Source of the DNA: Acidobacteriaceae bacterium
Lineage (GTDB): Bacteria; Acidobacteriota; Terriglobia; Terriglobales; Acidobacteriaceae
DNA: 64,000 nucleotides
Assembly: GCA_027452245.1 (NCBI GenBank)
Contig: DAIDGW010000090.1
Span: 19,053-83,052, forward strand
Direction: 5' to 3'
This document shows positions 1 to 64,000 of the stretch, one piece after another. Under the pieces are notes generated by a model, which was not told where the DNA came from, did not search any database, and was given only the letters and a program-made list of their open reading frames with translations. Numbering within the stretch: the first letter of the stretch is position 1; every line of letters starts with the position of its first letter. The position numbers and the translations under genes were made by a program.

Positions 1-770
<770 letters not shown>

Positions 771-913
771 ACGGAGTGCCGTCATTCCGAAGAGCTATGC
801 GACCGGAAATCCGCTTCCATTCGGACGGAAAAGCAGATTCTCGCCGCTGGCGCTCGGAACGATAAACTTCGAAGGCAATTTCCGTACTGCACACTAGAGC
901 GGACCGGCCGCGC

Positions 914-2542
914 TTACTGCGGCGTTGCCTTTTCCATGAACCCTGCTTCGGCGGACTTCATTTTCTTCAAGCCATCCATCGGCAGGTAGACCATGTGTCC
1001 GGATTCGAACGTCGCGTAGGAAATATTGTCGCGATATTTCTGAGGCAGATCGAGATGGTTCATGGTGTAGTTCGCGGCAGCAAAGGGCGTCGCCAGATCG
1101 TAATAGCCTTCCATCACCAGAACCTTCAGGTACGGATTTTTTACGATCGCCTGGCGTAATGCGGTCGCTGTGTCGGGGAATCCCTTGATAGCCGATCCCC
1201 AATTCCACTTGTCGAACCCGGCATCACGAGCCATGACGTTGTAAGACATGTCAACCTTGTATCCGAGTTCGGTGCGCAAATAGTTGTTGAACACCGAAGT
1301 GAAAGGCGGACCGGTTTCCGAGCCCGTGGGATCGTAATAGGGCGTATCCATGAATCCATTGGGATCGGGGCCGGTATAGCGTCCGTCGAGGCGGCCGACG
1401 CGCAGTTTCTGGTCCTGCAAGAGGTAGTGCGTGAACTCGCGGACGTTGACTCGCAAATCGGCCTGGTCAATCACTTCTTTGGTAAGCCCGGTGAAACGCG
1501 CGAGCTGGTCGATAATCTTTTGCCGCTCGTCCGGCGTCAGCGCGTCGCCTTTGGCCAGCGCTTGCGCATAATCCGTCGAGGCGAACTGCTCCGATTCCTG
1601 ACGGGCGCGGTTCATGTCCTGCTCAAGATCAGGGGCGAGCTTGTGATGGTAACCGGCGATTGAGGTAAACGACGGGAGCAGGAAAATATAGGGTTGGTCG
1701 TTGGTCTTGTTATCTTCCAGCGTCTCGAAATTTAGTACCATCGAGAGCAGCGTGATGCCGTTGAACGAAATGCCACGATCGGCGAGGTATCCGGAAACCC
1801 CGGCCGCGCGCGTCGTCCCATAGCTCTCGCCGAACATGAATAGCGGAGAAGACCAGCGCTCGTTGCGGCTTATATAGAGCCGGATGAATTCGCCGAAAGA
1901 TTCAATATCTCCCTGCACTCCCCAGAATTTCTTGAACATTTCAGGATCGGCGGCGCGGCTGAAGCCAGTGCCGATGGCGTCGATCATGACGATGTCGCTT
2001 CGATCGAGCAGAGTGTAGGGATTATCTTCGATGTGATAGGGCGCCGGGGGCATGAATCCGTTGGCTTGCAGGACGACGCGCTTGGGACCGAGCGCTCCCA
2101 TGTGCAGCCAGATGGAAGCGGATCCCGGTCCGCCGTTGAAGGCGAAGGTCAGCCGACGCTTCGCTGGATCCTGGCCGTCGAGCGTGTACGCCACGTAGAA
2201 CATTTCGGCCTCAATCTTTCCATCCTGGCGCTTGATGGGGAGGCGTCCGGTGGTGGCTGTGTATTTGAGCAGTTTTCCGTCAACGGTGATCTGGTGATGC
2301 GTGATCACCGGAGCCGTTTCAGTCATGTCGTAGTGCTCGTCTTTTTCCTTATCGGGCGGCCCCGGGTGCGGTTCCTGATTTGGTTCCGGAGTGGCTTCCG
2401 GCTTGCCCTCCGGCGTTTTCTCTGCCGGTTGAATGGCAGCCTGCTTCTTGTTCGCAGGAGTCTTTGGCGGTTCAGGTTGTTGGGCCAGTGCAGCGGAAAG
2501 AATCAGGACGACGACGGAAAAACTAGCAAGCAATCGATTCAT
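914..2542 (-). CDS. exported S10-family serine carboxypeptidase-like protein
   Basis: A 542-residue protein of the peptidase S10 (serine carboxypeptidase) alpha/beta-hydrolase family. Residues 1-20 form a signal peptide ending LSAALA-QQ, followed by a Pro/Glu/Lys-rich linker to about residue 70, so the enzyme is probably periplasmic or secreted. The oxyanion-hole region NGGPGSAS (about 136-143), the nucleophile in FGESYG (Ser240), an Asp in YYDLATP and a His in SGHMVY give a complete Ser-Asp-His triad. Length is normal for bacterial S10 proteins. It lies 114 bases downstream of glnS on the same strand, probably with its own promoter. The substrate cannot be told from sequence. Confidence 0.9.
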
Positions 2543-2656
2543 GGATTTTGTCTTTCAAGAGGTATCAGACAGTCACGATTATTGAACAGATAACTGGCAG
2601 AAATTGTACACTCCAGGGAGCAGTCTCGACTGGGGTCAGATCGACAAGCGACGAGC

Positions 2657-4387
2657 CTATCGTCCCCCGTGCTTCTTCTCCACCTTGGCCCAAGTATCCT
2701 TGAGCGCCACTGTGCGATTGAAAACCAGCTTGCCCAGTTGCGAATCTGGATCGACGCAGAAGTATCCAAGACGTTCGAATTGATATCGACTGCCGGGTGC
2801 GGCCTTCGCGAGCGAGGGCTCGAGCTTAGCGTTCGCAATCACTTCCAACGAGTGCGGATTCAGGTTCGCGATGAAATCCTGGCCTGCGGCCGCGTCGTTA
2901 GGATCTTCCTTGCTGAAGAGGTTTTCGTAGATGCGGACTTCTGCATCAATTGCGTGGCTAGCGGAGACCCAGTGAATTGTCGATTTCACCTTCCGGCCAT
3001 CCGGTGCATTGCCACCCTTGGTTGCTGGATCGTAGGCGCAGTGCACTTCGACGACTTCTCCTGCGTCATTTTTCACGACACTGTTGCAGGTAATGAAATA
3101 TCCGTAGCGGAGGCGCACTTCGCGTCCGGGCGAGAGGCGGTAATAGCCTTTCGGGGGAACTTCTCGAAAGTCATCCTGCTCGATATAAAGCTCGCGTGAG
3201 AATGGCACTTTTCGCGTGCCGGCCGACGCATCTTCGGGATTATTCACCGCCTCTGCTTCTTCCACCTGGCCTTTGGGATAGTTGTCGATGACAACCTTCA
3301 GGGGCTTGAGGACCGCCATAACCCGCGGCGCTCTCTTGTTGAGGTCTTCGCGCAGGAAATGTTCGAGCATCGCGAGTTCGACGATGCCGTTCGTGCGTGA
3401 AACACCCACCGCCGCGACAAAATTACGGATTGCCTCGGGCGTGTATCCCCGGCGGCGCATGCCGGAAAGCGTAGGCATGCGCGGATCGGTCCATCCCGCG
3501 ACACGTTTTTCATTCACCAGTCGCAGCAGCTTGCGCTTGCTCAGAAGCGTGTAGGTGATCGCCAGACGGTCAAACTCGATCTGCCGCGAAGGGAAAATCC
3601 CCAACTGCTCGATGAACCAGTTGTAGAGCGGTTGGTGGTCGGCGAACTCCAGCGAGCACATCGAATGCGTTACGTTTTCGATCGAATCGGATTGGCCGTG
3701 GGCCCAGTCATAGGTCGCGTAGATACACCACTTATTGCCCGTGCGATGGTGTTCGGCGCGCAGAATGCGGTACATCACCGGATCCCGCATGTTGAGGTTA
3801 GGCGATGCCATATCGATCTTTGCCCGCAACGTGCGCGCGCCGTCGGGAAATTCTCCCGCTTTCATGCGCTGAAATAAATCGAGATTCTCTGCTATCGCCC
3901 GATTGCGATACGGGCTGTTCTTCCCCGGTTCCGTCAGTGTGCCGCGATATTCGCGTACCTGTTCGGCCGTCAGATCGCACACGTAAGCTTTGCCGTCGCG
4001 GATCAGTTTCAACGCCCATTCATAGAGCTGGTCGAAATAATCGGAGGCGTAGCAGAGTCTTTCCCAGTCGAATCCCAGCCAGCGGACATCTTCCTGAATC
4101 GACTCGACGTATTCGGTTTCTTCTTTTTCAGGATTGGTATCGTCAAAGCGCAGATTGGTCTTGCCGCAAAAGTCATCGGCCAGCCCGAAGTCGATGCAGA
4201 TCGCTTTTGCGTGTCCGATGTGGAGGTATCCATTGGGTTCGGGAGGGAAGCGCGTTTGGATCGGAGCCTTGCCATATCTGTTGCTGGATACGTCTTCGGC
4301 CATGATGTCGCGCAGAAAGTTCGAGGGTCGCGACTCAGGCGGGGGGGCGTTGACCGCCACGTCGGCCGCACTATTCGATGTCGTCAT
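2657..4387 (-). CDS. glnS: glutamine--tRNA ligase (GlnRS)
   Basis: Class I aminoacyl-tRNA synthetase that charges tRNA-Gln directly. The 576 residues match the usual bacterial length (about 550) with a short N-terminal extension. The HIGH signature is in [12 protein letters not shown] (HIGH at 56-59), the KMSKS equivalent is LLSKRKL, and the C-terminal half carries the GlnRS anticodon-binding beta-barrels (for example [15 protein letters not shown]). Its presence suggests direct Gln-tRNA formation rather than sole reliance on the amidotransferase route. A small ORF ends 45 bases upstream on the same strand and may be co-transcribed. No T-box-like leader fits in that gap. Confidence 0.97.
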
Positions 4388-4432
4388 GCATTGAGTTTAT
4401 CGCATGCGAAGTCGCCAGTTTGCTGAGGGGAG

Positions 4433-4657
4433 CTATTGTGTTTCGCGTTTATCAAAGATCATGGCGTACTTTTTGCGGAGGAAGGCCATGCGGGTGCGTA
4501 TTTCGTCCAAGTCGTCCTGCACCAGCGCCTGCAGCAGCGAGAGCATTTCATCCATCTTTTCGGGATCCTGTTCCGCACTGATTTCCGCGCACAATCGACG
4601 TAACAAGTTGTCATTGTGCACGACCCCTCCCGCGAGCGGAATTTCAGATTCGAGCAC
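4433..4657 (-). CDS. small helical protein of unknown function upstream of glnS
   Basis: A 74-residue ORF, almost wholly predicted alpha-helical, with no signal peptide or membrane segment. The pattern LLRRLCAEISAEQDPEKMDEML resembles the 69-residue ORF transcribed divergently at 4797 (ELRIRELC...VRDESEL), so the two look like members of one small protein family. It ends 45 bases before glnS on the same strand. The overlapping plus-strand 200-residue ORF has an unnatural Ser/Arg-rich translation here, which favours this strand. I do not recognise a function. Confidence 0.5.
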   Translation of the reverse strand: MLESEIPLAGGVVHNDNLLRRLCAEISAEQDPEKMDEMLSLLQALVQDDLDEIRTRMAFLRKKYAMIFDKRETQ

Positions 4658-4796
4658 AGAAGCGGGGCCGGCAGGAATACAGGAGATTGCCTACAAAAAT
4701 CCCCTGGGAAATTCTGGGAAGTACAGGGAAACCCTGATGCTGACGGGGAATCCTGCCCATCAACCGCAGCGGCGGATTGGGCACCTTTATGTCTGT

Positions 4797-5006
4797 ATGA
4801 GCAGGGTCCACAATACGGCGGCTGAACTCCGAATCCGAGAGCTCTGCCGCCGGGCCATCGCGGTTCGAGACGAATCAGAGTTGCACGCGATTATGGCCGA
4901 ATTGAGGGCAGAAATAGCCAGCCAAGTGCAAAGCTTGCGGGTCGATGCCGGCAACGCGTTTCTCTCAATGAAGCACGATCTCCCCGAAGATTGGATGAAC
5001 GCGTAG
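4797..5006 (+). CDS. small helical protein of unknown function, divergent from the preceding one
   Basis: The ORF track shows a 200-residue ORF from 4404, but its first part lies antisense to the 74-residue gene and reads like noise. The last 69 residues, starting at ATG 4797 (MSRVHNTAAELRIRELC), are amphipathic helix like the minus-strand neighbour, with a similar Leu-Cys and acidic spacing. No strong ribosome-binding site is visible. It precedes the thiolase by about 157 bases. Function unknown; existence is supported only by composition and by resemblance to the neighbour. Confidence 0.45.
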   Translation: MSRVHNTAAELRIRELCRRAIAVRDESELHAIMAELRAEIASQVQSLRVDAGNAFLSMKHDLPEDWMNA

Positions 5007-5163
5007 TTGTATCGAATTCGGGGGTACTCCGATGCACAGGTCCCTTCTTAGCGTCTGCAACTCTGCGGCTTAGACGCGCAAAATTCTCTCCAGCACGTAT
5101 CCCCATTCCGGGCTTCTGCACCATGCGATGCTCTGCTAGACTCAGAATTTCGGAGGGCAACCC

Positions 5164-6348
5164 TTGCAAGACGTCTACATTCTTTCGGCGGTGCGCACGC
5201 CGATTGCTAAGTTTGGCGGCTCGATGGCATCGTTGACCTCGGCTGACATGGGTGTGGTCGCTGCGCAAGCGGCGATGGAACGGGCTGGCATCGGCCCGCA
5301 GCAGATCGATGAAACTATCATTGGCAATGGCCGGCAGGCGGGTGGGGGCCCGAATGTGGCCCGGCAGATTTCGATCCGCAGCGGCGTTCCGCAGGAAGTA
5401 CCCGCGTTCACGGTCAACCAAGCCTGCGCCTCAGGCATGAAGTCAATCGTTTTGGCCTATCAGTCGATCGTGCTGGGCGAGAGCAACTGCATTCTGGCTG
5501 GTGGCACGGAGTCGATGTCGCGCCTCCCTTACTATCTTGATGGAGCGCGCTGGGGATACCGCCTGGGTGACGGCGAACTGGTTGACGGTATGTATCGCGA
5601 TGGATTCTTCTGTCCCATGGCGAAAATGGTAATGGGGGAAACTGCTGAACTTCTAGCAGAACAGTACAAAATTCCCCGTGAAGAACAAGATGAATACGCG
5701 CTGATGTCTCAGGCGCGCGCCGCGCGGGCGATTGCTGCGGGACGCTTTGAAGACGAAATTGTTCCGGTCACCATTCAGAGCAAAAGAGGATCCACGACCT
5801 TCTCGCGCGATGAGCATCCATTTGCCGAAGCCTCCATGGAGAAACTGGCGAAGCTGTCTCCGGTGTTTGCGAAGACCGGAACCGTCACTGCGGGAAATTC
5901 ATCGGGTATTACCGACGCCGCAGCGGCCGTGGTCGTCGCTGGAGAGCAGTTTGTAAGGCGTAACGGTCTTAAGCCGCTGGCGCGGATTGCGGCGATCACC
6001 TCTGCCGGAGTCGATCCGCGGAAAATGGGCATTGGCCCCGTGCCTGCGATTCGCAAGCTGGAAGAAAAATACAATCTGCGGCTGCATGATTTCGGCCTCA
6101 TCGAGTTGAACGAGGCGTTTGCCGCCCAAGTGCTGGCCTGCGACCGCGACCTGAATTTCAACCGCGACAAGCTGAATGTCAACGGCGGCGCAATTGCGCT
6201 GGGACATCCCATCGGTTGCACGGGAACGCGAATTATCGTCACTCTGATTCATGAGATGCGCAAGCGCAATACCCGCAAGGGACTGGCAACGTTGTGCGTC
6301 AGCGGCGGCATGGGCATGGCGCTGGCACTCGAGAACGGCGATTCGTAA
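5164..6348 (+). CDS. acetyl-CoA C-acetyltransferase (thiolase)
   Basis: A 394-residue biosynthetic-type thiolase that condenses two acetyl-CoA or cleaves acetoacetyl-CoA in the cytoplasm. The nucleophilic cysteine is Cys88 in NQACASGMK, the catalytic His is in LGHPIGCTG, and the second Cys is in CVSGGMGMA at the C-terminus. The start is TTG at 5164, preceded by GGAGGG at about 5152-5157 with proper spacing; no ATG fits the conserved N-terminus (DVYILSAVRTPIAKF). It stands alone, so whether it serves polyhydroxyalkanoate, mevalonate-type or fatty-acid metabolism cannot be read from context. Confidence 0.95.
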   Translation: MQDVYILSAVRTPIAKFGGSMASLTSADMGVVAAQAAMERAGIGPQQIDETIIGNGRQAGGGPNVARQISIRSGVPQEVPAFTVNQACASGMKSIVLAYQSIVLGESNCILAGGTESMSRLPYYLDGARWGYRLGDGELVDGMYRDGFFCPMAKMVMGETAELLAEQYKIPREEQDEYALMSQARAARAIAAGRFEDEIVPVTIQSKRGSTTFSRDEHPFAEASMEKLAKLSPVFAKTGTVTAGNSSGITDAAAAVVVAGEQFVRRNGLKPLARIAAITSAGVDPRKMGIGPVPAIRKLEEKYNLRLHDFGLIELNEAFAAQVLACDRDLNFNRDKLNVNGGAIALGHPIGCTGTRIIVTLIHEMRKRNTRKGLATLCVSGGMGMALALENGDS

Positions 6349-6482
6349 GCCGTCATGAGGCCCACGATTTGCGGGAAGCGGCAGTTATTTTGTGCCTGCT
6401 TTCTGGTATGCTTCCGACCGGCCAAGCTTTCAAGGCGATCCCCCCAGGGCCTAAGACAGATCAACCTTCAGGAGAACACGTT

Positions 6483-7112
6483 ATGAAGCAGCAGGCAGTT
6501 CGAATATTATGTGCCCTGGTTTGCGTTTGGAGCGGCAGCTACGCGCTGGCGCAAACAGAATTTTCCGCAGACATCGTGGCAAACGAGGCACACAACACGC
6601 ATCCTGCGAAGATTTATATGGGCAAAGAGAAAATGCGCATCGAGCCTAAAGAGAACGATGCGCGTGGGCAAGCCGCCGTCATCGTGGACCCGGTCGCGCA
6701 CACGGCCGCGGTTCTGATGCCGGCGCAGCATATGTACATGGAGATGCCGCAGCAGATGGCGATGCGCCGGACCATGAATACGTTCCATGTCGCAGATCCG
6801 GAAAACGCCTGTACCCAATGGCTTGAAATAGAACAGAATAAAGGCGGCAGTTGTCATAAGGTTGGGAGCGAGACGGTGAACGGACGCAGCACGATCAAGT
6901 ATGAAGGGACTAACGCCAAGGGCGAAACGGCCCAAGTATGGATCGATCCCAAGCTGCATTTCCCCATCAAGTGGGTCAGTTCCAACGGCCAGTCGGGCGG
7001 GTTGCAGAATATTCAGGAAGGTTCGCAACCGGCCAGCCTGTTCGAAATTCCATCGGATTATCGCAAGATGGATATGGGAGGCATGATGATGGGCCACCAA
7101 CCGCCTCAGTGA
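6483..7112 (+). CDS. exported DUF4412-like protein
   Basis: The ORF-track start at 6294 lies inside the thiolase. The supported start is ATG 6483 with AGGAG about 9 bases upstream, giving 209 residues. Residues 1-24 are a signal peptide (ending YALA-QTEF). The rest looks like the LolA-like/DUF4412 beta-fold: a short ligand-exposed sheet (KIYMGKEKMRIE), a VDPVAHTAAVLMP strand and a late IDPKLHFPIKW strand. The C-terminus is rich in Met, Gly and His (MDMGGMMMGHQPP), which might bind metal (inference). It is followed by a strong terminator, so it ends a transcription unit. Confidence 0.75.
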   Translation: MKQQAVRILCALVCVWSGSYALAQTEFSADIVANEAHNTHPAKIYMGKEKMRIEPKENDARGQAAVIVDPVAHTAAVLMPAQHMYMEMPQQMAMRRTMNTFHVADPENACTQWLEIEQNKGGSCHKVGSETVNGRSTIKYEGTNAKGETAQVWIDPKLHFPIKWVSSNGQSGGLQNIQEGSQPASLFEIPSDYRKMDMGGMMMGHQPPQ

Positions 7113-7160
7113 GTCCAACACCAGGCAGGATTCCAACGGCGAGGTCGCATTCGCGGATTG

Positions 7161-7195
7161 AAAAAAGGGAAGGCTGCTGAAGCTTTCCCTTTTTT
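7161..7195. terminator. intrinsic terminator, T/A-flanked on both sides
   Basis: AAAAAAGGGAAGGCT pairs with AGCTTTCCCTTTTTT across a five-base loop, with one G-U wobble. The A-tract at the 5' side and T-tract at the 3' side mean it can act in both directions. It closes the DUF4412-like gene. Confidence 0.88.
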
Positions 7196-7317
7196 AGCCG
7201 AAGGAAACCCTTTGTCCTGCGAAATTCGTTAGGCGTTGCGGCCAACCCGACCGCGTTGACGCTGGCAAAATACCGATTCTATACTTCTACTTGGCTTGTC
7301 CGCCGGTTGGAGTTTGG

Positions 7318-8097
7318 ATGTCCCTATCAGCAGTAATCGTGGACGACGAGCAGCTTGCCCGCGATGAACTCGCCTATCTGCTCAAGAATGCCGGCGACGT
7401 TGATATCGTTGCCCAAGGCAAGAACGGCCTTGAGGCCGTCAATTTGATAAAAGAACATAATCCGGATTTGGTATTTCTCGATGTCCAGATGCCGGGATTG
7501 GACGGATTCGGCGTCATCAAGAAGCTCTTAGACAAGCGCGTTCCCCTGCCGAAAATTGTTTTTGCCACTGCCTTTGACCAATACGCGGTGAAGGCTTTTG
7601 AAGTGAATGCAGTCGATTATCTTCTGAAACCCTTTGATAAGAAGCGCGTGGCACAGTCGCTGCAGAAGGCGCGAGCCCAGCAGGAAAACGAGAACACTCC
7701 GGCGGAGAAAATTGAGAGTTTAGTAAGAATGCTGGAGTCACAGAAGCCGCAGACTTCCAAGATTCTAATTCGGGCTATGGGACGGATGCTGCTGGTAGAT
7801 CAGAAAGAGATCTGCTATGCCTCCATTGAAGATGGCGTGATTTCTGTCGTGACCGCAGGGGCGAATGGGATCGAAGGGCATTCGAACTGCCGGACCTTGG
7901 AAGAGTTGCTCGACAGCCTCGATCCGAATCTATTCTGGCGCGCTCACCGCAGCTTTCTGGTGAATATCAACCGTATCCGGGAAGTCGTACCCTGGTTTAA
8001 AAGTTCCTATCAATTGCGAATGGACGACAAAAAGCAGACCGAGATTCCCGTCAGCCGGGCGCAGACGCGGCGTTTGCGCGAGTTGTTTGGTCTCTAG
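7318..8097 (+). CDS. LytTR-family response regulator (LytR/AlgR type)
   Basis: A 259-residue two-domain DNA-binding response regulator. Residues 4-120 are a receiver domain with acidic pocket VDDEQ, phosphoacceptor Asp55 in LVFLDVQMPG and the conserved Lys in YLLKPFDKK. Residues about 155-259 are a LytTR domain (LFWRAHRSFLVNINRI). The start is taken at ATG 7318 with GGAG about 7 bases upstream rather than the track start at 7291. No LytS-type kinase is adjacent, so it is an orphan here; the next gene is convergent. Confidence 0.93.
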   Translation: MSLSAVIVDDEQLARDELAYLLKNAGDVDIVAQGKNGLEAVNLIKEHNPDLVFLDVQMPGLDGFGVIKKLLDKRVPLPKIVFATAFDQYAVKAFEVNAVDYLLKPFDKKRVAQSLQKARAQQENENTPAEKIESLVRMLESQKPQTSKILIRAMGRMLLVDQKEICYASIEDGVISVVTAGANGIEGHSNCRTLEELLDSLDPNLFWRAHRSFLVNINRIREVVPWFKSSYQLRMDDKKQTEIPVSRAQTRRLRELFGL

Positions 8098-8294
8098 AAC
8101 ATCCTCTGGGAAATGCGGGAACTGCTGCTTTGTCTGCTGCGGCTTGGCTGCAGCGCTGTGGGCGCCCGAAGATTGTTCTGCCTGCTCGACCATAGCAAAA
8201 AGACCGTCGATCAGATTGCCTGTGTACATACGAAAGGGCGGACAGAAAAGGGCGACGTGAAAACGGCTGCCGCCCTACCCTTCTGGTGCAAGGA

Positions 8295-9455
8295 CTAGAC
8301 CGCCAAAGCCTCCAACTCACTACGATTTCGGATGACCAGAGTGCTTCCTTCGAACCGAATCAGCTCTTTCCGACGCAATTCACTGAGCAATCGCGTTACC
8401 GTTTCCCGAGACGAACCAATCCGTTGGGCCATCTCTTCGTGAGTCATGGGGTTCTGCACCCGCACTTCGTCCAAATTGGGAAAGTCTAGAGTGCATGACA
8501 GCAACAAGCGAATCAGCTTTCCCGCTGCAGAGCGTGAGAGAAACAGGTCATGAATGTCGCGGCAGGCCGCTTGAAAATCACGGCTCAGAAATTGCGCCAC
8601 CCGATTTCCTACTTCGCTGTAGGAATTTAGCAAGTGAGAAAACCGCTTGCGGTCGATGAAGTTAACTTGGCAGGGGGTTGACGTCTCCGCGGTCACTTCG
8701 TAGCCCTGTCCGGAAATAGCCGCGCTGAGACCCAAGGCTTCTCCGGAATTAGCATGCTTCAGGACCAGGATTTTGCCACCATGCGATGTGGTGGAGAGTC
8801 GGACTCGGCCGGAGCACAAAAAATATATACCGCGCGGCATCTGTCCTTCGACGAAGAGTATGGCTCCGGCGGGATATGTATTTCGCTGGCTAACCTCTTC
8901 CAAGGCGCCAAGTACCGGCTGGGAAAAGGAACAGAAGAACGATGGTTGAGTGCAGGAACATTCGGCACAGCTTTCAATGATGGCAAGACCATAAGGGGTT
9001 TTCACTTCGGCATTCTCCGGGCGGGGCTGCATTTTGTTACGTTGCGAGCAAGAGCATGATCGAGTGGTGCTTTTCGGTAAAAAATGTGCGGAACTGGCAA
9101 GCAGAGCGCGCGCGTGCGCGCGCGTGTTTTGATTCGCACTCTGGGCCGCGGCTATGAGATCCCACGCGGCCGTGAGGTCCCTTTTCCGTTCCCAATGCAT
9201 AAAGCGAGCGAACACGTACATTGGATCAATTTCTTCGCAATCGGTGCTGGGATCGAGGTACTCGGGCAGGTAATCGCTGCTCTCCAATGGCTCGACCTGC
9301 ACATCGCTTTGGTAAGGACGCTCAGACCATTCGGTCAACGGATGAGGATCTTCAGCCTCATCCGGGTGAGGCGATGGGAGAATTGCGAGGTCCGCATCCG
9401 GAAGTTGACCGGAACAGTGGGAGTCCCCAGGCCGCCATGGGTTTTGTAGTAACAC
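8295..9455 (-). CDS. Crp/Fnr-family transcription regulator with N-terminal extension and cysteine cluster
   Basis: The C-terminal about 230 residues are a cyclic-nucleotide-binding-like domain (YPAGAILFVEGQMPRGIYFL) and a Crp helix-turn-helix (EEMAQRIGSSRETVTRLL). Just before the sensor domain is CAECSCTQPSFFC, a cysteine spacing reminiscent of Fnr-type Fe-S or redox-sensing proteins (inference). The ORF carries about 140 extra N-terminal residues, acidic then helical (HWERKRDLTAAWDLIAAAQ). The GTG start at 9455 has GGAG about 9 bases upstream, which supports the long form; a shorter 245-residue form could start at ATG 9032. The gene is preceded by an intergenic region with several inverted repeats. 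Confidence 0.87.
   Translation of the reverse strand: MLLQNPWRPGDSHCSGQLPDADLAILPSPHPDEAEDPHPLTEWSERPYQSDVQVEPLESSDYLPEYLDPSTDCEEIDPMYVFARFMHWERKRDLTAAWDLIAAAQSANQNTRAHARALLASSAHFLPKSTTRSCSCSQRNKMQPRPENAEVKTPYGLAIIESCAECSCTQPSFFCSFSQPVLGALEEVSQRNTYPAGAILFVEGQMPRGIYFLCSGRVRLSTTSHGGKILVLKHANSGEALGLSAAISGQGYEVTAETSTPCQVNFIDRKRFSHLLNSYSEVGNRVAQFLSRDFQAACRDIHDLFLSRSAAGKLIRLLLSCTLDFPNLDEVRVQNPMTHEEMAQRIGSSRETVTRLLSELRRKELIRFEGSTLVIRNRSELEALAV
9106..9127. other. 22-bp alternating purine-pyrimidine tract inside the Crp/Fnr gene
   Basis: GCGCGCGCGTGCGCGCGCGTGT is strictly alternating and is the kind of sequence that can adopt Z-DNA. It encodes part of an Ala/Arg-rich helix in the N-terminal extension. 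It may also be a slippage-prone site. Confidence 0.6.
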
Positions 9456-9601
9456 TCTTCCTGACTCCTGCAGTCCGTATTGGGTTCAATATTGGGGAGG
9501 ACTGAGCCGTTTCGCTGCGAACATCAATCAGGAATGCTCACAGGAAATGGCCTACTAGTGCACACGCGGTTCCAAAACGGTCTGCTGGAATAAGCGCCCA
9601 A

Positions 9602-9617
9602 GTTCCCTATTTGGAAC
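9602..9617. promoter_or_regulatory. inverted repeat GTTCC-N6-GGAAC upstream of the Crp/Fnr gene
   Basis: A perfect 5-bp dyad with a 6-bp spacer, 147 bases upstream of the GTG start on the minus strand. It is compatible with a dimeric repressor or activator site. Short arms make chance a real alternative. Confidence 0.35.
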
Positions 9618-9655
9618 AAGTTTTGGTTGTGGGCAGCGCGATCCGTATTGGCGAT

Positions 9656-9690
9656 TGCCGAAATATCGGCAGGCTGCCGACATTTCGGCA
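9656..9690. promoter_or_regulatory. tandem palindromes TGCCGA-N4-TCGGCA (two copies, 19-bp centre spacing)
   Basis: Two copies of the same 16-bp palindrome occupy 9656-9671 and 9675-9690, between the sigma-54 activator (stop 9767) and the Crp/Fnr gene (start 9455). The spacing of about two helical turns suits cooperative binding of two dimers. The same hexamers occur again with wider spacing upstream of the sigma-54 activator (12451 and 12484). No T-tract follows on either strand, which argues against a simple terminator. Nothing else in 9456-9766 is callable. Confidence 0.5.
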
Positions 9691-9766
9691 GTCCGAACGT
9701 GGGGAGAGCTTAAGGTAATGCAAGCCGGACGCGAGCGTTTGTCTAGGCCCGTTTCGCGGCACGCCG

Positions 9767-12313
9767 CTAATGGGGTAAGTAGTCCTCGCGAGTGATGCCG
9801 AGTCGCAGCATCTTAGACTGTAGAGTTGTGCGCTTCACACCCAGGCGGTGGGCGGCGCCATCGGGTCCGGAGAGCTTACCACGAGTTTCCCGTAGCATGC
9901 GGATGATCAAGTCACGTTCGCTGGTTTCGAGGAGTTGTGGCCGGGGGCCCGTGGTGCGTTGCAACTCGGACAGGGGAGCGCGCAGCACAGTTCCGTGGGT
10001 GAGAATGATGGATCGCTCAATGAAGTTTTCTAGTTCTCGGATGTTGCCGGGCCAGTGCCAGGAGGCGATCGCATCGCGGATTTTCGCCGGTACGCTGTCG
10101 ATCGTCTTGCCCATTTTTTCCGAGTGCTTGTGGACGAAATGGCGCACCAATAGCGGGATATCGGAAAACCGCTCGCGCAGGGGCGGCATTCGAATGGGGA
10201 AGACATTCAAACGGTAGAAGAGATCACTGCGGAATTCGTGTTTTTCGACGCTCGTTGCCAAATCCCGATTCGTTGCCGCCACTAGACGCACGTTGACTTT
10301 GATCGTGCGGTTCCCGCCCAAGCGCTCGAATTCTTGGTCTTGTAAAACCCGAAGGAGCTTCGGCTGTAGTTCGAGTGGAATTTCTCCGATTTCGTCGAGA
10401 AACAGTGTGCCTCCATGGGCGAGTTCCATGCGACCTATTTTCTGTGAAACGGCGCCGGTAAAGGCTCCTTTTTCGTGCCCGAAGAGTTCGCTTTCCAGTA
10501 ATCCTGTGGGAATGGCCGCACAGTTCAGCTTGATAAACTCCTTATGGTTTCGTGGACTTATTCGGTGAATGGCGCGGGCGATAAGTTCTTTGCCGGTACC
10601 AGTTTCTCCAAGCACCAGGACGGTTGCATCGCTGGAGGCCACCGTCGCTACCTGGTGCAATACTTCTTTCAGAGCCCTACTCTCCCCAATAATGTCCTCG
10701 AAATGTATCTCGGTGCGGATCTCGCCTTCGAGATACTCTTTTTCTTCCGCCAGCAAGTTTTTAAGCTGCTCGATTTGCTGCACGGCGCGAGCATTCTCGA
10801 TAGCAATGGTGATTTGCCCGGCGATCTGCCGAAGCAAGGCACAATCCTGCGGTCCAAAGGCATTTTCCCGGGTACTGGCGATGTTGAGCGTACCCAGTGA
10901 CCCGCGGTTCGACGACAGCGGAACACAGCACAAAGTGCGCAAGCCTTCCTCAAGAATGCGGGCGGTGAATTCAGTGCCGAATGCCGCGATCTCATTGCGG
11001 GAGAAGACCATAGCTGCACGTGAAATGAGAGCTTTGCCGGTCGGAGCCTGGCTGATGTCAAGGCTCGCTCCGGCGGCCTTCAGAAATCCCTTGCTGAGAG
11101 GGAAATCAGTAGCTTGCCAGATCAGCCGATTTTCCCTTTCATCGTGGTAGACGATGCTCGCATATTCATGATGCAGAACATGGCGCAGGTGAGCTGATAA
11201 CTTTGGGAAGATCTTGTGTACGTCCCAGTTTGCAGCAAGCAGGGCATTGATCCTCGCAAGAGCCTGCATGCGTTCCCGTTGAAGCCTGAGATGGCGATGC
11301 GCCAGTACATTGTCGAAAGCTAAAGCGATCAGGCCAGAAAGCTGCTTCAGCGCGGGAACCGTTTCAGAGGCAAATGCATGACCATGTGTGCTTTGCAGGC
11401 AAATTGTCCCCAGACGACCTTTGGCAGTGGCCAGCGGCAGCAGGCAGATCGATCGCACGCCTTTTTTGAGGGCGGCGTGCAGCACAGGGCTCCCGATCCG
11501 TTCCAGTTCTTGATAATGGAAGACCTGCAGTTCCTGGCGACGAAAAGCGGTTCCGAGGAAAGGATCATCCATCTGGAGCACGCTGCCACGCGGGGGAGGG
11601 TCACCGGGACGAATTTCGAGTGAGTGTTGCCGCAAAACTCCCAAATTGTCGTCGAAATAAGCGACCGAGGCGAACTCATGAGGGGCTACTTTTTGCAGGC
11701 TGCGTTCGGTCGCCGCAAAAAGCTGGGGCAGGTCAAGACTGGAGGCCAGGGCGGTTTCAGCCTCCAAGAGCGCCTTTGCGCCTAACGCCGCCTTGCTCAG
11801 CGTCCCCTGCACACACAGGGCTACCATTTCGGCCACACGGTTGAGGAATTCCAGGTCGTGGGGGGAAAACGAATGCGACTTGCGGCTTCCGAATCCGAGC
11901 GCACCTAGGCGCTGGCGTGCTGTGGTCAAAGGGAAGACACAATAGGACTGGAGATCGTAGTCACGCAACCATCTGAGACCCGAGGCAAAGCGGTGCTCCT
12001 GCCGCAGATCATCGATATACAAAGATTCCTGGCTGCGCCAGACTTCCCCAGCAGCAGCTTCACCGATACTCACCTGCAGGGGAGCGGAGAGCCATGAAGA
12101 TTGCTGCCAAACATGAAGCTGCATCAAGTTCAGGACAGGGTCATGCAGCGCGAAATTGATGAAATCGAAGGCAATTACATTTTGCAGGATCGGGGTCAGT
12201 GCGCGGAACAGTTCTGCTGGATCCTGCTGATGTGACACCACGTCAGCCATCTGCAGCAGCGCGGTGTAGCGCTGGACATCGACTTCGAGCTTCGGGGCTC
12301 CGACGGGGCACAT
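9767..12313 (-). CDS. sigma-54-dependent activator with three GAF domains (FhlA/NorR-like)
   Basis: An 848-residue bacterial enhancer-binding protein. Three GAF-type sensory domains occupy roughly residues 15-175, 185-335 and 350-510. The AAA+ domain follows (about 535-770) with Walker [16 protein letters not shown], the sigma-54 contact loop GAFTGA and Walker [10 protein letters not shown] Fis-type helix-turn-helix ([22 protein letters not shown]) ends the protein. There is no receiver domain, so control is by ligand or redox input to the GAF domains (inference). It is divergent from the small gene at 12611. No sigma-54 promoter with GG-N10-GC was found next to it. Confidence 0.95.
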
Positions 12314-12433
12314 ACAACGACGTCACGGACAAACATCAACGCGGATGCTTTTCCCCAGAGAAACCGGCCGCCATTAAGAATGCGGATTATAGTCGGCAGG
12401 TTAATCCAGCCGATATCTACGTTTTCCTGTTCC

Positions 12434-12530
12434 GTTTTTGTAACAAAAAGTGCCGATTGACGCAATATTCGAGCTGTCGTATCTCGGCAATGTGGATTAT
12501 CGCCCCGATCGTATTCCGGTTTTTGTAACA
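12434..12530. promoter_or_regulatory. intergenic repeats upstream of the sigma-54 activator
   Basis: The divergent intergenic region (12314-12610) holds a near-perfect palindrome TTTTTGT-A-ACAAAAA (12435-12449). Its left part, GTTTTTGTAACA (12434-12445), is repeated directly at 12519-12530, exactly 85 bases on. Between them are TGCCGA (12451-12456) and TCGGCA (12484-12489), the same arms as the tandem palindromes on the other side of the activator gene. This looks like an autoregulatory or shared operator region. The remainder of the 300 bases shows nothing else. Confidence 0.4.
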
Positions 12531-12610
12531 GACGGTTTGCGCCTACTTTCTGCCGTTGGACCCAGGTGCTAGATCCGAAGCCGCTGGATCGGTACATCTA
12601 TAATCACGAT

Positions 12611-12856
12611 ATGGCACGCGGCTGGGAGAGCAAGTCGGTTGAGGCACAGCAGGAAGAAGCGAAGCAAGCGACCCAGAGGACGAGTCCGGCATTGACGCCT
12701 GCGCAGGCCGCGCGAAAGCGGCAACTTGAAGTACTCAAGCTTTCGCGGCAGCGAGTTCGGGAGCAACTGGCAAGTAGTCCGGACGCTCGGCGACGAAGAA
12801 TGCTGGAGAATGCAATGGCTGACCTTGATCAGCAGATCAAGATGCTGGAAGTCTGA
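12611..12856 (+). CDS. small charged helical protein of unknown function
   Basis: The track ORF begins at 12566, but ATG 12611 (MARGWESKSVEAQQEEAK) is the more natural start and gives 81 residues. The protein is highly charged and helical, with a likely coiled-coil hairpin (KRQLEVLKLSRQRVREQL ... MLENAMADLDQQIKML). It has no signal peptide or membrane segment. It is followed 58 bases later by purS on the same strand. Function unknown. Confidence 0.65.
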   Translation: MARGWESKSVEAQQEEAKQATQRTSPALTPAQAARKRQLEVLKLSRQRVREQLASSPDARRRRMLENAMADLDQQIKMLEV

Positions 12857-12914
12857 TTTCCATACGTCACAATCACAGCCACTTCCAGTTTGGCCGCGTA
12901 TAATGAGTCTCCCC

Positions 12915-13160
12915 ATGAAAGCTTACGTTTACGTGTCTCTTAAAAAGAGCGTTCTCGATCCCCAGGGAAAAACTATTCAGGGTGCCCTCAACAAGATGGG
13001 CTACAAGGGGTTAGAGGATGTGCGGCAAGGCAAATTCTTCGAACTGACGCTCGATGGCAGGTTGTCGCGCGAGGAAGCCCAGGCCGAGGTTGAGCGCATC
13101 GCAAAGGAAGTGCTGACCAATCCTGTCATTGAGGAATGCCGCTGTTCATTGGCGGAATGA
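12915..13160 (+). CDS. purS: phosphoribosylformylglycinamidine synthase subunit PurS
   Basis: An 81-residue small subunit of the three-part FGAM synthase (PurS-PurQ-PurL) of purine biosynthesis. The start [20 protein letters not shown] is typical, and the conserved [18 protein letters not shown] core and C-terminal NPVIEECRC follow. An in-frame ATG at 12903 would add four residues. purQ and purL are not adjacent; glmS begins 10 bases after the stop, so the two may be co-transcribed. Confidence 0.92.
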
Positions 13161-13170
13161 AGGTCAATTT

Positions 13171-15045
<1,875 letters not shown>

Positions 15046-15102
15046 AGGTCTACTTTCGGTGTCCAGGTTTCAGGTTCTCGCCTCGGTTTTGAGCTAACCG
15101 GC

Positions 15103-15399
15103 TCATGATTCCGCGACCTCGACATCGGTCTGGCGGAAGTCGTCTCCCGTGAAAAGAAGGGGCTCATCGAGTTCTCTGGCCAAGGCGTGAGCGAAGCAGT
15201 CGCCGAAGTTGAGACCGGCCTTGTGACGTCCTTTGCCAAAATCGCGGTAGGCTTGGCGGGCGATCTCCGCTTGGCGCTGGCTGACCGGCTCAACCTGGAT
15301 TCCGGCATTTCGGAGGAGATCGTCCAGTCGGCGACTCAGAAATGGGTCTTGATCCCGGTCGGTGATGATGCCGCTTTCAACGTAGCTGGTTGGAGTCAC
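15103..15399 (-). pseudogene. 5'-truncated VapC-type PIN-domain toxin
   Basis: The 98 residues match the C-terminal three quarters of a VapC RNase: SYVESG (helix 2 acidic residue), a conserved GKGRHKAGLNFGDCFAHALA and the terminal LLFTGDDFRQTDV. The N-terminal strand with the first catalytic Asp (normally MxxDTSA) is absent. An in-frame TGA lies seven codons before the presumed GTG start, inside the end of the membrane-protein gene that overlaps it by 23 bases. No VapB antitoxin is present. It is best read as a deletion remnant and probably inactive. Confidence 0.8.
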
Positions 15400-16963
15400 G
15401 GGTAAGGTCGATCAGTCGCCACATCACCCCTGCAAGGGCGGCCAGTGCGGCGATCCAGATTGCTAGCGCCACATCGACTACCCACTCTGAAACGTCCCCC
15501 ACTCGGCGCAACAAGAACGGCAGGAAGTTCCAGGTTGTAATGTGAACGTAATCCCACGGATCCTGCGACATGGCTTTGGTATGAAGGCCCCAGGCGTTCA
15601 TCTTTCCAAGGGCGAAAGCGGCGATGTTCTTGAAGCGCAGAGCGATCACAAATGTGGGATGCCCCAGTGTTTCCATCTGATAGATCTCGAGTGGCAGCCA
15701 GAACATCAATGATGCGAGCTGAATGGCAAAGCTCATCGCGATTAAAGCGAGTGCGGCGCGCCAAGCGGTTTTTCCGATCACATCCCGAAATTGGAGCAAC
15801 AACGGCACGCCGAGCAAGGCGACCATTTCGACGGCGGTTGAAACGTAACGGTCTCCCCAAGCAAAATCGCCCGTCCAGTAGGTGTAGCGGGCGTAGAAGC
15901 AGATGTACATCAGCAGTAGGGCGAGCGAAGTCACTGCATACGCGCGAACCGGTGCAGCCATCCGCTTCCAGAGGAAGGTAACGAGAAGAATTGCCAGTAT
16001 CAGGAGTGGATCGAACAGGAAGATGGATTTTTCTGGCTTAAACAAAGGGCCCAAAAAGCCTTGGTGAAATGGAGTGCTCCAGGGAAAGCTGGCCGGAAGA
16101 GAGGGATCTTGCGCGCGCTGCTCTTTGGTAAATAGCGAGACGTAGGTATTGGTGAACGACCCGAAGCGATAGAACTGGTAAAGACGGTCGATGAGGAAAA
16201 ACGAAAAATATGCCGGAACAGCTACTTTGCAATAAGCGAGCGCCCGGTTCCAGATACTTCGGATCGGTGTGTCTTGGTACCACAAGATCAGAAGCATCAA
16301 AATTCCCGCCGCAATGATGTCGAGAGCGGTGGTCAGGCGGGTAAGGAGATTCAGTCCCAGAGCGGCAGAACCTACCAGCAATGAACGCAACCGCCCGGTT
16401 TGCAGCCATTCGTACTGATACGAAAAGCCTACGAGGGTGAGCAGCATGATGTAATTGTTCTCCATCATGTTCTGCGTGTAGTGCAGGTGGGTCGTACAGA
16501 ATAGCAGCGCCAGCACGCCGTAAATGGATTCTCGGTGCGAGAATCCCAGTTGCAGTAGAAGGCGGAGGGCGATCAAGGAGGTAAGAACATTCACCAGAAT
16601 GCTAGTGCCATAGCTGGCTACGATGCTTCGGACTGAAGGGTCGTCGGTGTAATCCGAAATTGAAGGAAGATGCGCGATCCCGGTGCCGATCAGATCGAAA
16701 GGCAGCATGATCAGGGATTGTCCGATGCCATACCAGGCATAGATCTGGCCTCGGCGGCCGTAAATGCCGAACTCCGGATACTCGTAGGGAAAGACTTGGG
16801 GCTCGGAGGTCCAAAGCCAGTGAGTCACCTGCAGCCGATGGGTGGTGTCGGCACTGCCAACTTCTCCTGATTGCACGACGAAGGCAAGCAGGGCGGCCGC
16901 AAAACAGAGAAGCACGACAGGATCGCGAAACCAACGAGTCATCGAAATGGCATGGTAATACAT
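15377..16963 (-). CDS. polytopic membrane protein, possibly GT-C glycosyltransferase-like
   Basis: About 528 residues with roughly 10-12 hydrophobic segments. An early loop carries acidic and aromatic residues (EYPEFGIYGRRGQIYAWYG), and a later loop holds RYTYWTGDFAWGDRYVS, a pattern seen in acidobacterial and planctomycetal membrane proteins related to dolichyl-phosphate-mannose transferases. I cannot identify a certain catalytic motif. The track start at 17065 would overlap the divergent kinase gene; ATG 16963 (MYYHAISMTRWF) or ATG 16942 is more likely, with no clear ribosome-binding site. Its 3' end overlaps the vapC remnant. Confidence 0.75.
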   Translation of the reverse strand: MYYHAISMTRWFRDPVVLLCFAAALLAFVVQSGEVGSADTTHRLQVTHWLWTSEPQVFPYEYPEFGIYGRRGQIYAWYGIGQSLIMLPFDLIGTGIAHLPSISDYTDDPSVRSIVASYGTSILVNVLTSLIALRLLLQLGFSHRESIYGVLALLFCTTHLHYTQNMMENNYIMLLTLVGFSYQYEWLQTGRLRSLLVGSAALGLNLLTRLTTALDIIAAGILMLLILWYQDTPIRSIWNRALAYCKVAVPAYFSFFLIDRLYQFYRFGSFTNTYVSLFTKEQRAQDPSLPASFPWSTPFHQGFLGPLFKPEKSIFLFDPLLILAILLVTFLWKRMAAPVRAYAVTSLALLLMYICFYARYTYWTGDFAWGDRYVSTAVEMVALLGVPLLLQFRDVIGKTAWRAALALIAMSFAIQLASLMFWLPLEIYQMETLGHPTFVIALRFKNIAAFALGKMNAWGLHTKAMSQDPWDYVHITTWNFLPFLLRRVGDVSEWVVDVALAIWIAALAALAGVMWRLIDLTRDSNQLR

Positions 16964-17017
16964 TGCGCGGTCGGCGGAGTTCCGGATCTCGCGATAGACT
17001 GTTGCGGGTAAAGAATC

Positions 17018-19771
17018 ATGGCATTCTGTTCTTCCTGTGGAACTGAAATTCGCGAGCAGGCACACTTTTGCTCGCGCTGCGGCACGCCAGTGGCTGACAG
17101 CAGCGACGACATGGCCACGATTGACTATGCGACGCCCAGTCCGCGCCCCCGTTCCGGATTGGCGCCTTCGGGGCGTACAGCATCGGGGTCTGGTTCGTCG
17201 TCAGGTTCATCCCTGAAGACTACCGCCGAATATTCCATTAGCGAAGGGCGCTTCCTTCCTGGGCGATTGCTGGCCAGCCGCTATCGCATCATTGCGCTGC
17301 TGGGCAAAGGTGGCATGGGAGAGGTTTATCGGGCCGATGACCTGACACTCGGACAGCCCGTGGCGCTGAAATTTCTTCCGGACGAAGCCGCCAGTGACGA
17401 GGGGCTGGTTGAGCGATTCAAGAACGAGGTCAGGATTGCGCGACGAGTCTCGCATCCCAACGTCTGCCGCGTTTACGACGTGGGCGAGGTCGAGGGGCAC
17501 ACGTTTTTCACCATGGAGTACGTGGACGGGGAGGACTTGGCCTCGCTGTTGCGACGCATAGGCAGACTTCCCAATGACAAGGCACTCGATATCGCGCGGC
17601 AACTTTGCGCTGGATTGGCGGCGGCACATGCAAAAGGAGTTCTGCACAGGGATCTAAAGCCGGCGAATATCATGCTTGACGGACGGGGGCAGGTGGTGAT
17701 CACCGATTTCGGACTGGCCGGCATTGGCGGTGAGATTCGCGGCGCCGAAATTCGCAGTGGGACCCCGGCATATATGGCTCCCGAACAGTTGGCCGGGCAG
17801 GAAGTTAGCGTGCGCAGCGATATCTATGCACTCGGTCTGGTGCTGTATGAGGTGTTCACGGGGAAGCGGGCATTCAAGGAAAAGCCTGCTGAACGCCTTC
17901 GCTCGTCGGCGGAACGGACCCCGAGCCGTCCGTCGTCGATGGTGCGGGATTTCGACCCGATTGTGGAGCGGGTAATTCTCCGCTGTCTGGAGACGGAGCC
18001 ATCAGCGCGCCCCGCGACGGTACTGAGTGTGGCGGCGGCATTGCCGGGCGGCGATCCGTTGGCAGCAGCCCTGGCTGCGGGAGAAACGCCCTCCCCTCAG
18101 ATGGTGGCCGCGTCGGGCGAAACGGCAGGGCTAAGTCCGAAAGTCGCAGTCATCTGCCTGGCGGCCGTCCTGATCGGACTGGGCCTGGTCTATTTCTTTG
18201 CCATTCATTACGACGGGATGCAGAAGTTGAGTCTGGATAGCCCAACCGATGTGCTCACGGTCAAGGCGCGAGAAATTGTTACGAAGCTCGGATATTCCGA
18301 TCGGCCGGTTGATAGCATTTCGGCAATGGATTTCGACGGCGATTTCTTAGATTACGTCGAAAAGAATGATAAGCCGCATCCGGACTGGAATAAGGTGCTG
18401 CAATCCCGCCCTTCGCCGCTTTATCTGTGGTATCGGCAGAGCCCAGAATTCATGGATGCAAGCGGGTTTCGCGACCAAATGCTCACCCCGGACATCGTGA
18501 CCCCGGACGATCCCCCGACAGTGCTTTCGGGCATGATCAATGTCCAGATCGATTCGCAAGGGAGACTAATTCATTTCCTGGCAATTCCTGCACAGAAGGC
18601 GACAGCCGCAACCACGCCTGTCCAGTTCGACTGGAATGTACTGTTCACGGCGGCCGGACTGGATCCGGCGCAGTTTCATCCCGTGCCCCCGGAGTGGAAT
18701 TCACTGGCAGCGGCGGATGCCCGAGCGGCATGGACCGGCACGTGGCCGGGGACGAATCGTCCATTGCGCGTGGAAGCGGCAGCCTGGCATGGCAAGGCAG
18801 TCTATTTCTCCATGATTGGACCGTGGACAACACCGGACCGGATGAAGAGTCCGGAGGAGTCGCTATCGAAGAAAATCCGAGAGATCATCGTGGTCATCTT
18901 GATCATCGTGGTGCTGACCGCGGCGGTGTTGCTGGCGCGGCACAACTACCGGCGAGGCAGGGGAGACCGGGAGGGCGCCTTTCGGCTGGCAGTGGTGATG
19001 TTTGCACTGGAAATTCTGATGTGGCTCTGCCGCGCCCATCTCGTTCCGGCTTTGGACACGGTAGGCATGCTGGTGATCGCGACGAGTACGGGTTTGTTTA
19101 CCTCAGCCATTACCTGGATTTTGTACATGGCACTGGAGCCCTGGGTCCGGCGGCACTGGCCACAGACCATCATTTCCTGGAGTCGTCTGCTTTCAGGACA
19201 ATTCCGCGACCCGGTAGTAGGACGGGATATTTTGTTTGGCGTAATACTCGGAGTGGTCTGGCTTCTGATTTTCGCGCTCCGGTCGATTCCCATGATGCGG
19301 ATGGGGGCGCCGCCCGGACTCGGCGGCGCGGACTACTTGACAGGGGGACGGACAGCACTGGGAGCATGGTTGGCACAGTTTCCGAGTTCAATCATGGGGA
19401 CCTTGCAATTTTTCTTTATCCTGCTGGGCCTTAAAGTTCTACTGCGGAAGGATTGGCTTGCCGGAGCCGCATTCGTCGCCTTATTTGCCTTTCCCAAAGC
19501 ACTTACCAGCTTGTACTTGCCGGTGGAGTTGCCCACAGAGATACTGATATACACGGTCGCCGTGATCATCGTTTTCCGCTTTGGCCTTATCCCACTGGCC
19601 GTTGCCATCTTCACAATCGACATGCTCGGAAACGTTCCTTTCACGTGGGACATCTCAGCGTGGTATTTCAGCACGACGATTCTTGCCTTAATGAGCGTGG
19701 TCGCGATTGCGGTTTGGGGGTTCTATCACTCTTTAGGTGGACAAGCAGTTTGGAAATTTGAGGAAGAGTGA
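17018..19771 (+). CDS. membrane Ser/Thr protein kinase with N-terminal zinc ribbon
   Basis: A 917-residue kinase. Residues 4-21 form a zinc ribbon (CSSC ... CSRC), then a Ser/Gly-rich linker. The Hanks-type kinase domain (about 88-350) is intact: GKGGMGEVYRA, catalytic Lys118 in VALKFL, HRDLKPANIM, DFGLAG and the APE-like MAPEQL. A transmembrane helix at about 374-396 precedes a probably extracytoplasmic domain to about 620. A block of seven or so membrane segments follows, resembling the membrane part of some CPBP- or sensor-like proteins. The kinase is therefore tied to an envelope signal. It is transcribed divergently from the membrane protein at 15377-16963. Confidence 0.93.
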   Translation: MAFCSSCGTEIREQAHFCSRCGTPVADSSDDMATIDYATPSPRPRSGLAPSGRTASGSGSSSGSSLKTTAEYSISEGRFLPGRLLASRYRIIALLGKGGMGEVYRADDLTLGQPVALKFLPDEAASDEGLVERFKNEVRIARRVSHPNVCRVYDVGEVEGHTFFTMEYVDGEDLASLLRRIGRLPNDKALDIARQLCAGLAAAHAKGVLHRDLKPANIMLDGRGQVVITDFGLAGIGGEIRGAEIRSGTPAYMAPEQLAGQEVSVRSDIYALGLVLYEVFTGKRAFKEKPAERLRSSAERTPSRPSSMVRDFDPIVERVILRCLETEPSARPATVLSVAAALPGGDPLAAALAAGETPSPQMVAASGETAGLSPKVAVICLAAVLIGLGLVYFFAIHYDGMQKLSLDSPTDVLTVKAREIVTKLGYSDRPVDSISAMDFDGDFLDYVEKNDKPHPDWNKVLQSRPSPLYLWYRQSPEFMDASGFRDQMLTPDIVTPDDPPTVLSGMINVQIDSQGRLIHFLAIPAQKATAATTPVQFDWNVLFTAAGLDPAQFHPVPPEWNSLAAADARAAWTGTWPGTNRPLRVEAAAWHGKAVYFSMIGPWTTPDRMKSPEESLSKKIREIIVVILIIVVLTAAVLLARHNYRRGRGDREGAFRLAVVMFALEILMWLCRAHLVPALDTVGMLVIATSTGLFTSAITWILYMALEPWVRRHWPQTIISWSRLLSGQFRDPVVGRDILFGVILGVVWLLIFALRSIPMMRMGAPPGLGGADYLTGGRTALGAWLAQFPSSIMGTLQFFFILLGLKVLLRKDWLAGAAFVALFAFPKALTSLYLPVELPTEILIYTVAVIIVFRFGLIPLAVAIFTIDMLGNVPFTWDISAWYFSTTILALMSVVAIAVWGFYHSLGGQAVWKFEEE

Positions 19772-19970
19772 TACTTGATTGCTCCGGCGCCTAGTTATGC
19801 TCCAGAGAGCGCTGGCACGAGGTTGTCGTAGTGCCGCAGCCAGTTTCGATTACGTCTATCTAGCCTACAACTTCAAGCTAAGGCTTCACTCGAGAGCATT
19901 TAGGGCACTTGATTTTCCCCCACGCAGGGAATTCCAGCCGCATCTTAATGGCGTACGCATGCATCTAAAA

Positions 19971-19991
19971 CTTGACAGTATCAGACTCAAC
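19971..19991. promoter_or_regulatory. HAIR-type HspR operator overlapping the dnaK promoter
   Basis: CTTGACA-N7-ACTCAAC matches the HspR HAIR consensus CTTGAGT-N7-ACTCAAG at 11 of 14 arm positions with exact spacing. It covers the -35 hexamer and spacer of the dnaK promoter, a position suited to repression. An HspR-like gene lies at 25249 in this window. Confidence 0.75.
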
Positions 19992-20000
19992 TCTTATCAT
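19972..20000 (+). promoter_or_regulatory. sigma-70-type promoter of dnaK
   Basis: TTGACA (19972-19977), a 17-bp spacer and TATCAT (19995-20000) form a near-consensus housekeeping promoter 65 bases upstream of the dnaK ATG. The -35 hexamer is embedded in the HAIR-type element. The rest of 19772-20064 shows nothing callable. Confidence 0.75.
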
Positions 20001-20064
20001 AGATTAAGGCGCAATAATTAAGACATTGATTTAGAGGTACTTACAAGTTCTGGAGGACCAAGTT

Positions 20065-22008
20065 ATGGGAAAGATTATAGGAATTGACCTCGGCACCACG
20101 AATTCTTGCGTAGCGGTAATGGAAGGAGGGGAGCCCAAGGTCATCGCAAATGAGGAAGGCGGCCGGACGACGCCTTCGGTCGTAGGATTCACGAAGACCG
20201 GAGAGAGGCTGGTGGGGCAGGTAGCCAAACGACAGGCGATCACCAACCCCGAAAACACCGTGTATTCGATCAAGCGGTTTATGGGACGCCGCTATGACGA
20301 GGTGCAGGAAGAAATCAAGATGGTCCCCTACAAGGTCGTTCGTCAGGGCGATCATATCGCGGTGATGGCGCAAGGCAAGGAGTACACGCCTCCGCAGATC
20401 TCGGCTTTGATCCTGCAAAAGCTGAAAAAAGCAGCCGAAGACTACCTCGGCGAAAAAGTCACTGATGCTGTGATTACCGTGCCCGCGTATTTCAATGACG
20501 CACAGCGCCAAGCGACGAAAGACGCCGGACAGATTGCTGGGTTGGAAGTGAAGCGCATCATCAACGAACCGACGGCTGCGGCGCTCGCGTACGGACTCGA
20601 CAAAGGGAAGGACGAAACCATCGCGGTGTATGACTTCGGCGGCGGTACGTTCGACATCTCGATCCTTGAAGTCGGCGAAGGCGTCATCGAAGTAAAAGCT
20701 ACCAATGGCGATACGCACCTGGGCGGCGACAACATCGATCAACGCATCGTCGATTGGCTCATTGACGAATTCAAGAAGGACGAAGGCCTGGACCTGCGTG
20801 GCAAGGGCAATGAAATGGCTCTGCAGCGTCTCCGCGACGCGGCGGAACGTGCCAAGATCGAACTTTCCACGACCATGGAGACGGAAATCAATCTGCCCTT
20901 CATCACGGCGGATGCGAGCGGTCCGAAGCACCTGGTGAAGAAGTTGACCCGCGCCAAGCTGGAAGGGATGATCGAAGACATCATTCAGCGTTCTGTGGGT
21001 CCGTGCAAACAATGCATGAAAGACGCAGGAGTAGATGCGAGCAAGATCAACGAAGTGGTATTGGTTGGCGGTCAGACGCGCATGCCTCGCATTCAGCAGT
21101 TGGTCAAAGAGCTATTCGGACGCGAAGGTCACAAGGGCGTGAATCCGGACGAGGTCGTTGCGGTCGGTGCAGCGATTCAGGGCGGCGTGCTCGGCGGCGA
21201 GGTGAAAGACCTGCTGTTGCTGGACGTAACTCCGCTGACGCTGTCGATCGAGACGCTGGGCGGAGTTTCCACTCCGATGATTCCGCGCAACACGACGATT
21301 CCGACGCGCAAGACAGAAACGTTCTCGACGGCAGCGGATAGCCAGACCTCGGTCGAGGTGCACGTCCTGCAGGGCGAACGCCCCATGGCGGCACAGAACC
21401 GCACGCTGGGCAAATTCCATTTGACGGGCATTCCGCCGGCACCGCGCGGGATTCCACAGATCGAAGTGACGTTCGACATTGATGCCAACGGCATTCTGAA
21501 CGTGACCGCGAAGGATACGGCTACGGGCAAGGACCAGAAGATCACGATTACGTCCTCTTCGGGCCTGTCGAAGGAGGAAGTCGAGCGCATGGCGAAGGAA
21601 GCCGAATCACACTCGGCGGAAGACAAGGCAAAGCGTGACGAGATCGAAGCGCGCAACCAGCTTGACTCCATGGTTTACAGCGTAGAGAAGATGCTGCGTG
21701 AGCACGGTGATAAGATCTCAGGCTCGGAGCGCGGTGACGTCGAAAACGCCTTAGCCGATGCCAAGAAGGCGCTGGAGGCGAACGACAAGGCGCAGATGGA
21801 TCGTGCCCGGGACGGTCTGACCCAGGCCTCGCATAAGCTGGCAGAACAGATGTATAAAGCGGCCGCGCCGCAGGGCGGAGCTCCGGGGGCGGGAAGTGGT
21901 CCGACTCCGGGCGCGGGTCCGGGTCCGCAGCCCGGCGGGAACGGTCAGGCCAAGAAGGACGAAGGCGTGATCGACGCCGAGTACGTGGACGTGGAGGACA
22001 AGAAGTAA
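20065..22008 (+). CDS. dnaK: chaperone DnaK (Hsp70)
   Basis: A 647-residue Hsp70 ATPase that folds and holds client proteins in the cytoplasm. It begins with [20 protein letters not shown] and carries the phosphate-2 motif [16 protein letters not shown], the linker-adjacent [18 protein letters not shown] and a Gly/Pro-rich C-terminal tail ending [10 protein letters not shown]. Length is normal. It is expressed from a promoter overlapped by a HAIR-type operator. No grpE lies between it and dnaJ, unlike the dnaK-grpE-dnaJ-hspR order of actinobacteria. Confidence 0.99.
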
Positions 22009-22085
22009 TGGCGATCAGCGGGGCGTCGAAGCCCGCTGCGATCTCCCTTTGCCTGCGCGAAGGAATATCTTATAACGAATGGTTT

Positions 22086-22109
22086 GACGCGGGCCGTAAT
22101 GCCCGCGTC
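22086..22109 (+). terminator. hairpin between dnaK and dnaJ
   Basis: A perfect 9-bp stem GACGCGGGC/GCCCGCGTC with a 6-base loop, followed by ATGCTTTTG. The weak T-run suggests partial termination or mRNA-end stabilisation, giving more DnaK than DnaJ (inference). Confidence 0.55.
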
Positions 22110-22188
22110 ATGCTTTTGTCCTAACCGCAAAGATTGGTTTCCCCCTTTAAGATCTGACAGAATTGTAGAAACCACGCGCATCAGAGAA

Positions 22189-23430
22189 ATGGCGACGACG
22201 ACCAAAAAAGATTATTACGAAACGCTGGGGGTGAAGAAGGGTGCCTCGGCGGAGGAGATTCGCAAGGCGTTTCGTAAGCTGGCGCGCAAGTACCATCCAG
22301 ACGTCAATCCCGGGGACAAGGCGGCCGAAGAGAAGTTCAAGGGGATTTCCGAAGCTAACGATGTCCTGAGCGATCCCAAGAAGCGCAAAATATACGACCA
22401 GATCGGCTTCTATTCCGACAACATCGATCCGGCGGCGGCGGAAGCTTACGCGCGGGGCGGAGCGACGGGCGCGGGCGGTTTTGGCGGATTTCCTGGGGGG
22501 GGCCCGGGACAAGGTGGGCAGGGCGTTCACTTCGATTTTGGCGGATTCGATTTCTCTGATTTGTTCGAGAACGCCGGACGGGGCCAGCAAACGGGTCGAA
22601 CCCCGGGCGGCGGAGGAGGGTTTCGTGACATCTTCTCGGGAATCTTCGGCGGAGGGCGCGGTGCGGCCGCATCTGAAATGGCCCCGGAGGCCGGTACCGA
22701 ACTGGAGTACCAAGTCAACGTGCCTTTTTGGACGGCCATTCGTGGCGGGGTGATGCGGCTGAATATCCAGCGCCAGGACGTGTGCTCGCAGTGCCACGGG
22801 TCGGGATTTCTCGAAGCTCCGGGGAAATGCCCTGAGTGCAACGGTACAGGGCAGGTGACCCAGACCGGCGGGCGTATGAAGTTCAATGTCACGTGTCCGC
22901 GCTGCCATGGAACGGGAAAGAATGTGACGGTCTGTCCAACGTGCCATGGCCAAGGCACGGTTTCACGGACCGAACCGCTGGAAGTTCGCATCAAAGGTGG
23001 AACGCGGGATGGGCAGCGTATCCGGCTCGCTGGAAAAGGTAATGCGGGCGCCCGCGGAGCGGCGCCAGGCGATCTTTATGTGATCATCCGAACCGAGCCG
23101 CATCCGCTATTCCGACGCGATGGCGACGACATCTACCTGACGGTTCCCGTGAACGCTACGGAAGCGGCTCTAGGAGCCAAGATTGAAGTACCCACGATCG
23201 ACGGACGGGCGCTGCTGAAGATTCCCCCAGGGACGCAGAGCGGCCAGAAACTGCGCCTGCGCGAAAAGGGCGTGCCTTCGGCGACCAAGGACGGTATGCG
23301 CGGAGACGAGATCGTCGAGATTACGGTGCACGTTCCCATGCCGCGGGACGAGCGTACCAAGGAACTGCTGCGGGAATTGGCCAAACTGAATCCGGAAGAT
23401 CCGCGATCGGAACTGTGGAGCAAGGTGTAG
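22189..23430 (+). CDS. dnaJ: co-chaperone DnaJ (Hsp40)
   Basis: The start is set at ATG 22189 ([18 protein letters not shown]), giving 413 residues; the track ORF begins upstream in non-conserved sequence. The J domain carries the HPD motif in [11 protein letters not shown] long Gly/Phe-rich linker follows, then four zinc-binding CxxCxGxG repeats ([32 protein letters not shown]) and the C-terminal substrate-binding folds. It acts with DnaK by stimulating ATP hydrolysis. It lies 180 bases after dnaK with a hairpin between. Confidence 0.97.
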
Positions 23431-23628
23431 GCGATGCGTATCGGCGGCAGTGGCTCTCCCGGCATTACCTCCGTGCCACGTCTCCCGCTTACAAAAACTT
23501 TCGGCAAAAGCGAAAATCTTCTTGCATCTCCTGAAAATTTCCGTAATCTCACAATTGCGAACTAACTTTGCCGAAATGTCCGAGCAATCGCAGTAGCCCG
23601 GAAGCCGCGAGAATTCAAGGGAGACGCG

Positions 23629-25068
23629 GTGGTGAGAGTGAGTCGCTTGAGGAGGCAGCCATCGAAATTGGCCACCGCTAGCGCGCTGCAACGAGAAAAT
23701 CCCCGTAACCTCGCCCCCTTACCCAACCGGAAAAAATTCGTTCGCCTCACGCTGTGGCCTCTGGTCGCCGCCACGTTCTTTATGGTGTCGGGTGGAACTT
23801 ATGGCACGGAAGATATCGTGCACGGCGCCGGCTACGGGCGCGCGATTCTCATCCTGCTGCTCACGCCTTTGCTTTGGAGTCTGCCGACCGCTTTCATGAT
23901 CGGAGAGCTTTCGAGCGCGCTACCCTTTGAAGGCGGATATTACGCCTGGGTGCGCCGGGCGATGGGCAATTTCTGGGGATTTCAGGAGGCATGGCTCTCG
24001 CTAGTCGCGTCGATTTTCGATATGGCGATCTATCCCACGCTCTTCGTAGCCTACCTTACCCGCATGTTCCCCTGGTTTGAGGTGAATAACCGGGGATGGT
24101 GGGTCGCGCTGGCCGTGGTCGTCGCCTGTGCGCTGCTGAATATCGGGGGCGTCAAGGTGGTCTCGACGACGTCACTGTGGCTGTTCTTCGCACTATCGGC
24201 GCCGTTCGTCGCGATTGTGCTGATCGCGCCGTTCAAGATGGGAGCGCTCGCCAATGCGGTCACCAAACCGACGACTTCGACGGTCGACATTCTGGGCGGA
24301 CTACTCATCTGCATGTGGAACTACATGGGATGGGACAACGCTTCCACGATCGCGACCGAAGTGGAGCGTCCGCAGCGTACCTATCCCCGAGCGATGCTGG
24401 CGGCAGTGGTCATCGTCGCGTTGAGTTATGTGCTGCCGTTCGCGGCTATGTGGATGACCGGACTGAAAGCGACGGCGTGGGAAACGGGATCGTGGGCCGA
24501 TATCGCCGGGTTGATTGGCGGACCGTTGCTCCGCGTCGGAGTGGTGGTCGGGGGCATGATCAGCGGTTTCGGCATGTTCAACGCCCTGGTGATGAGCTAT
24601 TCACGCCTGCCGCTGGCGATGGCACAGGATGGCATGCTGCCCAAGGTGTTCGGCAAGCTGCAACCGAAATCGAAAGCTCCCTGGGTGGCGATTATCGCAT
24701 TGGCGATCTGCTGGGCGCTATGTCTTGGTTTGGGCTTTGCCCGGCTGGTGACACTCGATATTCTTCTTTACGGCGCGAGCCTGACGCTGGAGTTTGTTGC
24801 CCTGATTGTTCTGCGCTTCCGCGAGCCAGGACTGAAGCGTCCATTCAAGGTACCGGGTGGATTGGCGGGAGCCATCGCCATCGGTGTTCCCCCCGTCATG
24901 CTACTCGCGTTTTCCGTGATCCGTAGCGAGCATGAATCGGTGTTAGGGATGAGTTCCCTCGCCTTCGGGATGATCCTGATTGCAGCGGGCGTAATAGCAT
25001 ACTTCGCGAATCATGCATTGAAGCCAGCCGGCTGGACTGCGACCGAAAAGCCAGAACCAGTGGCTTAG
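23629..25068 (+). CDS. APC-superfamily amino acid or polyamine transporter
   Basis: A 479-residue permease with about 12 hydrophobic segments. The first half of the family fold starts at LWPLVAATFFMVSGGTYG, where the broken helix 1 binds substrate; SALPFEGGYYAWVRRAMG and WNYMGWDNASTIATEVE are typical APC motifs. GTG at 23629 has AAGGGAGA upstream with fitting spacing. It sits between dnaJ and hspR, so it may be transcribed through from the heat-shock genes, but nothing in the protein links it to stress. The substrate is unknown. Confidence 0.9.
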   Translation: MVRVSRLRRQPSKLATASALQRENPRNLAPLPNRKKFVRLTLWPLVAATFFMVSGGTYGTEDIVHGAGYGRAILILLLTPLLWSLPTAFMIGELSSALPFEGGYYAWVRRAMGNFWGFQEAWLSLVASIFDMAIYPTLFVAYLTRMFPWFEVNNRGWWVALAVVVACALLNIGGVKVVSTTSLWLFFALSAPFVAIVLIAPFKMGALANAVTKPTTSTVDILGGLLICMWNYMGWDNASTIATEVERPQRTYPRAMLAAVVIVALSYVLPFAAMWMTGLKATAWETGSWADIAGLIGGPLLRVGVVVGGMISGFGMFNALVMSYSRLPLAMAQDGMLPKVFGKLQPKSKAPWVAIIALAICWALCLGLGFARLVTLDILLYGASLTLEFVALIVLRFREPGLKRPFKVPGGLAGAIAIGVPPVMLLAFSVIRSEHESVLGMSSLAFGMILIAAGVIAYFANHALKPAGWTATEKPEPVA

Positions 25069-25248
25069 ACTGATTCTCCTCTTGAGCAAAGCGGATTTCA
25101 GTTGGCGGAGATCTGCGGCGAGATGGAGCTTGCGGCAACGACAACAGCGCATCTGATCAAAAGCGATCATTCGAATGTCGCCAACGCTTAGCCTTTGCGG
25201 CTACGCTCAGGAACACACCTTAGCTGGGAGTGTTGTAAACTTCCCACA

Positions 25249-25650
25249 ATGACGAAGCGGAAATCCAAAGGTGCTTATATGATCTCCGCTGTTGCGGAGA
25301 TGTATGGTATCCATCCGCAGACGCTCCGGCTCTATGAGCGCGAGGGGTTGCTGAAGCCGTCGCGAACCGAAGGCAATACCCGCCTCTATACCGATGAAGA
25401 CCTGCAGCGCCTGGAGTTCATTTTGTCGCTGGCGCGCGATTTGGGCGTGAATATCAGCGGAATGGCCATCATCCTGCAAATGCGCGAGCGCATGGAAGAG
25501 ATGCAGCGCCAGATCCAGGAATTCGTGCAGTACATCCAGCAGGAGGTGCTCACGAGGGCGACTGCGGCGGCCGATCCGGCCAAAGGCGCGATTGTGCCGG
25601 TGAGAAGGCCGATCGTGTCGCCGAACATGGCGTCGAACAAAAAGCGCTGA
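25249..25650 (+). CDS. hspR: HspR-type MerR-family heat-shock repressor
   Basis: The start at ATG 25249 gives 133 residues. The N-terminal winged helix (MISAVAEMYGIHPQTLRLYEREGLLKPSRTEGNTRLYT) is very close to HspR of actinobacteria, including IHPQTLRLYE and SRTEGNTRLY. The dimerisation coiled coil follows (LQMRERMEEMQRQIQEFVQYI). HspR represses chaperone genes by binding HAIR elements, with DnaK as co-repressor. A HAIR-type site lies on the dnaK promoter 5.2 kb upstream in the same orientation. It is separated from dnaJ by an APC transporter gene. Confidence 0.85.
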   Translation: MTKRKSKGAYMISAVAEMYGIHPQTLRLYEREGLLKPSRTEGNTRLYTDEDLQRLEFILSLARDLGVNISGMAIILQMRERMEEMQRQIQEFVQYIQQEVLTRATAAADPAKGAIVPVRRPIVSPNMASNKKR

Positions 25651-25800
25651 AGCGATCCGATAGAACTGTTGCAACGAACCCCGGAGAAGGTCCGGTGGAG
25701 GATGCGAACTCGGCATCGTTGCGTAGCAGCGAACTTCACGCCTTGGCGAGAGTGCGGCTCTCGCGCAGAATGCAGATCCCGAGGGTATGATCGAAGCGCA

Positions 25801-26793
25801 ATGCTTCCGTTCAAGCTCATCTACAGCGACGCGTACTACCTTCCCATCGGACAGCATGTTTTTCCGGCCGAGAAATATAAGCGCATTCATGATCGACTGA
25901 TTGAGACCGGAGTTGCTGAGGCCAGCGATTTTCTGGAACCAAATTCCGCGTCCGATCAGGACATCCTGCTGGTGCACAAGCCTGATTATGTCCAAAAGCT
26001 AAAAACCGGGACGCTCACCCCTCGCGAAGAGATGCAGATGGAGATTCCTTACTCGCGCGACCTAGTCGATGCTTTTTGGCTGGCGGCGGGCGGTTCGATC
26101 CTTGCAGCCGATCGCGCGCTGAATGATGGAATTGCCATCAGCATCGGCGGAGGTTTTCACCATGCGTTTCCCGATCATGGCGAAGGCTTTTGCATGATTC
26201 ACGATGTTGCGGTGGCAATTCGCCGCATGCAACGCGATGACAAGATCCGCACAGCCCTGACCGTCGATTGCGACGTGCATCAGGGAAACGGCACGGCCGC
26301 GATCTTTGCGGGAACGCGCGTGCCGTCTGCGCCGCTGCCGTCGAGCAGCGCTCCTACAGTCTCGGCTCCGGGGTCAGGACGCATGCGCAATGCGCATGCT
26401 GGCGAAGTCTTTACGATATCGCTGCACCAGCACAACAACTATCCGATGCACAAGCCGATGTCCTCGATAGACGTCGACCTGCCGGACGGCATTGGAGACG
26501 ACGACTACCTGGCATGGCTGGACAACGCGCTCAGTTCTGGACTCCGGCAGTTTGAGCCCGATCTCATCTGCTACATCGCCGGCGCGGACCCTTATCGCGA
26601 AGATCAACTGGGCGGATTGGATCTAACGATCGAAGGGTTGAAGAAGCGGGACGAGTTGGTGTTTCGTGTTGCCCGCACGCGCGGCATTCCGGTGATGGTG
26701 ACATACGCCGGTGGCTATGCCCGTAATGTGGAAGATACGGTCTCGATTCACTCGAATACTGTGATTGTCGCCAAAGAGGTTTTCACCGGCTGA
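25801..26793 (+). CDS. histone-deacetylase-family amidohydrolase (AcuC/HDAC-like) with in-frame insert
   Basis: Taken from ATG 25801 (MLPFKLIYSDAYYLPIG), 330 residues. It is a zinc-dependent deacetylase fold: GGFHHAFPDHGEGFC, the metal ligands in DCDVHQGNGTA and the second Asp in AGADPYREDQLGGL are all present. In bacteria such enzymes remove acyl groups from acetoin-related proteins, polyamines or lysines; the substrate here is unknown. Between IFAG and EVFTISLHQ there are about 30 residues of Ser/Pro/Ala-rich sequence that homologues of this type lack to my knowledge. The insert lies beside the active-site strand, so activity should not be assumed. Confidence 0.85.
   Translation: MLPFKLIYSDAYYLPIGQHVFPAEKYKRIHDRLIETGVAEASDFLEPNSASDQDILLVHKPDYVQKLKTGTLTPREEMQMEIPYSRDLVDAFWLAAGGSILAADRALNDGIAISIGGGFHHAFPDHGEGFCMIHDVAVAIRRMQRDDKIRTALTVDCDVHQGNGTAAIFAGTRVPSAPLPSSSAPTVSAPGSGRMRNAHAGEVFTISLHQHNNYPMHKPMSSIDVDLPDGIGDDDYLAWLDNALSSGLRQFEPDLICYIAGADPYREDQLGGLDLTIEGLKKRDELVFRVARTRGIPVMVTYAGGYARNVEDTVSIHSNTVIVAKEVFTG
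26314..26403 (+). repeat. 90-bp in-frame insert with a 19-bp palindrome in the deacetylase gene
   Basis: These 30 codons interrupt the conserved strand order after IFAG. They end in a perfect palindrome, GCATGCGCA-A-TGCGCATGC (26381-26399). The composition (TRVPSAPLPSSSAPTV) differs from the surrounding protein. It looks like insertion of a small repeat element that kept the frame, or a locally expanded loop. Boundaries are approximate. Confidence 0.45.
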
Positions 26794-26906
26794 GGGCTTG
26801 GCCAGGGGGAAGGTGCGGTTACACAACTCCCCTAATCCGGCGGGGTTTACAGTCGTGATATCCATATTCAACGAAAGGGAAAGTATTCTCTTATTTGAGG
26901 CGAGCG

Positions 26907-28721
26907 ATGAAAACGTGTATGCAACGATGGTCTTGGGCTTTGATGATGGCGATTGCAGTGTTTTTGCAAGGCGGCCGTTTGCTGGCGCAGGACGATCAGA
27001 ATTCCGACAATGGCGCGCCGAGTGCGGAGGTTCAAAACTCGTTGCCGAATGCCGATGGGCAAGATCAGCCAGATCAAGCGGATCAGAATAGCGATCAGGA
27101 TCCGCCGGGGCGGGTGGCGGATCTCAACTATTCGCAGGGATCGATCTCGTATCGACCAGCGAATCAGGACGAGTGGATCAGCGGAGTGCCGAACGGTCCC
27201 TTAGTGACCGGAGACGATCTGTGGGCGGACGAAAGTTCCCGGGCCGAAGTACACATCGGCTCGACCGCAATCCGTATCGGATCAAAGACTGGAATCACTT
27301 TTCTCAATCTGGATGACCACACGACCCAGATCCGATTGGCGCAAGGCAAGATGATCCTGCGCGTGCGCCATGTCGATGACGACGATGCTTATGAGGTCGA
27401 TACGCCAAACTTGGCGTTCACTATCTTGCAACCGGGAGAGTACCGGTTTGATGTGGGTGAAGACGCTGCGAAGACCACCATTACGGTTTGGAGTGGCCGT
27501 GGGCGTGCGGTCGGAGGTGGCTCGTCGTACACGGTAGTGGCGCAGCAGTCGGCCGTATTCACCGGAACAGACAGCCTCAATTACGAACTGGATCAGGTTC
27601 CAGATCCTGACGACTTCGACATCTGGGCCTTCGATCGTGACAAGCACGAAGACAACTCAGAATCAGCGAATTATGTTTCCCGCGAGATGACCGGATACGA
27701 AGATCTCGACGAGTACGGCGACTGGAGCTATGTGGCGGGTTATGGTCCATGTTGGAGGCCGTATATGGTCGGTGCAGGCTGGGCCCCGTACCGCGTGGGA
27801 CGATGGGCGTTCGTTGCTCCATGGGGATGGACCTGGGTCGGGGGTGAACCTTGGGGCTTCGCGCCTTACCACTACGGACGCTGGGCATTTGTCGGAGGCG
27901 GATGGTTCTGGGTCCCGGGACCGGCTGTAGTGCGCCCTGTTTGGGCACCGGCGCTAGTGGCATGGGTTGGTGGTCCGGGGTTCCGTGTCGGAGTGGGTGC
28001 CGGAGTAGGGTGGTTTCCGCTGGCTCCGGGCGAAGTCTATATTCCCGCCTATCGGGTAAGCCGGGCCTACGTAAACAACGTCAACGTGACGAATACCAAC
28101 GTTAGCGCGACGCGGATCACCAATGTTTACAACACCACGGTGATCGATCGCAACACCACCGTGAATCGAGTTGCGTACGTAAATGAGCATGTGAATGGAG
28201 GAGTGACAGTTGTATCGCATGACACGTTCGTGAATGCGCGTCCGGTAGCTCAGAACGTTGTGCACGTCGATCAGCGGCAATTGCAAGCAGCGGCGCCAAC
28301 GACGCGTTTTTCCCCGGCTCAACCGGTGCGCGCGAGTGTTCTGGGGGGCGAACATCCGGCCGCAGTAAAGCCGCCGGCATCGGTGATCAATCGTCAGGTG
28401 GTTGCTGAAAGAATGCCCCCGCGGGCCTTCTCGCAAGGCGGAAGTGGGGGGAACCAGACCGTCCGAGTAGAGACTGGGCCCACCCGTCCGGCGCCGGTCC
28501 AGGACGGAGCACATCCGTTGGCGCGGCTGCCTCAGGGTCAACAGCGGGAAGAAGCGCAGAACGTGCGAGTGCGACCAGCGCCTCCGGTGCAATCGAATCC
28601 GCAGCAGGAGCAACAAAAGGCGCAGAAGTTCCGCAAGTGGCAGCAAAAGCGCCAGCCTGCGAGTCGCCAGCAGCGTTCGAGTCCGGCACCACGCGGAGGA
28701 GGCGGATATAGAGGACATTGA
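26907..28721 (+). CDS. exported FecR/DUF6600 tryptophan-rich protein (paralogue 1)
   Basis: The start at ATG 26907 has GAGGCG just upstream; 604 residues. A signal peptide (to about residue 28, LLAQ-DDQ) is followed by an acidic Asn/Asp/Gln linker. A FecR-like beta domain spans about 70-190 (VNTPNL-type IQLAQGKMILRVRHV). Then comes a Trp/Gly/Tyr-rich DUF6600 stretch with repeated YGRWAF, GWTWVGGEPWGFAPYHYGRW and WVPGPAVVRPVW units. The C-terminal 200 residues are Pro/Gln/Arg-rich and low complexity. It is probably periplasmic or surface-associated; molecular function is unknown. A paralogue lies at 32391 in the same orientation. Confidence 0.85.
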   Translation: MKTCMQRWSWALMMAIAVFLQGGRLLAQDDQNSDNGAPSAEVQNSLPNADGQDQPDQADQNSDQDPPGRVADLNYSQGSISYRPANQDEWISGVPNGPLVTGDDLWADESSRAEVHIGSTAIRIGSKTGITFLNLDDHTTQIRLAQGKMILRVRHVDDDDAYEVDTPNLAFTILQPGEYRFDVGEDAAKTTITVWSGRGRAVGGGSSYTVVAQQSAVFTGTDSLNYELDQVPDPDDFDIWAFDRDKHEDNSESANYVSREMTGYEDLDEYGDWSYVAGYGPCWRPYMVGAGWAPYRVGRWAFVAPWGWTWVGGEPWGFAPYHYGRWAFVGGGWFWVPGPAVVRPVWAPALVAWVGGPGFRVGVGAGVGWFPLAPGEVYIPAYRVSRAYVNNVNVTNTNVSATRITNVYNTTVIDRNTTVNRVAYVNEHVNGGVTVVSHDTFVNARPVAQNVVHVDQRQLQAAAPTTRFSPAQPVRASVLGGEHPAAVKPPASVINRQVVAERMPPRAFSQGGSGGNQTVRVETGPTRPAPVQDGAHPLARLPQGQQREEAQNVRVRPAPPVQSNPQQEQQKAQKFRKWQQKRQPASRQQRSSPAPRGGGGYRGH

Positions 28722-28808
28722 TGGTGTAATAACGTGATGGACTTATCTAACTTCACAATTCCTCGCCGGTGGGCAGTTTCGCTGCTTCCGGCGTAATCTT
28801 TTTTAAAT

Positions 28809-30149
28809 ATGGATGTGATCGACAAGGCGAGACGAGCGGGAATCAACTGGTTGGATCTACTTTGGCTGGGCTTTCTTGCTGGCCTGGCATTTCTTCCGCC
28901 GGTCACGGAATATCACAAACTGGCGATCCTGCTGGTTTTTGGTGCCCTGCAGTTGACAGAAGGCTGGATCGTTTCGAAACTGCCAAAGCGTGGCACCTCC
29001 TATGTGGTCGTTCTGAAGATTGTGCTGGCCATGCTGCTGCTCGACCACACGGGCGAGGTCAGCATAAATAGTACATATTGGCCAATCTACTTTCTGCCGA
29101 TCATGACCGCGGCCGAGTATTTCGGGCCATGGCCGACGCTGGCCTGGACGGCTCTGGCCGCGACCAGTTACTGCTCCTATCTCATTCCCGCGTTGCAGGA
29201 ATATGAAATTACTGCGGAAGCGTATGAGTTGCTGGCCATCCGGGTGCTGTTCTTTTTCCTGGCTGCGATGGTGGTGAATCGCTTTGTGGTCGAGATCCGC
29301 CGGCAGACACGAAAATACCAGCAACTGGCGGAAACACTGGCGGAAACCAATCTGAAGCTGGAGCAGGCGCAGGCCGAAGCACGGCGTTCCGAACGACTGG
29401 CGGCCTTAGGACAGCTTTCGGCTGGGCTCGCGCACGAGATACGCAACCCGCTAGGAGTGATCAAAGGTTCGGCGGAGATGTTGGGCCAGAAGCTTGGCCA
29501 ATCGGATCCGCTCGCCACCGAGTTGGCCGGATACATTTCGAGTGAGACAAACCGGCTCAGCGATCTGGTTACTCGCTTTCTAAACTTTGCGCGACCGTTG
29601 CAGGCCGATTTGATTCCGCAAAGCCTTATCGTGGTGCTCGATCGCGCGCTTAGCGATGTAGCCAGCGTGCGAAAGGATCTGCCCGTACAGGTCGAGAAAC
29701 ATTACGATGAGAATCTTCCGGACGTTCCGCTCGACGAAAGTCTGAGCGAGCAGGCCTTCGTCAACATCGTGCAAAATGCCTATGACGCGATGGGACCTGC
29801 AGGCGGCAGGCTGCAGGTGAGGGCGGAGCGGACGCAATCCGACGGAATAGATGGAATTCAGGTGCAGATTTGCGATTCCGGCCCGGGCATCGCTCCGGAA
29901 CTGCGCGAGCAGATCTTCAATCCATTTGTGACGACGAAGAAGACCGGCGTCGGCCTGGGATTGTCGATCGTGTCGAAGATCATGGACGGACATCACGGCT
30001 TCATTCGGGTGCAGCTGCGAGCGGAAGGCGATGCCCAGACGGGAGCATGCTTTGTGATGTTTTTTCCGGCCGCGAACGAAGATTCCACCAACCGAATGGT
30101 CGCCCCATTGATTGCTTCCGGTTCGGCAGGTATGAGGGATAGGTTATAG
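28809..30149 (+). CDS. membrane sensor histidine kinase (NtrB/ZraS-like)
   Basis: 446 residues. The N-terminal 155 residues contain about five or six hydrophobic segments without a large periplasmic loop, so sensing is probably within or near the membrane. A short coiled coil (ETLAETNLKLEQAQAEARR) leads to the HisKA domain with phosphoacceptor His209 in LAHEIRNPLGVIKGSAE. The ATPase domain has N-box VNIVQNAYDAM and the G-boxes DSGPGI and GVGLGLSIV. The cognate regulator starts 3 bases after the stop, so they form one operon. It lies downstream of the DUF6600 gene. Confidence 0.95.
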   Translation: MDVIDKARRAGINWLDLLWLGFLAGLAFLPPVTEYHKLAILLVFGALQLTEGWIVSKLPKRGTSYVVVLKIVLAMLLLDHTGEVSINSTYWPIYFLPIMTAAEYFGPWPTLAWTALAATSYCSYLIPALQEYEITAEAYELLAIRVLFFFLAAMVVNRFVVEIRRQTRKYQQLAETLAETNLKLEQAQAEARRSERLAALGQLSAGLAHEIRNPLGVIKGSAEMLGQKLGQSDPLATELAGYISSETNRLSDLVTRFLNFARPLQADLIPQSLIVVLDRALSDVASVRKDLPVQVEKHYDENLPDVPLDESLSEQAFVNIVQNAYDAMGPAGGRLQVRAERTQSDGIDGIQVQICDSGPGIAPELREQIFNPFVTTKKTGVGLGLSIVSKIMDGHHGFIRVQLRAEGDAQTGACFVMFFPAANEDSTNRMVAPLIASGSAGMRDRL

Positions 30150-30152
30150 GGA

Positions 30153-31523
30153 ATGCCAACAATTCTCATTGTCGAAGATGAAGCGAAGATGCGGCGGTTG
30201 CTGGAATTGAACCTTAACGAGGATGGCCTGACCACGCTGTCGGCCGGCGATGCGGAAGCCGGATTGAAGTTGCTGGCGCAAAATCCTGTGAACCTGGTTG
30301 TTACCGACCTGAAACTGCCGGGCATAAATGGCCTGGAATTCCTGCAAGCCGTTAAGCGGCAAAATGCGGGGATGCCGGTAGTCGTGATGACGGCATTCGG
30401 CAGCGTGGAAACGGCGGTGGAAGCGATGAAAGCGGGCGCCAGTGACTATGTGTTGAAACCATTTTCGCTGACCGAGATGCGGATGGTTATCCACAAGGAG
30501 TTGGATGTCCACAGGCTGCGGGAAGAGAATCGCTCGCTGCGCGAAGCGCTGGGGAAAAAATATTCGCATCCGAATATTGTCGCCAGCAGCCCGAAGATGC
30601 AGGAAGTGCTGGCGACGGTGGAGCGGGTGGCTCCGACAAACTCCACTGTTCTGCTGGGCGGCGAGAGCGGAGTGGGGAAAGACCTGATCGCGCGTGCCAT
30701 TCATGAAAAATCCCGGCGCGCTTCCGGACCGTTCGTGAAGATCAACAGCACGGCGATCCCCGAGAATTTGCTGGAAAGCGAACTCTTCGGATACGAAAAA
30801 GGCGCATTCACGGGAGCGGCTGCAAGCAAGCCCGGGAAATTCGAACTGGCGGATAAAGGTACGTTATTTCTGGACGAGATTGGAGACGTGCCTGCGGCAA
30901 CACAAGTGAAACTGCTGCGGGTGCTACAAGAGCGCGAATTTGATCGGCTCGGCGGGACCAGGACCATCAAAGTCGATGTGCGCCTGGTTGCCGCGACCAA
31001 TCGAGATCTGAGGGCCGCGCTTGAAGAAGGTACGTTCCGCGAAGATTTGTATTACCGGTTGAATGTTGTGCCGATCGATATTGCCCCTCTGCGCGAACGG
31101 AAAGAAGACATTCCCGAACTGGCCAGACTCTTCATGTCGCGCTTCTGTTCGGATTCTAACAAGCCGGTCGAGAGCATCAGCCGGGAGGCGATGCAGGTGC
31201 TGGTGAATTATCACTGGCCGGGTAATGTGCGGGAGTTGCAGAACATCATGGAGCGCGCCTGCGCTTTGGCCAAAGGTCCAGTGCTGGAAGCCGCCGACAT
31301 ACACATCGATGTGCGTCCGGCAAAGACGGAGAATGGCGGGAATCATTTCCTGCCAGAAGGTCTGACACTCGAGCAGTGGGAAGACGAGATGATCCGCGAA
31401 GCGCTGAAGCGCGCGAGCGGCAACAAGAGCCAGGCCGCACGCCTGCTGGGACTTTCACGAAACGCGCTCCGCTATCGCTTGTCGAAAATCGGCATTTCGG
31501 ATGAAGGCGAGAAGGAAGCTTAG
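30153..31523 (+). CDS. NtrC-family sigma-54-dependent response regulator
   Basis: 456 residues in three domains. The receiver has Asp52 in NLVVTDLKLPG. The AAA+ domain (about 140-370) has Walker A GGESGVGKDLIARAIH, the sigma-54 contact GAFTGA and Walker B LFLDEIGD. The Fis-type helix-turn-helix reads GNKSQAARLLGLSRNALRYRL. It is translated right after the histidine kinase. Its targets are unknown; the flanking DUF6600 and DUF2780 genes are candidates by position only. Confidence 0.96.
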   Translation: MPTILIVEDEAKMRRLLELNLNEDGLTTLSAGDAEAGLKLLAQNPVNLVVTDLKLPGINGLEFLQAVKRQNAGMPVVVMTAFGSVETAVEAMKAGASDYVLKPFSLTEMRMVIHKELDVHRLREENRSLREALGKKYSHPNIVASSPKMQEVLATVERVAPTNSTVLLGGESGVGKDLIARAIHEKSRRASGPFVKINSTAIPENLLESELFGYEKGAFTGAAASKPGKFELADKGTLFLDEIGDVPAATQVKLLRVLQEREFDRLGGTRTIKVDVRLVAATNRDLRAALEEGTFREDLYYRLNVVPIDIAPLRERKEDIPELARLFMSRFCSDSNKPVESISREAMQVLVNYHWPGNVRELQNIMERACALAKGPVLEAADIHIDVRPAKTENGGNHFLPEGLTLEQWEDEMIREALKRASGNKSQAARLLGLSRNALRYRLSKIGISDEGEKEA

Positions 31524-31626
31524 GCGCTTCCTGTAATCGGGACGAGAAGGCTCCGGACAACGGGCACAAGCCAAAAATTACTTCTTGGATTGCGATACTA
31601 TTTAGTGCACAAATGGGGGACTGAAT

Positions 31627-32109
31627 ATGGCATTGAAGAAATATGGCTCATTCGTCATTTGCACTGCTTTGTGGCTGAGTGGGGTGGGGGTAATCGCTAC
31701 CGTCCCGGTCCAAGCGCAGACTACAGCCGCAAGTAGCGCAGAGTTAGTCAAAGAACTGACGAAGGGACTTTCCATCACTCCAACACAGGCCCGAGGCGGT
31801 GCGGGAACGCTGTTCTCGCTGGCCAAGAGCCGCCTGACCTCAGAAGAGTTCAGCAAAGTCGCTTCGGCAGTGCCGGGTATGAGCGGATTGCTCAAGGCGG
31901 CTCCGGCACTTCACCAGAGTTCCGAGTTCTCGGGGCTGGAAAGCATGCTACCGGGGAACATGGGCCGCATGGCAGAAGCAGCCGACGCTTTTCATAAGCT
32001 GGGACTGTCTCCAGAGATGGCATCGAAGTTCTTGCCCATCATGAGCAAATTTGTGCAAATGAAAGGCGGCGCGAGTACGGCCGCGCTACTGGAGAAGGCC
32101 CTGAAGTAA
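31627..32109 (+). CDS. exported DUF2780 (VcgC/VcgE-like) protein
   Basis: A 160-residue protein with signal peptide (cleavage near VQAQ-TTA). The mature part shows the DUF2780 pattern of a helical domain with ITPTQARGGAGTLFSLAKSRLT, followed by VPGMSGLLKAAP and LGLSPEMASKFLPIMSKFV. The family has no established function; many members carry such a tandem of amphipathic helices. It follows the NtrC gene by about 100 bases and precedes the second DUF6600 gene. Confidence 0.85.
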   Translation: MALKKYGSFVICTALWLSGVGVIATVPVQAQTTAASSAELVKELTKGLSITPTQARGGAGTLFSLAKSRLTSEEFSKVASAVPGMSGLLKAAPALHQSSEFSGLESMLPGNMGRMAEAADAFHKLGLSPEMASKFLPIMSKFVQMKGGASTAALLEKALK

Positions 32110-32390
32110 GTTCCGCTCGTCCGGGAGCACAGGAGCGAAACCTCGGGCGCGCCTGCGTCCAAGGCACCACAAATCAAATCGGGTAACAACCCGACCTGCG
32201 CCAATAGTAGGTGGCTGAAAAGCACCAGTCTGGCTGAAGGCGGCCATTTTCATCCGGCAGGCTACTTCCCTCCCTTCCAAGCTGTGCCCCTGATCACTGA
32301 AAACACGCGACTTATAGTCAGACCCATCTTCGGACTTTGGCATGAGATTTGCCGATACGTTGCTCGGTACACCAGCGGTCCGAGGTGGGT

Positions 32391-34787
32391 ATGAAAAGCA
32401 AAGTCCTGTCGCAATTGGCAATGGTGATTCTGGCGCTGGCGAGCGTGTTGAGTCTGAGTGCGATGGCACAGACAACGGATGACGGGACCGGGCCATCGGA
32501 GCAGCCGGACGCCCCTCTCGAAACGGCCCAGCCGGCACCTCCGCAAGCCAATGCAGAGCCTCCTGCGGCGAATGCACAAAATCCGGCCGAGCAGCCTCCC
32601 ACAGACATGCCTTCCGGCGAAAAGCCGGCCGAATCCGACCAGGGCGTCGGAAGAATCAGCTTTATTCATGGAGATGTTTCAACTCAACGAGGTGACTCAC
32701 AGACGTGGTCGGCAGCAGCGCTGAATGCTCCGCTGGTAGGTGGAGACAAGGTTTCGACTGGCAACGATGCTCGTACTGAAGTTCAACTGGACTTCGCGGA
32801 TGTCCTTCGAGTAGGGCCGAATTCGGAAGTAAATGTTCCGACTCTGACCAAGAAGAGCATACAGATCCAATTGGCGCAGGGCATTCTGGATTTCTCGCTG
32901 TCGAAGGACGGCGAAGCGGAGCCTGAGATTGATACTCCGAACGTTTCGGTGCATCCAGCGCATCACGATGGTGTATTTCGCATCGAAGTGCGACCCGATG
33001 GCGACACCGTGGTCATCGTGCGCAAAGGCGAGGCGCAGATTTCAACCCCGCAGGGCGCAACCGAGGTGCAGTCGGGCGAAATGGCCACGGTACGGGGAAC
33101 GAGCGACGAAGCGCAGTACAAGATCTCGGAGGCTCCGGAGCGCGACGATTGGGACCAGTGGAATAGCGAGCGCGATCACATTATTCAGAACGCACAATCG
33201 TATCGTCACACGAATAAATATTATGTTGGCTCGCAGGATCTCGATACGTATGGCCGTTGGGAGAACGCACCCGATTATGGAAATGTGTGGGTTCCCAATG
33301 AGCCCGAGGGCTGGGCTCCGTACCGCGATGGCAACTGGGTCTGGGAACCGAGCTACGGCTGGACTTGGGTGGGTTATGAGCCATGGGGATGGGCCCCGTA
33401 TCACTACGGTCGTTGGATGTGGTACGGCGGGGCATGGGCGTGGTGGCCGGGGCCGGTGCTGGGAGTAGGTTTCTATCGTCCGTTCTGGGCTCCAGCCTAT
33501 GTGTCGTTCTTCGGATGGGGTGGCGGCTTCGAGTTCGGATTTGGCTTCGGCGCCGGCTGGGGGGGATGGGGTGGGTTCGGATGGATGCCGATTGGGCCGT
33601 GCGACCGCTTTTATCCGTGGTGGGGCGGCTACCGCGGGCACTTCGGCTGGTATGGATACAACCGCTGGGGCATGTATAACCGCGGTGGTTTCGCGCCCTT
33701 ACATGCGGGTATGCGTTATTCCAACCTGGCGCACATCAATGATCCGCATATCGGCAGGGCGATGTCCACGATGGGCGCCAACCGGTTTGGAACGCATTCG
33801 ACAGCGATGGCAGCCAGTTCGGCGCAGATCCGCGGTGCGCGCGTGATGCAAGGCAACATTCCTGCCATGCCGACGCGGGCGAGTTTGTCGGCAAGTGGAA
33901 GAGCGGCGGCACCTTCGACAATACGCAACACCGGAGCGCAGCACTTCTTCGGAAATTCGAACAACGCTGCGCGCCCGGCGTCGTTTTCGCAAGAAACGGC
34001 GCACTTGCAGCAATCGTTCAACAGGAGCCACGTGTCTCCAGCATATTCAGGTGGACGGGGCGCAGCGAATATGAGTGGTGAGCGGGCGGCGGGGAATTTC
34101 ACAAAGCCGACTGCCGGAGCTGGCGGTGCAGGCAGAGCGGCAGTCGGAAATGGAACGAATAGCGCGCGATCGCCGGGCAATACGGCGGCGAATCGCGGCG
34201 GCTATCGTCCATTCAATGCGCCCAATGGTAATAACAGCCGTTCCGGATATTCGGGCAATACGGCCAGTCGTTCTGGATGGTCGAATACGGCACCGCAGCG
34301 CAGCCCATCGGGTGCGGGAAATTATCGTCCATTCACACCCCCGAGCAGCAGCACTCGCTCGGGATGGTCGAACACCGCGCCCCAGCGCAGTTCAAACTTC
34401 TCGCGCGGGTCGAGTACCGGGAATACAAATGGATTCCGGTCGTTCAGTCCCCCATCGGGCAGCGGTTCTGGCAATTCGAATCGAGGTGGGAGTACGAATT
34501 ACTGGAATCGCACGGCTCCGAGTTCGTATCCCAATCGTGGGGGATATAGCGGTGGCGGGTATGGTCGTCCGCAGTTGAACATGCGGCAACCGGTGGTACA
34601 GCCGCGATCGTACGGTAACTACGGACGGGGATCGTATGGTGGCGGCCGGAGCTACGGCGGGTATGGCTCCCGGCCGTCCGGCGGCTTCGGTGGAAGCCGC
34701 GGCGGGTCTGGCGGAGGTGGACATAGCTTCGGGGGTGGCGGACACGGAGGCGGTGGCGGGCATTCTGGCGGTGGCGGACATCGATAG
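32391..34787 (+). CDS. exported FecR/DUF6600 protein (paralogue 2) with Gly/Ser/Asn-rich tail
   Basis: The start at ATG 32391 (MKSKVLSQLAMVILALASVL) gives 798 residues with a signal peptide ending AMAQ-TTD. A Pro/Ala/Glu linker and a FecR-like domain (about 85-235, IQIQLAQGILDFSLS) precede the DUF6600 Trp-rich region, with WVPNEPEGWAPYRDGNW, GWTWVGYEPWGWAPYHYGRW and a near-pure Gly/Trp/Phe segment. From about residue 480 the protein is Asn/Ser/Gly-rich with short repeats (SGWSNTAPQRS twice) and ends in GGGGHSGGGGHR. It is longer than paralogue 1 but has the same domain order. Probably envelope or surface; function unknown. Confidence 0.85.
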   Translation: MKSKVLSQLAMVILALASVLSLSAMAQTTDDGTGPSEQPDAPLETAQPAPPQANAEPPAANAQNPAEQPPTDMPSGEKPAESDQGVGRISFIHGDVSTQRGDSQTWSAAALNAPLVGGDKVSTGNDARTEVQLDFADVLRVGPNSEVNVPTLTKKSIQIQLAQGILDFSLSKDGEAEPEIDTPNVSVHPAHHDGVFRIEVRPDGDTVVIVRKGEAQISTPQGATEVQSGEMATVRGTSDEAQYKISEAPERDDWDQWNSERDHIIQNAQSYRHTNKYYVGSQDLDTYGRWENAPDYGNVWVPNEPEGWAPYRDGNWVWEPSYGWTWVGYEPWGWAPYHYGRWMWYGGAWAWWPGPVLGVGFYRPFWAPAYVSFFGWGGGFEFGFGFGAGWGGWGGFGWMPIGPCDRFYPWWGGYRGHFGWYGYNRWGMYNRGGFAPLHAGMRYSNLAHINDPHIGRAMSTMGANRFGTHSTAMAASSAQIRGARVMQGNIPAMPTRASLSASGRAAAPSTIRNTGAQHFFGNSNNAARPASFSQETAHLQQSFNRSHVSPAYSGGRGAANMSGERAAGNFTKPTAGAGGAGRAAVGNGTNSARSPGNTAANRGGYRPFNAPNGNNSRSGYSGNTASRSGWSNTAPQRSPSGAGNYRPFTPPSSSTRSGWSNTAPQRSSNFSRGSSTGNTNGFRSFSPPSGSGSGNSNRGGSTNYWNRTAPSSYPNRGGYSGGGYGRPQLNMRQPVVQPRSYGNYGRGSYGGGRSYGGYGSRPSGGFGGSRGGSGGGGHSFGGGGHGGGGGHSGGGGHR

Positions 34788-34857
34788 GTTTCCGAAAGGC
34801 GCACCATCGGCCTTCCGGATGGCAAGTGCAAGTAAGACGAAGTGAAGGTCAAAGGCG

Positions 34858-34893
34858 AGACAAAGGGCGTGCTAGCCGGCACGCCCTTTGTCT
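34858..34893. terminator. strong terminator hairpin after DUF6600 paralogue 2
   Basis: A 15-bp perfect stem whose core is CAAAGGGCGTGC/GCACGCCCTTTG around the 6-base loop TAGCCG, followed by TTTGTGG. It separates the DUF6600 region from trmJ. Confidence 0.85.
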
Positions 34894-34944
34894 TTGTGGC
34901 AAATGGCCTCGAGGGAAAGTCTCTGATGTCGTAAGATTATCGGC

Positions 34945-35670
34945 TTGCTTACCTCTTCCGAATCTGATCGCCTCCGCGTGGTTCTGGTGGAAGCGCGCAA
35001 TCCGCTGAACATCGGCGCGGTGGCGCGCGCCATGAGCAATTTCGGATTCACGAAGTTACGGGTGGTCAATCCGTATGAAGTAGCTTTTCGCGAAGCACGA
35101 TCTGCCATGGGCGGCGCTGGAGTCCTGGAGCAGGCGACAGAGCACAACTCGGTTGCGGATGCAGTCTCGGACTGCACACTGGTGGTGGGCACTACGGCGG
35201 TGCGGCATAGGCAACTGATGCACCCTCTGCATTCTCTGAGCGAAGCGGCGAAACTGATGCGAGCGGAATTGCACTCGGAAAATGTGGCGCTGTTGTTCGG
35301 CTCGGAGAAATTTGGGCTCTCAACCGCCGATTTGAGCTATTGCCATTGGGTGCTACACATTCCCACGCACAAGTCGAATCTCTCCATGAATCTTGGGCAG
35401 GCAGCGGCCGTCTGTTTATACGAATTGATGAATGCTTGCAGGGATTTACCTCGGAAAAAGTCGAGCAAGCGGGTGACGGCAGCGCAAACGGAGCGATTGA
35501 GCGAAACACTGCTAGATGCGCTTCGTATCAGCGGCTATGTTAAAGACAGGACAAAACGTTCAACGGAAGAGAAAGTCAGGCGTCTGGTGCGCCGGCTGGA
35601 TCTCGAACCAGAAGATGCGGAAGTGATGTTGGGGATGCTGCGTCAGATCGTGTGGAAGTTGAAAACCTGA
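34945..35670 (+). CDS. trmJ: TrmJ-family RNA 2'-O-methyltransferase (SPOUT)
   Basis: 241 residues of the SpoU/TrmH superfamily with the deep trefoil knot. The three motifs are EARNPLNIGAVARAM near the N-terminus, ALLFGSEKFGLS in the middle and IPTHKSNLSMNLGQAAAVCLYE. The C-terminal helical extension is typical of TrmJ, which methylates position 32 of tRNA anticodon loops. The start is TTG at 34945; no better start lies close. It is a single gene between the terminator at 34858 and a convergent pseudokinase gene. Confidence 0.88.
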   Translation: MLTSSESDRLRVVLVEARNPLNIGAVARAMSNFGFTKLRVVNPYEVAFREARSAMGGAGVLEQATEHNSVADAVSDCTLVVGTTAVRHRQLMHPLHSLSEAAKLMRAELHSENVALLFGSEKFGLSTADLSYCHWVLHIPTHKSNLSMNLGQAAAVCLYELMNACRDLPRKKSSKRVTAAQTERLSETLLDALRISGYVKDRTKRSTEEKVRRLVRRLDLEPEDAEVMLGMLRQIVWKLKT

Positions 35671-35679
35671 ACTTGCCTA

Positions 35680-37026
35680 TTAGCGCCGTTCCTGCTCAGG
35701 GAACACCTGGGTTCCATTCCGAGTGAACTGGAAGCGCAGGAGCCAAACGCTCGGAGTGGACTGTCCATCGGATTGCGGTGGGCTGAACTCCCATCTCTCG
35801 GCGGCGCGTTCGGCGACTCCAGCGAAATAGTGGCTAGGGCCGGGAGACGTAAGTTTTTCTGAGGCCACTTTGCCCCTCGAATCGACGTTGACTCGCACTG
35901 CTACCTTGATTTTTCCGTGGATCGTATGGCGCGCACTCCGGGGAACATCGGGCAGAAATTGATGGAGCACAGCGCCTTCCTTGTTGGCCCGATTCATCGG
36001 AGCGGCGGGTTCCGGCTGAGGAGAAGGCGGTTGTGAGGTTTGAGGTTCTGCCGGAGTAGAGACGGAAGCTGTCGAATCGCGGGCTATCCGAAATGAGCGG
36101 AACGCCAGAATCGCCACGACCAGCAGAACAATGCAGACCGCCAGAATGACGAAGGGACGTGAGCGATTCGCGGATTCGGGAACACCGGCGTTTCCAGGGG
36201 AAGATCTGGCGGCAGCCGGTGCAGATCTTGCGGGAGTTGCCGGTTGTTTTCCCTGAAGAATCGCTGAAATATCCGACAACTTGCAGCGTGTTTCAGGGTC
36301 CTTGCGCAGACACTCACGGGCGAGAGTCTGAAAGGGCTCCGGCAGGCTCTTTGGGACTTGAGCATCGCCGGAGGAATCAAGTTGCGGAGGCCACTGAGTG
36401 AGCGCGGCGACAATCGTGGCGCCTATTCCCCAGATGTCCGACGCTGCAGAGAACTTGCCAGAAAGTGCTTCAGGCGCATTGTAGGGACTTGGATTTATAA
36501 GAGGCGCCCTAGGGCTCGAAGCCTTGCGCACAGAATCTGTCGAGAGCTTGATGCGGTCGCCAGCTGCGCGGATATTGGACGGGCAAATACGGCCATGAAC
36601 AAAGCCTCGTTCATGTAAATACAGCAGCGCATCAAGAGTCGGCTGCAGAAATTCGCGGGTTTCGGCGGGAGTCAGCGCACGCTGCGGGAGGATTTGCGAG
36701 AGGTCCTCATCCGCAAATTCCATAACGACGTAAATCAGCTTTGCGCCATCAAGTTCGCAAGGGCCGCTCTCGAGAATTTGAATGAGGTTGGGGTGTGAGA
36801 GGCGGGACAACTCGCGGAGACTGGAAAGGCGCTCATCTGAAGCGGTGTCTTGGGCAACGAGTTTGATCGCGGCCGGGCGCGGTTCGGACCCGGAAAGTTG
36901 TGTTTCGAATGCGGCGCTATGGTCCGAGCTCCCAAGCCAACGCATGAGCCGGTATTTTTGGGCGACGATTCGGCCTGCCCAATTTTTCGAGTTCGACAAA
37001 ACAGTCAATTCTGGAGAGTCATCCAT
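35680..37026 (-). CDS. membrane pseudokinase fused to a TonB-C-like domain
   Basis: From ATG 37026 (MDDSPELTVLSNSKNW), 448 residues. Residues about 20-270 fold like a Hanks kinase. The Lys of AAIKLVA is kept, but the catalytic loop reads HGRICPSNI (no Asp after HxR) and the Mg loop reads KLSTDSV instead of DFG. It is therefore predicted inactive. A Pro/Ser/Ala linker and one transmembrane helix (VILAVCIVLLVVAILAF) follow. The periplasmic C-terminus (GKIKVAVRVNVDSRGKV ... AERAAERWEFSPP) matches the TonB C-terminal/energy-transducer fold. It lies 85 bases downstream of the KdpD kinase half on the same strand. Confidence 0.88.
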   Translation of the reverse strand: MDDSPELTVLSNSKNWAGRIVAQKYRLMRWLGSSDHSAAFETQLSGSEPRPAAIKLVAQDTASDERLSSLRELSRLSHPNLIQILESGPCELDGAKLIYVVMEFADEDLSQILPQRALTPAETREFLQPTLDALLYLHERGFVHGRICPSNIRAAGDRIKLSTDSVRKASSPRAPLINPSPYNAPEALSGKFSAASDIWGIGATIVAALTQWPPQLDSSGDAQVPKSLPEPFQTLARECLRKDPETRCKLSDISAILQGKQPATPARSAPAAARSSPGNAGVPESANRSRPFVILAVCIVLLVVAILAFRSFRIARDSTASVSTPAEPQTSQPPSPQPEPAAPMNRANKEGAVLHQFLPDVPRSARHTIHGKIKVAVRVNVDSRGKVASEKLTSPGPSHYFAGVAERAAERWEFSPPQSDGQSTPSVWLLRFQFTRNGTQVFPEQERR

Positions 37027-37111
37027 CCGGCACACCTGCGCGCACATTGTAGTGGAAATTGAGCTGTGGCAATGCTCAGAAGTTCCTGTGACTACCGCGA
37101 TGGTGGATGGA

Positions 37112-38554
37112 TTAAGCGACTGGAAGCGAGAAATAGAACACGGAGCCGCGTCCAAGCTGGCTTCTCACGCCGATGGTGCCGCCGTGCAGTTCTACAATTG
37201 CCTTGGCAATGGCAAGGCCCATTCCGGTGCCTTGCACGTTGGCGCGCTGGGTGCGACCACGATAGAAGCGCTCGAAGATCATGTCCTGTTCCATCTGCTC
37301 GATGCCAGGGCCACGGTCAGCGACGCTGATGACGACATCTCCTCCCAGCCGAAGTTCCGCGATGATGATGATGGGCGTGTCAGGCGGCGAGTATTTCGCT
37401 GCGTTTTCGATGAGATGTACCAGGACCTCGCAGATACGGTCGGCATCCATCCGAACCGAGGGCAGATTATCTGGGACCTTGATTTCCAGCGGATGCCGCT
37501 GCAGAACCATGCGCGACGATTGCACGGCGGCGTCGATAGGCTCGCGCACGGCATGCAATTCAAAATGCAACTCGAGTTGATGAGAGTCAAGCTGCGCGAC
37601 TTCAGCGGCTTCTCCGATGAGACGGTTCAGACGGTCGCTTTCCTCGTTGATGACCGTGAGCAACTCTTTGCGCTGATCGGGCTGGAGAGAACTGCTGGAA
37701 AGCAGGGTTTCCGCCGAGGCCTTGATAGCGGTGAGTGGGGTACGAAATTCGTGGGTGACGGAATCCAGAAGGACGGAGCGGAGGCGCTCACTTTCGCGTG
37801 CGGCATCGGCATGCGTGAGTGTTTCGACTGTCTGTGCACGTTCAATAGCAATGGCGGCAAGGCTCCCGATAGCTTCGAGAGTTTCGCGGGATAAGGTGCA
37901 ATTTCCCAGAGCGATGGCGCCGACAGAGCGAACTCCCATGCGCAGGGGCATGAAGCAAATGCGATTGTCGCGGTCAAGAACAGGCTCTCCACGCACGCTG
38001 ATGGCAGTTAACTGGTCCATGGGGAATTGAGTTTGACTGGCGATATCGAAGAAATAGGCCTGTTTCCCATCGACATACATCGCGGCAGTGCTGACTCCAA
38101 AATTCTCTACGATGAAACGCGGAATGGAGTTCAGCAAGCCGTAAACATTGTCACTGGCCAGAAGTTGCTGACTGAAAGAGTAGAGGCGTTCCACCTCGTG
38201 ACGCCGTTGGTTGGAAGCTACCGCTTCTCGCCGGGCGCGCTCCGACAATTGACTGCCTACAACGGCAGTGAAAAGAAAGGCAAACAGTGCGATCCAGTTT
38301 TGCGGGTCGGCAATCGTAAACTGGTAGAGTGGTGGCAGAAAAAAGTAGTTGTAGCAAAGCGTTGCCAGCAGCGCCATGAAGATGGCGTAACGAAGTCCCC
38401 AAATGGTCGACACTATCAGTACGACCAATAAAAAGGTAAATCCGACGGTCGTGGGATTTACATGCAGCCAGCGGGAATACAGAAACGTGATGCAGGAAAC
38501 GACGATGGCGCAGGCGGTGAATAGTGATATCTGGTAAAGTGTCGATCGTTTCAC
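37112..38554 (-). CDS. KdpD C-terminal half: DUF4118-GAF histidine kinase (split KdpD)
   Basis: 480 residues that match the second half of KdpD only. The four-helix DUF4118 membrane domain is at about 8-102 (LRYAIFMALLATLCYNYFFLPP). A GAF-like domain spans about 120-250, and HisKA has His268 in SVTHEFRTPLTAIKASAE. The ATPase motifs are ENAAKYSP, DRGPGI and GTGMGLAIAK. The N-terminal KdpD and Usp domains are missing here but are encoded by the divergent gene at 38608. It begins with its own Met and no fragment of the N-terminal half, so this is a genuine separate gene and not a frameshift. It is the K+/turgor-responsive kinase for KdpE (inference). Confidence 0.93.
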   Translation of the reverse strand: MKRSTLYQISLFTACAIVVSCITFLYSRWLHVNPTTVGFTFLLVVLIVSTIWGLRYAIFMALLATLCYNYFFLPPLYQFTIADPQNWIALFAFLFTAVVGSQLSERARREAVASNQRRHEVERLYSFSQQLLASDNVYGLLNSIPRFIVENFGVSTAAMYVDGKQAYFFDIASQTQFPMDQLTAISVRGEPVLDRDNRICFMPLRMGVRSVGAIALGNCTLSRETLEAIGSLAAIAIERAQTVETLTHADAARESERLRSVLLDSVTHEFRTPLTAIKASAETLLSSSSLQPDQRKELLTVINEESDRLNRLIGEAAEVAQLDSHQLELHFELHAVREPIDAAVQSSRMVLQRHPLEIKVPDNLPSVRMDADRICEVLVHLIENAAKYSPPDTPIIIIAELRLGGDVVISVADRGPGIEQMEQDMIFERFYRGRTQRANVQGTGMGLAIAKAIVELHGGTIGVRSQLGRGSVFYFSLPVA

Positions 38555-38607
38555 TGGCCGATTTTAGCTGATCCGTCAATCCGGTATCCGATGTCGAGCG
38601 AAACGTG

Positions 38608-39729
38608 ATGCCTAAAACACCAGAGCAGTGGCTGGAGGAAGCAGCACCGCAGAAAAAGAAGGGCATTTTCAAGCTGTTTCTCGGCTATGCACCTGGTGTG
38701 GGCAAAACCTACAACATGCTCAGCGAAGGGATTCGCCGCAAGGGCCGGGGTGAGGATGTGGTGATCGGCATTGTCGAAACCCACGAGCGACAGGGCGTGC
38801 GGGAACTGAGCTCAAAACTGGAAACTGTCCCGCGGCGCGATCTGACCTACAAGGGAACCGCGTTTGAAGAGATGGACGTGGACACCATCCTGGAGCGGCA
38901 TCCGCAGGTTGTTCTGGTGGATGAATTGGCCCACACCAACGTGGAGGGCAGCAAACACACCAAGCGATATGAGGACGTGATGGAGTTGTTGGATGCCAAT
39001 ATTGACGTGCTCTCCACCATGAATGTGCAGCATATCGAGAGCCTGATGCCGATGGTGCACAACATCACTGGAATTCGGGTGCGGGAGACCGTGCCGGATT
39101 GGGTGATGCAGCGGGTTACGGAAATTGTGCTGGCCGACCTTACGCCTGAGGCACTGCAAACGCGGATGAAACGTGGAGATATTTATCCGTTGGAGCGGGC
39201 GGACCGCGCGCTGAGCAACTTCTTTCGTCCGGCCAACCTGATTGCCCTGCGGGAGATCGCGCTGCAGCAGGTGGCGCATGCCGTGGACCGCAGTCTCGAG
39301 ACTTATCTCGAAAAAGAAGGAGCAGCACGAAGAGTCGGAGTCCAGGAACGGATCGCAGTCTGCGTCAGTTCAAGTCCTGCGGCGCAATATCTGATTGCGC
39401 GGGCGGGGCGCATGTCCCAGCGGATCGATGCGGAGCTGTTCGTAATTTACGTCGATACGGGAGTGGACGGGAACCCTGACGATCAGCGATCCCTAGCCCA
39501 AAACCTTCAGTTCGCAAGAAATCTGAACGCGCAAATTGTACGGGTGCCGGGCAAAAGCGTGGCAGAAGAAGTGGCGAAGGTCGTGCGCGACAAGCACATC
39601 ACACAGGTCGTGTTCGGGCGGTCGGCACAAACGGGATGGCGACGTTATCTTTACCTTTCAGTAATTCACAAATTTCTGCGCGATGCCCCGCCGATCGACG
39701 TGCACATTGTCACCCAGGAAGTGAAGTAG
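38608..39729 (+). CDS. KdpD N-terminal half: KdpD sensor plus universal-stress domain (split KdpD)
   Basis: 373 residues comprising the KdpD input domain with Walker A GYAPGVGKTYNML (26-38), the conserved VDELAHTNVEGSKH and NVQHIESL, and a universal-stress-protein-like domain (about 250-370: RIAVCVSSSPAAQYLI, VFGRSAQTGW). It stops where full-length KdpD would enter its membrane segments. GTG at 38605 and ATG at 38608 are adjacent; the ATG is preferred. It is separated by about 53 bases from the divergent kinase half and followed 2 bases later by kdpE, so it is co-transcribed with the regulator. It probably modulates the separate kinase in trans (inference). Confidence 0.93.
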   Translation: MPKTPEQWLEEAAPQKKKGIFKLFLGYAPGVGKTYNMLSEGIRRKGRGEDVVIGIVETHERQGVRELSSKLETVPRRDLTYKGTAFEEMDVDTILERHPQVVLVDELAHTNVEGSKHTKRYEDVMELLDANIDVLSTMNVQHIESLMPMVHNITGIRVRETVPDWVMQRVTEIVLADLTPEALQTRMKRGDIYPLERADRALSNFFRPANLIALREIALQQVAHAVDRSLETYLEKEGAARRVGVQERIAVCVSSSPAAQYLIARAGRMSQRIDAELFVIYVDTGVDGNPDDQRSLAQNLQFARNLNAQIVRVPGKSVAEEVAKVVRDKHITQVVFGRSAQTGWRRYLYLSVIHKFLRDAPPIDVHIVTQEVK

Positions 39730-39731
39730 TG

Positions 39732-40439
39732 ATGGAGAACGTTCAGAAGGGCAGTATTCTTGTTGTTGATGACGAACCGCAGATCGCGCGGGTGCTGAAG
39801 ACCACACTTTCCAGCAATGGATATTCGGTGCGGACAGCTTCCGATGGCGACGATGCGATCCAGGTACTGAAAACCTGGATGCCCGATCTTCTCATCACGG
39901 ACTTACGGATGCCCAACATGAGCGGACTGGAGCTCTGCCGGTATGTTCGAGGGAAGTGGCGAATTCCGATCATCGTTCTCTCGGTCAAGGGCGAAGAGCG
40001 CGCGAAAGTGGAGGCGCTCGATGCGGGTGCCGATGATTATGTCACTAAGCCATTTGGCGTAGAGGAACTACTGGCGCGGGTGCGCGTTGCTTTGCGACGG
40101 ATCAGCGGAGAGGAGCAGATCCAGGACCCGATCGTTCAAGCAGGTGATTTCCATATCGATGTTGCGGCTCGCATGGTGCGGGTGATGGGCAGTGATGTTC
40201 ATCTGACGCCCAAGGAATTCGACCTTCTCATATACCTGGCGAGGAACGCAGGAAAGGTGCTCACTCACCGCGCGCTGCTCAAAGCTGTCTGGGGCTCGAA
40301 CTGCGTGGAGCAACCGGAATACCTGCGAGTCTTTGTGGGCCACCTACGGAAGAAACTCGAACTCGAAGCGGGAAAACGATACATCTTGACCGAACCCTGG
40401 GTGGGGTATCGTTTCGAGCCAGCGGGCACAACGGAATAG
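39732..40439 (+). CDS. kdpE: KdpE response regulator
   Basis: 235 residues of the OmpR/PhoB class. The receiver has Asp57 in LLITDLRMPN and the conserved Lys in VTKPFGVEE. The winged helix ends with YLRVFVGHLRKKLE ... TEPWVGYRFEPAG, typical of KdpE. The start is ATG 39732 (or the overlapping GTG 39729), directly after the KdpD N-half stop, so the two are translationally close. The track start at 39636 lies inside the upstream gene. It should activate the kdp genes downstream. Confidence 0.94.
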   Translation: MENVQKGSILVVDDEPQIARVLKTTLSSNGYSVRTASDGDDAIQVLKTWMPDLLITDLRMPNMSGLELCRYVRGKWRIPIIVLSVKGEERAKVEALDAGADDYVTKPFGVEELLARVRVALRRISGEEQIQDPIVQAGDFHIDVAARMVRVMGSDVHLTPKEFDLLIYLARNAGKVLTHRALLKAVWGSNCVEQPEYLRVFVGHLRKKLELEAGKRYILTEPWVGYRFEPAGTTE

Positions 40440-40514
40440 ACCTCTTTCCCCAACAATAAAGCCCCGGCTTCAGAACTTTGGTCCCTACGGCTGTGCCGTC
40501 CTGATGCGTCCGCC

Positions 40515-40531
40515 TTTATACCTTTTTTACA
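40515..40531 (+). promoter_or_regulatory. candidate KdpE operator
   Basis: TTTATACCTTTTTTACA differs at one base from the TTTATACTTTTTTTACA core of the E. coli KdpE site as I remember it. It is the only such T-rich element in the kdp region and lies just downstream of kdpE and upstream of the porin and kdpFABC. Confidence 0.65.
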
Positions 40532-40555
40532 AACTTTTTATTCGAGGTTTATAGG
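40526..40555 (+). promoter_or_regulatory. candidate kdp/porin promoter
   Basis: TTTACA (40526-40531) with TATAGG at 40550 (18-bp spacer) or TTTATA at 40548 (16-bp spacer). The -35 overlaps the end of the KdpE-like site. The remaining gap (40440-40896) holds a small ACGGC-TGT-GCCGT hairpin near 40487-40499, one weak small ORF and nothing else I can name. Confidence 0.45.
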
Positions 40556-40589
40556 ACTTCTTGTCCAATGAGTAAGGCTGGACGGAAGG

Positions 40590-40802
40590 ATGACTCCGGT
40601 CGGCAGGATTCAGACGATGGCATGGCCCATGTTCGTTACGGTTTGTGCTGTGGGGTTGCCGTTCTACTTTCGATGCTTAGTCGAACTGTGGAAGGAGATT
40701 CGTCCGAAGAAACTCTGCTGTATCGAGCGAATTCGTTCGAATGACACTTCCATGCCGCGCACAGAAACCGTACAAAGAAAGCGCGAGTGGCGCGCGGGCT
40801 AA
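40590..40802 (+). CDS. possible small single-span membrane protein in the porin leader
   Basis: A 70-residue ORF, or 61 residues from ATG 40617. It has one hydrophobic segment (MFVTVCAVGLPFYFRCLVEL) followed by a basic tail. It sits between the candidate promoter and the porin start, where a leader would lie. GGACGGAAGG precedes the first ATG, but the spacing is poor. It could equally be a chance ORF; no family is recognised. Confidence 0.25.
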   Translation: MTPVGRIQTMAWPMFVTVCAVGLPFYFRCLVELWKEIRPKKLCCIERIRSNDTSMPRTETVQRKREWRAG

Positions 40803-40896
40803 GGGAAGCGCAAGAGGCAAAGGGAGCAAAACTCAATGTCGTTTCAGGATATTTCGCCCGAGGCAGTTGGCAACTCTATTCCATGAGATCTCATCC

Positions 40897-42681
40897 ATGA
40901 ACACAAAACAATGCAGTGCAAGCCATTGTGCTGGCTGGTTGTTGACCGTTGTTCTGTGCGCCATGGCATTTCCGACAATTGCCGTTGCGCAAAGCGAAAA
41001 ACCTCAAACTCCGACGAAGAGCGGTGATACAAGCCCCAATGATGATTCAACTGCTGCCATCCTGAAAGAGTTGGAGCAGATGCGGGCACGCATTCAGGAA
41101 TTGGAACAGAAGTTGAAAGATTCGGCGGCGAAGAATGCCAGCAAGCCAAGCGCTAGTTCGACGGCAGTAGCCCCGGCGAATGCGACGCCTTCAGCAGCCA
41201 GCGGGGCCGATGCTACGCCGGTACCAGCAACGGCGACGAACTCGGCCGCGGCGACCGCGCAGCCAGCCGCTGGCGCGTCCGCACCGACAGTCTTAGCGGA
41301 CCAACCTGGAGCCTTGAACGCAGCCGTCCACCCAGCCGCCCAAGACACCGCCGCACAGTCGAACGGTCAAGTTGCCGCCACCAGCAAGCCGCCGAAGCCC
41401 GATCCTTTTTCTCTCTATGACTACACCTGGCTGAACGGCAATCCGCGTATCAAAGAAGTACCGCTGGACACAAAGTTCTTCACGCCGGAAATCCGTTTTG
41501 ACGTCCCTTACACGTACGACTTCAATCACCCGGCCGACGACACGATCGGCGGTTCCAGCGAGGTCTTCCGGGCACAGGAATTCCAGGTCACGCAGGCAGG
41601 TGTTGGCGGCGACTTCCATTGGGACAACGTGCAAGGCCGCTTCATGACGCAGTTTGGAATGTATTCGGCAACGACACCTCGCAATGACGCGAGTCCCGGG
41701 CGCGGCAACTGGAACCTGGACACTGCCTACCGCTATATCTCCGAGGCTTACGGCGGATATCACTTCAATTTGCTCGATGGCGTGAACGTGCAAGCCGGCA
41801 TCTTCATGTCATACATCGGCCTGTTCAGCTATTACCAGTTCGACAACTGGGCCTATCAGCCTTCTTACGTCTCTTCGAACACGCCATGGTTTTTCAACGG
41901 CATGCGGGTGCAGATCTTCCCTACTCCGAAGCTGAAAATCGAGCCCTGGATCATAAACGGGTGGCAATCGTACGGCCGGTTCAATTCTCGCCCCGGGATC
42001 GGCGGGCAGGTCCTGTGGCGTCCGAACGGCTCAATCTCCGTAGTCGGCAATCAGTATCTGCTCGGTGCCGACACGCTCGGCGTGCCGGGCCGAATAAGGT
42101 ACCACACGGATGACAGCCTGCAAGTCAAGTACTACGACAACCCGGGGCGGCTGGTGGACAAAGCTGCATTCTCACTGACTGGCGACATGGGATGCGAGCA
42201 CGGCGGCGGGGTGAGTTGCGCCACCAATTCGGTGCACTACGCGGGCGGCAAGCCAACGGTCTGGCCCAAGCAGGATTTTCTGGGCTTCATGGTCTACAAC
42301 CGATTGTGGTTTGACCGCGACCGGTTTGGATTCACCGTGGGCGGAGGAAAAATCAACAATCCAGGACGCTATCTCGTGTTGTTGCCGCCGATCAATGGAG
42401 CGACAGCGCTGACGGGCACGCCTTACTTCCCGGAGAGCCCGGGCGATCCTTTCAAAGCCTGGGATGCGTCGGCGACCTTCGATTACATGCCGAAGCAATA
42501 CATCACGTTTCGCTGGGAATACAACCATCGGCACGCGAACGTCCCATATTTCACGGGGCCGGGGGGAATCACGCCTCCAGGCGGGGATACAGGAACGCCG
42601 GGGAGCTTTGTGCCGGGATGGGCACCGGATTTGCGCCACACAGAAGATCGGGTAACAGGAGCATTGCTGGTGATGTTTTGA
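40897..42681 (+). CDS. outer-membrane beta-barrel porin in the kdp locus
   Basis: The start at ATG 40897 gives 594 residues with a signal peptide (cleavage near AVAQ-SEK). A coiled coil (LKELEQMRARIQELEQKL) and a Ser/Ala/Pro/Thr-rich linker lead to the barrel (from about 190), with alternating strands such as EIRFDVPYTYDFNH, NVQGRFMTQFGMYS and ITFRWEYNHRHANV. It ends in VTGALLVMF with the terminal Phe expected of BAM substrates. It resembles the DUF1597/BBP2-like barrels of acidobacteria. Its place between kdpE and kdpFABC suggests a role in ion passage across the outer membrane (inference). A relic of a second barrel follows 8 bases later. Confidence 0.85.
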   Translation: MNTKQCSASHCAGWLLTVVLCAMAFPTIAVAQSEKPQTPTKSGDTSPNDDSTAAILKELEQMRARIQELEQKLKDSAAKNASKPSASSTAVAPANATPSAASGADATPVPATATNSAAATAQPAAGASAPTVLADQPGALNAAVHPAAQDTAAQSNGQVAATSKPPKPDPFSLYDYTWLNGNPRIKEVPLDTKFFTPEIRFDVPYTYDFNHPADDTIGGSSEVFRAQEFQVTQAGVGGDFHWDNVQGRFMTQFGMYSATTPRNDASPGRGNWNLDTAYRYISEAYGGYHFNLLDGVNVQAGIFMSYIGLFSYYQFDNWAYQPSYVSSNTPWFFNGMRVQIFPTPKLKIEPWIINGWQSYGRFNSRPGIGGQVLWRPNGSISVVGNQYLLGADTLGVPGRIRYHTDDSLQVKYYDNPGRLVDKAAFSLTGDMGCEHGGGVSCATNSVHYAGGKPTVWPKQDFLGFMVYNRLWFDRDRFGFTVGGGKINNPGRYLVLLPPINGATALTGTPYFPESPGDPFKAWDASATFDYMPKQYITFRWEYNHRHANVPYFTGPGGITPPGGDTGTPGSFVPGWAPDLRHTEDRVTGALLVMF

Positions 42682-42688
42682 GCAATGA

Positions 42689-43105
42689 AAACCGAAATGG
42701 AGAGTTACGAATCCGAAGCTTACGCTGGAAGGAGAAGGTGACTACTTCCATCAGCAGCTTTGGGAAAATGCCGGGCCCGGACGGCCGGCGGATCCCATGC
42801 ATGTGGTTGGTGGCGCAGCTTATCTGCAATACCAGTTCAACCAGAAGTTTGCGGTGGCGACGCGGGCCGAGTACATGTCCGACCGAGGCGGACTGTTCAG
42901 TGGGATTACCCAGGCGCTCAAGGAGAACACGGTCACCTTCGACTACAACGTAACGAAGGGGCTGCAGATGCGGTACGAGTGGAGACGGGACTATTCGAAT
43001 CAACCATCGTTCCTCTCCGATGTGCAAGGCATTTTGAAATAGCAGCAGACGACGGCAACGATCGGGTTGATTTGGTGGTGGGGCCGAAAGCAAGGCTCCT
43101 GGTAG
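42689..43105 (+). pseudogene. C-terminal remnant of a second barrel protein, with an in-frame TAG
   Basis: In the +1 frame relative to the preceding porin, the sequence reads NPKLTLEGEGDYFHQQLWE ... GGAAYLQYQFNQKFAVATRAEY ... MRYEWRRDYSNQPSFLSD, which is typical last-strand barrel sequence. After GILK comes TAG (43040-43042). The same frame then continues QQTTATIGLIWWWGRKQGSW and stops at TAG 43103-43105, which is exactly the terminal strand such barrels need. The ORF track shows only an 81-residue piece (42797-43042). It is a decayed copy: no N-terminus, no signal peptide and one internal stop. Confidence 0.8.
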
Positions 43106-43124
43106 ACGGTTGCGGGAGATACCT

Positions 43125-43211
43125 ATGGAAGACGTTATTTGGCTTATGGTGACGATCGCGTTTTTCGCGCTCTCGATTGCGTATGTGCATTTCTGCGAGC
43201 GCGTGAAGTGA
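43125..43211 (+). CDS. 28-residue single-span membrane peptide upstream of kdpF
   Basis: MEDVIWLMVTIAFFALSIAYVHFCERVK, too short for the ORF track. GGGAGA lies about 7 bases before ATG 43125. It is one hydrophobic helix with an acidic N-terminus and a basic end, so it is oriented like KdpF. Stop 43211 is 7 bases before the kdpF start, consistent with one operon. I recall similar short peptides beside kdpF in other bacteria but cannot confirm this here. It could stabilise the KdpFABC complex. Confidence 0.7.
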   Translation: MEDVIWLMVTIAFFALSIAYVHFCERVK

Positions 43212-43218
43212 GGAAATT

Positions 43219-43308
43219 ATGAACTGGGAATCGATGATCATGCTGGTGGTCAGCGCGCTGACGATGGTGTATCTGATCTACGCACTGCTGCGGCCGGAGA
43301 AATTCTGA
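43219..43308 (+). CDS. kdpF: K+-transporting ATPase subunit KdpF
   Basis: MNWESMIMLVVSALTMVYLIYALLRPEKF, 29 residues and one transmembrane helix with the characteristic LIYALLRPEKF end. AGGAAA lies just before the ATG. KdpF stabilises the KdpFABC complex. The stop is one base before the kdpA start. It is not in the ORF track because of its size. Confidence 0.93.
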   Translation: MNWESMIMLVVSALTMVYLIYALLRPEKF

Positions 43309-43309
43309 A

Positions 43310-45109
43310 ATGACAGTCAATGGGTGGTTTCAAATCTTGTTTTTCCTGCTGCTGGTGTTTCTGGTAACCAAGCCAATGGGTGTCTTCATGACGCGGGTGT
43401 TCAACCGCGAGAAGACTTTCATGGATCCGGTAATGCGTCCGTTGGAGCGTCTGCTTTATCGCGTCACCGGAGTGGACGAAGACCACGAAATGCGATGGAC
43501 GGAGTACGCGATTGCGATGCTGCTGTTCAGCGTAGTCTCGATGATCGTCCTGTACCTTATGCAGAGGCTGCAACAGTACTTGCCCTGGAATCCGCAGAAG
43601 TTCGGCCCAGTCACTCCGGCGCACGTAGCCTTCAATACGGCCGCGTCGTTTACCACCAATACAAACTGGCAGGCCTATGCGGGTGAGACGACAATGAGTT
43701 ATTTCACCCAGATGGCGGGGTTGGCGTTTCACAACTTCGTCTCGGCGGCAACCGGCATCGCTCTGGCGATTGCATTCATTCGGGGCATCGCCCGCCGGCA
43801 GATGAAAACGATCGGAAACTTCTGGGTTGACCTCGTTCGTGGCTGTCTGTGGGTGCTGTTGCCGTTTTGTGTGGTGGGCGCGCTGGCGCTGGTTTCCCAG
43901 GGAGTAGTGCAGAATTTGCATCCTTACGAGACCGTGAAGCTCGTTGAACCGATGCAGGTGCAAAAGACGGACGCGAGCGGCAAGCCCATGGTCGACAGCC
44001 ACGGCAAACCGGTAATGCAGACAGTGACGGAACAGACGATCGCACAGGGGCCGGTGGCATCGCAGGAAATCATCAAGGAATTCGGAACGAATGGCGGCGG
44101 CTTTTTCAATGCGAACAGCGCGCATCCGTTTGAGAATCCGACGCCGCTCACGAATTTGATTGAGATGGTGGCGATCTTCACGATCGGGGCCGGGCTGACC
44201 TACACTCTGGGTCGCATGACGGGGTCCCAAGCGCATGGATGGGCTGTTTGGTCGGCAATGGCAATTCTGTTCCTGGCCGGCGTGATGGTTGCATATTGGG
44301 CGGAAGCTCGAGGCAACCCGTTGCTGACGGGAGTCAATCCACACGTCACCGCACTGCAACCGGGCGGCAATATGGAAGGCAAGGAAGTGCGGTTCGGAAT
44401 CGCAGACACTGCGCTATTCGGAACCGTCACCACCGATGCCAGCTGCGGCGCGATTAACGGATGGTTCGATTCGTTCACTCCACTGGGTGGGATGATTCCG
44501 CTGGTAAATATCATGCTCAGCGAAGTCATCTTCGGCGGAGTGGGCGCCGGGATGTATGGGATGTTGATCTACATCGTGCTGGCGGTGTTTATTGCCGGCC
44601 TAATGGTCGGGAGAACCCCGGAATACCTCGGAAAGAAGATCGAAGCCTATGACGTCAAGATGGCGATGCTCGTGGTTCTTGTGTTTCCCCTGGTCATTCT
44701 GGCCTTCACTGCTGTTTCGAGCGTGAACGGATTCGGTACTTCGAGTATTGCGAATCAGGGGCCGCACGGCTTGACTGAAATGCTATATGCGTTTGTGTCC
44801 GGTGCGGGAAACAACGGATCGGCCTTCGGCGGCTTGACCGCAAACACGCTCTGGTATGACACCACCGTCGGGCTCACGATGCTGGCGGGACGATTTTTGA
44901 TGATCGTCCCCATGCTGGCGATCGCGGGCAATCTGGCGGAGAAGAAGTATGTTCCACCGTCTCTCGGAACGTTTCCTGTGACCACTCCGTTGTTCACCGT
45001 GCTTCTGATTGGAGTGATCCTGATTGTGGGAGCGCTGACGTTCTTCCCCGCGCTCAGCCTGGGACCAATTCTCGAGCACTTGCTGATGATGGCGGGAAAG
45101 ACTTTCTAA
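43310..45109 (+). CDS. kdpA: K+-transporting ATPase subunit KdpA
   Basis: 599-residue K+-channel-like subunit of the inner-membrane KdpFABC pump. Four degenerate selectivity-filter regions are visible: NTAASFTTNTNWQAY, FGTNGGGFFNANSAHPFEN, FGTVTTDASCGAINGWFDS and AGNNGSAFGGLTAN. Length is slightly longer than E. coli KdpA (557) because of a loop (VEPMQVQKTDASGKPM). It starts one base after kdpF and ends 12 bases before kdpB. Confidence 0.98.
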   Translation: MTVNGWFQILFFLLLVFLVTKPMGVFMTRVFNREKTFMDPVMRPLERLLYRVTGVDEDHEMRWTEYAIAMLLFSVVSMIVLYLMQRLQQYLPWNPQKFGPVTPAHVAFNTAASFTTNTNWQAYAGETTMSYFTQMAGLAFHNFVSAATGIALAIAFIRGIARRQMKTIGNFWVDLVRGCLWVLLPFCVVGALALVSQGVVQNLHPYETVKLVEPMQVQKTDASGKPMVDSHGKPVMQTVTEQTIAQGPVASQEIIKEFGTNGGGFFNANSAHPFENPTPLTNLIEMVAIFTIGAGLTYTLGRMTGSQAHGWAVWSAMAILFLAGVMVAYWAEARGNPLLTGVNPHVTALQPGGNMEGKEVRFGIADTALFGTVTTDASCGAINGWFDSFTPLGGMIPLVNIMLSEVIFGGVGAGMYGMLIYIVLAVFIAGLMVGRTPEYLGKKIEAYDVKMAMLVVLVFPLVILAFTAVSSVNGFGTSSIANQGPHGLTEMLYAFVSGAGNNGSAFGGLTANTLWYDTTVGLTMLAGRFLMIVPMLAIAGNLAEKKYVPPSLGTFPVTTPLFTVLLIGVILIVGALTFFPALSLGPILEHLLMMAGKTF

Positions 45110-45121
45110 GAGGATCTATAT

Positions 45122-47215
45122 ATGGCAATTTCGACGCAACCACAGGCTCTTCCTGAGATCGAGAACGTTCGCCTTGGCCACTCGCCGATGAAGCCGCGCA
45201 AGAAAGCGATCTGGGAGTGGAAGATTGTACGGCGCGCAATCTGGGATGCATTTGTGAAACTCCACCCGCGCAAGATGATGGGCAATCCCGTCATGTTTGT
45301 GGTGGAGATCGGGAGCGTAATCACAACGGCTCTGCTGTTCAAAGGCGGCACGGCCTTCAAATTCAATCTCCAGATTACGTGCTGGCTGTGGTTTACCGTG
45401 CTGTTCGCCAATTTCGCCGAAGCTATGGCGGAAGGACGAGGCAAAGCGCAGGCGGAAACCTTGCGGCGGGCCCGATCGGAGACGATGGCGAATCGGTTAC
45501 TCGCCGATGAGAAAGTCGAACAGGTGCCGAGTTCGAAACTGAAAGCTGGGGATTTCGTGCGTGTCTCGGCCGGAGAATTCATCCCGTCTGACGGCGAAAT
45601 TATTGAAGGTGTCGCATCGGTGGATGAATCGGCGATCACGGGGGAATCCGCACCTGTGATTCGCGAAGCCGGAGGAGACCGTTCCGCGGTAACGGGCGGC
45701 ACGCGTGTGCTTTCGGATCAGATCAAAATCCGCATCACCTCCAATCCAGGCGAAACATTCCTCGACCGGATGATTGCGCTGGTGGAAGGCGCCGAGCGCC
45801 AGAAAACACCGAATGAGATTGCGCTGAATATTCTGCTGGCCGGATTAACCATCATCTTCCTGCTGGCGGTGGTCACCCTACAGCCGTTTGCGATTTATTC
45901 AACTGCGCCGCAATCGGTGTTCGTGCTCGTCTCGTTGCTGGTCTGTCTCATTCCGACGACAATTGGCGGCTTGCTTTCTGCGATCGGAATTGCGGGCATG
46001 GACCGGTTAGTGCAACACAACGTCCTTGCCATGTCTGGCCGTGCAGTGGAAGCGGCGGGAGACGTAAATACGCTGCTTCTCGATAAAACTGGAACCATCA
46101 CCTTGGGAAATCGCCAGGCAGCGCGGTTCATTCCGGCTCCGGGTGTCAACGAAAAGGAACTGGCGGACGCGGCACAGCTTTCATCACTGGCGGACGAGAC
46201 TCCGGAAGGACGATCGATCGTTGTCCTTGCGAAAGATAGATATGGCTTGCGAGGGAGAGAACTTGGTTCGCACGACGCCCGGTTTGTTCCGTTTACGGCA
46301 CACACTCGTATGTCCGGCGTCGATCTGAACGGATTTGAAATCCGTAAGGGTGCAACGGAAGCAATTCAGGCATACATTCGGCAACACGGCCACCAGATGC
46401 CGAAGGAAGTTCAGACCACGGTGGAACAGATTGCCCGTTCTGGAGGAACGCCTCTTGTAGTCGCGGAAAAGAACCGGGGTGCGCTGGGCGTCATTGAACT
46501 AAAAGATGTAGTGAAGGGCGGCATGATGGAGCGCTTCAACCATCTGCGCGCGATGGGAATTCGCACCGTGATGATCACGGGCGACAATCCCCTGACCGCG
46601 GCGGCCATCGCGCGGGAAGCTGGAGTCGACGATTTCCTGGCCCAGGCAACGCCAAAGGACAAAATGGACCTGATTCGCCGCGAGCAGGCCGACGGCAAGC
46701 TGGTGGCGATGACGGGGGACGGAACCAACGACGCTCCTGCCCTGGCCCAGGCGGATGTGGGTGTCGCCATGAACACGGGAACACAAGCAGCCAAAGAAGC
46801 TGGAAACATGGTGGATCTTGATTCCAATCCGACGAAACTCATCGAGATCGTGGAGATCGGAAAACAGCTACTGATGACGCGAGGGTCGCTGACGACCTTC
46901 TCCATCGCCAACGATGTGGCGAAATACTTCGCGATTATTCCGGCCATGTTCGCCGGAACGTTTCCAGTGCTGAATGCATTGAACATCATGCATTTGCGGA
47001 CTCCGGAATCTGCCGTGTTGTCGGCGGTCATATTCAACGCGCTGATCATCATTGCGCTGATCCCGCTGGCGCTGCGCGGGGTGAAGTATCGGCCGATGGG
47101 CGCGGCAATTCTTTTGCGGCGCAACCTGCTGATCTACGGAGCGGGCGGAGTGATCATTCCATTCATTGGAATCAAACTCATCGACATGGTGATTACCAGA
47201 GTGGGAATGGCGTGA
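45122..47215 (+). CDS. kdpB: K+-transporting P-type ATPase subunit KdpB
   Basis: 697-residue catalytic subunit. The phosphorylated Asp is Asp321 in [10 protein letters not shown]. Other hallmarks are the actuator TGESAPV, the nucleotide-binding [11 protein letters not shown] and the hinge [22 protein letters not shown]. It hydrolyses ATP to drive K+ through KdpA. It lies between kdpA and kdpC in one operon. Confidence 0.98.
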
Positions 47216-47222
47216 GGGCACA

Positions 47223-47801
47223 ATGAAAAAGAATCTGATTACGGCATTTCTGATGACGATTGCAACCACGATTTTGCTGGGGATCATCTACCCCCTGGTT
47301 GTAACCGGGCTGGCACAGCTTTTCTTCCCTCGGCAAGCGAATGGAGAACTGATCGAGGCCAAGGGAACCGTTGTCGGGTCGCGACTCATAGGGCAGGCAT
47401 TTTCGGGCCCGGCTTATTTTCATTCGCGGCCATCGTTTGCCGGGTATGGCTATCAAGCGGACAACTCCAACGGTTCGCAACTCGGACCCACGAACCACGC
47501 GTTGATTGACCGGGTGAAAAGCGACACGGAGGCGCTGAACGCGGAGAATCCCAACGTGCCGGTACCTGTCGACCTCGTTACGGGGTCGGCTTCGGGATTG
47601 GATCCAGACATTACGCCGGCTGCTGCTAAGTTCCAGATAGTTCGCGTGGCAAAGGCGCGATCAGCAAGTCAGCAACAGATCGCCCAGATAGTAGCGCGGA
47701 ACACACAGGGACGACAGTGGGGGTTTCTAGGTGAGCCCCGAGTTAACGTTCTCGAGCTAAATCTTGATCTCAATGCTCATTTTCCAATGACAGGCCATTA
47801 A
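47223..47801 (+). CDS. kdpC: K+-transporting ATPase subunit KdpC
   Basis: 192 residues with an N-terminal transmembrane helix (LITAFLMTIATTILLGIIYPL) and a periplasmic domain including GSRLIGQAFSGPAYFHSRPS and VPVDLVTGSASGLDPDI, the KdpC signature. It completes the KdpFABC complex. It is the last gene of the operon; the next gene is convergent and no terminator hairpin is obvious in the 43-base gap. Confidence 0.97.
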   Translation: MKKNLITAFLMTIATTILLGIIYPLVVTGLAQLFFPRQANGELIEAKGTVVGSRLIGQAFSGPAYFHSRPSFAGYGYQADNSNGSQLGPTNHALIDRVKSDTEALNAENPNVPVPVDLVTGSASGLDPDITPAAAKFQIVRVAKARSASQQQIAQIVARNTQGRQWGFLGEPRVNVLELNLDLNAHFPMTGH

Positions 47802-47844
47802 CGCCGAGAACGAACGTGGCGCGCAACTTCCCGGTGAAATGGAT

Positions 47845-48354
47845 TTAAGCTGCCTTGTCGGCTCTCGTATTCGCAGTGTCGGCGATGTTGGTGAGGACGG
47901 CGTCGGCATGCTTTTCTTCCTGCAAGGTTTGCTGCAGCAAGTTTGCCTGATCAGCATGTCCTAGAATCTCGGCGAAATTTCGTACCGTGCCATAGGCCGC
48001 CATTTCATAGTGCTCGACTTTCTGAGCCGCGGCAATGATGCCAGCGTCGCGAACGGAGTCATCTGTCGCATCCGTAATGACATCTTCGCCTTCAGCGATG
48101 AGAGCTGCCATGCCCTTGCTGCGCTTGGAATCAACTTTGCCCGTGGCTTCGTGCATGATTTGCTCGAGACGGGTTACGTGTCCCTTGGTTTCTTGTAAGT
48201 GGGTTTCCAGAGCCTGCTTCAATTCCGGATCGGAAGCCTTCTGGATCATTTTGGGCAGAGCCTCTGTAATCTGCGTTTCAACAGAGTAAAGATGTTGAAT
48301 TTGATCACGATAGAGCTTTCGAAGGCTGTCCAGATTTGCTGAGAAGAATTTCAC
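47845..48354 (-). CDS. DUF892 ferritin-like protein (YciE/YciF family)
   Basis: A 169-residue four-helix-bundle protein starting KFFSANLDSLRKLYRDQIQHLYSVETQI. Conserved acidic and His residues in HLQETKGHVTRLEQI and VEHYEMAAYGTVRNFAEIL form a likely di-metal site. The family is stress-induced in enterobacteria, with an unclear reaction. It is convergent with kdpC. The 248 bases upstream (48355-48602) show nothing callable. Confidence 0.9.
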   Translation of the reverse strand: MKFFSANLDSLRKLYRDQIQHLYSVETQITEALPKMIQKASDPELKQALETHLQETKGHVTRLEQIMHEATGKVDSKRSKGMAALIAEGEDVITDATDDSVRDAGIIAAAQKVEHYEMAAYGTVRNFAEILGHADQANLLQQTLQEEKHADAVLTNIADTANTRADKAA

Positions 48355-48602
48355 GGCAATACCTCAGGTTGTGATTGTCTGTGAAGACGAAGTTAGGATG
48401 AGGTGAGGCAAGTCTATGTTGCTTTGGATTTTAGTGTGACAAGGCGATACGACGACGATCCCTCGCCATGAAGGATGCAGTGGGCGATGAAAGCGGCCGT
48501 ATTTGCGTCGTTCTTAGACCGAGCGCATGAAATCTGACGGATGTTGTCATACTTTTTGCCACGGATCAGAAGGGCTCGTTTGATGACCGCTGCCAGTTAG
48601 GA

Positions 48603-49874
48603 TTACTCGCTGGCGCGTACAGGAGAAAGGCTGGGACGGCCGATTGCCTTGCCGCGGGCGCTTGATTTCTCGCCACCGTAGACCAAATCCAGTCCGCCAT
48701 CGGCATCACTGCTGGCCTCAGCCAGAGCGGTAGCCAAAGCACGGAAAGAGCGACTGATTTCGGAGTTCTCCTGCTGAACCACGGGTGCTCCGTGATCGAT
48801 GGCCGGAGAAATCGTCTGATAAGCATTCGGGATCTTCCACAGGACTTTGCAATTGGTCGCACGCTGAATGTCTTCGTCAGTGAAACCGGGAATTTTCTTA
48901 AACCGGTTCAGAACGAGGCGCATGCGGTCACGCCCGGTTCCTTCTTCAAGAAAACCGTGGATCCGTCCGGCGCTCCACAAAGAGACGACATCTGTCTGGG
49001 CAACAACCAGAACGGCGTTGGAAAGGTCCGATAATAGCCGCGTAGTGGCATCGAGACGGCTCGACGCATCGACTACCACGTACCGATAGTGATTCACGAG
49101 CAGATCGAACAGGCGGGCAAGTTCAGCGGGAGTCGGGACGGACTGATATGGCTGCTGAGCACCGGCGAGAAGGTGCAATCCATCCTTCGTCGTGGTCATC
49201 AAGCCATCCAACAGTGAAACGTCCAGCCGATGTAAATTCTGCAAAGCGTCCAGCACGCCAAATTGTGGGCGAAGGTTCAAATGCAACGATGCATGCCCAA
49301 TCGGTGCAAAGTCGACCAGAACGACATCCCCATGTGCCTGCTGTAATGCGACCGCGGTATTCACAGCAGCCGTAGTGGCACCAGCTCCACCCTTGGCACT
49401 GAGAAAAGTAAGGATTCGAGCCTTTCCAGCTCCCCCCCGAGCCCTTGTGCGAGCCGAACTGAAGCGGGTGAGTGCTTCCAACAGCGCATCGGAACCGCCG
49501 GCATCGTCGAGGTATTCGCAAGCACCTGCCCGCATTGTGGCCACAATCGTTGTGGGCTGCGTCATCAGGCCATTGGCAAAGATCGCGATTTGCAGTGTGT
49601 TGGACTGAATTAATTCAATAGCGCGAACCGCGCGTTGGGCATCGTGTGGCGGGATGTCGACAACCACTACCTCTGCGCGGGACTCCTGAATCTGGCGCAG
49701 AATGGAATCGGTTGGGCCAAGAGGAAACCCGGGATGGCCAAAGACGGTATGGCCAAGGCGGGTGGCCTCGAGCCGGTTTTGCAGTGCGGATAAGTGTTCT
49801 CGGTCCTCACTCAGGAGGGCCACGGCAATGCCGTGCATCGTTCGGTTCTCGCTGATTTCTCTCGGTGTCTGCAT
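48603..49874 (-). CDS. CpaE-like MinD/ParA-family ATPase with pseudo-receiver domain
   Basis: 423 residues. The N-terminal 125 residues have receiver-like topology (VALLSEDREHLSALQNRLE) without a clean phosphoacceptor set. The C-terminal part is a deviant-Walker-A ATPase, LSAKGGAGATTAAVN, with a switch VLVDFAPIGHASL and NRFKKIPGFT typical of CpaE, the Flp/tad pilus localisation factor. No other tad genes are in the window, so it is an orphan here or the cluster lies elsewhere. The upstream 217 bases hold nothing I can support. Confidence 0.85.
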   Translation of the reverse strand: MQTPREISENRTMHGIAVALLSEDREHLSALQNRLEATRLGHTVFGHPGFPLGPTDSILRQIQESRAEVVVVDIPPHDAQRAVRAIELIQSNTLQIAIFANGLMTQPTTIVATMRAGACEYLDDAGGSDALLEALTRFSSARTRARGGAGKARILTFLSAKGGAGATTAAVNTAVALQQAHGDVVLVDFAPIGHASLHLNLRPQFGVLDALQNLHRLDVSLLDGLMTTTKDGLHLLAGAQQPYQSVPTPAELARLFDLLVNHYRYVVVDASSRLDATTRLLSDLSNAVLVVAQTDVVSLWSAGRIHGFLEEGTGRDRMRLVLNRFKKIPGFTDEDIQRATNCKVLWKIPNAYQTISPAIDHGAPVVQQENSEISRSFRALATALAEASSDADGGLDLVYGGEKSSARGKAIGRPSLSPVRASE

Positions 49875-50091
49875 GTTAGAAAGAGCGAGTACTTTCCGCC
49901 AAATGACTTAAGTAACCGGCTACATAAGCTCTTCTCAACAGTCCATGCAAAAACTATCCCTCGACGTAACTGGCACACTACGGTTATTTGCGAGAGACAT
50001 GCACGGCAAGAACGTTGAGCAGCGCCCTGTGTAAATTCTATTCCAACTTCCTGAGGAAAAGGAAAAAATCGATGAGGGGCTCGCCCTGCGG

Positions 50092-50550
50092 CTAATGCAT
50101 TCCAGGGCGTACCGGTGGAGAGGAGTCGTGCTCATCGCTTGACCGATTGGATTGAACAGACACGTGAGCGGATGCTGAACCTGGCAGATACTCGTAGCCT
50201 TCGAATCGGACCGCTACCCCGATCTTATTCTCTGTCGTTATCGTTGTGTGGGAAGACATTCCATTCAGGGATTTTATCACCCGGAGAACATGTCCCCGAC
50301 ATCGCACTCGCATGCACTCTCCCAGAGTGATCTCTGACGGCATATTGAGAGTCAACTCGACTTTTGTACCTTCCGACAGCGGTGAATCAGTAATGAAGAA
50401 GACTCCTCGTGAACTCAAATCCTGGGAAAAACCTACACCCTCGGTTCCAAGGGTGAGATCTCGGAAAGAAACAGGAAGCAAGTATGAGAAACGCTGGCCC
50501 GCGCGGCGTTCGACCCTAACCGGGGAAGAAGACGACATAGTGGCGCACAT
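50092..50550 (-). CDS. PilZ-domain protein (probable c-di-GMP receptor)
   Basis: 152 residues with the two PilZ signatures: RRAGQRFSYLLPV (RxxxR) and DLSSRGVFF (D/NxSxxG). C-di-GMP binding is therefore likely. The first ATG at 50550 overlaps a good AAGGG, and ATG 50538 (MSSSSPVRVE) is an equal alternative. The C-terminal tail is Ser/Asp-rich and unstructured. It is 49874-adjacent to the CpaE-like gene but with a 217-base gap, so a shared role in surface motility is only suggestive. Confidence 0.85.
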   Translation of the reverse strand: MCATMSSSSPVRVERRAGQRFSYLLPVSFRDLTLGTEGVGFSQDLSSRGVFFITDSPLSEGTKVELTLNMPSEITLGECMRVRCRGHVLRVIKSLNGMSSHTTITTENKIGVAVRFEGYEYLPGSASAHVSVQSNRSSDEHDSSPPVRPGMH

Positions 50551-50771
50551 CCCTTCAGCTTCGCCGGGGACGCGAGTGCACTACTTTAACTCAGTCGGAC
50601 TCGCGTTGAGAAGTTGGCGACTTAGTGACTGATAGGATCATAATGCAAATCTGCTCGCTCGGAAAGAACTGAAAGGCGGACGGTGGCGGAAGGCGCGATA
50701 CTAAGGAGAAAGCCTGAGGTACGGGCGACGTAGATTGCGGCGAAGAGTGGACGATCATCAAAGAAACGACT

Positions 50772-52163
50772 GTGGCGGAATCAAGAGAGATGCATAACGG
50801 CGCAGCAGACCGGTCAAGTGCGCCCCCCTCTTCCAGGTGGCAGGCCGCCGGACGTGCCCTTCGACATCGCAACTTTCAATTGTTTTTCGGCGGCCAATTG
50901 ATCTCTCTCATCGGCACCTGGATGCAAAGTGTTGCACAGTCTTGGCTGGTCTACCGCCTAACGGGTTCTGGATTCCTGCTCGGGGCGGTGGGGTTTGCCA
51001 GCCAGATCCCCGTATTCCTCGTAGCCCCCTTGGGTGGAATCACGGCGGACCGGAACAATCGTCAGTATGTAGTAATTGCGACCCAAATCGCGTCTATGAT
51101 TCTCGCTTTTATCTTGGCGGCGCTTACCCTGACGCACCGCGTTCAGGTCTGGCACATCTTTGTTCTTGCGGCGTTGCTGGGAGTGGTGAATGCATTCGAC
51201 ATCCCCGGACGGCAGTCCTTCCTTGTCGACATGGTTGGCAAGGAAGACCTGATGAACGCCATCGCACTGAATTCTTCCATGTTCAACGGAGCGCGGGTGA
51301 TTGGTCCGGCGATCGCCGGCATTCTCGTGGCGAGACTGGGAGAGGGCTGGTGCTTTTTCGCGAACAGCGTTAGTTATATCGCCGTGATCGTCGGCCTATT
51401 TCTGATGAATGTACATGCTCCAGCCCGTGCCTCGGCGAAAACTCCGGCACTCGAGCACATTATTGAGGGATTTCAATTCGTCAATCGCACTGCACCCATC
51501 CGCGCTCTGCTGCTGCTCCTTGGACTGGTCAGCGTGACATCGATGCCCTACGTGGTGCTTATGCCAATTTTTGCCGACCGGGTCCTGCGTAGCGGCGGCG
51601 AGGAGATCGCGGCTCTGATTGGCTCCAAAGATCTGGGTGCGCTCCGGCTCGGCATTCTTATGGGGGCGACGGGAATTGGAGCATTATTGGGGGCGTTGAC
51701 GCTTGCGGTGCGGTCCGGTGTGAAGGGTCTCGGACGATGGGTTGCAATTTGTTGTGCCGGCTTCGGTGTCAGCCTGGTTCTGTTCGGATTTTCGAAGTCG
51801 TTCTGGCTGTCGGTCATCCTGATGCTTCCAGTCGGCTACTTCATCATGCTGCAGATGGCATGCTCGAACACACTGATTCAGGTGATGGTGCCCGATGCAC
51901 TGCGCGGGCGAGCCATGGCCGTCTATTCCATGATGTTCATGGGTATGGCCCCGATTGGGGCGCTGCTGGGTGGAGCGCTCTCAGATCGATTGGGCGCTCC
52001 CCTTACGGTTGACCTCGGCGGCTTTGCCGCGATTGCAGGGGCCTGGTGGTTTGCCCTGCACTGGCCAAAGATCCGGATGGAAGCGAAGAATCTGATCTTG
52101 GCGCAAGCAATGGCACCTGGCGATCCTGCCGAAGAAATGAGCACTCCGATAATAGAAGACTAA
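50772..52163 (+). CDS. MFS_3-type (EntS-like) major facilitator exporter
   Basis: 463 residues and about 12 membrane helices. The start of helix 1, FQLFFGGQLISLIGTWMQSVAQSWLVYRLTGS, and the A-motif-like GGITADRNNR identify the DHA3/MFS_3 group that includes the enterobactin exporter EntS. The substrate is unknown. The start is GTG 50772; ATG 50790 is an alternative. It is convergent with the F420 operon, ending 98 bases before npdG. Confidence 0.9.
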   Translation: MAESREMHNGAADRSSAPPSSRWQAAGRALRHRNFQLFFGGQLISLIGTWMQSVAQSWLVYRLTGSGFLLGAVGFASQIPVFLVAPLGGITADRNNRQYVVIATQIASMILAFILAALTLTHRVQVWHIFVLAALLGVVNAFDIPGRQSFLVDMVGKEDLMNAIALNSSMFNGARVIGPAIAGILVARLGEGWCFFANSVSYIAVIVGLFLMNVHAPARASAKTPALEHIIEGFQFVNRTAPIRALLLLLGLVSVTSMPYVVLMPIFADRVLRSGGEEIAALIGSKDLGALRLGILMGATGIGALLGALTLAVRSGVKGLGRWVAICCAGFGVSLVLFGFSKSFWLSVILMLPVGYFIMLQMACSNTLIQVMVPDALRGRAMAVYSMMFMGMAPIGALLGGALSDRLGAPLTVDLGGFAAIAGAWWFALHWPKIRMEAKNLILAQAMAPGDPAEEMSTPIIED

Positions 52164-52260
52164 AATCAGTACTCGGCAGTGAGTTGCAGGTCTTGAGATG
52201 CAACCTGCTCACTAGGAGCGGGCTATCACTGTAGAGAAGGTTTTCCAAGAGCACGTTTCA

Positions 52261-52953
52261 TCACCGGTAGGCTTCTTCCGGAAGACCGGTAATGCGAATT
52301 CCGGAATGCCCCTTGTGCCGGATATTCAGCCCGATCAGCAATGCTGTGATCTGCTCGATGATCCGGGCGTTCTCTAACTTCCCGCCATCGATTGTTCTGA
52401 TCCCGCTGATCTTCGCCGCAAGCCTCCGAGTCAGATCGGTAGCTTCCGGATCGTCACTGCAGACGATGACATCGCAATCGAGAGGATCGTCTCCATTCAA
52501 GAGTTCGGCAGAGAGATTATGAAATGCCGCCGCAACACTGACACCTTTTGGAACAAGCTCGGCGGCTTGCTGAGCGGCTGAACCCTGCCACACTCCGAGC
52601 GGACGCGATGCGCGTCCCCCGATGGAAGAAGCCAGCGGAACGGTAGCATCGATTAGAACGCTACCCGGTCGAAATGCCGGCTTGAGTTGCTTCAGAAGGG
52701 ATGTTTGGCCTTCGAATGGCACCGTCAGCACCGATGTTTCACATGCGGCGCAAGCCGCGATGTTTTCCACGCCGGACACCTTGGCCTGTAAGCCGGCTCG
52801 CTGTTTCAGTTCATCCGCAGCTTGTTGCGCGCGTTGTGGATCCCTCGATCCGATCACGATGGATTCTCCAGCCCGTAACCAGCGCAGAGCCAAGCCCATG
52901 CCTGCTGGCCCGGTTCCTCCCAGAATTGCAATTGGGGATGAGTTCGAGCTCAC
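52261..52953 (-). CDS. npdG: F420H2:NADP+ oxidoreductase (NADPH-dependent F420 reductase)
   Basis: 230 residues with an N-terminal Rossmann site AILGGTGPAGMGLALRW and NADPH-selective SRDPQRA. The core TVPFEGQ and ending IRTIDGGKLENARIIEQITALLIGLN match Fno/NpdG enzymes. It transfers hydride between NADPH and F420, so it connects the cofactor made by the upstream genes to central metabolism. The GTG start overlaps the cofH stop by 4 bases (GTGA). It is the last gene of the operon. Confidence 0.92.
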   Translation of the reverse strand: MSSNSSPIAILGGTGPAGMGLALRWLRAGESIVIGSRDPQRAQQAADELKQRAGLQAKVSGVENIAACAACETSVLTVPFEGQTSLLKQLKPAFRPGSVLIDATVPLASSIGGRASRPLGVWQGSAAQQAAELVPKGVSVAAAFHNLSAELLNGDDPLDCDVIVCSDDPEATDLTRRLAAKISGIRTIDGGKLENARIIEQITALLIGLNIRHKGHSGIRITGLPEEAYR

Positions 52954-54182
52954 GCGAACTCCGCAGCCAGCGCTTGCTCGGCCGTGAATTCATCGGGATG
53001 AACTTTAATCTGGATTCGCGTATAAGTCGTGTTGCGTTCGGCTGGAATGCGTCCCGCTTCCACAATCAGGGACTGAAAATCCTCGGGACTGGTGTACTGG
53101 CCCGCTGTGGCTCCCGCCTCACGCGAGATATTCTCCTCCATCAGAGTGCCGCCATAGTCATTGGCTCCGGCATGCAAACAGAGCTGCGACAGTTCACGAT
53201 TCAACTTCACCCAGGAAACCTGGATGTTATGGATAGAGCCAGCGAGCAGCAGGCGAGCGAGAGCGTGTACTTTCAAATGCTCAGCCATGGTGGGTCCAGT
53301 ACGCGCCAATCCTTGCTGAAAAAGAAGCGTATTTTGGTGCACGAATCCTAGAGGGACAAATTCGGTGAAGCCGCCAGTTTCGTTCTGAATTTGGCGTAAG
53401 AGCAGCATCTGGCGCACCCAGTGCTCAGGTGTTTCGCGATGTCCATACATCATGGTCGACGTGGTGCGAATTCCGCAGTGGTGCGCGGTCTTGATTACCT
53501 CTATCCATTGCGCCGTAGAAAGCTTGTTGCGCGAGAGAACATTGCGGATCTCGTCGTCGAGAATCTCTGCGGCTGTACCTGGTAGAGTGCCCAGGCCATT
53601 GTCACGCAACATCGAGAGATACTCGGACAGCTTCATGCCCGATAGTTCGACTCCGTAAACAATCTCCATCGGAGAAAAGGCGTGCACGTGCATCTGAGGC
53701 ACTGCGCGTTTCACAGCCCGGAGTATGTCGCGGTAATAAAACGGGTCGATACCGTGCGGCAGACCACCCTGGATACACACCTCGGTCGCGCCAAGTTCCC
53801 AAGCTTCTGTCGTTCTGCGAGCAACATCGTCCAGCGTCAAAAAGTAGGCGTCTTCCTCCCGGGGTCCCCGGCTGAAGGCGCAGAACTTGCATCCCACGAA
53901 ACAGACGTTGGTGAAGTTGATGTTCCGGTTGACGATGTAGGTGACGATATTGCCGCATAGTTCGGAACGCAATGTGTTTGCGGCAACCAGCAAGCCGATA
54001 AGATCGTCGCCTTGTGCGTGGGCCAGGGCTAACGACTCATTCACGGACAGCACAGCGCCATTTTGCCTTTCCAGAACTTTTTCCAGAGATGATCGGACGC
54101 TCGGGCTAAGTCCAGTGGCGATGTCGTTCCAATCGAGAGTGGGAAAGCGTTGGAGTGCGGAGGCAGAGAGTTCGTCTTGCAC
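52950..54182 (-). CDS. cofH: FO synthase subunit 2 (CofH), radical SAM
   Basis: 410 residues. The radical-SAM cluster motif is CFVGCKFCAF (CxxxCxxC), followed by GATEVCIQGGLPHGIDPFYY and HVHAFSPMEIVYGVEL, characteristic of CofH. It attaches 4-hydroxyphenylpyruvate-derived or tyrosine-derived carbon to the ribityl-uracil precursor of FO. GTG 54182 has GGAGG 4 bases upstream. A 40-base gap separates it from cofE, the only real gap in the operon. Confidence 0.96.
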   Translation of the reverse strand: MQDELSASALQRFPTLDWNDIATGLSPSVRSSLEKVLERQNGAVLSVNESLALAHAQGDDLIGLLVAANTLRSELCGNIVTYIVNRNINFTNVCFVGCKFCAFSRGPREEDAYFLTLDDVARRTTEAWELGATEVCIQGGLPHGIDPFYYRDILRAVKRAVPQMHVHAFSPMEIVYGVELSGMKLSEYLSMLRDNGLGTLPGTAAEILDDEIRNVLSRNKLSTAQWIEVIKTAHHCGIRTTSTMMYGHRETPEHWVRQMLLLRQIQNETGGFTEFVPLGFVHQNTLLFQQGLARTGPTMAEHLKVHALARLLLAGSIHNIQVSWVKLNRELSQLCLHAGANDYGGTLMEENISREAGATAGQYTSPEDFQSLIVEAGRIPAERNTTYTRIQIKVHPDEFTAEQALAAEFA

Positions 54183-54222
54183 AATTCCTCCATTTCTGGC
54201 GAGCGGCTATGACTTGATTAGT

Positions 54223-55038
54223 CTATCGAAACAAGTCGCGGGTTGCAGGGCGAAGCAAGTCGCAAACGCTTCCCGTACCTGGCTCATACTTCAGCCCGCG
54301 AACGATACAGGCTGGAGTTCGATTCAATTTGCCGCAGACTAGACCAGCGGCGCAGGCAAGTTCGTCAGCGACTGCTTCCAGGCTGACGCGAAGTTCGTAG
54401 CCGTGGGGATCACGTCGTCCGCGATCGTCTCGCAGCGGCTTCATTCCCGCTATACCGATACAAAACTCGACAAGACCTTCGCGCCATGGACGTCCGAAAC
54501 TGTCGGTAATGATTATAGGAATCGTGAGGCCAGTCTTGCGTTTGAGCTCGGATTGAATTTGAGCAGCCGATTTGTCGGAATCTTCGGGCAGAAGCAAGGC
54601 CTGCCGGCCACCGTCCACATTGGAAACATCGACCCCGCTGTTGGCGCAAAGGAAACCGTGCTGGGTCTCTGTAATGAGCACGCCATTGCGGCGGCGGATG
54701 ACGCTCCGGCTTTCGCGCAGAGCCAATTCCAGCACTCGGGCATCCAGAGCGAACTGATCAGCCCATGCGATTGATTCCTTGGAGGGGCGAATCGTCGAAA
54801 GATCCACGATCCGGCCCTCTGCTTTTGAAACGATCTTATGCTTGACGACAAGAATGTCGCCGGATTCCAGTGTGACACCAGCGGTCCGGGCAGATTGTAG
54901 AACTATCTTTGCGATCGAATCGCCTGGGACAATCTCCGCCGCGACCGAGATCGGTATTATGCGCAGTTCAGCCACCGCGTTCGCCGGTGGAAGGCGCTCC
55001 GCAGGAACTCGCTCATTAGGTGTTTTCTGCCCCTTCAT
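54223..55038 (-). CDS. cofE: coenzyme F420-0:L-glutamate ligase (CofE)
   Basis: 271 residues of the CofE fold only, with no FbiB-type flavin-reductase-like C-terminal domain. Motifs include GDILVVKHKIVSKAEGRIVDL, ITETQHGFLCANSGVD and ITDSFGRPWREGLVEFCIG, followed by ADELACAAGLVCGKLN. It adds gamma-linked glutamate to F420-0. The ATG overlaps the cofC stop by 4 bases (ATGA). The length of the polyglutamate tail cannot be predicted. Confidence 0.93.
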   Translation of the reverse strand: MKGQKTPNERVPAERLPPANAVAELRIIPISVAAEIVPGDSIAKIVLQSARTAGVTLESGDILVVKHKIVSKAEGRIVDLSTIRPSKESIAWADQFALDARVLELALRESRSVIRRRNGVLITETQHGFLCANSGVDVSNVDGGRQALLLPEDSDKSAAQIQSELKRKTGLTIPIIITDSFGRPWREGLVEFCIGIAGMKPLRDDRGRRDPHGYELRVSLEAVADELACAAGLVCGKLNRTPACIVRGLKYEPGTGSVCDLLRPATRDLFR

Positions 55039-55697
55039 ATCCGGTCAGAGCCGGTTGCCTGCAGCCGATCCCCAACACTCCATTGCCGCAACAGGCGCTG
55101 CGCTTCCGTATCTCCGGGCATCTCGATCAGTTGCAGCAGATCAGAAGGATCATCGATATCGATTGCGATTCCCGGAAGTTGAAGCACGATGCAGGGTTTT
55201 CCCGTCACCTGCGCTGCGGCACGATGCGGTTTAAAGCTATCGTTGCCGAAGCTAAGCGGGAACAGATCCGCAGGACGGCGAAATGCAGCATTCGTTCCAC
55301 GGCCATCGCCGGCAGGCACCAGAACACTACCAGCCGGCGGTGCCTGACGGTAGATCTCTTGAAGTTCCCAACCGGTGATCAATGGAATATCGGCGGGAAT
55401 GACGAGCGTACTGTCCGCTCCCCCCTCGACGCATGTGCGGGTTGCCATCTCGATCGCAGCGGTTTCTCCCGAATTGTCAGGATCAGGGATGACTTGGAAA
55501 CCAAACCCGTCCGCCAGTCTCAGCGCGTACGGGTCGCTGCTCACAACGGCCACCGCGGGGCAGGAAGTCCAATCATGCAGAGTTGAGAGCACATCGAGCA
55601 GCATGGTTTGTGCCAGCCTGGTGCGGGAAGGCTGGTCGAGGACGGAAGTAAGACGTTGCTTCGCAGACGAGAGATTCTTAACGGGAACGAGGATCAC
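55035..55697 (-). CDS. cofC: phospholactate (or PEP/3-PG) guanylyltransferase (CofC/FbiD)
   Basis: The ORF track extends to 55832 inside cofD. The supported start is GTG 55697, which overlaps the cofD stop (GTGA) and gives 220 residues beginning VILVPVKNLSSAKQRL, the conserved CofC N-terminus. DIPLITGWELQEIY and GDGRGTNAAFRRP are the nucleotide-binding motifs. It activates a three-carbon acid with GTP for CofD. Which acid (2-phospholactate, PEP or 3-phosphoglycerate) cannot be told from sequence here. Confidence 0.93.
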   Translation of the reverse strand: MILVPVKNLSSAKQRLTSVLDQPSRTRLAQTMLLDVLSTLHDWTSCPAVAVVSSDPYALRLADGFGFQVIPDPDNSGETAAIEMATRTCVEGGADSTLVIPADIPLITGWELQEIYRQAPPAGSVLVPAGDGRGTNAAFRRPADLFPLSFGNDSFKPHRAAAQVTGKPCIVLQLPGIAIDIDDPSDLLQLIEMPGDTEAQRLLRQWSVGDRLQATGSDRI

Positions 55698-56680
55698 TGC
55701 GAGCCATCCGCGGGTGCGCCGGAAAGAATACCGCTGGCGCGAGCACTGAGCTTCGTATCCGTAGCAAGTGCAAGAACGGTTCGTGCTAATGCTACCTTGT
55801 CTTCGGAACTGCGCATGATGGTTTGCGTGCACTCCACTCGAAGCGATGCTTGACGGAGTTCAGCCGCTGCACGGGCATCCCGGGAGTCGCAGACAAGGAT
55901 ATCGAGAAAATCAGCATACGCTTTGGCAACCCCCGCAATCGAGCACGGCAAGCCTTGCGCCTGCATGAGAATCCCGGCCGGCCCCGCCACAGGCGCAGAT
56001 CCCACAATCGGACTCACGGCAGCAATTTTCCCACGAGCGCGACAGAGTGCGTCTCGAATGCCTGGTACGGCAAGAATCGGTCCAATGCTCGATACGGGAT
56101 TGCTGGGCGCAATCAGCACCGCGTCCGCCTTGGTGATCGCATCGAGAACGCCATCTGCAGGCTCGGCATCGGAGACTCCGGCGAAACGGACTGAGTTCAC
56201 CGGATCCTGATACCAGCGTTGCACGAAGTACTCTTCAAAGCTCAGTTCGCCAATGGGAGTATCGACACGCGTCTCCACTCGCGAATCGCTCATCGGCAGG
56301 ATGCGGGCCTTTACTCCTAGTTTTTGCGAAATCACGGCTGTCGCTTCAGAAAGTGTTTTGCCTTCCGCCAGGAGACGAGAACGCAGAATGTGTACGGCAA
56401 GATCGCGATCCCCGGCATGGAACCACGTGGGTTCGCCCAGTTGTCCCATGGCCTGCAGGCAGAGAAATGTATCGCCCTTTACGCCCCAGCCGCGTTCCCG
56501 GCTCAACATGCCGGAAAGAACGTACGTGATGGAATCGATATCAGGGGAGACATAGAGTCCCCACCACATCAAATCGTCGCCCGTATTGACGACAATTGTG
56601 ATGTCTTCCGCCGGAATAATCTGACGCAAGCCATCGACGAACTTCGCGCCGCCGGTTCCACCACTGAGAACGCAGATCAT
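55694..56680 (-). CDS. cofD: 2-phospho-L-lactate transferase (CofD/FbiA)
   Basis: 328 residues beginning MICVLSGGTGGAKFVDGL, with NTGDDLMWWGLYVSPDIDSITY and IAPSNPVSSIGPILAVPGIRD, the defining CofD blocks. It transfers the activated three-carbon moiety onto FO to give F420-0 or its dehydro form. ATG overlaps the cofG stop by 4 bases (ATGA). Confidence 0.97.
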   Translation of the reverse strand: MICVLSGGTGGAKFVDGLRQIIPAEDITIVVNTGDDLMWWGLYVSPDIDSITYVLSGMLSRERGWGVKGDTFLCLQAMGQLGEPTWFHAGDRDLAVHILRSRLLAEGKTLSEATAVISQKLGVKARILPMSDSRVETRVDTPIGELSFEEYFVQRWYQDPVNSVRFAGVSDAEPADGVLDAITKADAVLIAPSNPVSSIGPILAVPGIRDALCRARGKIAAVSPIVGSAPVAGPAGILMQAQGLPCSIAGVAKAYADFLDILVCDSRDARAAAELRQASLRVECTQTIMRSSEDKVALARTVLALATDTKLSARASGILSGAPADGSQ

Positions 56681-57873
56681 GCCGCCCTCCGCGCAAAGCC
56701 TTCACCATCAACAGCACAATTAACCTTGTCGGAAAGCAATCCTGGACGAGCGACAATCCGTTTGACGAATTCAGGATATACCGGCAGACGCTGCCGCAGT
56801 TCGAAACCTTTCGCCGCCGTGCGCATCCGAAGTTGCTCCAGATGAGGCCAGGGCTTTTCGGGATTGATAAAGTCCGGCGTCAGCGGAGAAATCCCTCCCC
56901 AATCATTGATGCCAGCATCCAGCAAATCATCATAATAAGGCGCAGATAAGTTGGGAGGAGCTTGAATATTTACGTCCGGCATTAACAAGCGAGCTACTGC
57001 TAACGTCCGCAGCATCTCGTCCCTGGAAGGTTCGGGCCAGTTCATCATGGGGATGTGCGGCTTCACTCGGAAATTCTGTACGATTACTTCCTGAATATGC
57101 CCATAGCGCTCGTGCAGGTCGCGAATTGCCAGCAGCGTGTCGACACGATCTGCCCTCGATTCCCCAATGCCAATCAGTAATCCAGTCGTGAATGGCACTC
57201 CTTGCCTACCCGCTTCTTCAATGGTGCGCAGGCGCTTGGCGGGATGCTTGTCGGGAGCATTATCGTGTGCTGAACCTGAAGCCAGCAGCGAAGCCCTGGT
57301 AGTTTCAAGCATCAATCCCATGCTGGGCGAAACTCTTGCCAGCCGGGAGATCCATTCGGCACTGAGCAGCCCGGGATTCGGGTGAGGCAGAAGACTCGTT
57401 TCGCGCAGCACCAGTTCGCACATGGCTTCAAGATAGTGGAGTGTGGACTTACACCCAAATCTCCGAAGCGTCTCTCGCATTTCCGGAAACAGCAATTCCG
57501 GTTTGTCTCCTAGGCTGAACAGTGCTTCCGTGCAACCCAGTTTTTCTCCAGCTTGCGCGACAGCGAGAACCTCGTCCGGAGCCATGGTGTGCGCCCCTGC
57601 ATCTCCGGGATCACGTCGAAAAGTGCAGTAGCCGCAATAGTCGCGGCATAGATTCGTCAGCGGAAGAAACACTTTACGGGAGTACGTAATGATTCCTGGA
57701 CGAAAACGTTCCTTCGCGGTGCGTGCGGCGGACAAAAGCGCGGGCAGATCGTTATCGCCGCAGCCGATCAACTCGATGGCCGATCGACGTGTCAGGGGAG
57801 CGTCATGATCCGGCCCCGATAAGCGCATAGCACTCGATATAGGTTGCGTCGACTTGATCGTCGGTACGGACAC
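56677..57873 (-). CDS. cofG: FO synthase subunit 1 (CofG), radical SAM
   Basis: 398 residues. The radical-SAM motif is CRDYCGYCTF (CxxxCxxC), followed by CTEALFSLGDKPE and a long C-terminal CofG region (LPVYPEFVKR). It closes the deazaflavin ring in FO synthesis together with CofH. The first gene of the operon; a GTG at 57873 is used, and ATG 57828 (MRLSGPDHD) is an alternative start. The 111-base divergent gap to the flavin reductase must hold the promoters for both directions; no clear hexamers are called. Confidence 0.96.
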   Translation of the reverse strand: MSVPTIKSTQPISSAMRLSGPDHDAPLTRRSAIELIGCGDNDLPALLSAARTAKERFRPGIITYSRKVFLPLTNLCRDYCGYCTFRRDPGDAGAHTMAPDEVLAVAQAGEKLGCTEALFSLGDKPELLFPEMRETLRRFGCKSTLHYLEAMCELVLRETSLLPHPNPGLLSAEWISRLARVSPSMGLMLETTRASLLASGSAHDNAPDKHPAKRLRTIEEAGRQGVPFTTGLLIGIGESRADRVDTLLAIRDLHERYGHIQEVIVQNFRVKPHIPMMNWPEPSRDEMLRTLAVARLLMPDVNIQAPPNLSAPYYDDLLDAGINDWGGISPLTPDFINPEKPWPHLEQLRMRTAAKGFELRQRLPVYPEFVKRIVARPGLLSDKVNCAVDGEGFARRAA

Positions 57874-57984
57874 GGGGTGTGCCTTTCAGCCCTTAGCAGA
57901 TCAGATGATAGCGCAGAGCCTGTGGCTGCTGGTAATTGTCTATGCAGACGGCATGATAATGTAAGCAGTTTGACGACTAAGGCT

Positions 57985-58482
57985 ATGGCGTTTAAACAGG
58001 CAGAGTTTCGAGCGGCAATGGGAACCTTCGCCACGGGAGTTACCATTATCACTGTCGATCTCGACGGTGAGGTTCACGGGATGACGGCAAACGCCTTTGC
58101 CTCAGTTTCGCTGGACCCGCTCCTGGTGCTCGTCTGCGTTGATCGCACGGCGCGCACGCACACCCACCTGCAGACCAAGAAACGCTTTGGAATCAATGTG
58201 CTTTGCCATGACCAGCGGGGCATTTCGGAATACTATGCCCGTCCCGAGCGGTCAGATTCTAATGCAGAACGGGAAGCCGGGGCCCGGTTTGACCGAACTG
58301 TCCATGGAACTCCGGTACTTCATGGAGCGTTGGCTTATCTCGAATGCCGATTGCAGTCCGCTTGGGAAGCAGGCGACCACACAGTCTTCATCGCCGAGGT
58401 CGAAGACGTCCTAGTGCGGGAAGGCGACCCCCTGATTTTTTTTCGCGGAAAGTACTGGAGAATAGGTGAAGCCATTCGTTAA
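57985..58482 (+). CDS. flavin-reductase-domain protein (FMN-binding split barrel)
   Basis: Start ATG 57985 ([24 protein letters not shown]), 165 residues. The pattern [22 protein letters not shown] and the C-terminal [10 protein letters not shown] are typical of HpaC-type NAD(P)H:flavin oxidoreductases, which supply reduced flavin to monooxygenases. It is divergent from the F420 operon, so a link to deazaflavin or flavin metabolism is possible by position only. Confidence 0.9.
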
Positions 58483-58535
58483 CAGCCCTGCCACTTTTCC
58501 GGCAGGAAACCATCCAATTATCCGAGGTGCTATTG

Positions 58536-58946
58536 ATGGCACAAGATACTCCAAAAATCGCAAAGTCCGAGGCTGAGTGGAAGAAGCAACTTTCTCAAGA
58601 TCAGTACTACATTACCCGCCAGCATGGAACGGAACCCGCTTTCACCGGCAAGTACTGGAAGACGAAAGATAGCGGGATGTATCACTGCGTGTGCTGCGGT
58701 GAACCCCTGTTTAATTCCAATACAAAGTATGATTCCGGCTCCGGTTGGCCCAGTTTTTATCAGCCCTCTGATCAGGCAAAAGTTGCAGAGCACAGAGATG
58801 GGAGCTATGGCATGGTGCGGACCGAGGTCCGCTGCGCGAAATGCGATGCGCATCTGGGACACGTATTTGAAGATGGGCCCGCTCCCACTGGACTGCGCTA
58901 CTGCATCAATTCGGCTGCCTTGGATTTGAAACCGGAGAAGAAATAG
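58536..58946 (+). CDS. msrB: methionine-R-sulfoxide reductase B
   Basis: Start ATG 58536 with GAGGTG upstream; 136 residues. Zinc ligands are CVCC and CAKC, the substrate motif is GSGWPSFY, and the catalytic Cys is in [13 protein letters not shown]. It repairs the R form of methionine sulfoxide in the cytoplasm; no signal peptide is present. It ends at a bidirectional terminator. Confidence 0.97.
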
Positions 58947-58962
58947 ATTTCACCAACAAGAA

Positions 58963-58989
58963 AGAGTCCTTCGCCTGGCGAAGGACTCT
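58963..58989. terminator. bidirectional terminator between msrB and bactofilin
   Basis: AGAGTCCTTCGC and GCGAAGGACTCT pair perfectly (12 bp) around a CTG loop. It separates two convergent genes. The T-tract is poor on the plus side, so efficiency is uncertain. Confidence 0.75.
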
Positions 58990-59013
58990 GAACGAGGAGC
59001 GAGTGCGTGAATG

Positions 59014-59523
59014 TTAGGCGCTGGCTCCGGCAGCCAATGCTTTGGGAGGCTCTGGAACCATAGGCTTGGGCGCTTCCGGCTGTTTCGCTGGCGGTTGCTG
59101 CTGCTTCTGATCTCCGCTGCGCACTTGGATTCCGCCCTTGAGAGCGGCCCCATCTTCTACGCTGATGCGGACAGTCGAAATATCTCCGGCGACAGACCCT
59201 TCGCTGCGAATATCCACCCGATCGCTGCATTCGATGTTGCCGTTGACTTTCCCCATTACGACAACTTCACGAGCCTGGATGCTGGCATCCACTTTGCCGT
59301 TTCGCCCGATCGTGACGCGGCTTTCCGGCATGTTGATCTTGCCTTCGACGCGCCCATCGATATAAAGCGATTCCGAGCCGCTGATTTCGCCTTTAATGCA
59401 GAGAGTGCGTCCGATCGTGGCCTGCTCGATAGGCGGCGCAGCCGTTTTGACAGGATTGAAAGAGTTTGGGTTGGCGGCAGGTGAAGCCGACTTCACGCCG
59501 TATGGATCTGAAGATTGGAGCAT
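59014..59523 (-). CDS. bactofilin (DUF583 polymer-forming cytoskeletal protein)
   Basis: The start at ATG 59523 (MLQSSDPYGVKS) gives 169 residues; the track ORF extends upstream in low-quality sequence. The core beta-helix runs from IGRTLCIKGEISGSESLYIDGRVEG to VAGDISTVRISVEDGAALKG, with regular Gly-hydrophobic turns. A Pro/Gln/Ala-rich tail follows. Bactofilins polymerise without nucleotide and shape or localise envelope machinery. It is convergent with msrB. Confidence 0.92.
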   Translation of the reverse strand: MLQSSDPYGVKSASPAANPNSFNPVKTAAPPIEQATIGRTLCIKGEISGSESLYIDGRVEGKINMPESRVTIGRNGKVDASIQAREVVVMGKVNGNIECSDRVDIRSEGSVAGDISTVRISVEDGAALKGGIQVRSGDQKQQQPPAKQPEAPKPMVPEPPKALAAGASA

Positions 59524-59749
59524 GCGACCTTCCTTGGGTTCCCGCGCGGCGCCTCGCCCCGACTTGCGCCCGGCACCGACCTTGCGGTTGGTCTTGAGAT
59601 TTGTGGTTTCGGCGAGCCGTTGACCACTTGGCCAAGGTGAATATCGCACGTCTGTAAGCAAAGCAGAGAGATTACGGAAGGTGGTGTACGGTTGCGGAAG
59701 AGTAACCACGCGTTCGAGGGGCTTGCGGCCCTTCGTATTACCGCATTCT

Positions 59750-61711
59750 CTAGTTCGAACTCTCCAGCACTTGCGAGAGTTCTTCCCACTCCTTCATCAG
59801 AGATGTCAGCTCCTGCCGACGAGCCTGGAGAGCCTCGCTTTGACGCAGCGTTTCTTCAGCGCTGACAAATGTCATCAGCGATGCTTCAGATTGTGCAATG
59901 GCGCTCTCTGTGCTTGAGATGGATTCCTCAATCTGCCGAATACGATCTTCCATCTGTTTGCGCTTCATGGGATTGAGGCGCTTCCCAGCGGCGTGCTCGG
60001 TCTGGCTGTCGCCATTCAATGGCTCGGCGACAACCGCTTTAATTGGGGTCGCAAGTGGAGAAGTTGTCAGGCCCGGCACATCGTCGAGCGTTGGCGCATA
60101 TTCCTGGCCACCCTGCTTGCGCCAGAGATAGTCCTCGTAATTGCCGGGATAAATCTCGACTTTGCCGCCACCCACCTCAAATACGCGTGTCGCCAGCTTG
60201 TCGATGAAATAACGATCGTGAGATACGAATACGACTGTACCCGTATATTCCATCAGTGCATTGAGCAAAACATCTTTGGCACGCAAATCCAGATGGTTTG
60301 TCGGTTCGTCCAGTAGAAGAAAATTCGCAGGGTGCAGCAACATCCGAAGCAGCGCGTATCGCCCGCGCTCTCCTCCGGAAAGGACCCCGATTTTCTTGAA
60401 TACTTCATCCTCGGAAAACAAAAAACATCCGAGCAAATTGCGCAGTTCGGTCTCGCTGGAGCGGGGCGAGACAGTTCCTAGGTCATCAATCATGCGCGCT
60501 TCGGGATCGAGTTCCTTGTACTGATCCTGCGCAAAATAATCCGACTGGACGTTGTGTCCGAGCCGGAATTCTCCCGCCGTGAGAGGTTCGGAACCAGCCA
60601 GCAGCTTGATAAGCGTTGATTTTCCAGCACCATTCACGCCCACCAGGGCGATACGGTCCCCGCGCTCGATCATGAAGCTCACGCTCCGAAAAACTTCTTT
60701 CTCTCCATAGCTTTTTGCAACTTGCTTAAATTCGGCAACGATTCGGCCGCTGGGCTTGGGCTGGGGAAAAGAGAAGTGAATCGTCTTCTCTTCCGGCGGA
60801 ATCTCAATCCGCTCCATCTTCTCCAGTTCTTTAACGCGGCTCTGGACCTGTTTGGCCTTCGTTGCCTGGTAACGGAAGCGATTAATAAACACTTCCAATT
60901 GCTCGATGCGCTCGCGCTGGTTGCGGTAGGCCGCCTGCAATTGTTCGTTACGCTGTGTTTTCTGCGCCAGGAACTTGTCATAATTCCCGGTGTAAAACCA
61001 CATGCGCTTGTTCCAGATTTCCGCAATTTTATTGACTGTTACATCCAGAAAATAGCGGTCGTGCGAGATCAGCACGAACGCATGCGGGTACTCGTGCAGA
61101 TATTCTTCCAGCCAGTTACGCGCTTCGAGATCGAGGTGATTAGTCGGTTCGTCGAGCAGAAGCAGTGTGGGCTTCTGCAAGAGAAGCTTGGCCAGTGCCA
61201 GGCGCATCTGCCACCCACCTGAGAATTCTTCGGTCAGACGGGGCCAGTCATCTTTACTAAAGCCAAGTCCCATCAACACGCGCCCAACTTCAGCTTCGAT
61301 GGAGTATCCATCTCGAGTGCGAAATTCATGCTCCAAGCGGTGATAGCGATCGGCGATGTTTTCGTATTCCGCACTTGTGTGATCCACTTCCGCCATGCGA
61401 TGTGTGAGCGATTCCAGTTCTTTCTCTATGGCACACAGGTCGTCGAATACCGACATGCACTCGGCAAAAACCGTGCGTCCGGAAAGGCTCAATCCATCCT
61501 GCGGCAGATATCCAGCGGACGTGCCCTTAGCCACCGTCAGTGACCCATAGTCGAGCGTGTCCATCCCGGCAAGCGTCTTCATGAGCGTGGACTTCCCTGT
61601 ACCGTTCGCACCCACCAGTCCAATACGGTCATGCGGCGTGATCAGCCAGTCGACATTTTCAAAGAGAAGCTTGTGGCCGAAGCGTTTTCCGGCTCCAGAA
61701 AGCTGAATCAT
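59750..61711 (-). CDS. ABC-F family ATPase (Uup/YheS-like)
   Basis: 653 residues, two ABC domains and no membrane segments. Walker A motifs are GANGTGKST and GVNGAGKST, signatures are FSGGWQMRLALAKLL and LSGGERGRYALLRML, and Walker B motifs are LLLLDEPTNHLD and FLLLDEPTNHLD. The inter-domain P-site linker (RYQATKAKQVQSRVKELEKM) and a C-terminal coiled coil are visible. ABC-F proteins act on the ribosome; the C-terminal arm points to Uup/YheS rather than EttA. Confidence 0.95.
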   Translation of the reverse strand: MIQLSGAGKRFGHKLLFENVDWLITPHDRIGLVGANGTGKSTLMKTLAGMDTLDYGSLTVAKGTSAGYLPQDGLSLSGRTVFAECMSVFDDLCAIEKELESLTHRMAEVDHTSAEYENIADRYHRLEHEFRTRDGYSIEAEVGRVLMGLGFSKDDWPRLTEEFSGGWQMRLALAKLLLQKPTLLLLDEPTNHLDLEARNWLEEYLHEYPHAFVLISHDRYFLDVTVNKIAEIWNKRMWFYTGNYDKFLAQKTQRNEQLQAAYRNQRERIEQLEVFINRFRYQATKAKQVQSRVKELEKMERIEIPPEEKTIHFSFPQPKPSGRIVAEFKQVAKSYGEKEVFRSVSFMIERGDRIALVGVNGAGKSTLIKLLAGSEPLTAGEFRLGHNVQSDYFAQDQYKELDPEARMIDDLGTVSPRSSETELRNLLGCFLFSEDEVFKKIGVLSGGERGRYALLRMLLHPANFLLLDEPTNHLDLRAKDVLLNALMEYTGTVVFVSHDRYFIDKLATRVFEVGGGKVEIYPGNYEDYLWRKQGGQEYAPTLDDVPGLTTSPLATPIKAVVAEPLNGDSQTEHAAGKRLNPMKRKQMEDRIRQIEESISSTESAIAQSEASLMTFVSAEETLRQSEALQARRQELTSLMKEWEELSQVLESSN

Positions 61712-61790
61712 TAGGGTAAAAATATCGTCTCACATTGTGGATGCCGACGTACATTTGACAGTGCCCACCATCCTGTAGAAGCATCGAAAC

Positions 61791-62534
61791 ATGCCATCAT
61801 TGCGGGCAGCTTTTAAGCGCCGAAAGGGACGATATTCTTATCTGCTGGCGTTCATGTTGGTGCAGTTGGTCTTCTCTCCCTGGACCGAGACGGGCGGAGC
61901 CAGAGGAAGGATCGTAAGCATTCTGGCGGCTGGAGCAGTGCTCGCGGCACTCTACTCCATCAGCGGAGGGCGTAAGGTTTGGATTGCCGGTATCGCACTT
62001 GCCATCCCGGCCTTCCTTCATCGTGTTACTGCTTCCCCGGACCTCAGAGGCTACATTCCGCTCATTGGCTTGGGACTTTCAATCTTCTTTGATGTATTCA
62101 TCACCGTATTCATTTTGCGGGAAATCCTGGGCCATGACGACATTACCAGCCAGACTATATTCGGGGCGCTTTGCGCATATCTGACCTGCGGCTATGCCTT
62201 CGCGCATCTATACATGCTGCTCGTTCACCTGCAGCCGGGCTCCTTCGTTCTCGACCCGCATCTGTTTCGGCATTCCAATGTTACGCAAGCTGATCTTACG
62301 TTCTATAGCTATTCAACTCTGACCGCCCTGGGGGCCAATGGAATTTCGGCCGCTGCTCCCTATGCGCGCTGCATCAGCATGATAGAGGCGATACTCGGGG
62401 TTATGTACTTGACAGTACTGTTGGGACGATTAGTCGGATTGCATGTATCTCAGCGGATAACGACTTCGCAGAAAGTAACCCATCACCTGCAAGAAGCGAG
62501 CGCGTCAGCAGAAATACATCGTAAGGTTTATTGA
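61791..62534 (+). CDS. two-pore-helix-type ion channel protein with a non-canonical filter
   Basis: 247 residues with six hydrophobic segments (about 15-35, 42-58, 64-80, 88-112, 120-145 and 195-225). A pore helix and filter region reads TFYSYSTLTALGANGISAAAPYAR, where K+ channels of this group normally read TLTTxGYGDITP. Here Gly181-Ala182-Asn183 replaces Gly-Tyr-Gly and the Asp is Ile/Gly. The following helix (ILGVMYLTVLLGRLVGLH) is typical of the Ion_trans_2 family. Selectivity for K+ is therefore doubtful. Confidence 0.85.
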   Translation: MPSLRAAFKRRKGRYSYLLAFMLVQLVFSPWTETGGARGRIVSILAAGAVLAALYSISGGRKVWIAGIALAIPAFLHRVTASPDLRGYIPLIGLGLSIFFDVFITVFILREILGHDDITSQTIFGALCAYLTCGYAFAHLYMLLVHLQPGSFVLDPHLFRHSNVTQADLTFYSYSTLTALGANGISAAAPYARCISMIEAILGVMYLTVLLGRLVGLHVSQRITTSQKVTHHLQEASASAEIHRKVY

Positions 62535-62553
62535 TTCAGGGGGGAAGTGGGGT

Positions 62554-63066
62554 TTAGGATTGGGCCGCAGCGCGTGCGTCGGGATAATTCTCCACTAGAT
62601 CTCCGCGAAACTGGATGCGTTCCAGAGCCCGGTCGACCACCGCCTCAAGTTCGCGGCCGTATTTGGCTTCGCGTCCTTTAGCCAATCGGAGTTTTGCTTC
62701 GTCCCGATTGAACCACGTGGGCTTTCTCATCGCCTCGTCTGGCCTTCGCATCTCCCGCACTTCCATCAGAAATGCCTTGACCACAAACTCCTGCACCCCA
62801 CCTTCCTGCCAGAACACGCCTTTGGAGTGAATGTAGAGATGAAAGTGCCGCGGCTCGATCGTGCCCAGCGCTCCGGCCTCTTCCGCGGCTTCGCGTTCAG
62901 CAGCTTGGCTGTGCGATAAGCGCGAATCAGGAGATCCCTTCGGAAAGGTCCACTTACTTCCGCCATTGGTGTTGACGAGCAGGAACTCAATATCGCTGCC
63001 GCGTCTTTGATAACAAATGGCTGCCACTTGCAGAGGCAGAGATTTGGCAGCACGTGAGGAAGCCAT
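62554..63066 (-). CDS. Nudix hydrolase
   Basis: Start ATG 63066 (MASSRAAKSLPLQV) has AGGAG 8 bases upstream, preferred over the track start at 63105; 170 residues. The Nudix box is G-SPDSR-L-SHSQAAE-REAAEEAGA, complete except that Leu replaces the first Glu, as in DIPP-like enzymes. WTFPKGSPD and KPTWFNRDEAKLRL follow the usual layout. Substrates may be diphosphoinositol or dinucleotide polyphosphates, not determined here. Confidence 0.9.
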   Translation of the reverse strand: MASSRAAKSLPLQVAAICYQRRGSDIEFLLVNTNGGSKWTFPKGSPDSRLSHSQAAEREAAEEAGALGTIEPRHFHLYIHSKGVFWQEGGVQEFVVKAFLMEVREMRRPDEAMRKPTWFNRDEAKLRLAKGREAKYGRELEAVVDRALERIQFRGDLVENYPDARAAAQS

Positions 63067-63212
63067 GCAATCTCCTGGATCTATGCTATTCAGAAGATAT
63101 TTCAACCGTGTTAACTCGCAAATAAAATTGTGCGGGGGATGGCGTTACGAAAGGGTGACGCCGGCGTACACTCCCCCTTCTCGCTGAAAATACTCGACAA
63201 TATTTATCCGAT

Positions 63213-64000
63213 CTAACCGGCGCTAGTCGTGGCTTCGCGATCTCCTGCGTGAGACGGGAGCACCTGCGAGGCACGACTCCGTCCCCAAATCAGATATACG
63301 GGTATGCCAGCCACGATCAATCCAAGAGCTGCGCCGGAGGGCGCTGGCCGCGTCCAGATCATATTTCCCAGAAACCACGCGGTAACGGCGAGGAACAGGA
63401 CCGGAGTCACCGGGTATCCCCACATCTTGTATGGACGTTCGAGATCCGGCTGCTTGATTCGCAAAACGACAACGCCGGCAATCATCGCTCCGTAGGAAAG
63501 CCAGATGGCGAACATCGAGTAATCGATCAAAGACTCGTACGACCCGCTTACCAGAAGAATGGCCGCCCACGCGAACTGGGCGAGAATGGCGAACCCCGGT
63601 GTATGAAATCTTGGATCCACCTGGGCAAACCTGCGGAAGAACAGCCCGTCGCGAGCCTGGGCAAAATAAATTCGTGGCACAGTCAGGAAGCAGCCATTCA
63701 GACATCCGATGATCGACAGCAGAATGCTGGCCGATACCAGGCTGCCTCCGAAATGGCCCATGACACGGTCGGCCGCCGTGGCACCGACATGCTCGCTGCC
63801 GGCGATTTCAGGAATTGTCAGCACGCGTAGATATGCGAGATTCGCCAGCAGGTAAACACCTATCACTAGCAGCGATCCCACAATCAATGCCCATAAAACA
63901 TTGCGCTGCGGATCGCGAATCTCGCCGGCAACAAAACTCAACTGCACCCAGCCGTCGTAGGCCAGTACGCAGGCGATCAGCGCCACGCCAAAACTGCGCA
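63213..64000 (-). CDS. APC-superfamily amino acid transporter, C-terminal part (5' end outside window)
   Basis: The frame stays open past the track start to the window edge (SFGVALIAC...), so this is a 5'-truncated permease. About seven membrane helices remain. AYDGWVQLSFVAGEIRDPQRN is the helix 6 substrate region of LAT-type exchangers, and ERPYKMWGYPVTPVLFLAV is the typical helix 11 boundary. Substrate unknown. The 107-146 bases before the Nudix gene hold nothing called. Confidence 0.9.
   Translation of the reverse strand, partial: RSFGVALIACVLAYDGWVQLSFVAGEIRDPQRNVLWALIVGSLLVIGVYLLANLAYLRVLTIPEIAGSEHVGATAADRVMGHFGGSLVSASILLSIIGCLNGCFLTVPRIYFAQARDGLFFRRFAQVDPRFHTPGFAILAQFAWAAILLVSGSYESLIDYSMFAIWLSYGAMIAGVVVLRIKQPDLERPYKMWGYPVTPVLFLAVTAWFLGNMIWTRPAPSGAALGLIVAGIPVYLIWGRSRASQVLPSHAGDREATTSAG

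Follow-up and report, generated by a model that had tools for sequence, protein, structure and literature searches.

The window, that is, the whole stretch of 64,000 nucleotides of Acidobacteriaceae DNA that was analysed, contains a complete gene for a single-pass membrane protein in which a degenerate kinase fold is joined to a TonB C-terminal (TonB_C) domain. The gene, its parts and its immediate neighbors are as follows:

34945..35670, plus strand: trmJ, a SpoU-family RNA methyltransferase gene, convergent to the pseudokinase gene
35680..37026, minus strand: complete open reading frame of 448 aa, pseudokinase, transmembrane (TM) helix and TonB_C (translation, Pfam, orthologs)
35686..35973, minus strand: TonB_C-like domain, predicted to be periplasmic, residues ~352-447 (profile, Pfam, structure model)
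36082..36156, minus strand: TM helix, residues ~291-315 (AF2, hydropathy)
36259..36975, minus strand: kinase-fold (pseudokinase) domain, residues ~18-256 (Pfam, AF2, Foldseek)
36529..36549, minus strand: degenerate DFG region KLSTDSV, residues 160-166, with K160 and D164 conserved in TonB and SPOR types
36574..36597, minus strand: degenerate catalytic loop HGRICPSN, residues 144-151, with R146 in place of the catalytic Asp
36862..36864, minus strand: codon of K55, the VAIK lysine (AAIKLV; alignment)
37112..38554, minus strand: kinase half of a split KdpD, 85 bp upstream of the pseudokinase gene and on the same strand

The reading frame starts with ATG at position 37026 and ends with a stop codon at 35680-35682. 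The bilobal kinase fold of the Hanks-type superfamily was recovered by Pfam (Pkinase, 4.6e-19), by AF2, with pLDDT mostly above 90 in this domain, and by Foldseek, with a TM-score to PknB of 0.77 by target length. The model of the window protein, made with 56 family sequences, has a mean pLDDT of 87.6 and places a helix (292-315) between two confident domains; hydropathy likewise gives one hydrophobic helix only (residues 291-309, mean 3.24). In Pfam, TonB_C fell just below the cut-off of 24.6 bits when the whole protein was scanned (5.6e-5, 23.9 bits) and above it when the C-terminal part was scanned alone (4.2e-6, 27.6 bits), and it was matched in 43/43 orthologous C-termini. The C-terminal profile matched TonB chains in the PDB (E 5e-7). 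The C-terminal domain was modelled separately, the full-length Foldseek search being swamped by kinases, and the top PDB match of this model was the E. coli TonB-CTD, 1xx3 (TM-score 0.78 by target length, rmsd 2.3, Foldseek E 1.1e-3). The TonB_C fold of a TonB transducer is thus present by profile, Pfam and structure. The initial annotation, which had described a pseudokinase with the loop HGRICPSN and the DFG region STDSV, joined by one membrane helix to a TonB-C-like domain, is borne out in all of these parts. The predicted topology places the kinase part in the cytoplasm and the TonB_C domain outside.

Kinase motifs were counted in an alignment of 85 TonB-type sequences and 27 sequences of a sister clade that ends in a SPOR domain. 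The HRD Asp of active Ser/Thr kinases is missing from 80 of the 85 TonB-type and from all 27 SPOR-type sequences, and is replaced by Arg or His in most TonB-type sequences. Five TonB-type sequences keep it (L145, L164, L168, L169 and L206); these combine an HGDLKPAN-like loop with a degenerate DFG and may be intermediate between kinase and pseudokinase, or may have regained the residue. The DFG motif of active kinases is absent as well, the region reading STDSV in the window and K-x-S-x-D across the family, with the DFG Gly missing in the TonB type. The initial statement that DFG is lost holds for the motif, but an Asp in this region, D164, is conserved in 84/85 TonB-type sequences (one Glu) and in 27/27 of the SPOR type; when the protein is aligned to PknB with HMMER, this Asp falls one residue away from the DFG Asp. 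G-loop glycines 2 and 3 are mostly Ser in the TonB type, and Ser or Ala stands where the alpha-C Glu is usual, with a Trp two residues on in 79/85. Residues E103, H138, D197 and R247 of the fold core are invariant in the TonB type although the HRD Asp is lost, so the fold has been kept without the catalytic base. Also retained are the VAIK Lys K55 (83/85, the remaining two being gaps), the loop Asn N151 (84/85), the APE Glu E186 (82/85) and the alpha-F Asp (85/85).

Because Lys, Asn and Asp are kept while the catalytic base and the alpha-C Glu are lost, nucleotide binding is possible in the TonB type, and the near-invariance of K55, N151 and D164, which goes beyond what pure docking requires, leaves room for weak catalysis. 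The protein might then bind nucleotide and act as an enzyme, perhaps with weak or unusual catalysis, that phosphorylates or otherwise changes a target under the control of its outer domain; this reading is improbable but serious, at roughly one in five. K55 would pair with D164, which would replace the missing alpha-C Glu, as suggested by the Ser or Ala at that position and the Trp beyond it, and N151 and D164 would bind metal; a comparable salt bridge occurs in DYD pseudokinases (PMC12599244). The retained E186 and the five sequences with HGD also fit such an enzyme. The loss of the HRD Asp, the G-loop glycines and the DFG Gly speaks against it, as does the state of the sister clade described below.

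About 55 full-length orthologs with 36-49% identity were found in the first 150 related genomes searched. Orthologs are present in most of 44 other genomes of the genus and also in other Terriglobia. A scan of GTDB contigs gave 80 loci, nearly all labelled as acidobacterial MAGs, including Candidatus Sulfotelmatobacter; the few odd taxon labels probably reflect mis-binned or mislabelled contigs. When 199 genomes were drawn evenly from the phylum, 16 gave a strong match, and 14 of these 16 belong to the taxonomic family of the source. By these ortholog counts, loci and the phylum draw, the pseudokinase family is real, old and restricted to this lineage of soil acidobacteria; it is usually single-copy. 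No dedicated model for it exists in NCBIfam.

The distant homologs L097 and L098 share the N-terminal start W-x-[DE]-[YFIL]-E-[GS] and consist of a more decayed kinase part, a TM helix and a SPOR domain. When L097 was searched against 150 genomes of the family, 79 gave matches, with one orthologous place per genome, and 27 had the SPOR type. No genome among the 150 carried both types, within the limit of nine candidates scored per genome. SPOR (PF05036) was called by Pfam in 9/25 at E <0.01 (best 1.2e-6), several others lying just below the cut-off; the SPOR start motif W-x-V-[IV]-[AV]-[YFW]-T-[YF] is present in 27/27 SPOR-type sequences, where the domain follows the TM helix as in SPOR-domain proteins. 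The kinase parts of this type were found by the TonB-type profile at E ~1e-37 to 3e-46. In a maximum likelihood tree of 112 kinase domains, made by a quick search with SH-aLRT support and without bootstrap, 85 TonB-type and 27 SPOR-type domains were split by a single branch (SH-aLRT 100), so one domain exchange, in either direction, suffices; the midpoint root served for drawing only. The exchange of TonB_C and SPOR on one orthologous pseudokinase is a new observation, and it is the SPOR type that has the more decayed kinase part: the VAIK Lys is lost in 27/27 (R or S), N151 is mostly lost and the activation segment is usually lost, whereas K-L-[RS]-x-D and the alpha-F Asp are kept. An orthologous clade thus does without catalysis, which weighs against the enzyme.

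SPOR domains bind denuded glycan strands, i.e., peptidoglycan stripped of peptides (PMC6895207), and the position of TonB_C is therefore one in which a wall-binding domain can substitute. Since orthologs carry SPOR at this very place, the most likely role of the outer module is to tie the pseudokinase to the envelope or to sense the envelope.

The helix motif of TonB has the form S16xxxH20. In E. coli, H20 is required for the working contact of TonB with ExbD, and TonB(H20A) fails to crosslink (PMC11658791). This SxxxH motif for ExbB/ExbD coupling is absent from the TM helix of the window protein and from 84/85 TonB-type sequences, yet it is present (SISCH) in L211, another TonB_C protein of the source genome. 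The outer-membrane porin of the locus, which the protein had been suggested to energize, is a BBP2/OmpL-like barrel without a match to a TonB-dependent receptor or plug, and that suggestion was dropped. A role as an energy transducer of the TonB type for an outer-membrane transporter would fit the TonB_C domain and the topology, but it was rejected as very improbable on the TM motif and the porin type, and replacement by SPOR makes no sense for such a role.

A receptor that reads outer-membrane transporters is unlikely rather than negligible. Its TonB_C domain would bind a TonB box or another periplasmic partner, and the transporter state would be relayed inward via the pseudokinase. The TonB fold is retained, and the source genome, with 22 TonB_C matches, encodes GAF-TM-TonB_C proteins (L209:1600-2988, L210:1098-2528) and a receiver-like-TM-TonB_C protein (L212:1891-3582), so TonB_C is repeatedly the outer end of signalling-type proteins there. 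However, the neighborhood of the pseudokinase gene contains no TonB-dependent receptor, the family has DVP or DVS where TonB has its YP motif, so that the tyrosine is not kept, and SPOR can replace TonB_C.

The KdpD kinase half adjoins the pseudokinase gene on the same strand, as first described. It belongs to a split KdpD (37112-39729) with a sensor/Usp half on the plus strand and a DUF4118-HisKA-HATPase half on the minus strand, the two being divergent with ~50 bp between them; the best NCBIfam match of the sensor/Usp half is a KdpD-like non-kinase model, below its cut-off. Neighboring genes were compared in 58 loci and the window, ~57 loci having readable upstream DNA. The kdp genes adjoin the pseudokinase gene in 2/~57 loci, the window and G011 (L039; L099 is the same locus in GTDB), and in none of the compared loci of other genera, although the KdpD sensor gene is present in 35/37 genomes of the genus examined. 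In G014, G026 and G031, kdpD shares a contig with the pseudokinase gene at a distance of 23-31 kb; elsewhere in the genus it is far off or on other contigs. The proposed functional link to kdp failed this co-occurrence test, which had been set in advance, and the conserved kdpD/kdpE linkage of a Kdp regulatory system is lacking in all but these two loci. Since kdpD is common in the genus yet rarely adjacent, the adjacency is a local accident. A role as accessory to the split KdpD/KdpE potassium system would account for the gene order in the window and G011, and perhaps for the kdpD genes on the same contig in the three genomes named, but this role was rejected on synteny and is very improbable.

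Convergent trmJ is the usual neighbor (~40 loci), within the genus only, and was taken as local synteny rather than a functional tie. Near trmJ lie two large FecR-like, Gly/Trp/Tyr-rich proteins (26895-28721 and 32349-34787) with a mutual identity of 32%, one of which is conserved beside trmJ in several relatives. The upstream genes are variable (aminotransferase, zinc/iron-chelating, CHAT/TPR, DUF1326, glucoamylase, Crp) and share no theme, so the genomic context gives no pathway. A shared upstream operon was rejected, apart from a CarboxypepD_reg protein (cluster 25) of 740-765 aa in ~10 genomes (L040:6893-9187 and similar), which is encoded on the same strand 40-210 bp ahead of the pseudokinase gene, is itself preceded by a conserved protein of ~670 aa and may form an operon with the pseudokinase gene in this subgroup. 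Matches to anti-phage defence systems in PADLOC were generic kinase matches.

The preferred reading, with a probability of about one half, is a Terriglobia membrane pseudokinase that links the envelope to the cytoplasm. Its one helix would cross the inner membrane, and the outer domain (TonB_C in this protein, SPOR in the sister clade) would dock on or sense peptidoglycan or a partner associated with peptidoglycan or the outer membrane. The inner kinase fold, its catalytic base lost, would offer a regulated docking site, the most likely partner being an active Ser/Thr kinase, the substrate of such a kinase, or a protein of envelope synthesis or division. The analogy with MviN makes docking or switching the best reading of a kinase fold that lacks the catalytic base. 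Points against this reading are that TonB_C is usually protein-binding, not wall-binding, that the upstream context has no shared theme, and that K55, N151 and D164 are near-invariant in the TonB type. The signalling role first proposed for the protein therefore survives as the general idea of envelope-linked signalling, strengthened by the SPOR variant, while its kdp and porin links do not. A bolder and more doubtful form of the preferred reading is an envelope receptor common to the whole lineage. The TonB C-terminal fold would have changed from transmitting energy to sensing or anchoring, and would pass the state of the peptidoglycan or outer membrane on to a pseudokinase that binds nucleotide and acts as a switch; SPOR would be an interchangeable module for reading the wall.

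Few bacterial pseudokinases are known, and most are unstudied. The family offers a natural experiment in which kinase decay and outer-domain exchange can be traced over more than 100 genomes in a single-copy family, and it gives a poorly known phylum a membrane pseudokinase that is open to experiment; it also suggests that TonB_C domains can act as envelope-binding modules outside energy transduction. Among the papers searched, none joins pseudokinase, TonB and Acidobacteria, and the only one with both 'pseudokinase' and 'SPOR domain' is a review of Corynebacterineae division.

A 2025 review of seven bacterial pseudokinase families, none with TonB_C or SPOR, mentions neither TonB, SPOR nor Acidobacteria, and none of the seven matches the present family by motif and partner domains (PMC12599244); the comparison covers these seven, and the family may sit unnamed in another group of the underlying 42-family classification. 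MviN of M. tuberculosis (ActPs3 family, PDB 3UQC) is likewise a membrane protein with a cytoplasmic pseudokinase; PknB phosphorylates its tail, which then recruits FhaA and limits peptidoglycan synthesis, so that MviN has a docking role in the control of this process (PMC12599244). In MviN, VALT stands where the beta-3 Lys is lost and Lsidhpsr where the loop motif is lost; the protein does not bind ATP and carries a carbohydrate-binding domain, whereas the window protein keeps the Lys, the Asn and an Asp and carries TonB_C. The loss of beta-3 Lys and loop Asn that defines ActPs3 is not seen in the TonB type, in which K55 and N151 are near-invariant. Degenerate Hanks-type kinases also make up the GLW, DYD, CP1, DLHK, ActPs1 and ActPs2 families. 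Of these, GLW and DYD are membrane-associated like the window protein, and DYD also lacks the alpha-C Glu (PMC12599244). In GLW, however, L/W replaces the beta-3 Lys (PMC12599244), and DYD has a beta-3 Arg and the DYD motif, where the window family has Lys and S-x-D. CP1 and DLHK have no TM helix and a COG3899 or helicase partner, unlike the window protein with its TM helix and TonB_C.

EssB/YukC of type VIIb secretion has a single-TM topology. It resembles the window protein as a pseudokinase in a membrane protein (PMC9600267), but it belongs to a Firmicutes secretion operon and has no TonB_C. PknB, the nearest active kinase fold in the PDB by profile, and other PASTA kinases similarly join a wall-sensing outer domain to the kinase by one TM helix; PknB has HRD, DFG and PASTA repeats, whereas the window family lacks these motifs and has TonB_C or SPOR. 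The C-terminal domain of TonB itself has the same fold (1xx3), but in the window family this fold is fused behind a kinase fold, its TM helix lacks SxxxH and the YP tyrosine is not conserved. By its architecture the family belongs among the transmembrane bacterial pseudokinases.

Follow-up and report, generated by a model that had tools for sequence, protein, structure and literature searches.

What does a potassium-channel-like protein do when the filter that should choose potassium reads GANG in place of GYGD? This question is raised by one gene in a 64,000-nucleotide stretch of DNA from an Acidobacteriaceae bacterium (contig DAIDGW010000090.1), referred to here as the window. We find that more than 30 acidobacterial relatives retain an altered filter under selection, so these proteins probably form a pore that lets cations through with no preference for potassium. 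The gene occupies 61791..62534 on the + strand (stop codon included) and encodes 247 aa (TQADLTFYSYSTLTALGANGISAAAPYARCISMIEAILGVMYL). Its open frame, its homologues in the class, an Ion_trans_2 match and an AlphaFold model identify the product as a K+-channel-like six-helix membrane protein of the pore-loop type. The Ion_trans_2 (PF07885) match of the window protein (E=0.0072, 16.6 bits) lies below the curated Pfam cut-off of 22.5 bits; among relatives that share the altered filter, all 13 members searched matched the family at relaxed E, with values down to 1.6e-8. In an NCBIfam search the only match of the window protein was a PTS subunit far under its cut-off, and a phmmer comparison of this protein alone with the PDB turned up nothing beyond carnocyclin, a chance match.

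The structure model and column counts place the pore helix at residues 166-178 (QADLTFYSYSTLT; 62286..62324, + strand), directly ahead of the altered selectivity filter ALGANG (residues 179-184; 62325..62342, + strand), which stands where canonical channels have T-x-G-Y-G-D. The filter codons, GCC CTG GGG GCC AAT GGA, fall within 62300-62420, where the sequence-only reading had proposed a K+-channel-like pore-loop protein that has lost the filter Tyr and second Gly. The channel-like fold is borne out by alignment, fold matches and profile matches, and the two losses by the alignment with GYGD relatives, in which TALGANGIS pairs with TTLGYGDIT without a gap, as does the wider frame (TLTALGANGIS vs TLTTLGYGDIT). 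Read along the filter, T has become A, L and G are unchanged, Y has become A and G has become N; in addition, Gly stands in place of the Asp of GYGD, a point absent from that reading. A misaligned loop or a GYG elsewhere in the protein would have spoken against the proposal, and neither was found: the translation contains no GYG or GFG, and a scan for G[YFLM]G gave a single match, GLG in the fourth transmembrane helix (TM4). The K+-selective signature TxG(Y/F)G is therefore replaced at the filter by ALGANG.

AlphaFold was used to model two proteins, both as monomers built from 13 sequences: the window protein (pLDDT 82, pTM 0.72) and a typical relative with an altered filter (pLDDT 80, pTM 0.76). 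In each model the last transmembrane helix is preceded by a pore helix and its loop, the C-terminal layout of the pore-loop superfamily. The pore-lining last helix, placed by the model and the KirBac3.1 alignment, covers residues 190-223 (62358..62459, + strand; modelled as helix over 190-246), and by column counts its R193, E199 and hinge-position G203 are conserved as in canonical relatives. The best 50 Foldseek matches in the PDB are all pore-loop channels, including hERG, KvAP, SthK, HCN, GORK and KirBac3.1, at weak E-values (best 0.027 for the window model and 0.0023 for the relative). KirBac3.1 gave the best pore-domain superposition (~2.1-3.6 Å over ~100-116 residues) and was also the best PDB match of a profile of the altered-filter proteins (E 0.006), centred on the pore loop and spanning the filter and last helix; a wider profile that includes GYGD members matched Lmo2059 and many K+ channels. 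A TLEALVG-like pore-lining helix is common to KirBac3.1 and the altered-filter proteins. However, a KirBac subunit has two transmembrane helices and, besides a canonical GYG, carries a large cytoplasmic domain; the window protein, at 247 aa with six transmembrane helices and a short tail, lacks the large C-terminal Kir domain that characterizes KirBac and NirBac inward rectifiers. Nor is it a Kv-type voltage-gated channel, as TM4 (LRGYIPLIGLGLSIFFDVFITVFILREI; residues ~87-113; 62049..62129, + strand, from the model and column counts) has no S4-type Arg ladder.

Within the genus and order, 12 relatives were found with 23-39% identity to the window protein, most of which retain GYG, while the closest (G034, 39% identical) reads GAVG. 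Scanning genome contigs with the window protein as a single sequence gave no matches; profiles were needed, one made from the window protein and the G034 relative and a second from 13 proteins, and these brought up further members in the family, class and phylum. Two short peptide patterns identified further members in named Acidobacteriota records (Acidobacteriaceae, Silvibacterium, Granulicella, Sulfotelmatobacter and Acidiferrum), the acidobacterial range being where matches arose rather than a proven limit. With duplicates and two fragments removed, the analysed set holds 32 altered-filter proteins: 17 read GAAG, 4 GASG, 3 GAVG and 2 GANG, with GPAG, GSPG, GSAG, GTPG, GASS and GATG once each. 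GYG is found at the filter in 0/32 and GYGD is absent from all, whereas their nearest relatives retain GYGD. Conservation of GAN among homologues, which the sequence-only reading had put forward as a check, holds only in part: a GxxG filter runs through the whole clade, but GANG itself is one of the less common forms of this conserved motif, which usually reads GAAG. The wider Ion_trans_2 family, annotated as 'ion channel' or 'potassium channel family protein', shares the 6-TM layout and pore-loop surroundings with the clade and occurs in Acidobacteriota and, in other phyla, on plasmids; the three plasmid relatives that we read have GYGD or GFGD, as do most acidobacterial relatives, whereas the clade is set apart by GxxG (usually L-G-A-x-G) and by new invariant residues. 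In the open-access literature on acidobacterial and non-canonical prokaryotic filters we found no description of a GxxG clade. One record titled Betaproteobacteria (L077, CAJCHZ010000035.1) carries the acidobacterial channel; horizontal presence in that group was considered and rejected, as the identical protein occurs in L089/G658, a genome that the search assigns to the class of the window, and the title is probably wrong.

In a maximum-likelihood tree of 74 proteins, filter included, the 19 altered-filter proteins then known form one group (support 100/91) whose deepest branch is the window protein. An 88-protein tree built without the filter columns also unites the later set of 32 (SH-aLRT 85). 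Chance is excluded, because 32 divergent proteins with a GxxG filter group together even when those columns are left out, and the filter change is an ancestral and conserved trait of a clade, beyond the single protein noted before. That the filter instead reflects a decaying gene or a sequencing artefact is extremely improbable and already refuted for the clade. The long branch of the window protein (1.14 in the 74-protein tree) would fit decay, as would a few altered-filter genes that seem to be broken by frameshifts or stops in metagenome-assembled genomes (L082:2352-3108 in G974, L123 in G879 and L088 in G661); against this, the window frame is open, the proteins form one clade, like filters are present in single- or few-contig genomes (G436, G774, G668 and G836), and the Nei-Gojobori pairwise dN/dS is 0.13-0.27 in the eight clade pairs with the lowest dS, a sign of purifying selection.

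Constraint is also seen column by column. The filter glycines G181 and G184 are present in 32/32 and 31/32 clade members and A182 in 28/32, with position 183 variable (A, S, V, N, P or T). In the pore helix S173 (32/32) and T178 (31/32) are kept, as are R193 (31/32) and the S6 hinge-position G203 (30/32) of the last helix. The position equivalent to T75 (KcsA numbering) is Ser in 19, Ala in 5, Thr in 4, Glu in 2, Gln in 1 and Cys in 1. The conserved filter glycines and low dN/dS, together with residues newly fixed in the clade, argue that the GxxG pattern is one of rebuilding and not of decay.

The sequence-only reading had left a choice between a relaxed cation channel and a non-conducting sensor. 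We favour a conducting pore that is not K+-selective, since conservation extends over the pore helix, the glycines of the filter and the one at the gating hinge, the clade is under purifying selection and there are precedents; a sensor is less favoured. Specifically, with a probability of about 0.52 and by analogy with characterized channels, the protein would assemble into a homotetrameric cation pore in which the inner x-L-G of the filter is intact and the outer half rebuilt. Each subunit would contribute a six-TM pore-loop unit with no voltage sensor, and in the clade the filter would have passed from T-(L/V)-G-Y-G-D to (S/A/T)-L-G-A-(A/S/V/N)-G. The retained x-L-G should still offer backbone carbonyls corresponding to the canonical S3 and S4 sites and bind dehydrated cations there, with a weaker S4 site where Thr has become Ala. 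The outer S1 and S2 sites and the Tyr/Asp hydrogen-bond cuff would have given way to small residues and hence to a wider, more flexible outer filter, so that the pore could conduct monovalent cations and discriminate little in favour of K+, much like NaK, CNG, NirBac and NaKTs. A weak point of the analogy with S3 and S4 is that some members have lost the Thr hydroxyl: at the S4 site the window protein has Ala, and three members have Glu or Gln instead.

The precedents differ from the clade in several ways. NaK, with the filter TVGDGN, is described as non-selective with only the S3/S4 sites (PMC9822992), and a second report also finds that it retains S3 and S4 only (PMC8689586). NaK and CNG channels keep the inner T-x-G, lose the outer GYG and are non-selective, and the clade likewise keeps an inner x-L-G; however, they belong to another family with DGN or ETP in the outer filter, and in the clade Ser or Ala often takes the place of the Thr. 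NirBac proteins, K+-channel homologues whose filter has been replaced, as in the clade, have been demonstrated to conduct cations non-selectively (PMC4607889), but they are few, have unrelated P-loops (one with the filter TTGTD) and form a different family, whereas the clade spans a broad set of proteins that conserve a new motif. NaKTs of Tsukamurella paurometabola resembles the window protein in having an altered filter; its filter LPMGNGPLSP, with a G-N-G core, was shown to be non-selective, and the study that described it identified no similar filter in any other channel (PMC5052707). NaKTs is a Ca2+-dependent 2-TM channel, in contrast to the 6-TM, many-membered clade with its G-A-N/A-G core. 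Known bacterial relatives of K+ channels with altered filters (NaK, NirBac, NaKTs) are small in number and in many cases stand alone. With a single ancestral change, GYGD proteins as close relatives and >30 diverged members, the broad clade provides a natural experiment on which residues must change together in the rebuilding of a K+ filter. It also allows a direct test of whether a tetrameric channel needs the outer half of its filter to fold and conduct.

Small residues in the outer filter could also be compatible with a collapsed, closed loop. The main rival to the cation pore, which we judge unlikely, is a non-conducting sensor or scaffold that uses the pore fold for assembly and conformational switching and signals by conformation with its filter closed. 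In favour of this, every clade member lacks the Tyr, second Gly and Asp of the canonical filter, and clade-specific invariant residues away from the pore suggest a new function elsewhere: D101 in TM4 (32/32 in the clade and 0 in GYG relatives), P156 (32/32 vs 4%), H161 (31/32 vs 3%), D168 (32/32 vs 19%) and P73, likewise invariant. D101, P156, H161 and D168 are clade-defining together with the filter, and the window protein has them all. However, the filter glycines and pore helix are still among the most conserved columns, a soluble effector domain is missing from the 247-aa protein, whose tail is short, and within ~6 kb no genetic partner is conserved. Alternatively, the pore may be tuned to a substrate other than K+ (Na+, NH4+, H+ or Ca2+), its selectivity element being the strict GxxG together with a D168/H161 outer mouth. 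This would explain why the new motif is itself conserved and co-occurs with D168 and H161; we consider it rather unlikely, as the acidic filter ring of Na+ and Ca2+ channels is missing and position 183 varies. Unlikely too is the broader proposal that GxxG, a co-evolved D168/H161 outer mouth and D101 in TM4 make up a new selectivity or gating element, defining a class either selective for an ion other than K+ or operated by protons or pH, with a single origin from a GYGD channel and spread in Terriglobia.

The gene stands alone, with a divergent ABC-F-type ATPase on one side and a convergent NUDIX gene on the other. The ATPase (59750-61711, - strand), 79 bases from the channel gene, has two ABC domains and an ABC_tran_Xtn linker. 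We considered a conserved operon and rejected it: up to ~6 kb, no neighbour family recurs in at least 3 of the 22 altered-filter loci, disregarding frames that overlap the channel gene itself and chance antisense frames. A partner could also come from within the family. Co-assembly is usual among pore-loop channels and many genomes hold a second family member, so the protein might act as a modifier that joins canonical GYGD paralogues in mixed channels and reduces or changes their conductance. This is quite improbable, because in the window genome (97.6% complete) the family profile retrieved no other member, making a required within-family partner unlikely; three other Ion_trans_2 genes in that genome were not among its matches. 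Several genomes lack a canonical paralogue: G791 and G836 have one match listed each, and both matches in G668 are altered-filter proteins. The cation pore could thus plausibly work as the window protein alone.

Filter change is not confined to the GxxG clade. The 88-protein tree requires 9 changes between GYG and non-GYG, indicating that filters drift in the whole channel family. A second small clade (L013:910-1734, L105, L112 and L114; support 100/92) has one filter residue deleted, TVG-SD vs TVGYGD, and its sister L113 has GYGD. A third, from the window's own genus (L004, L007, L008, L010, L011 and L023), reads GYGG, with GSGG in one member, and sits on a very long branch of 2.1 changes per column. 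Additionally, single members (L006, L111, L012, L100, L101 and L110) carry filters of the TVTYGD/SVTYGD type, TVSYGD, TVEYGD, TIGYSG, SLGLGD and TIGSAD, a diversity showing that this acidobacterial family tolerates filter change unusually often.
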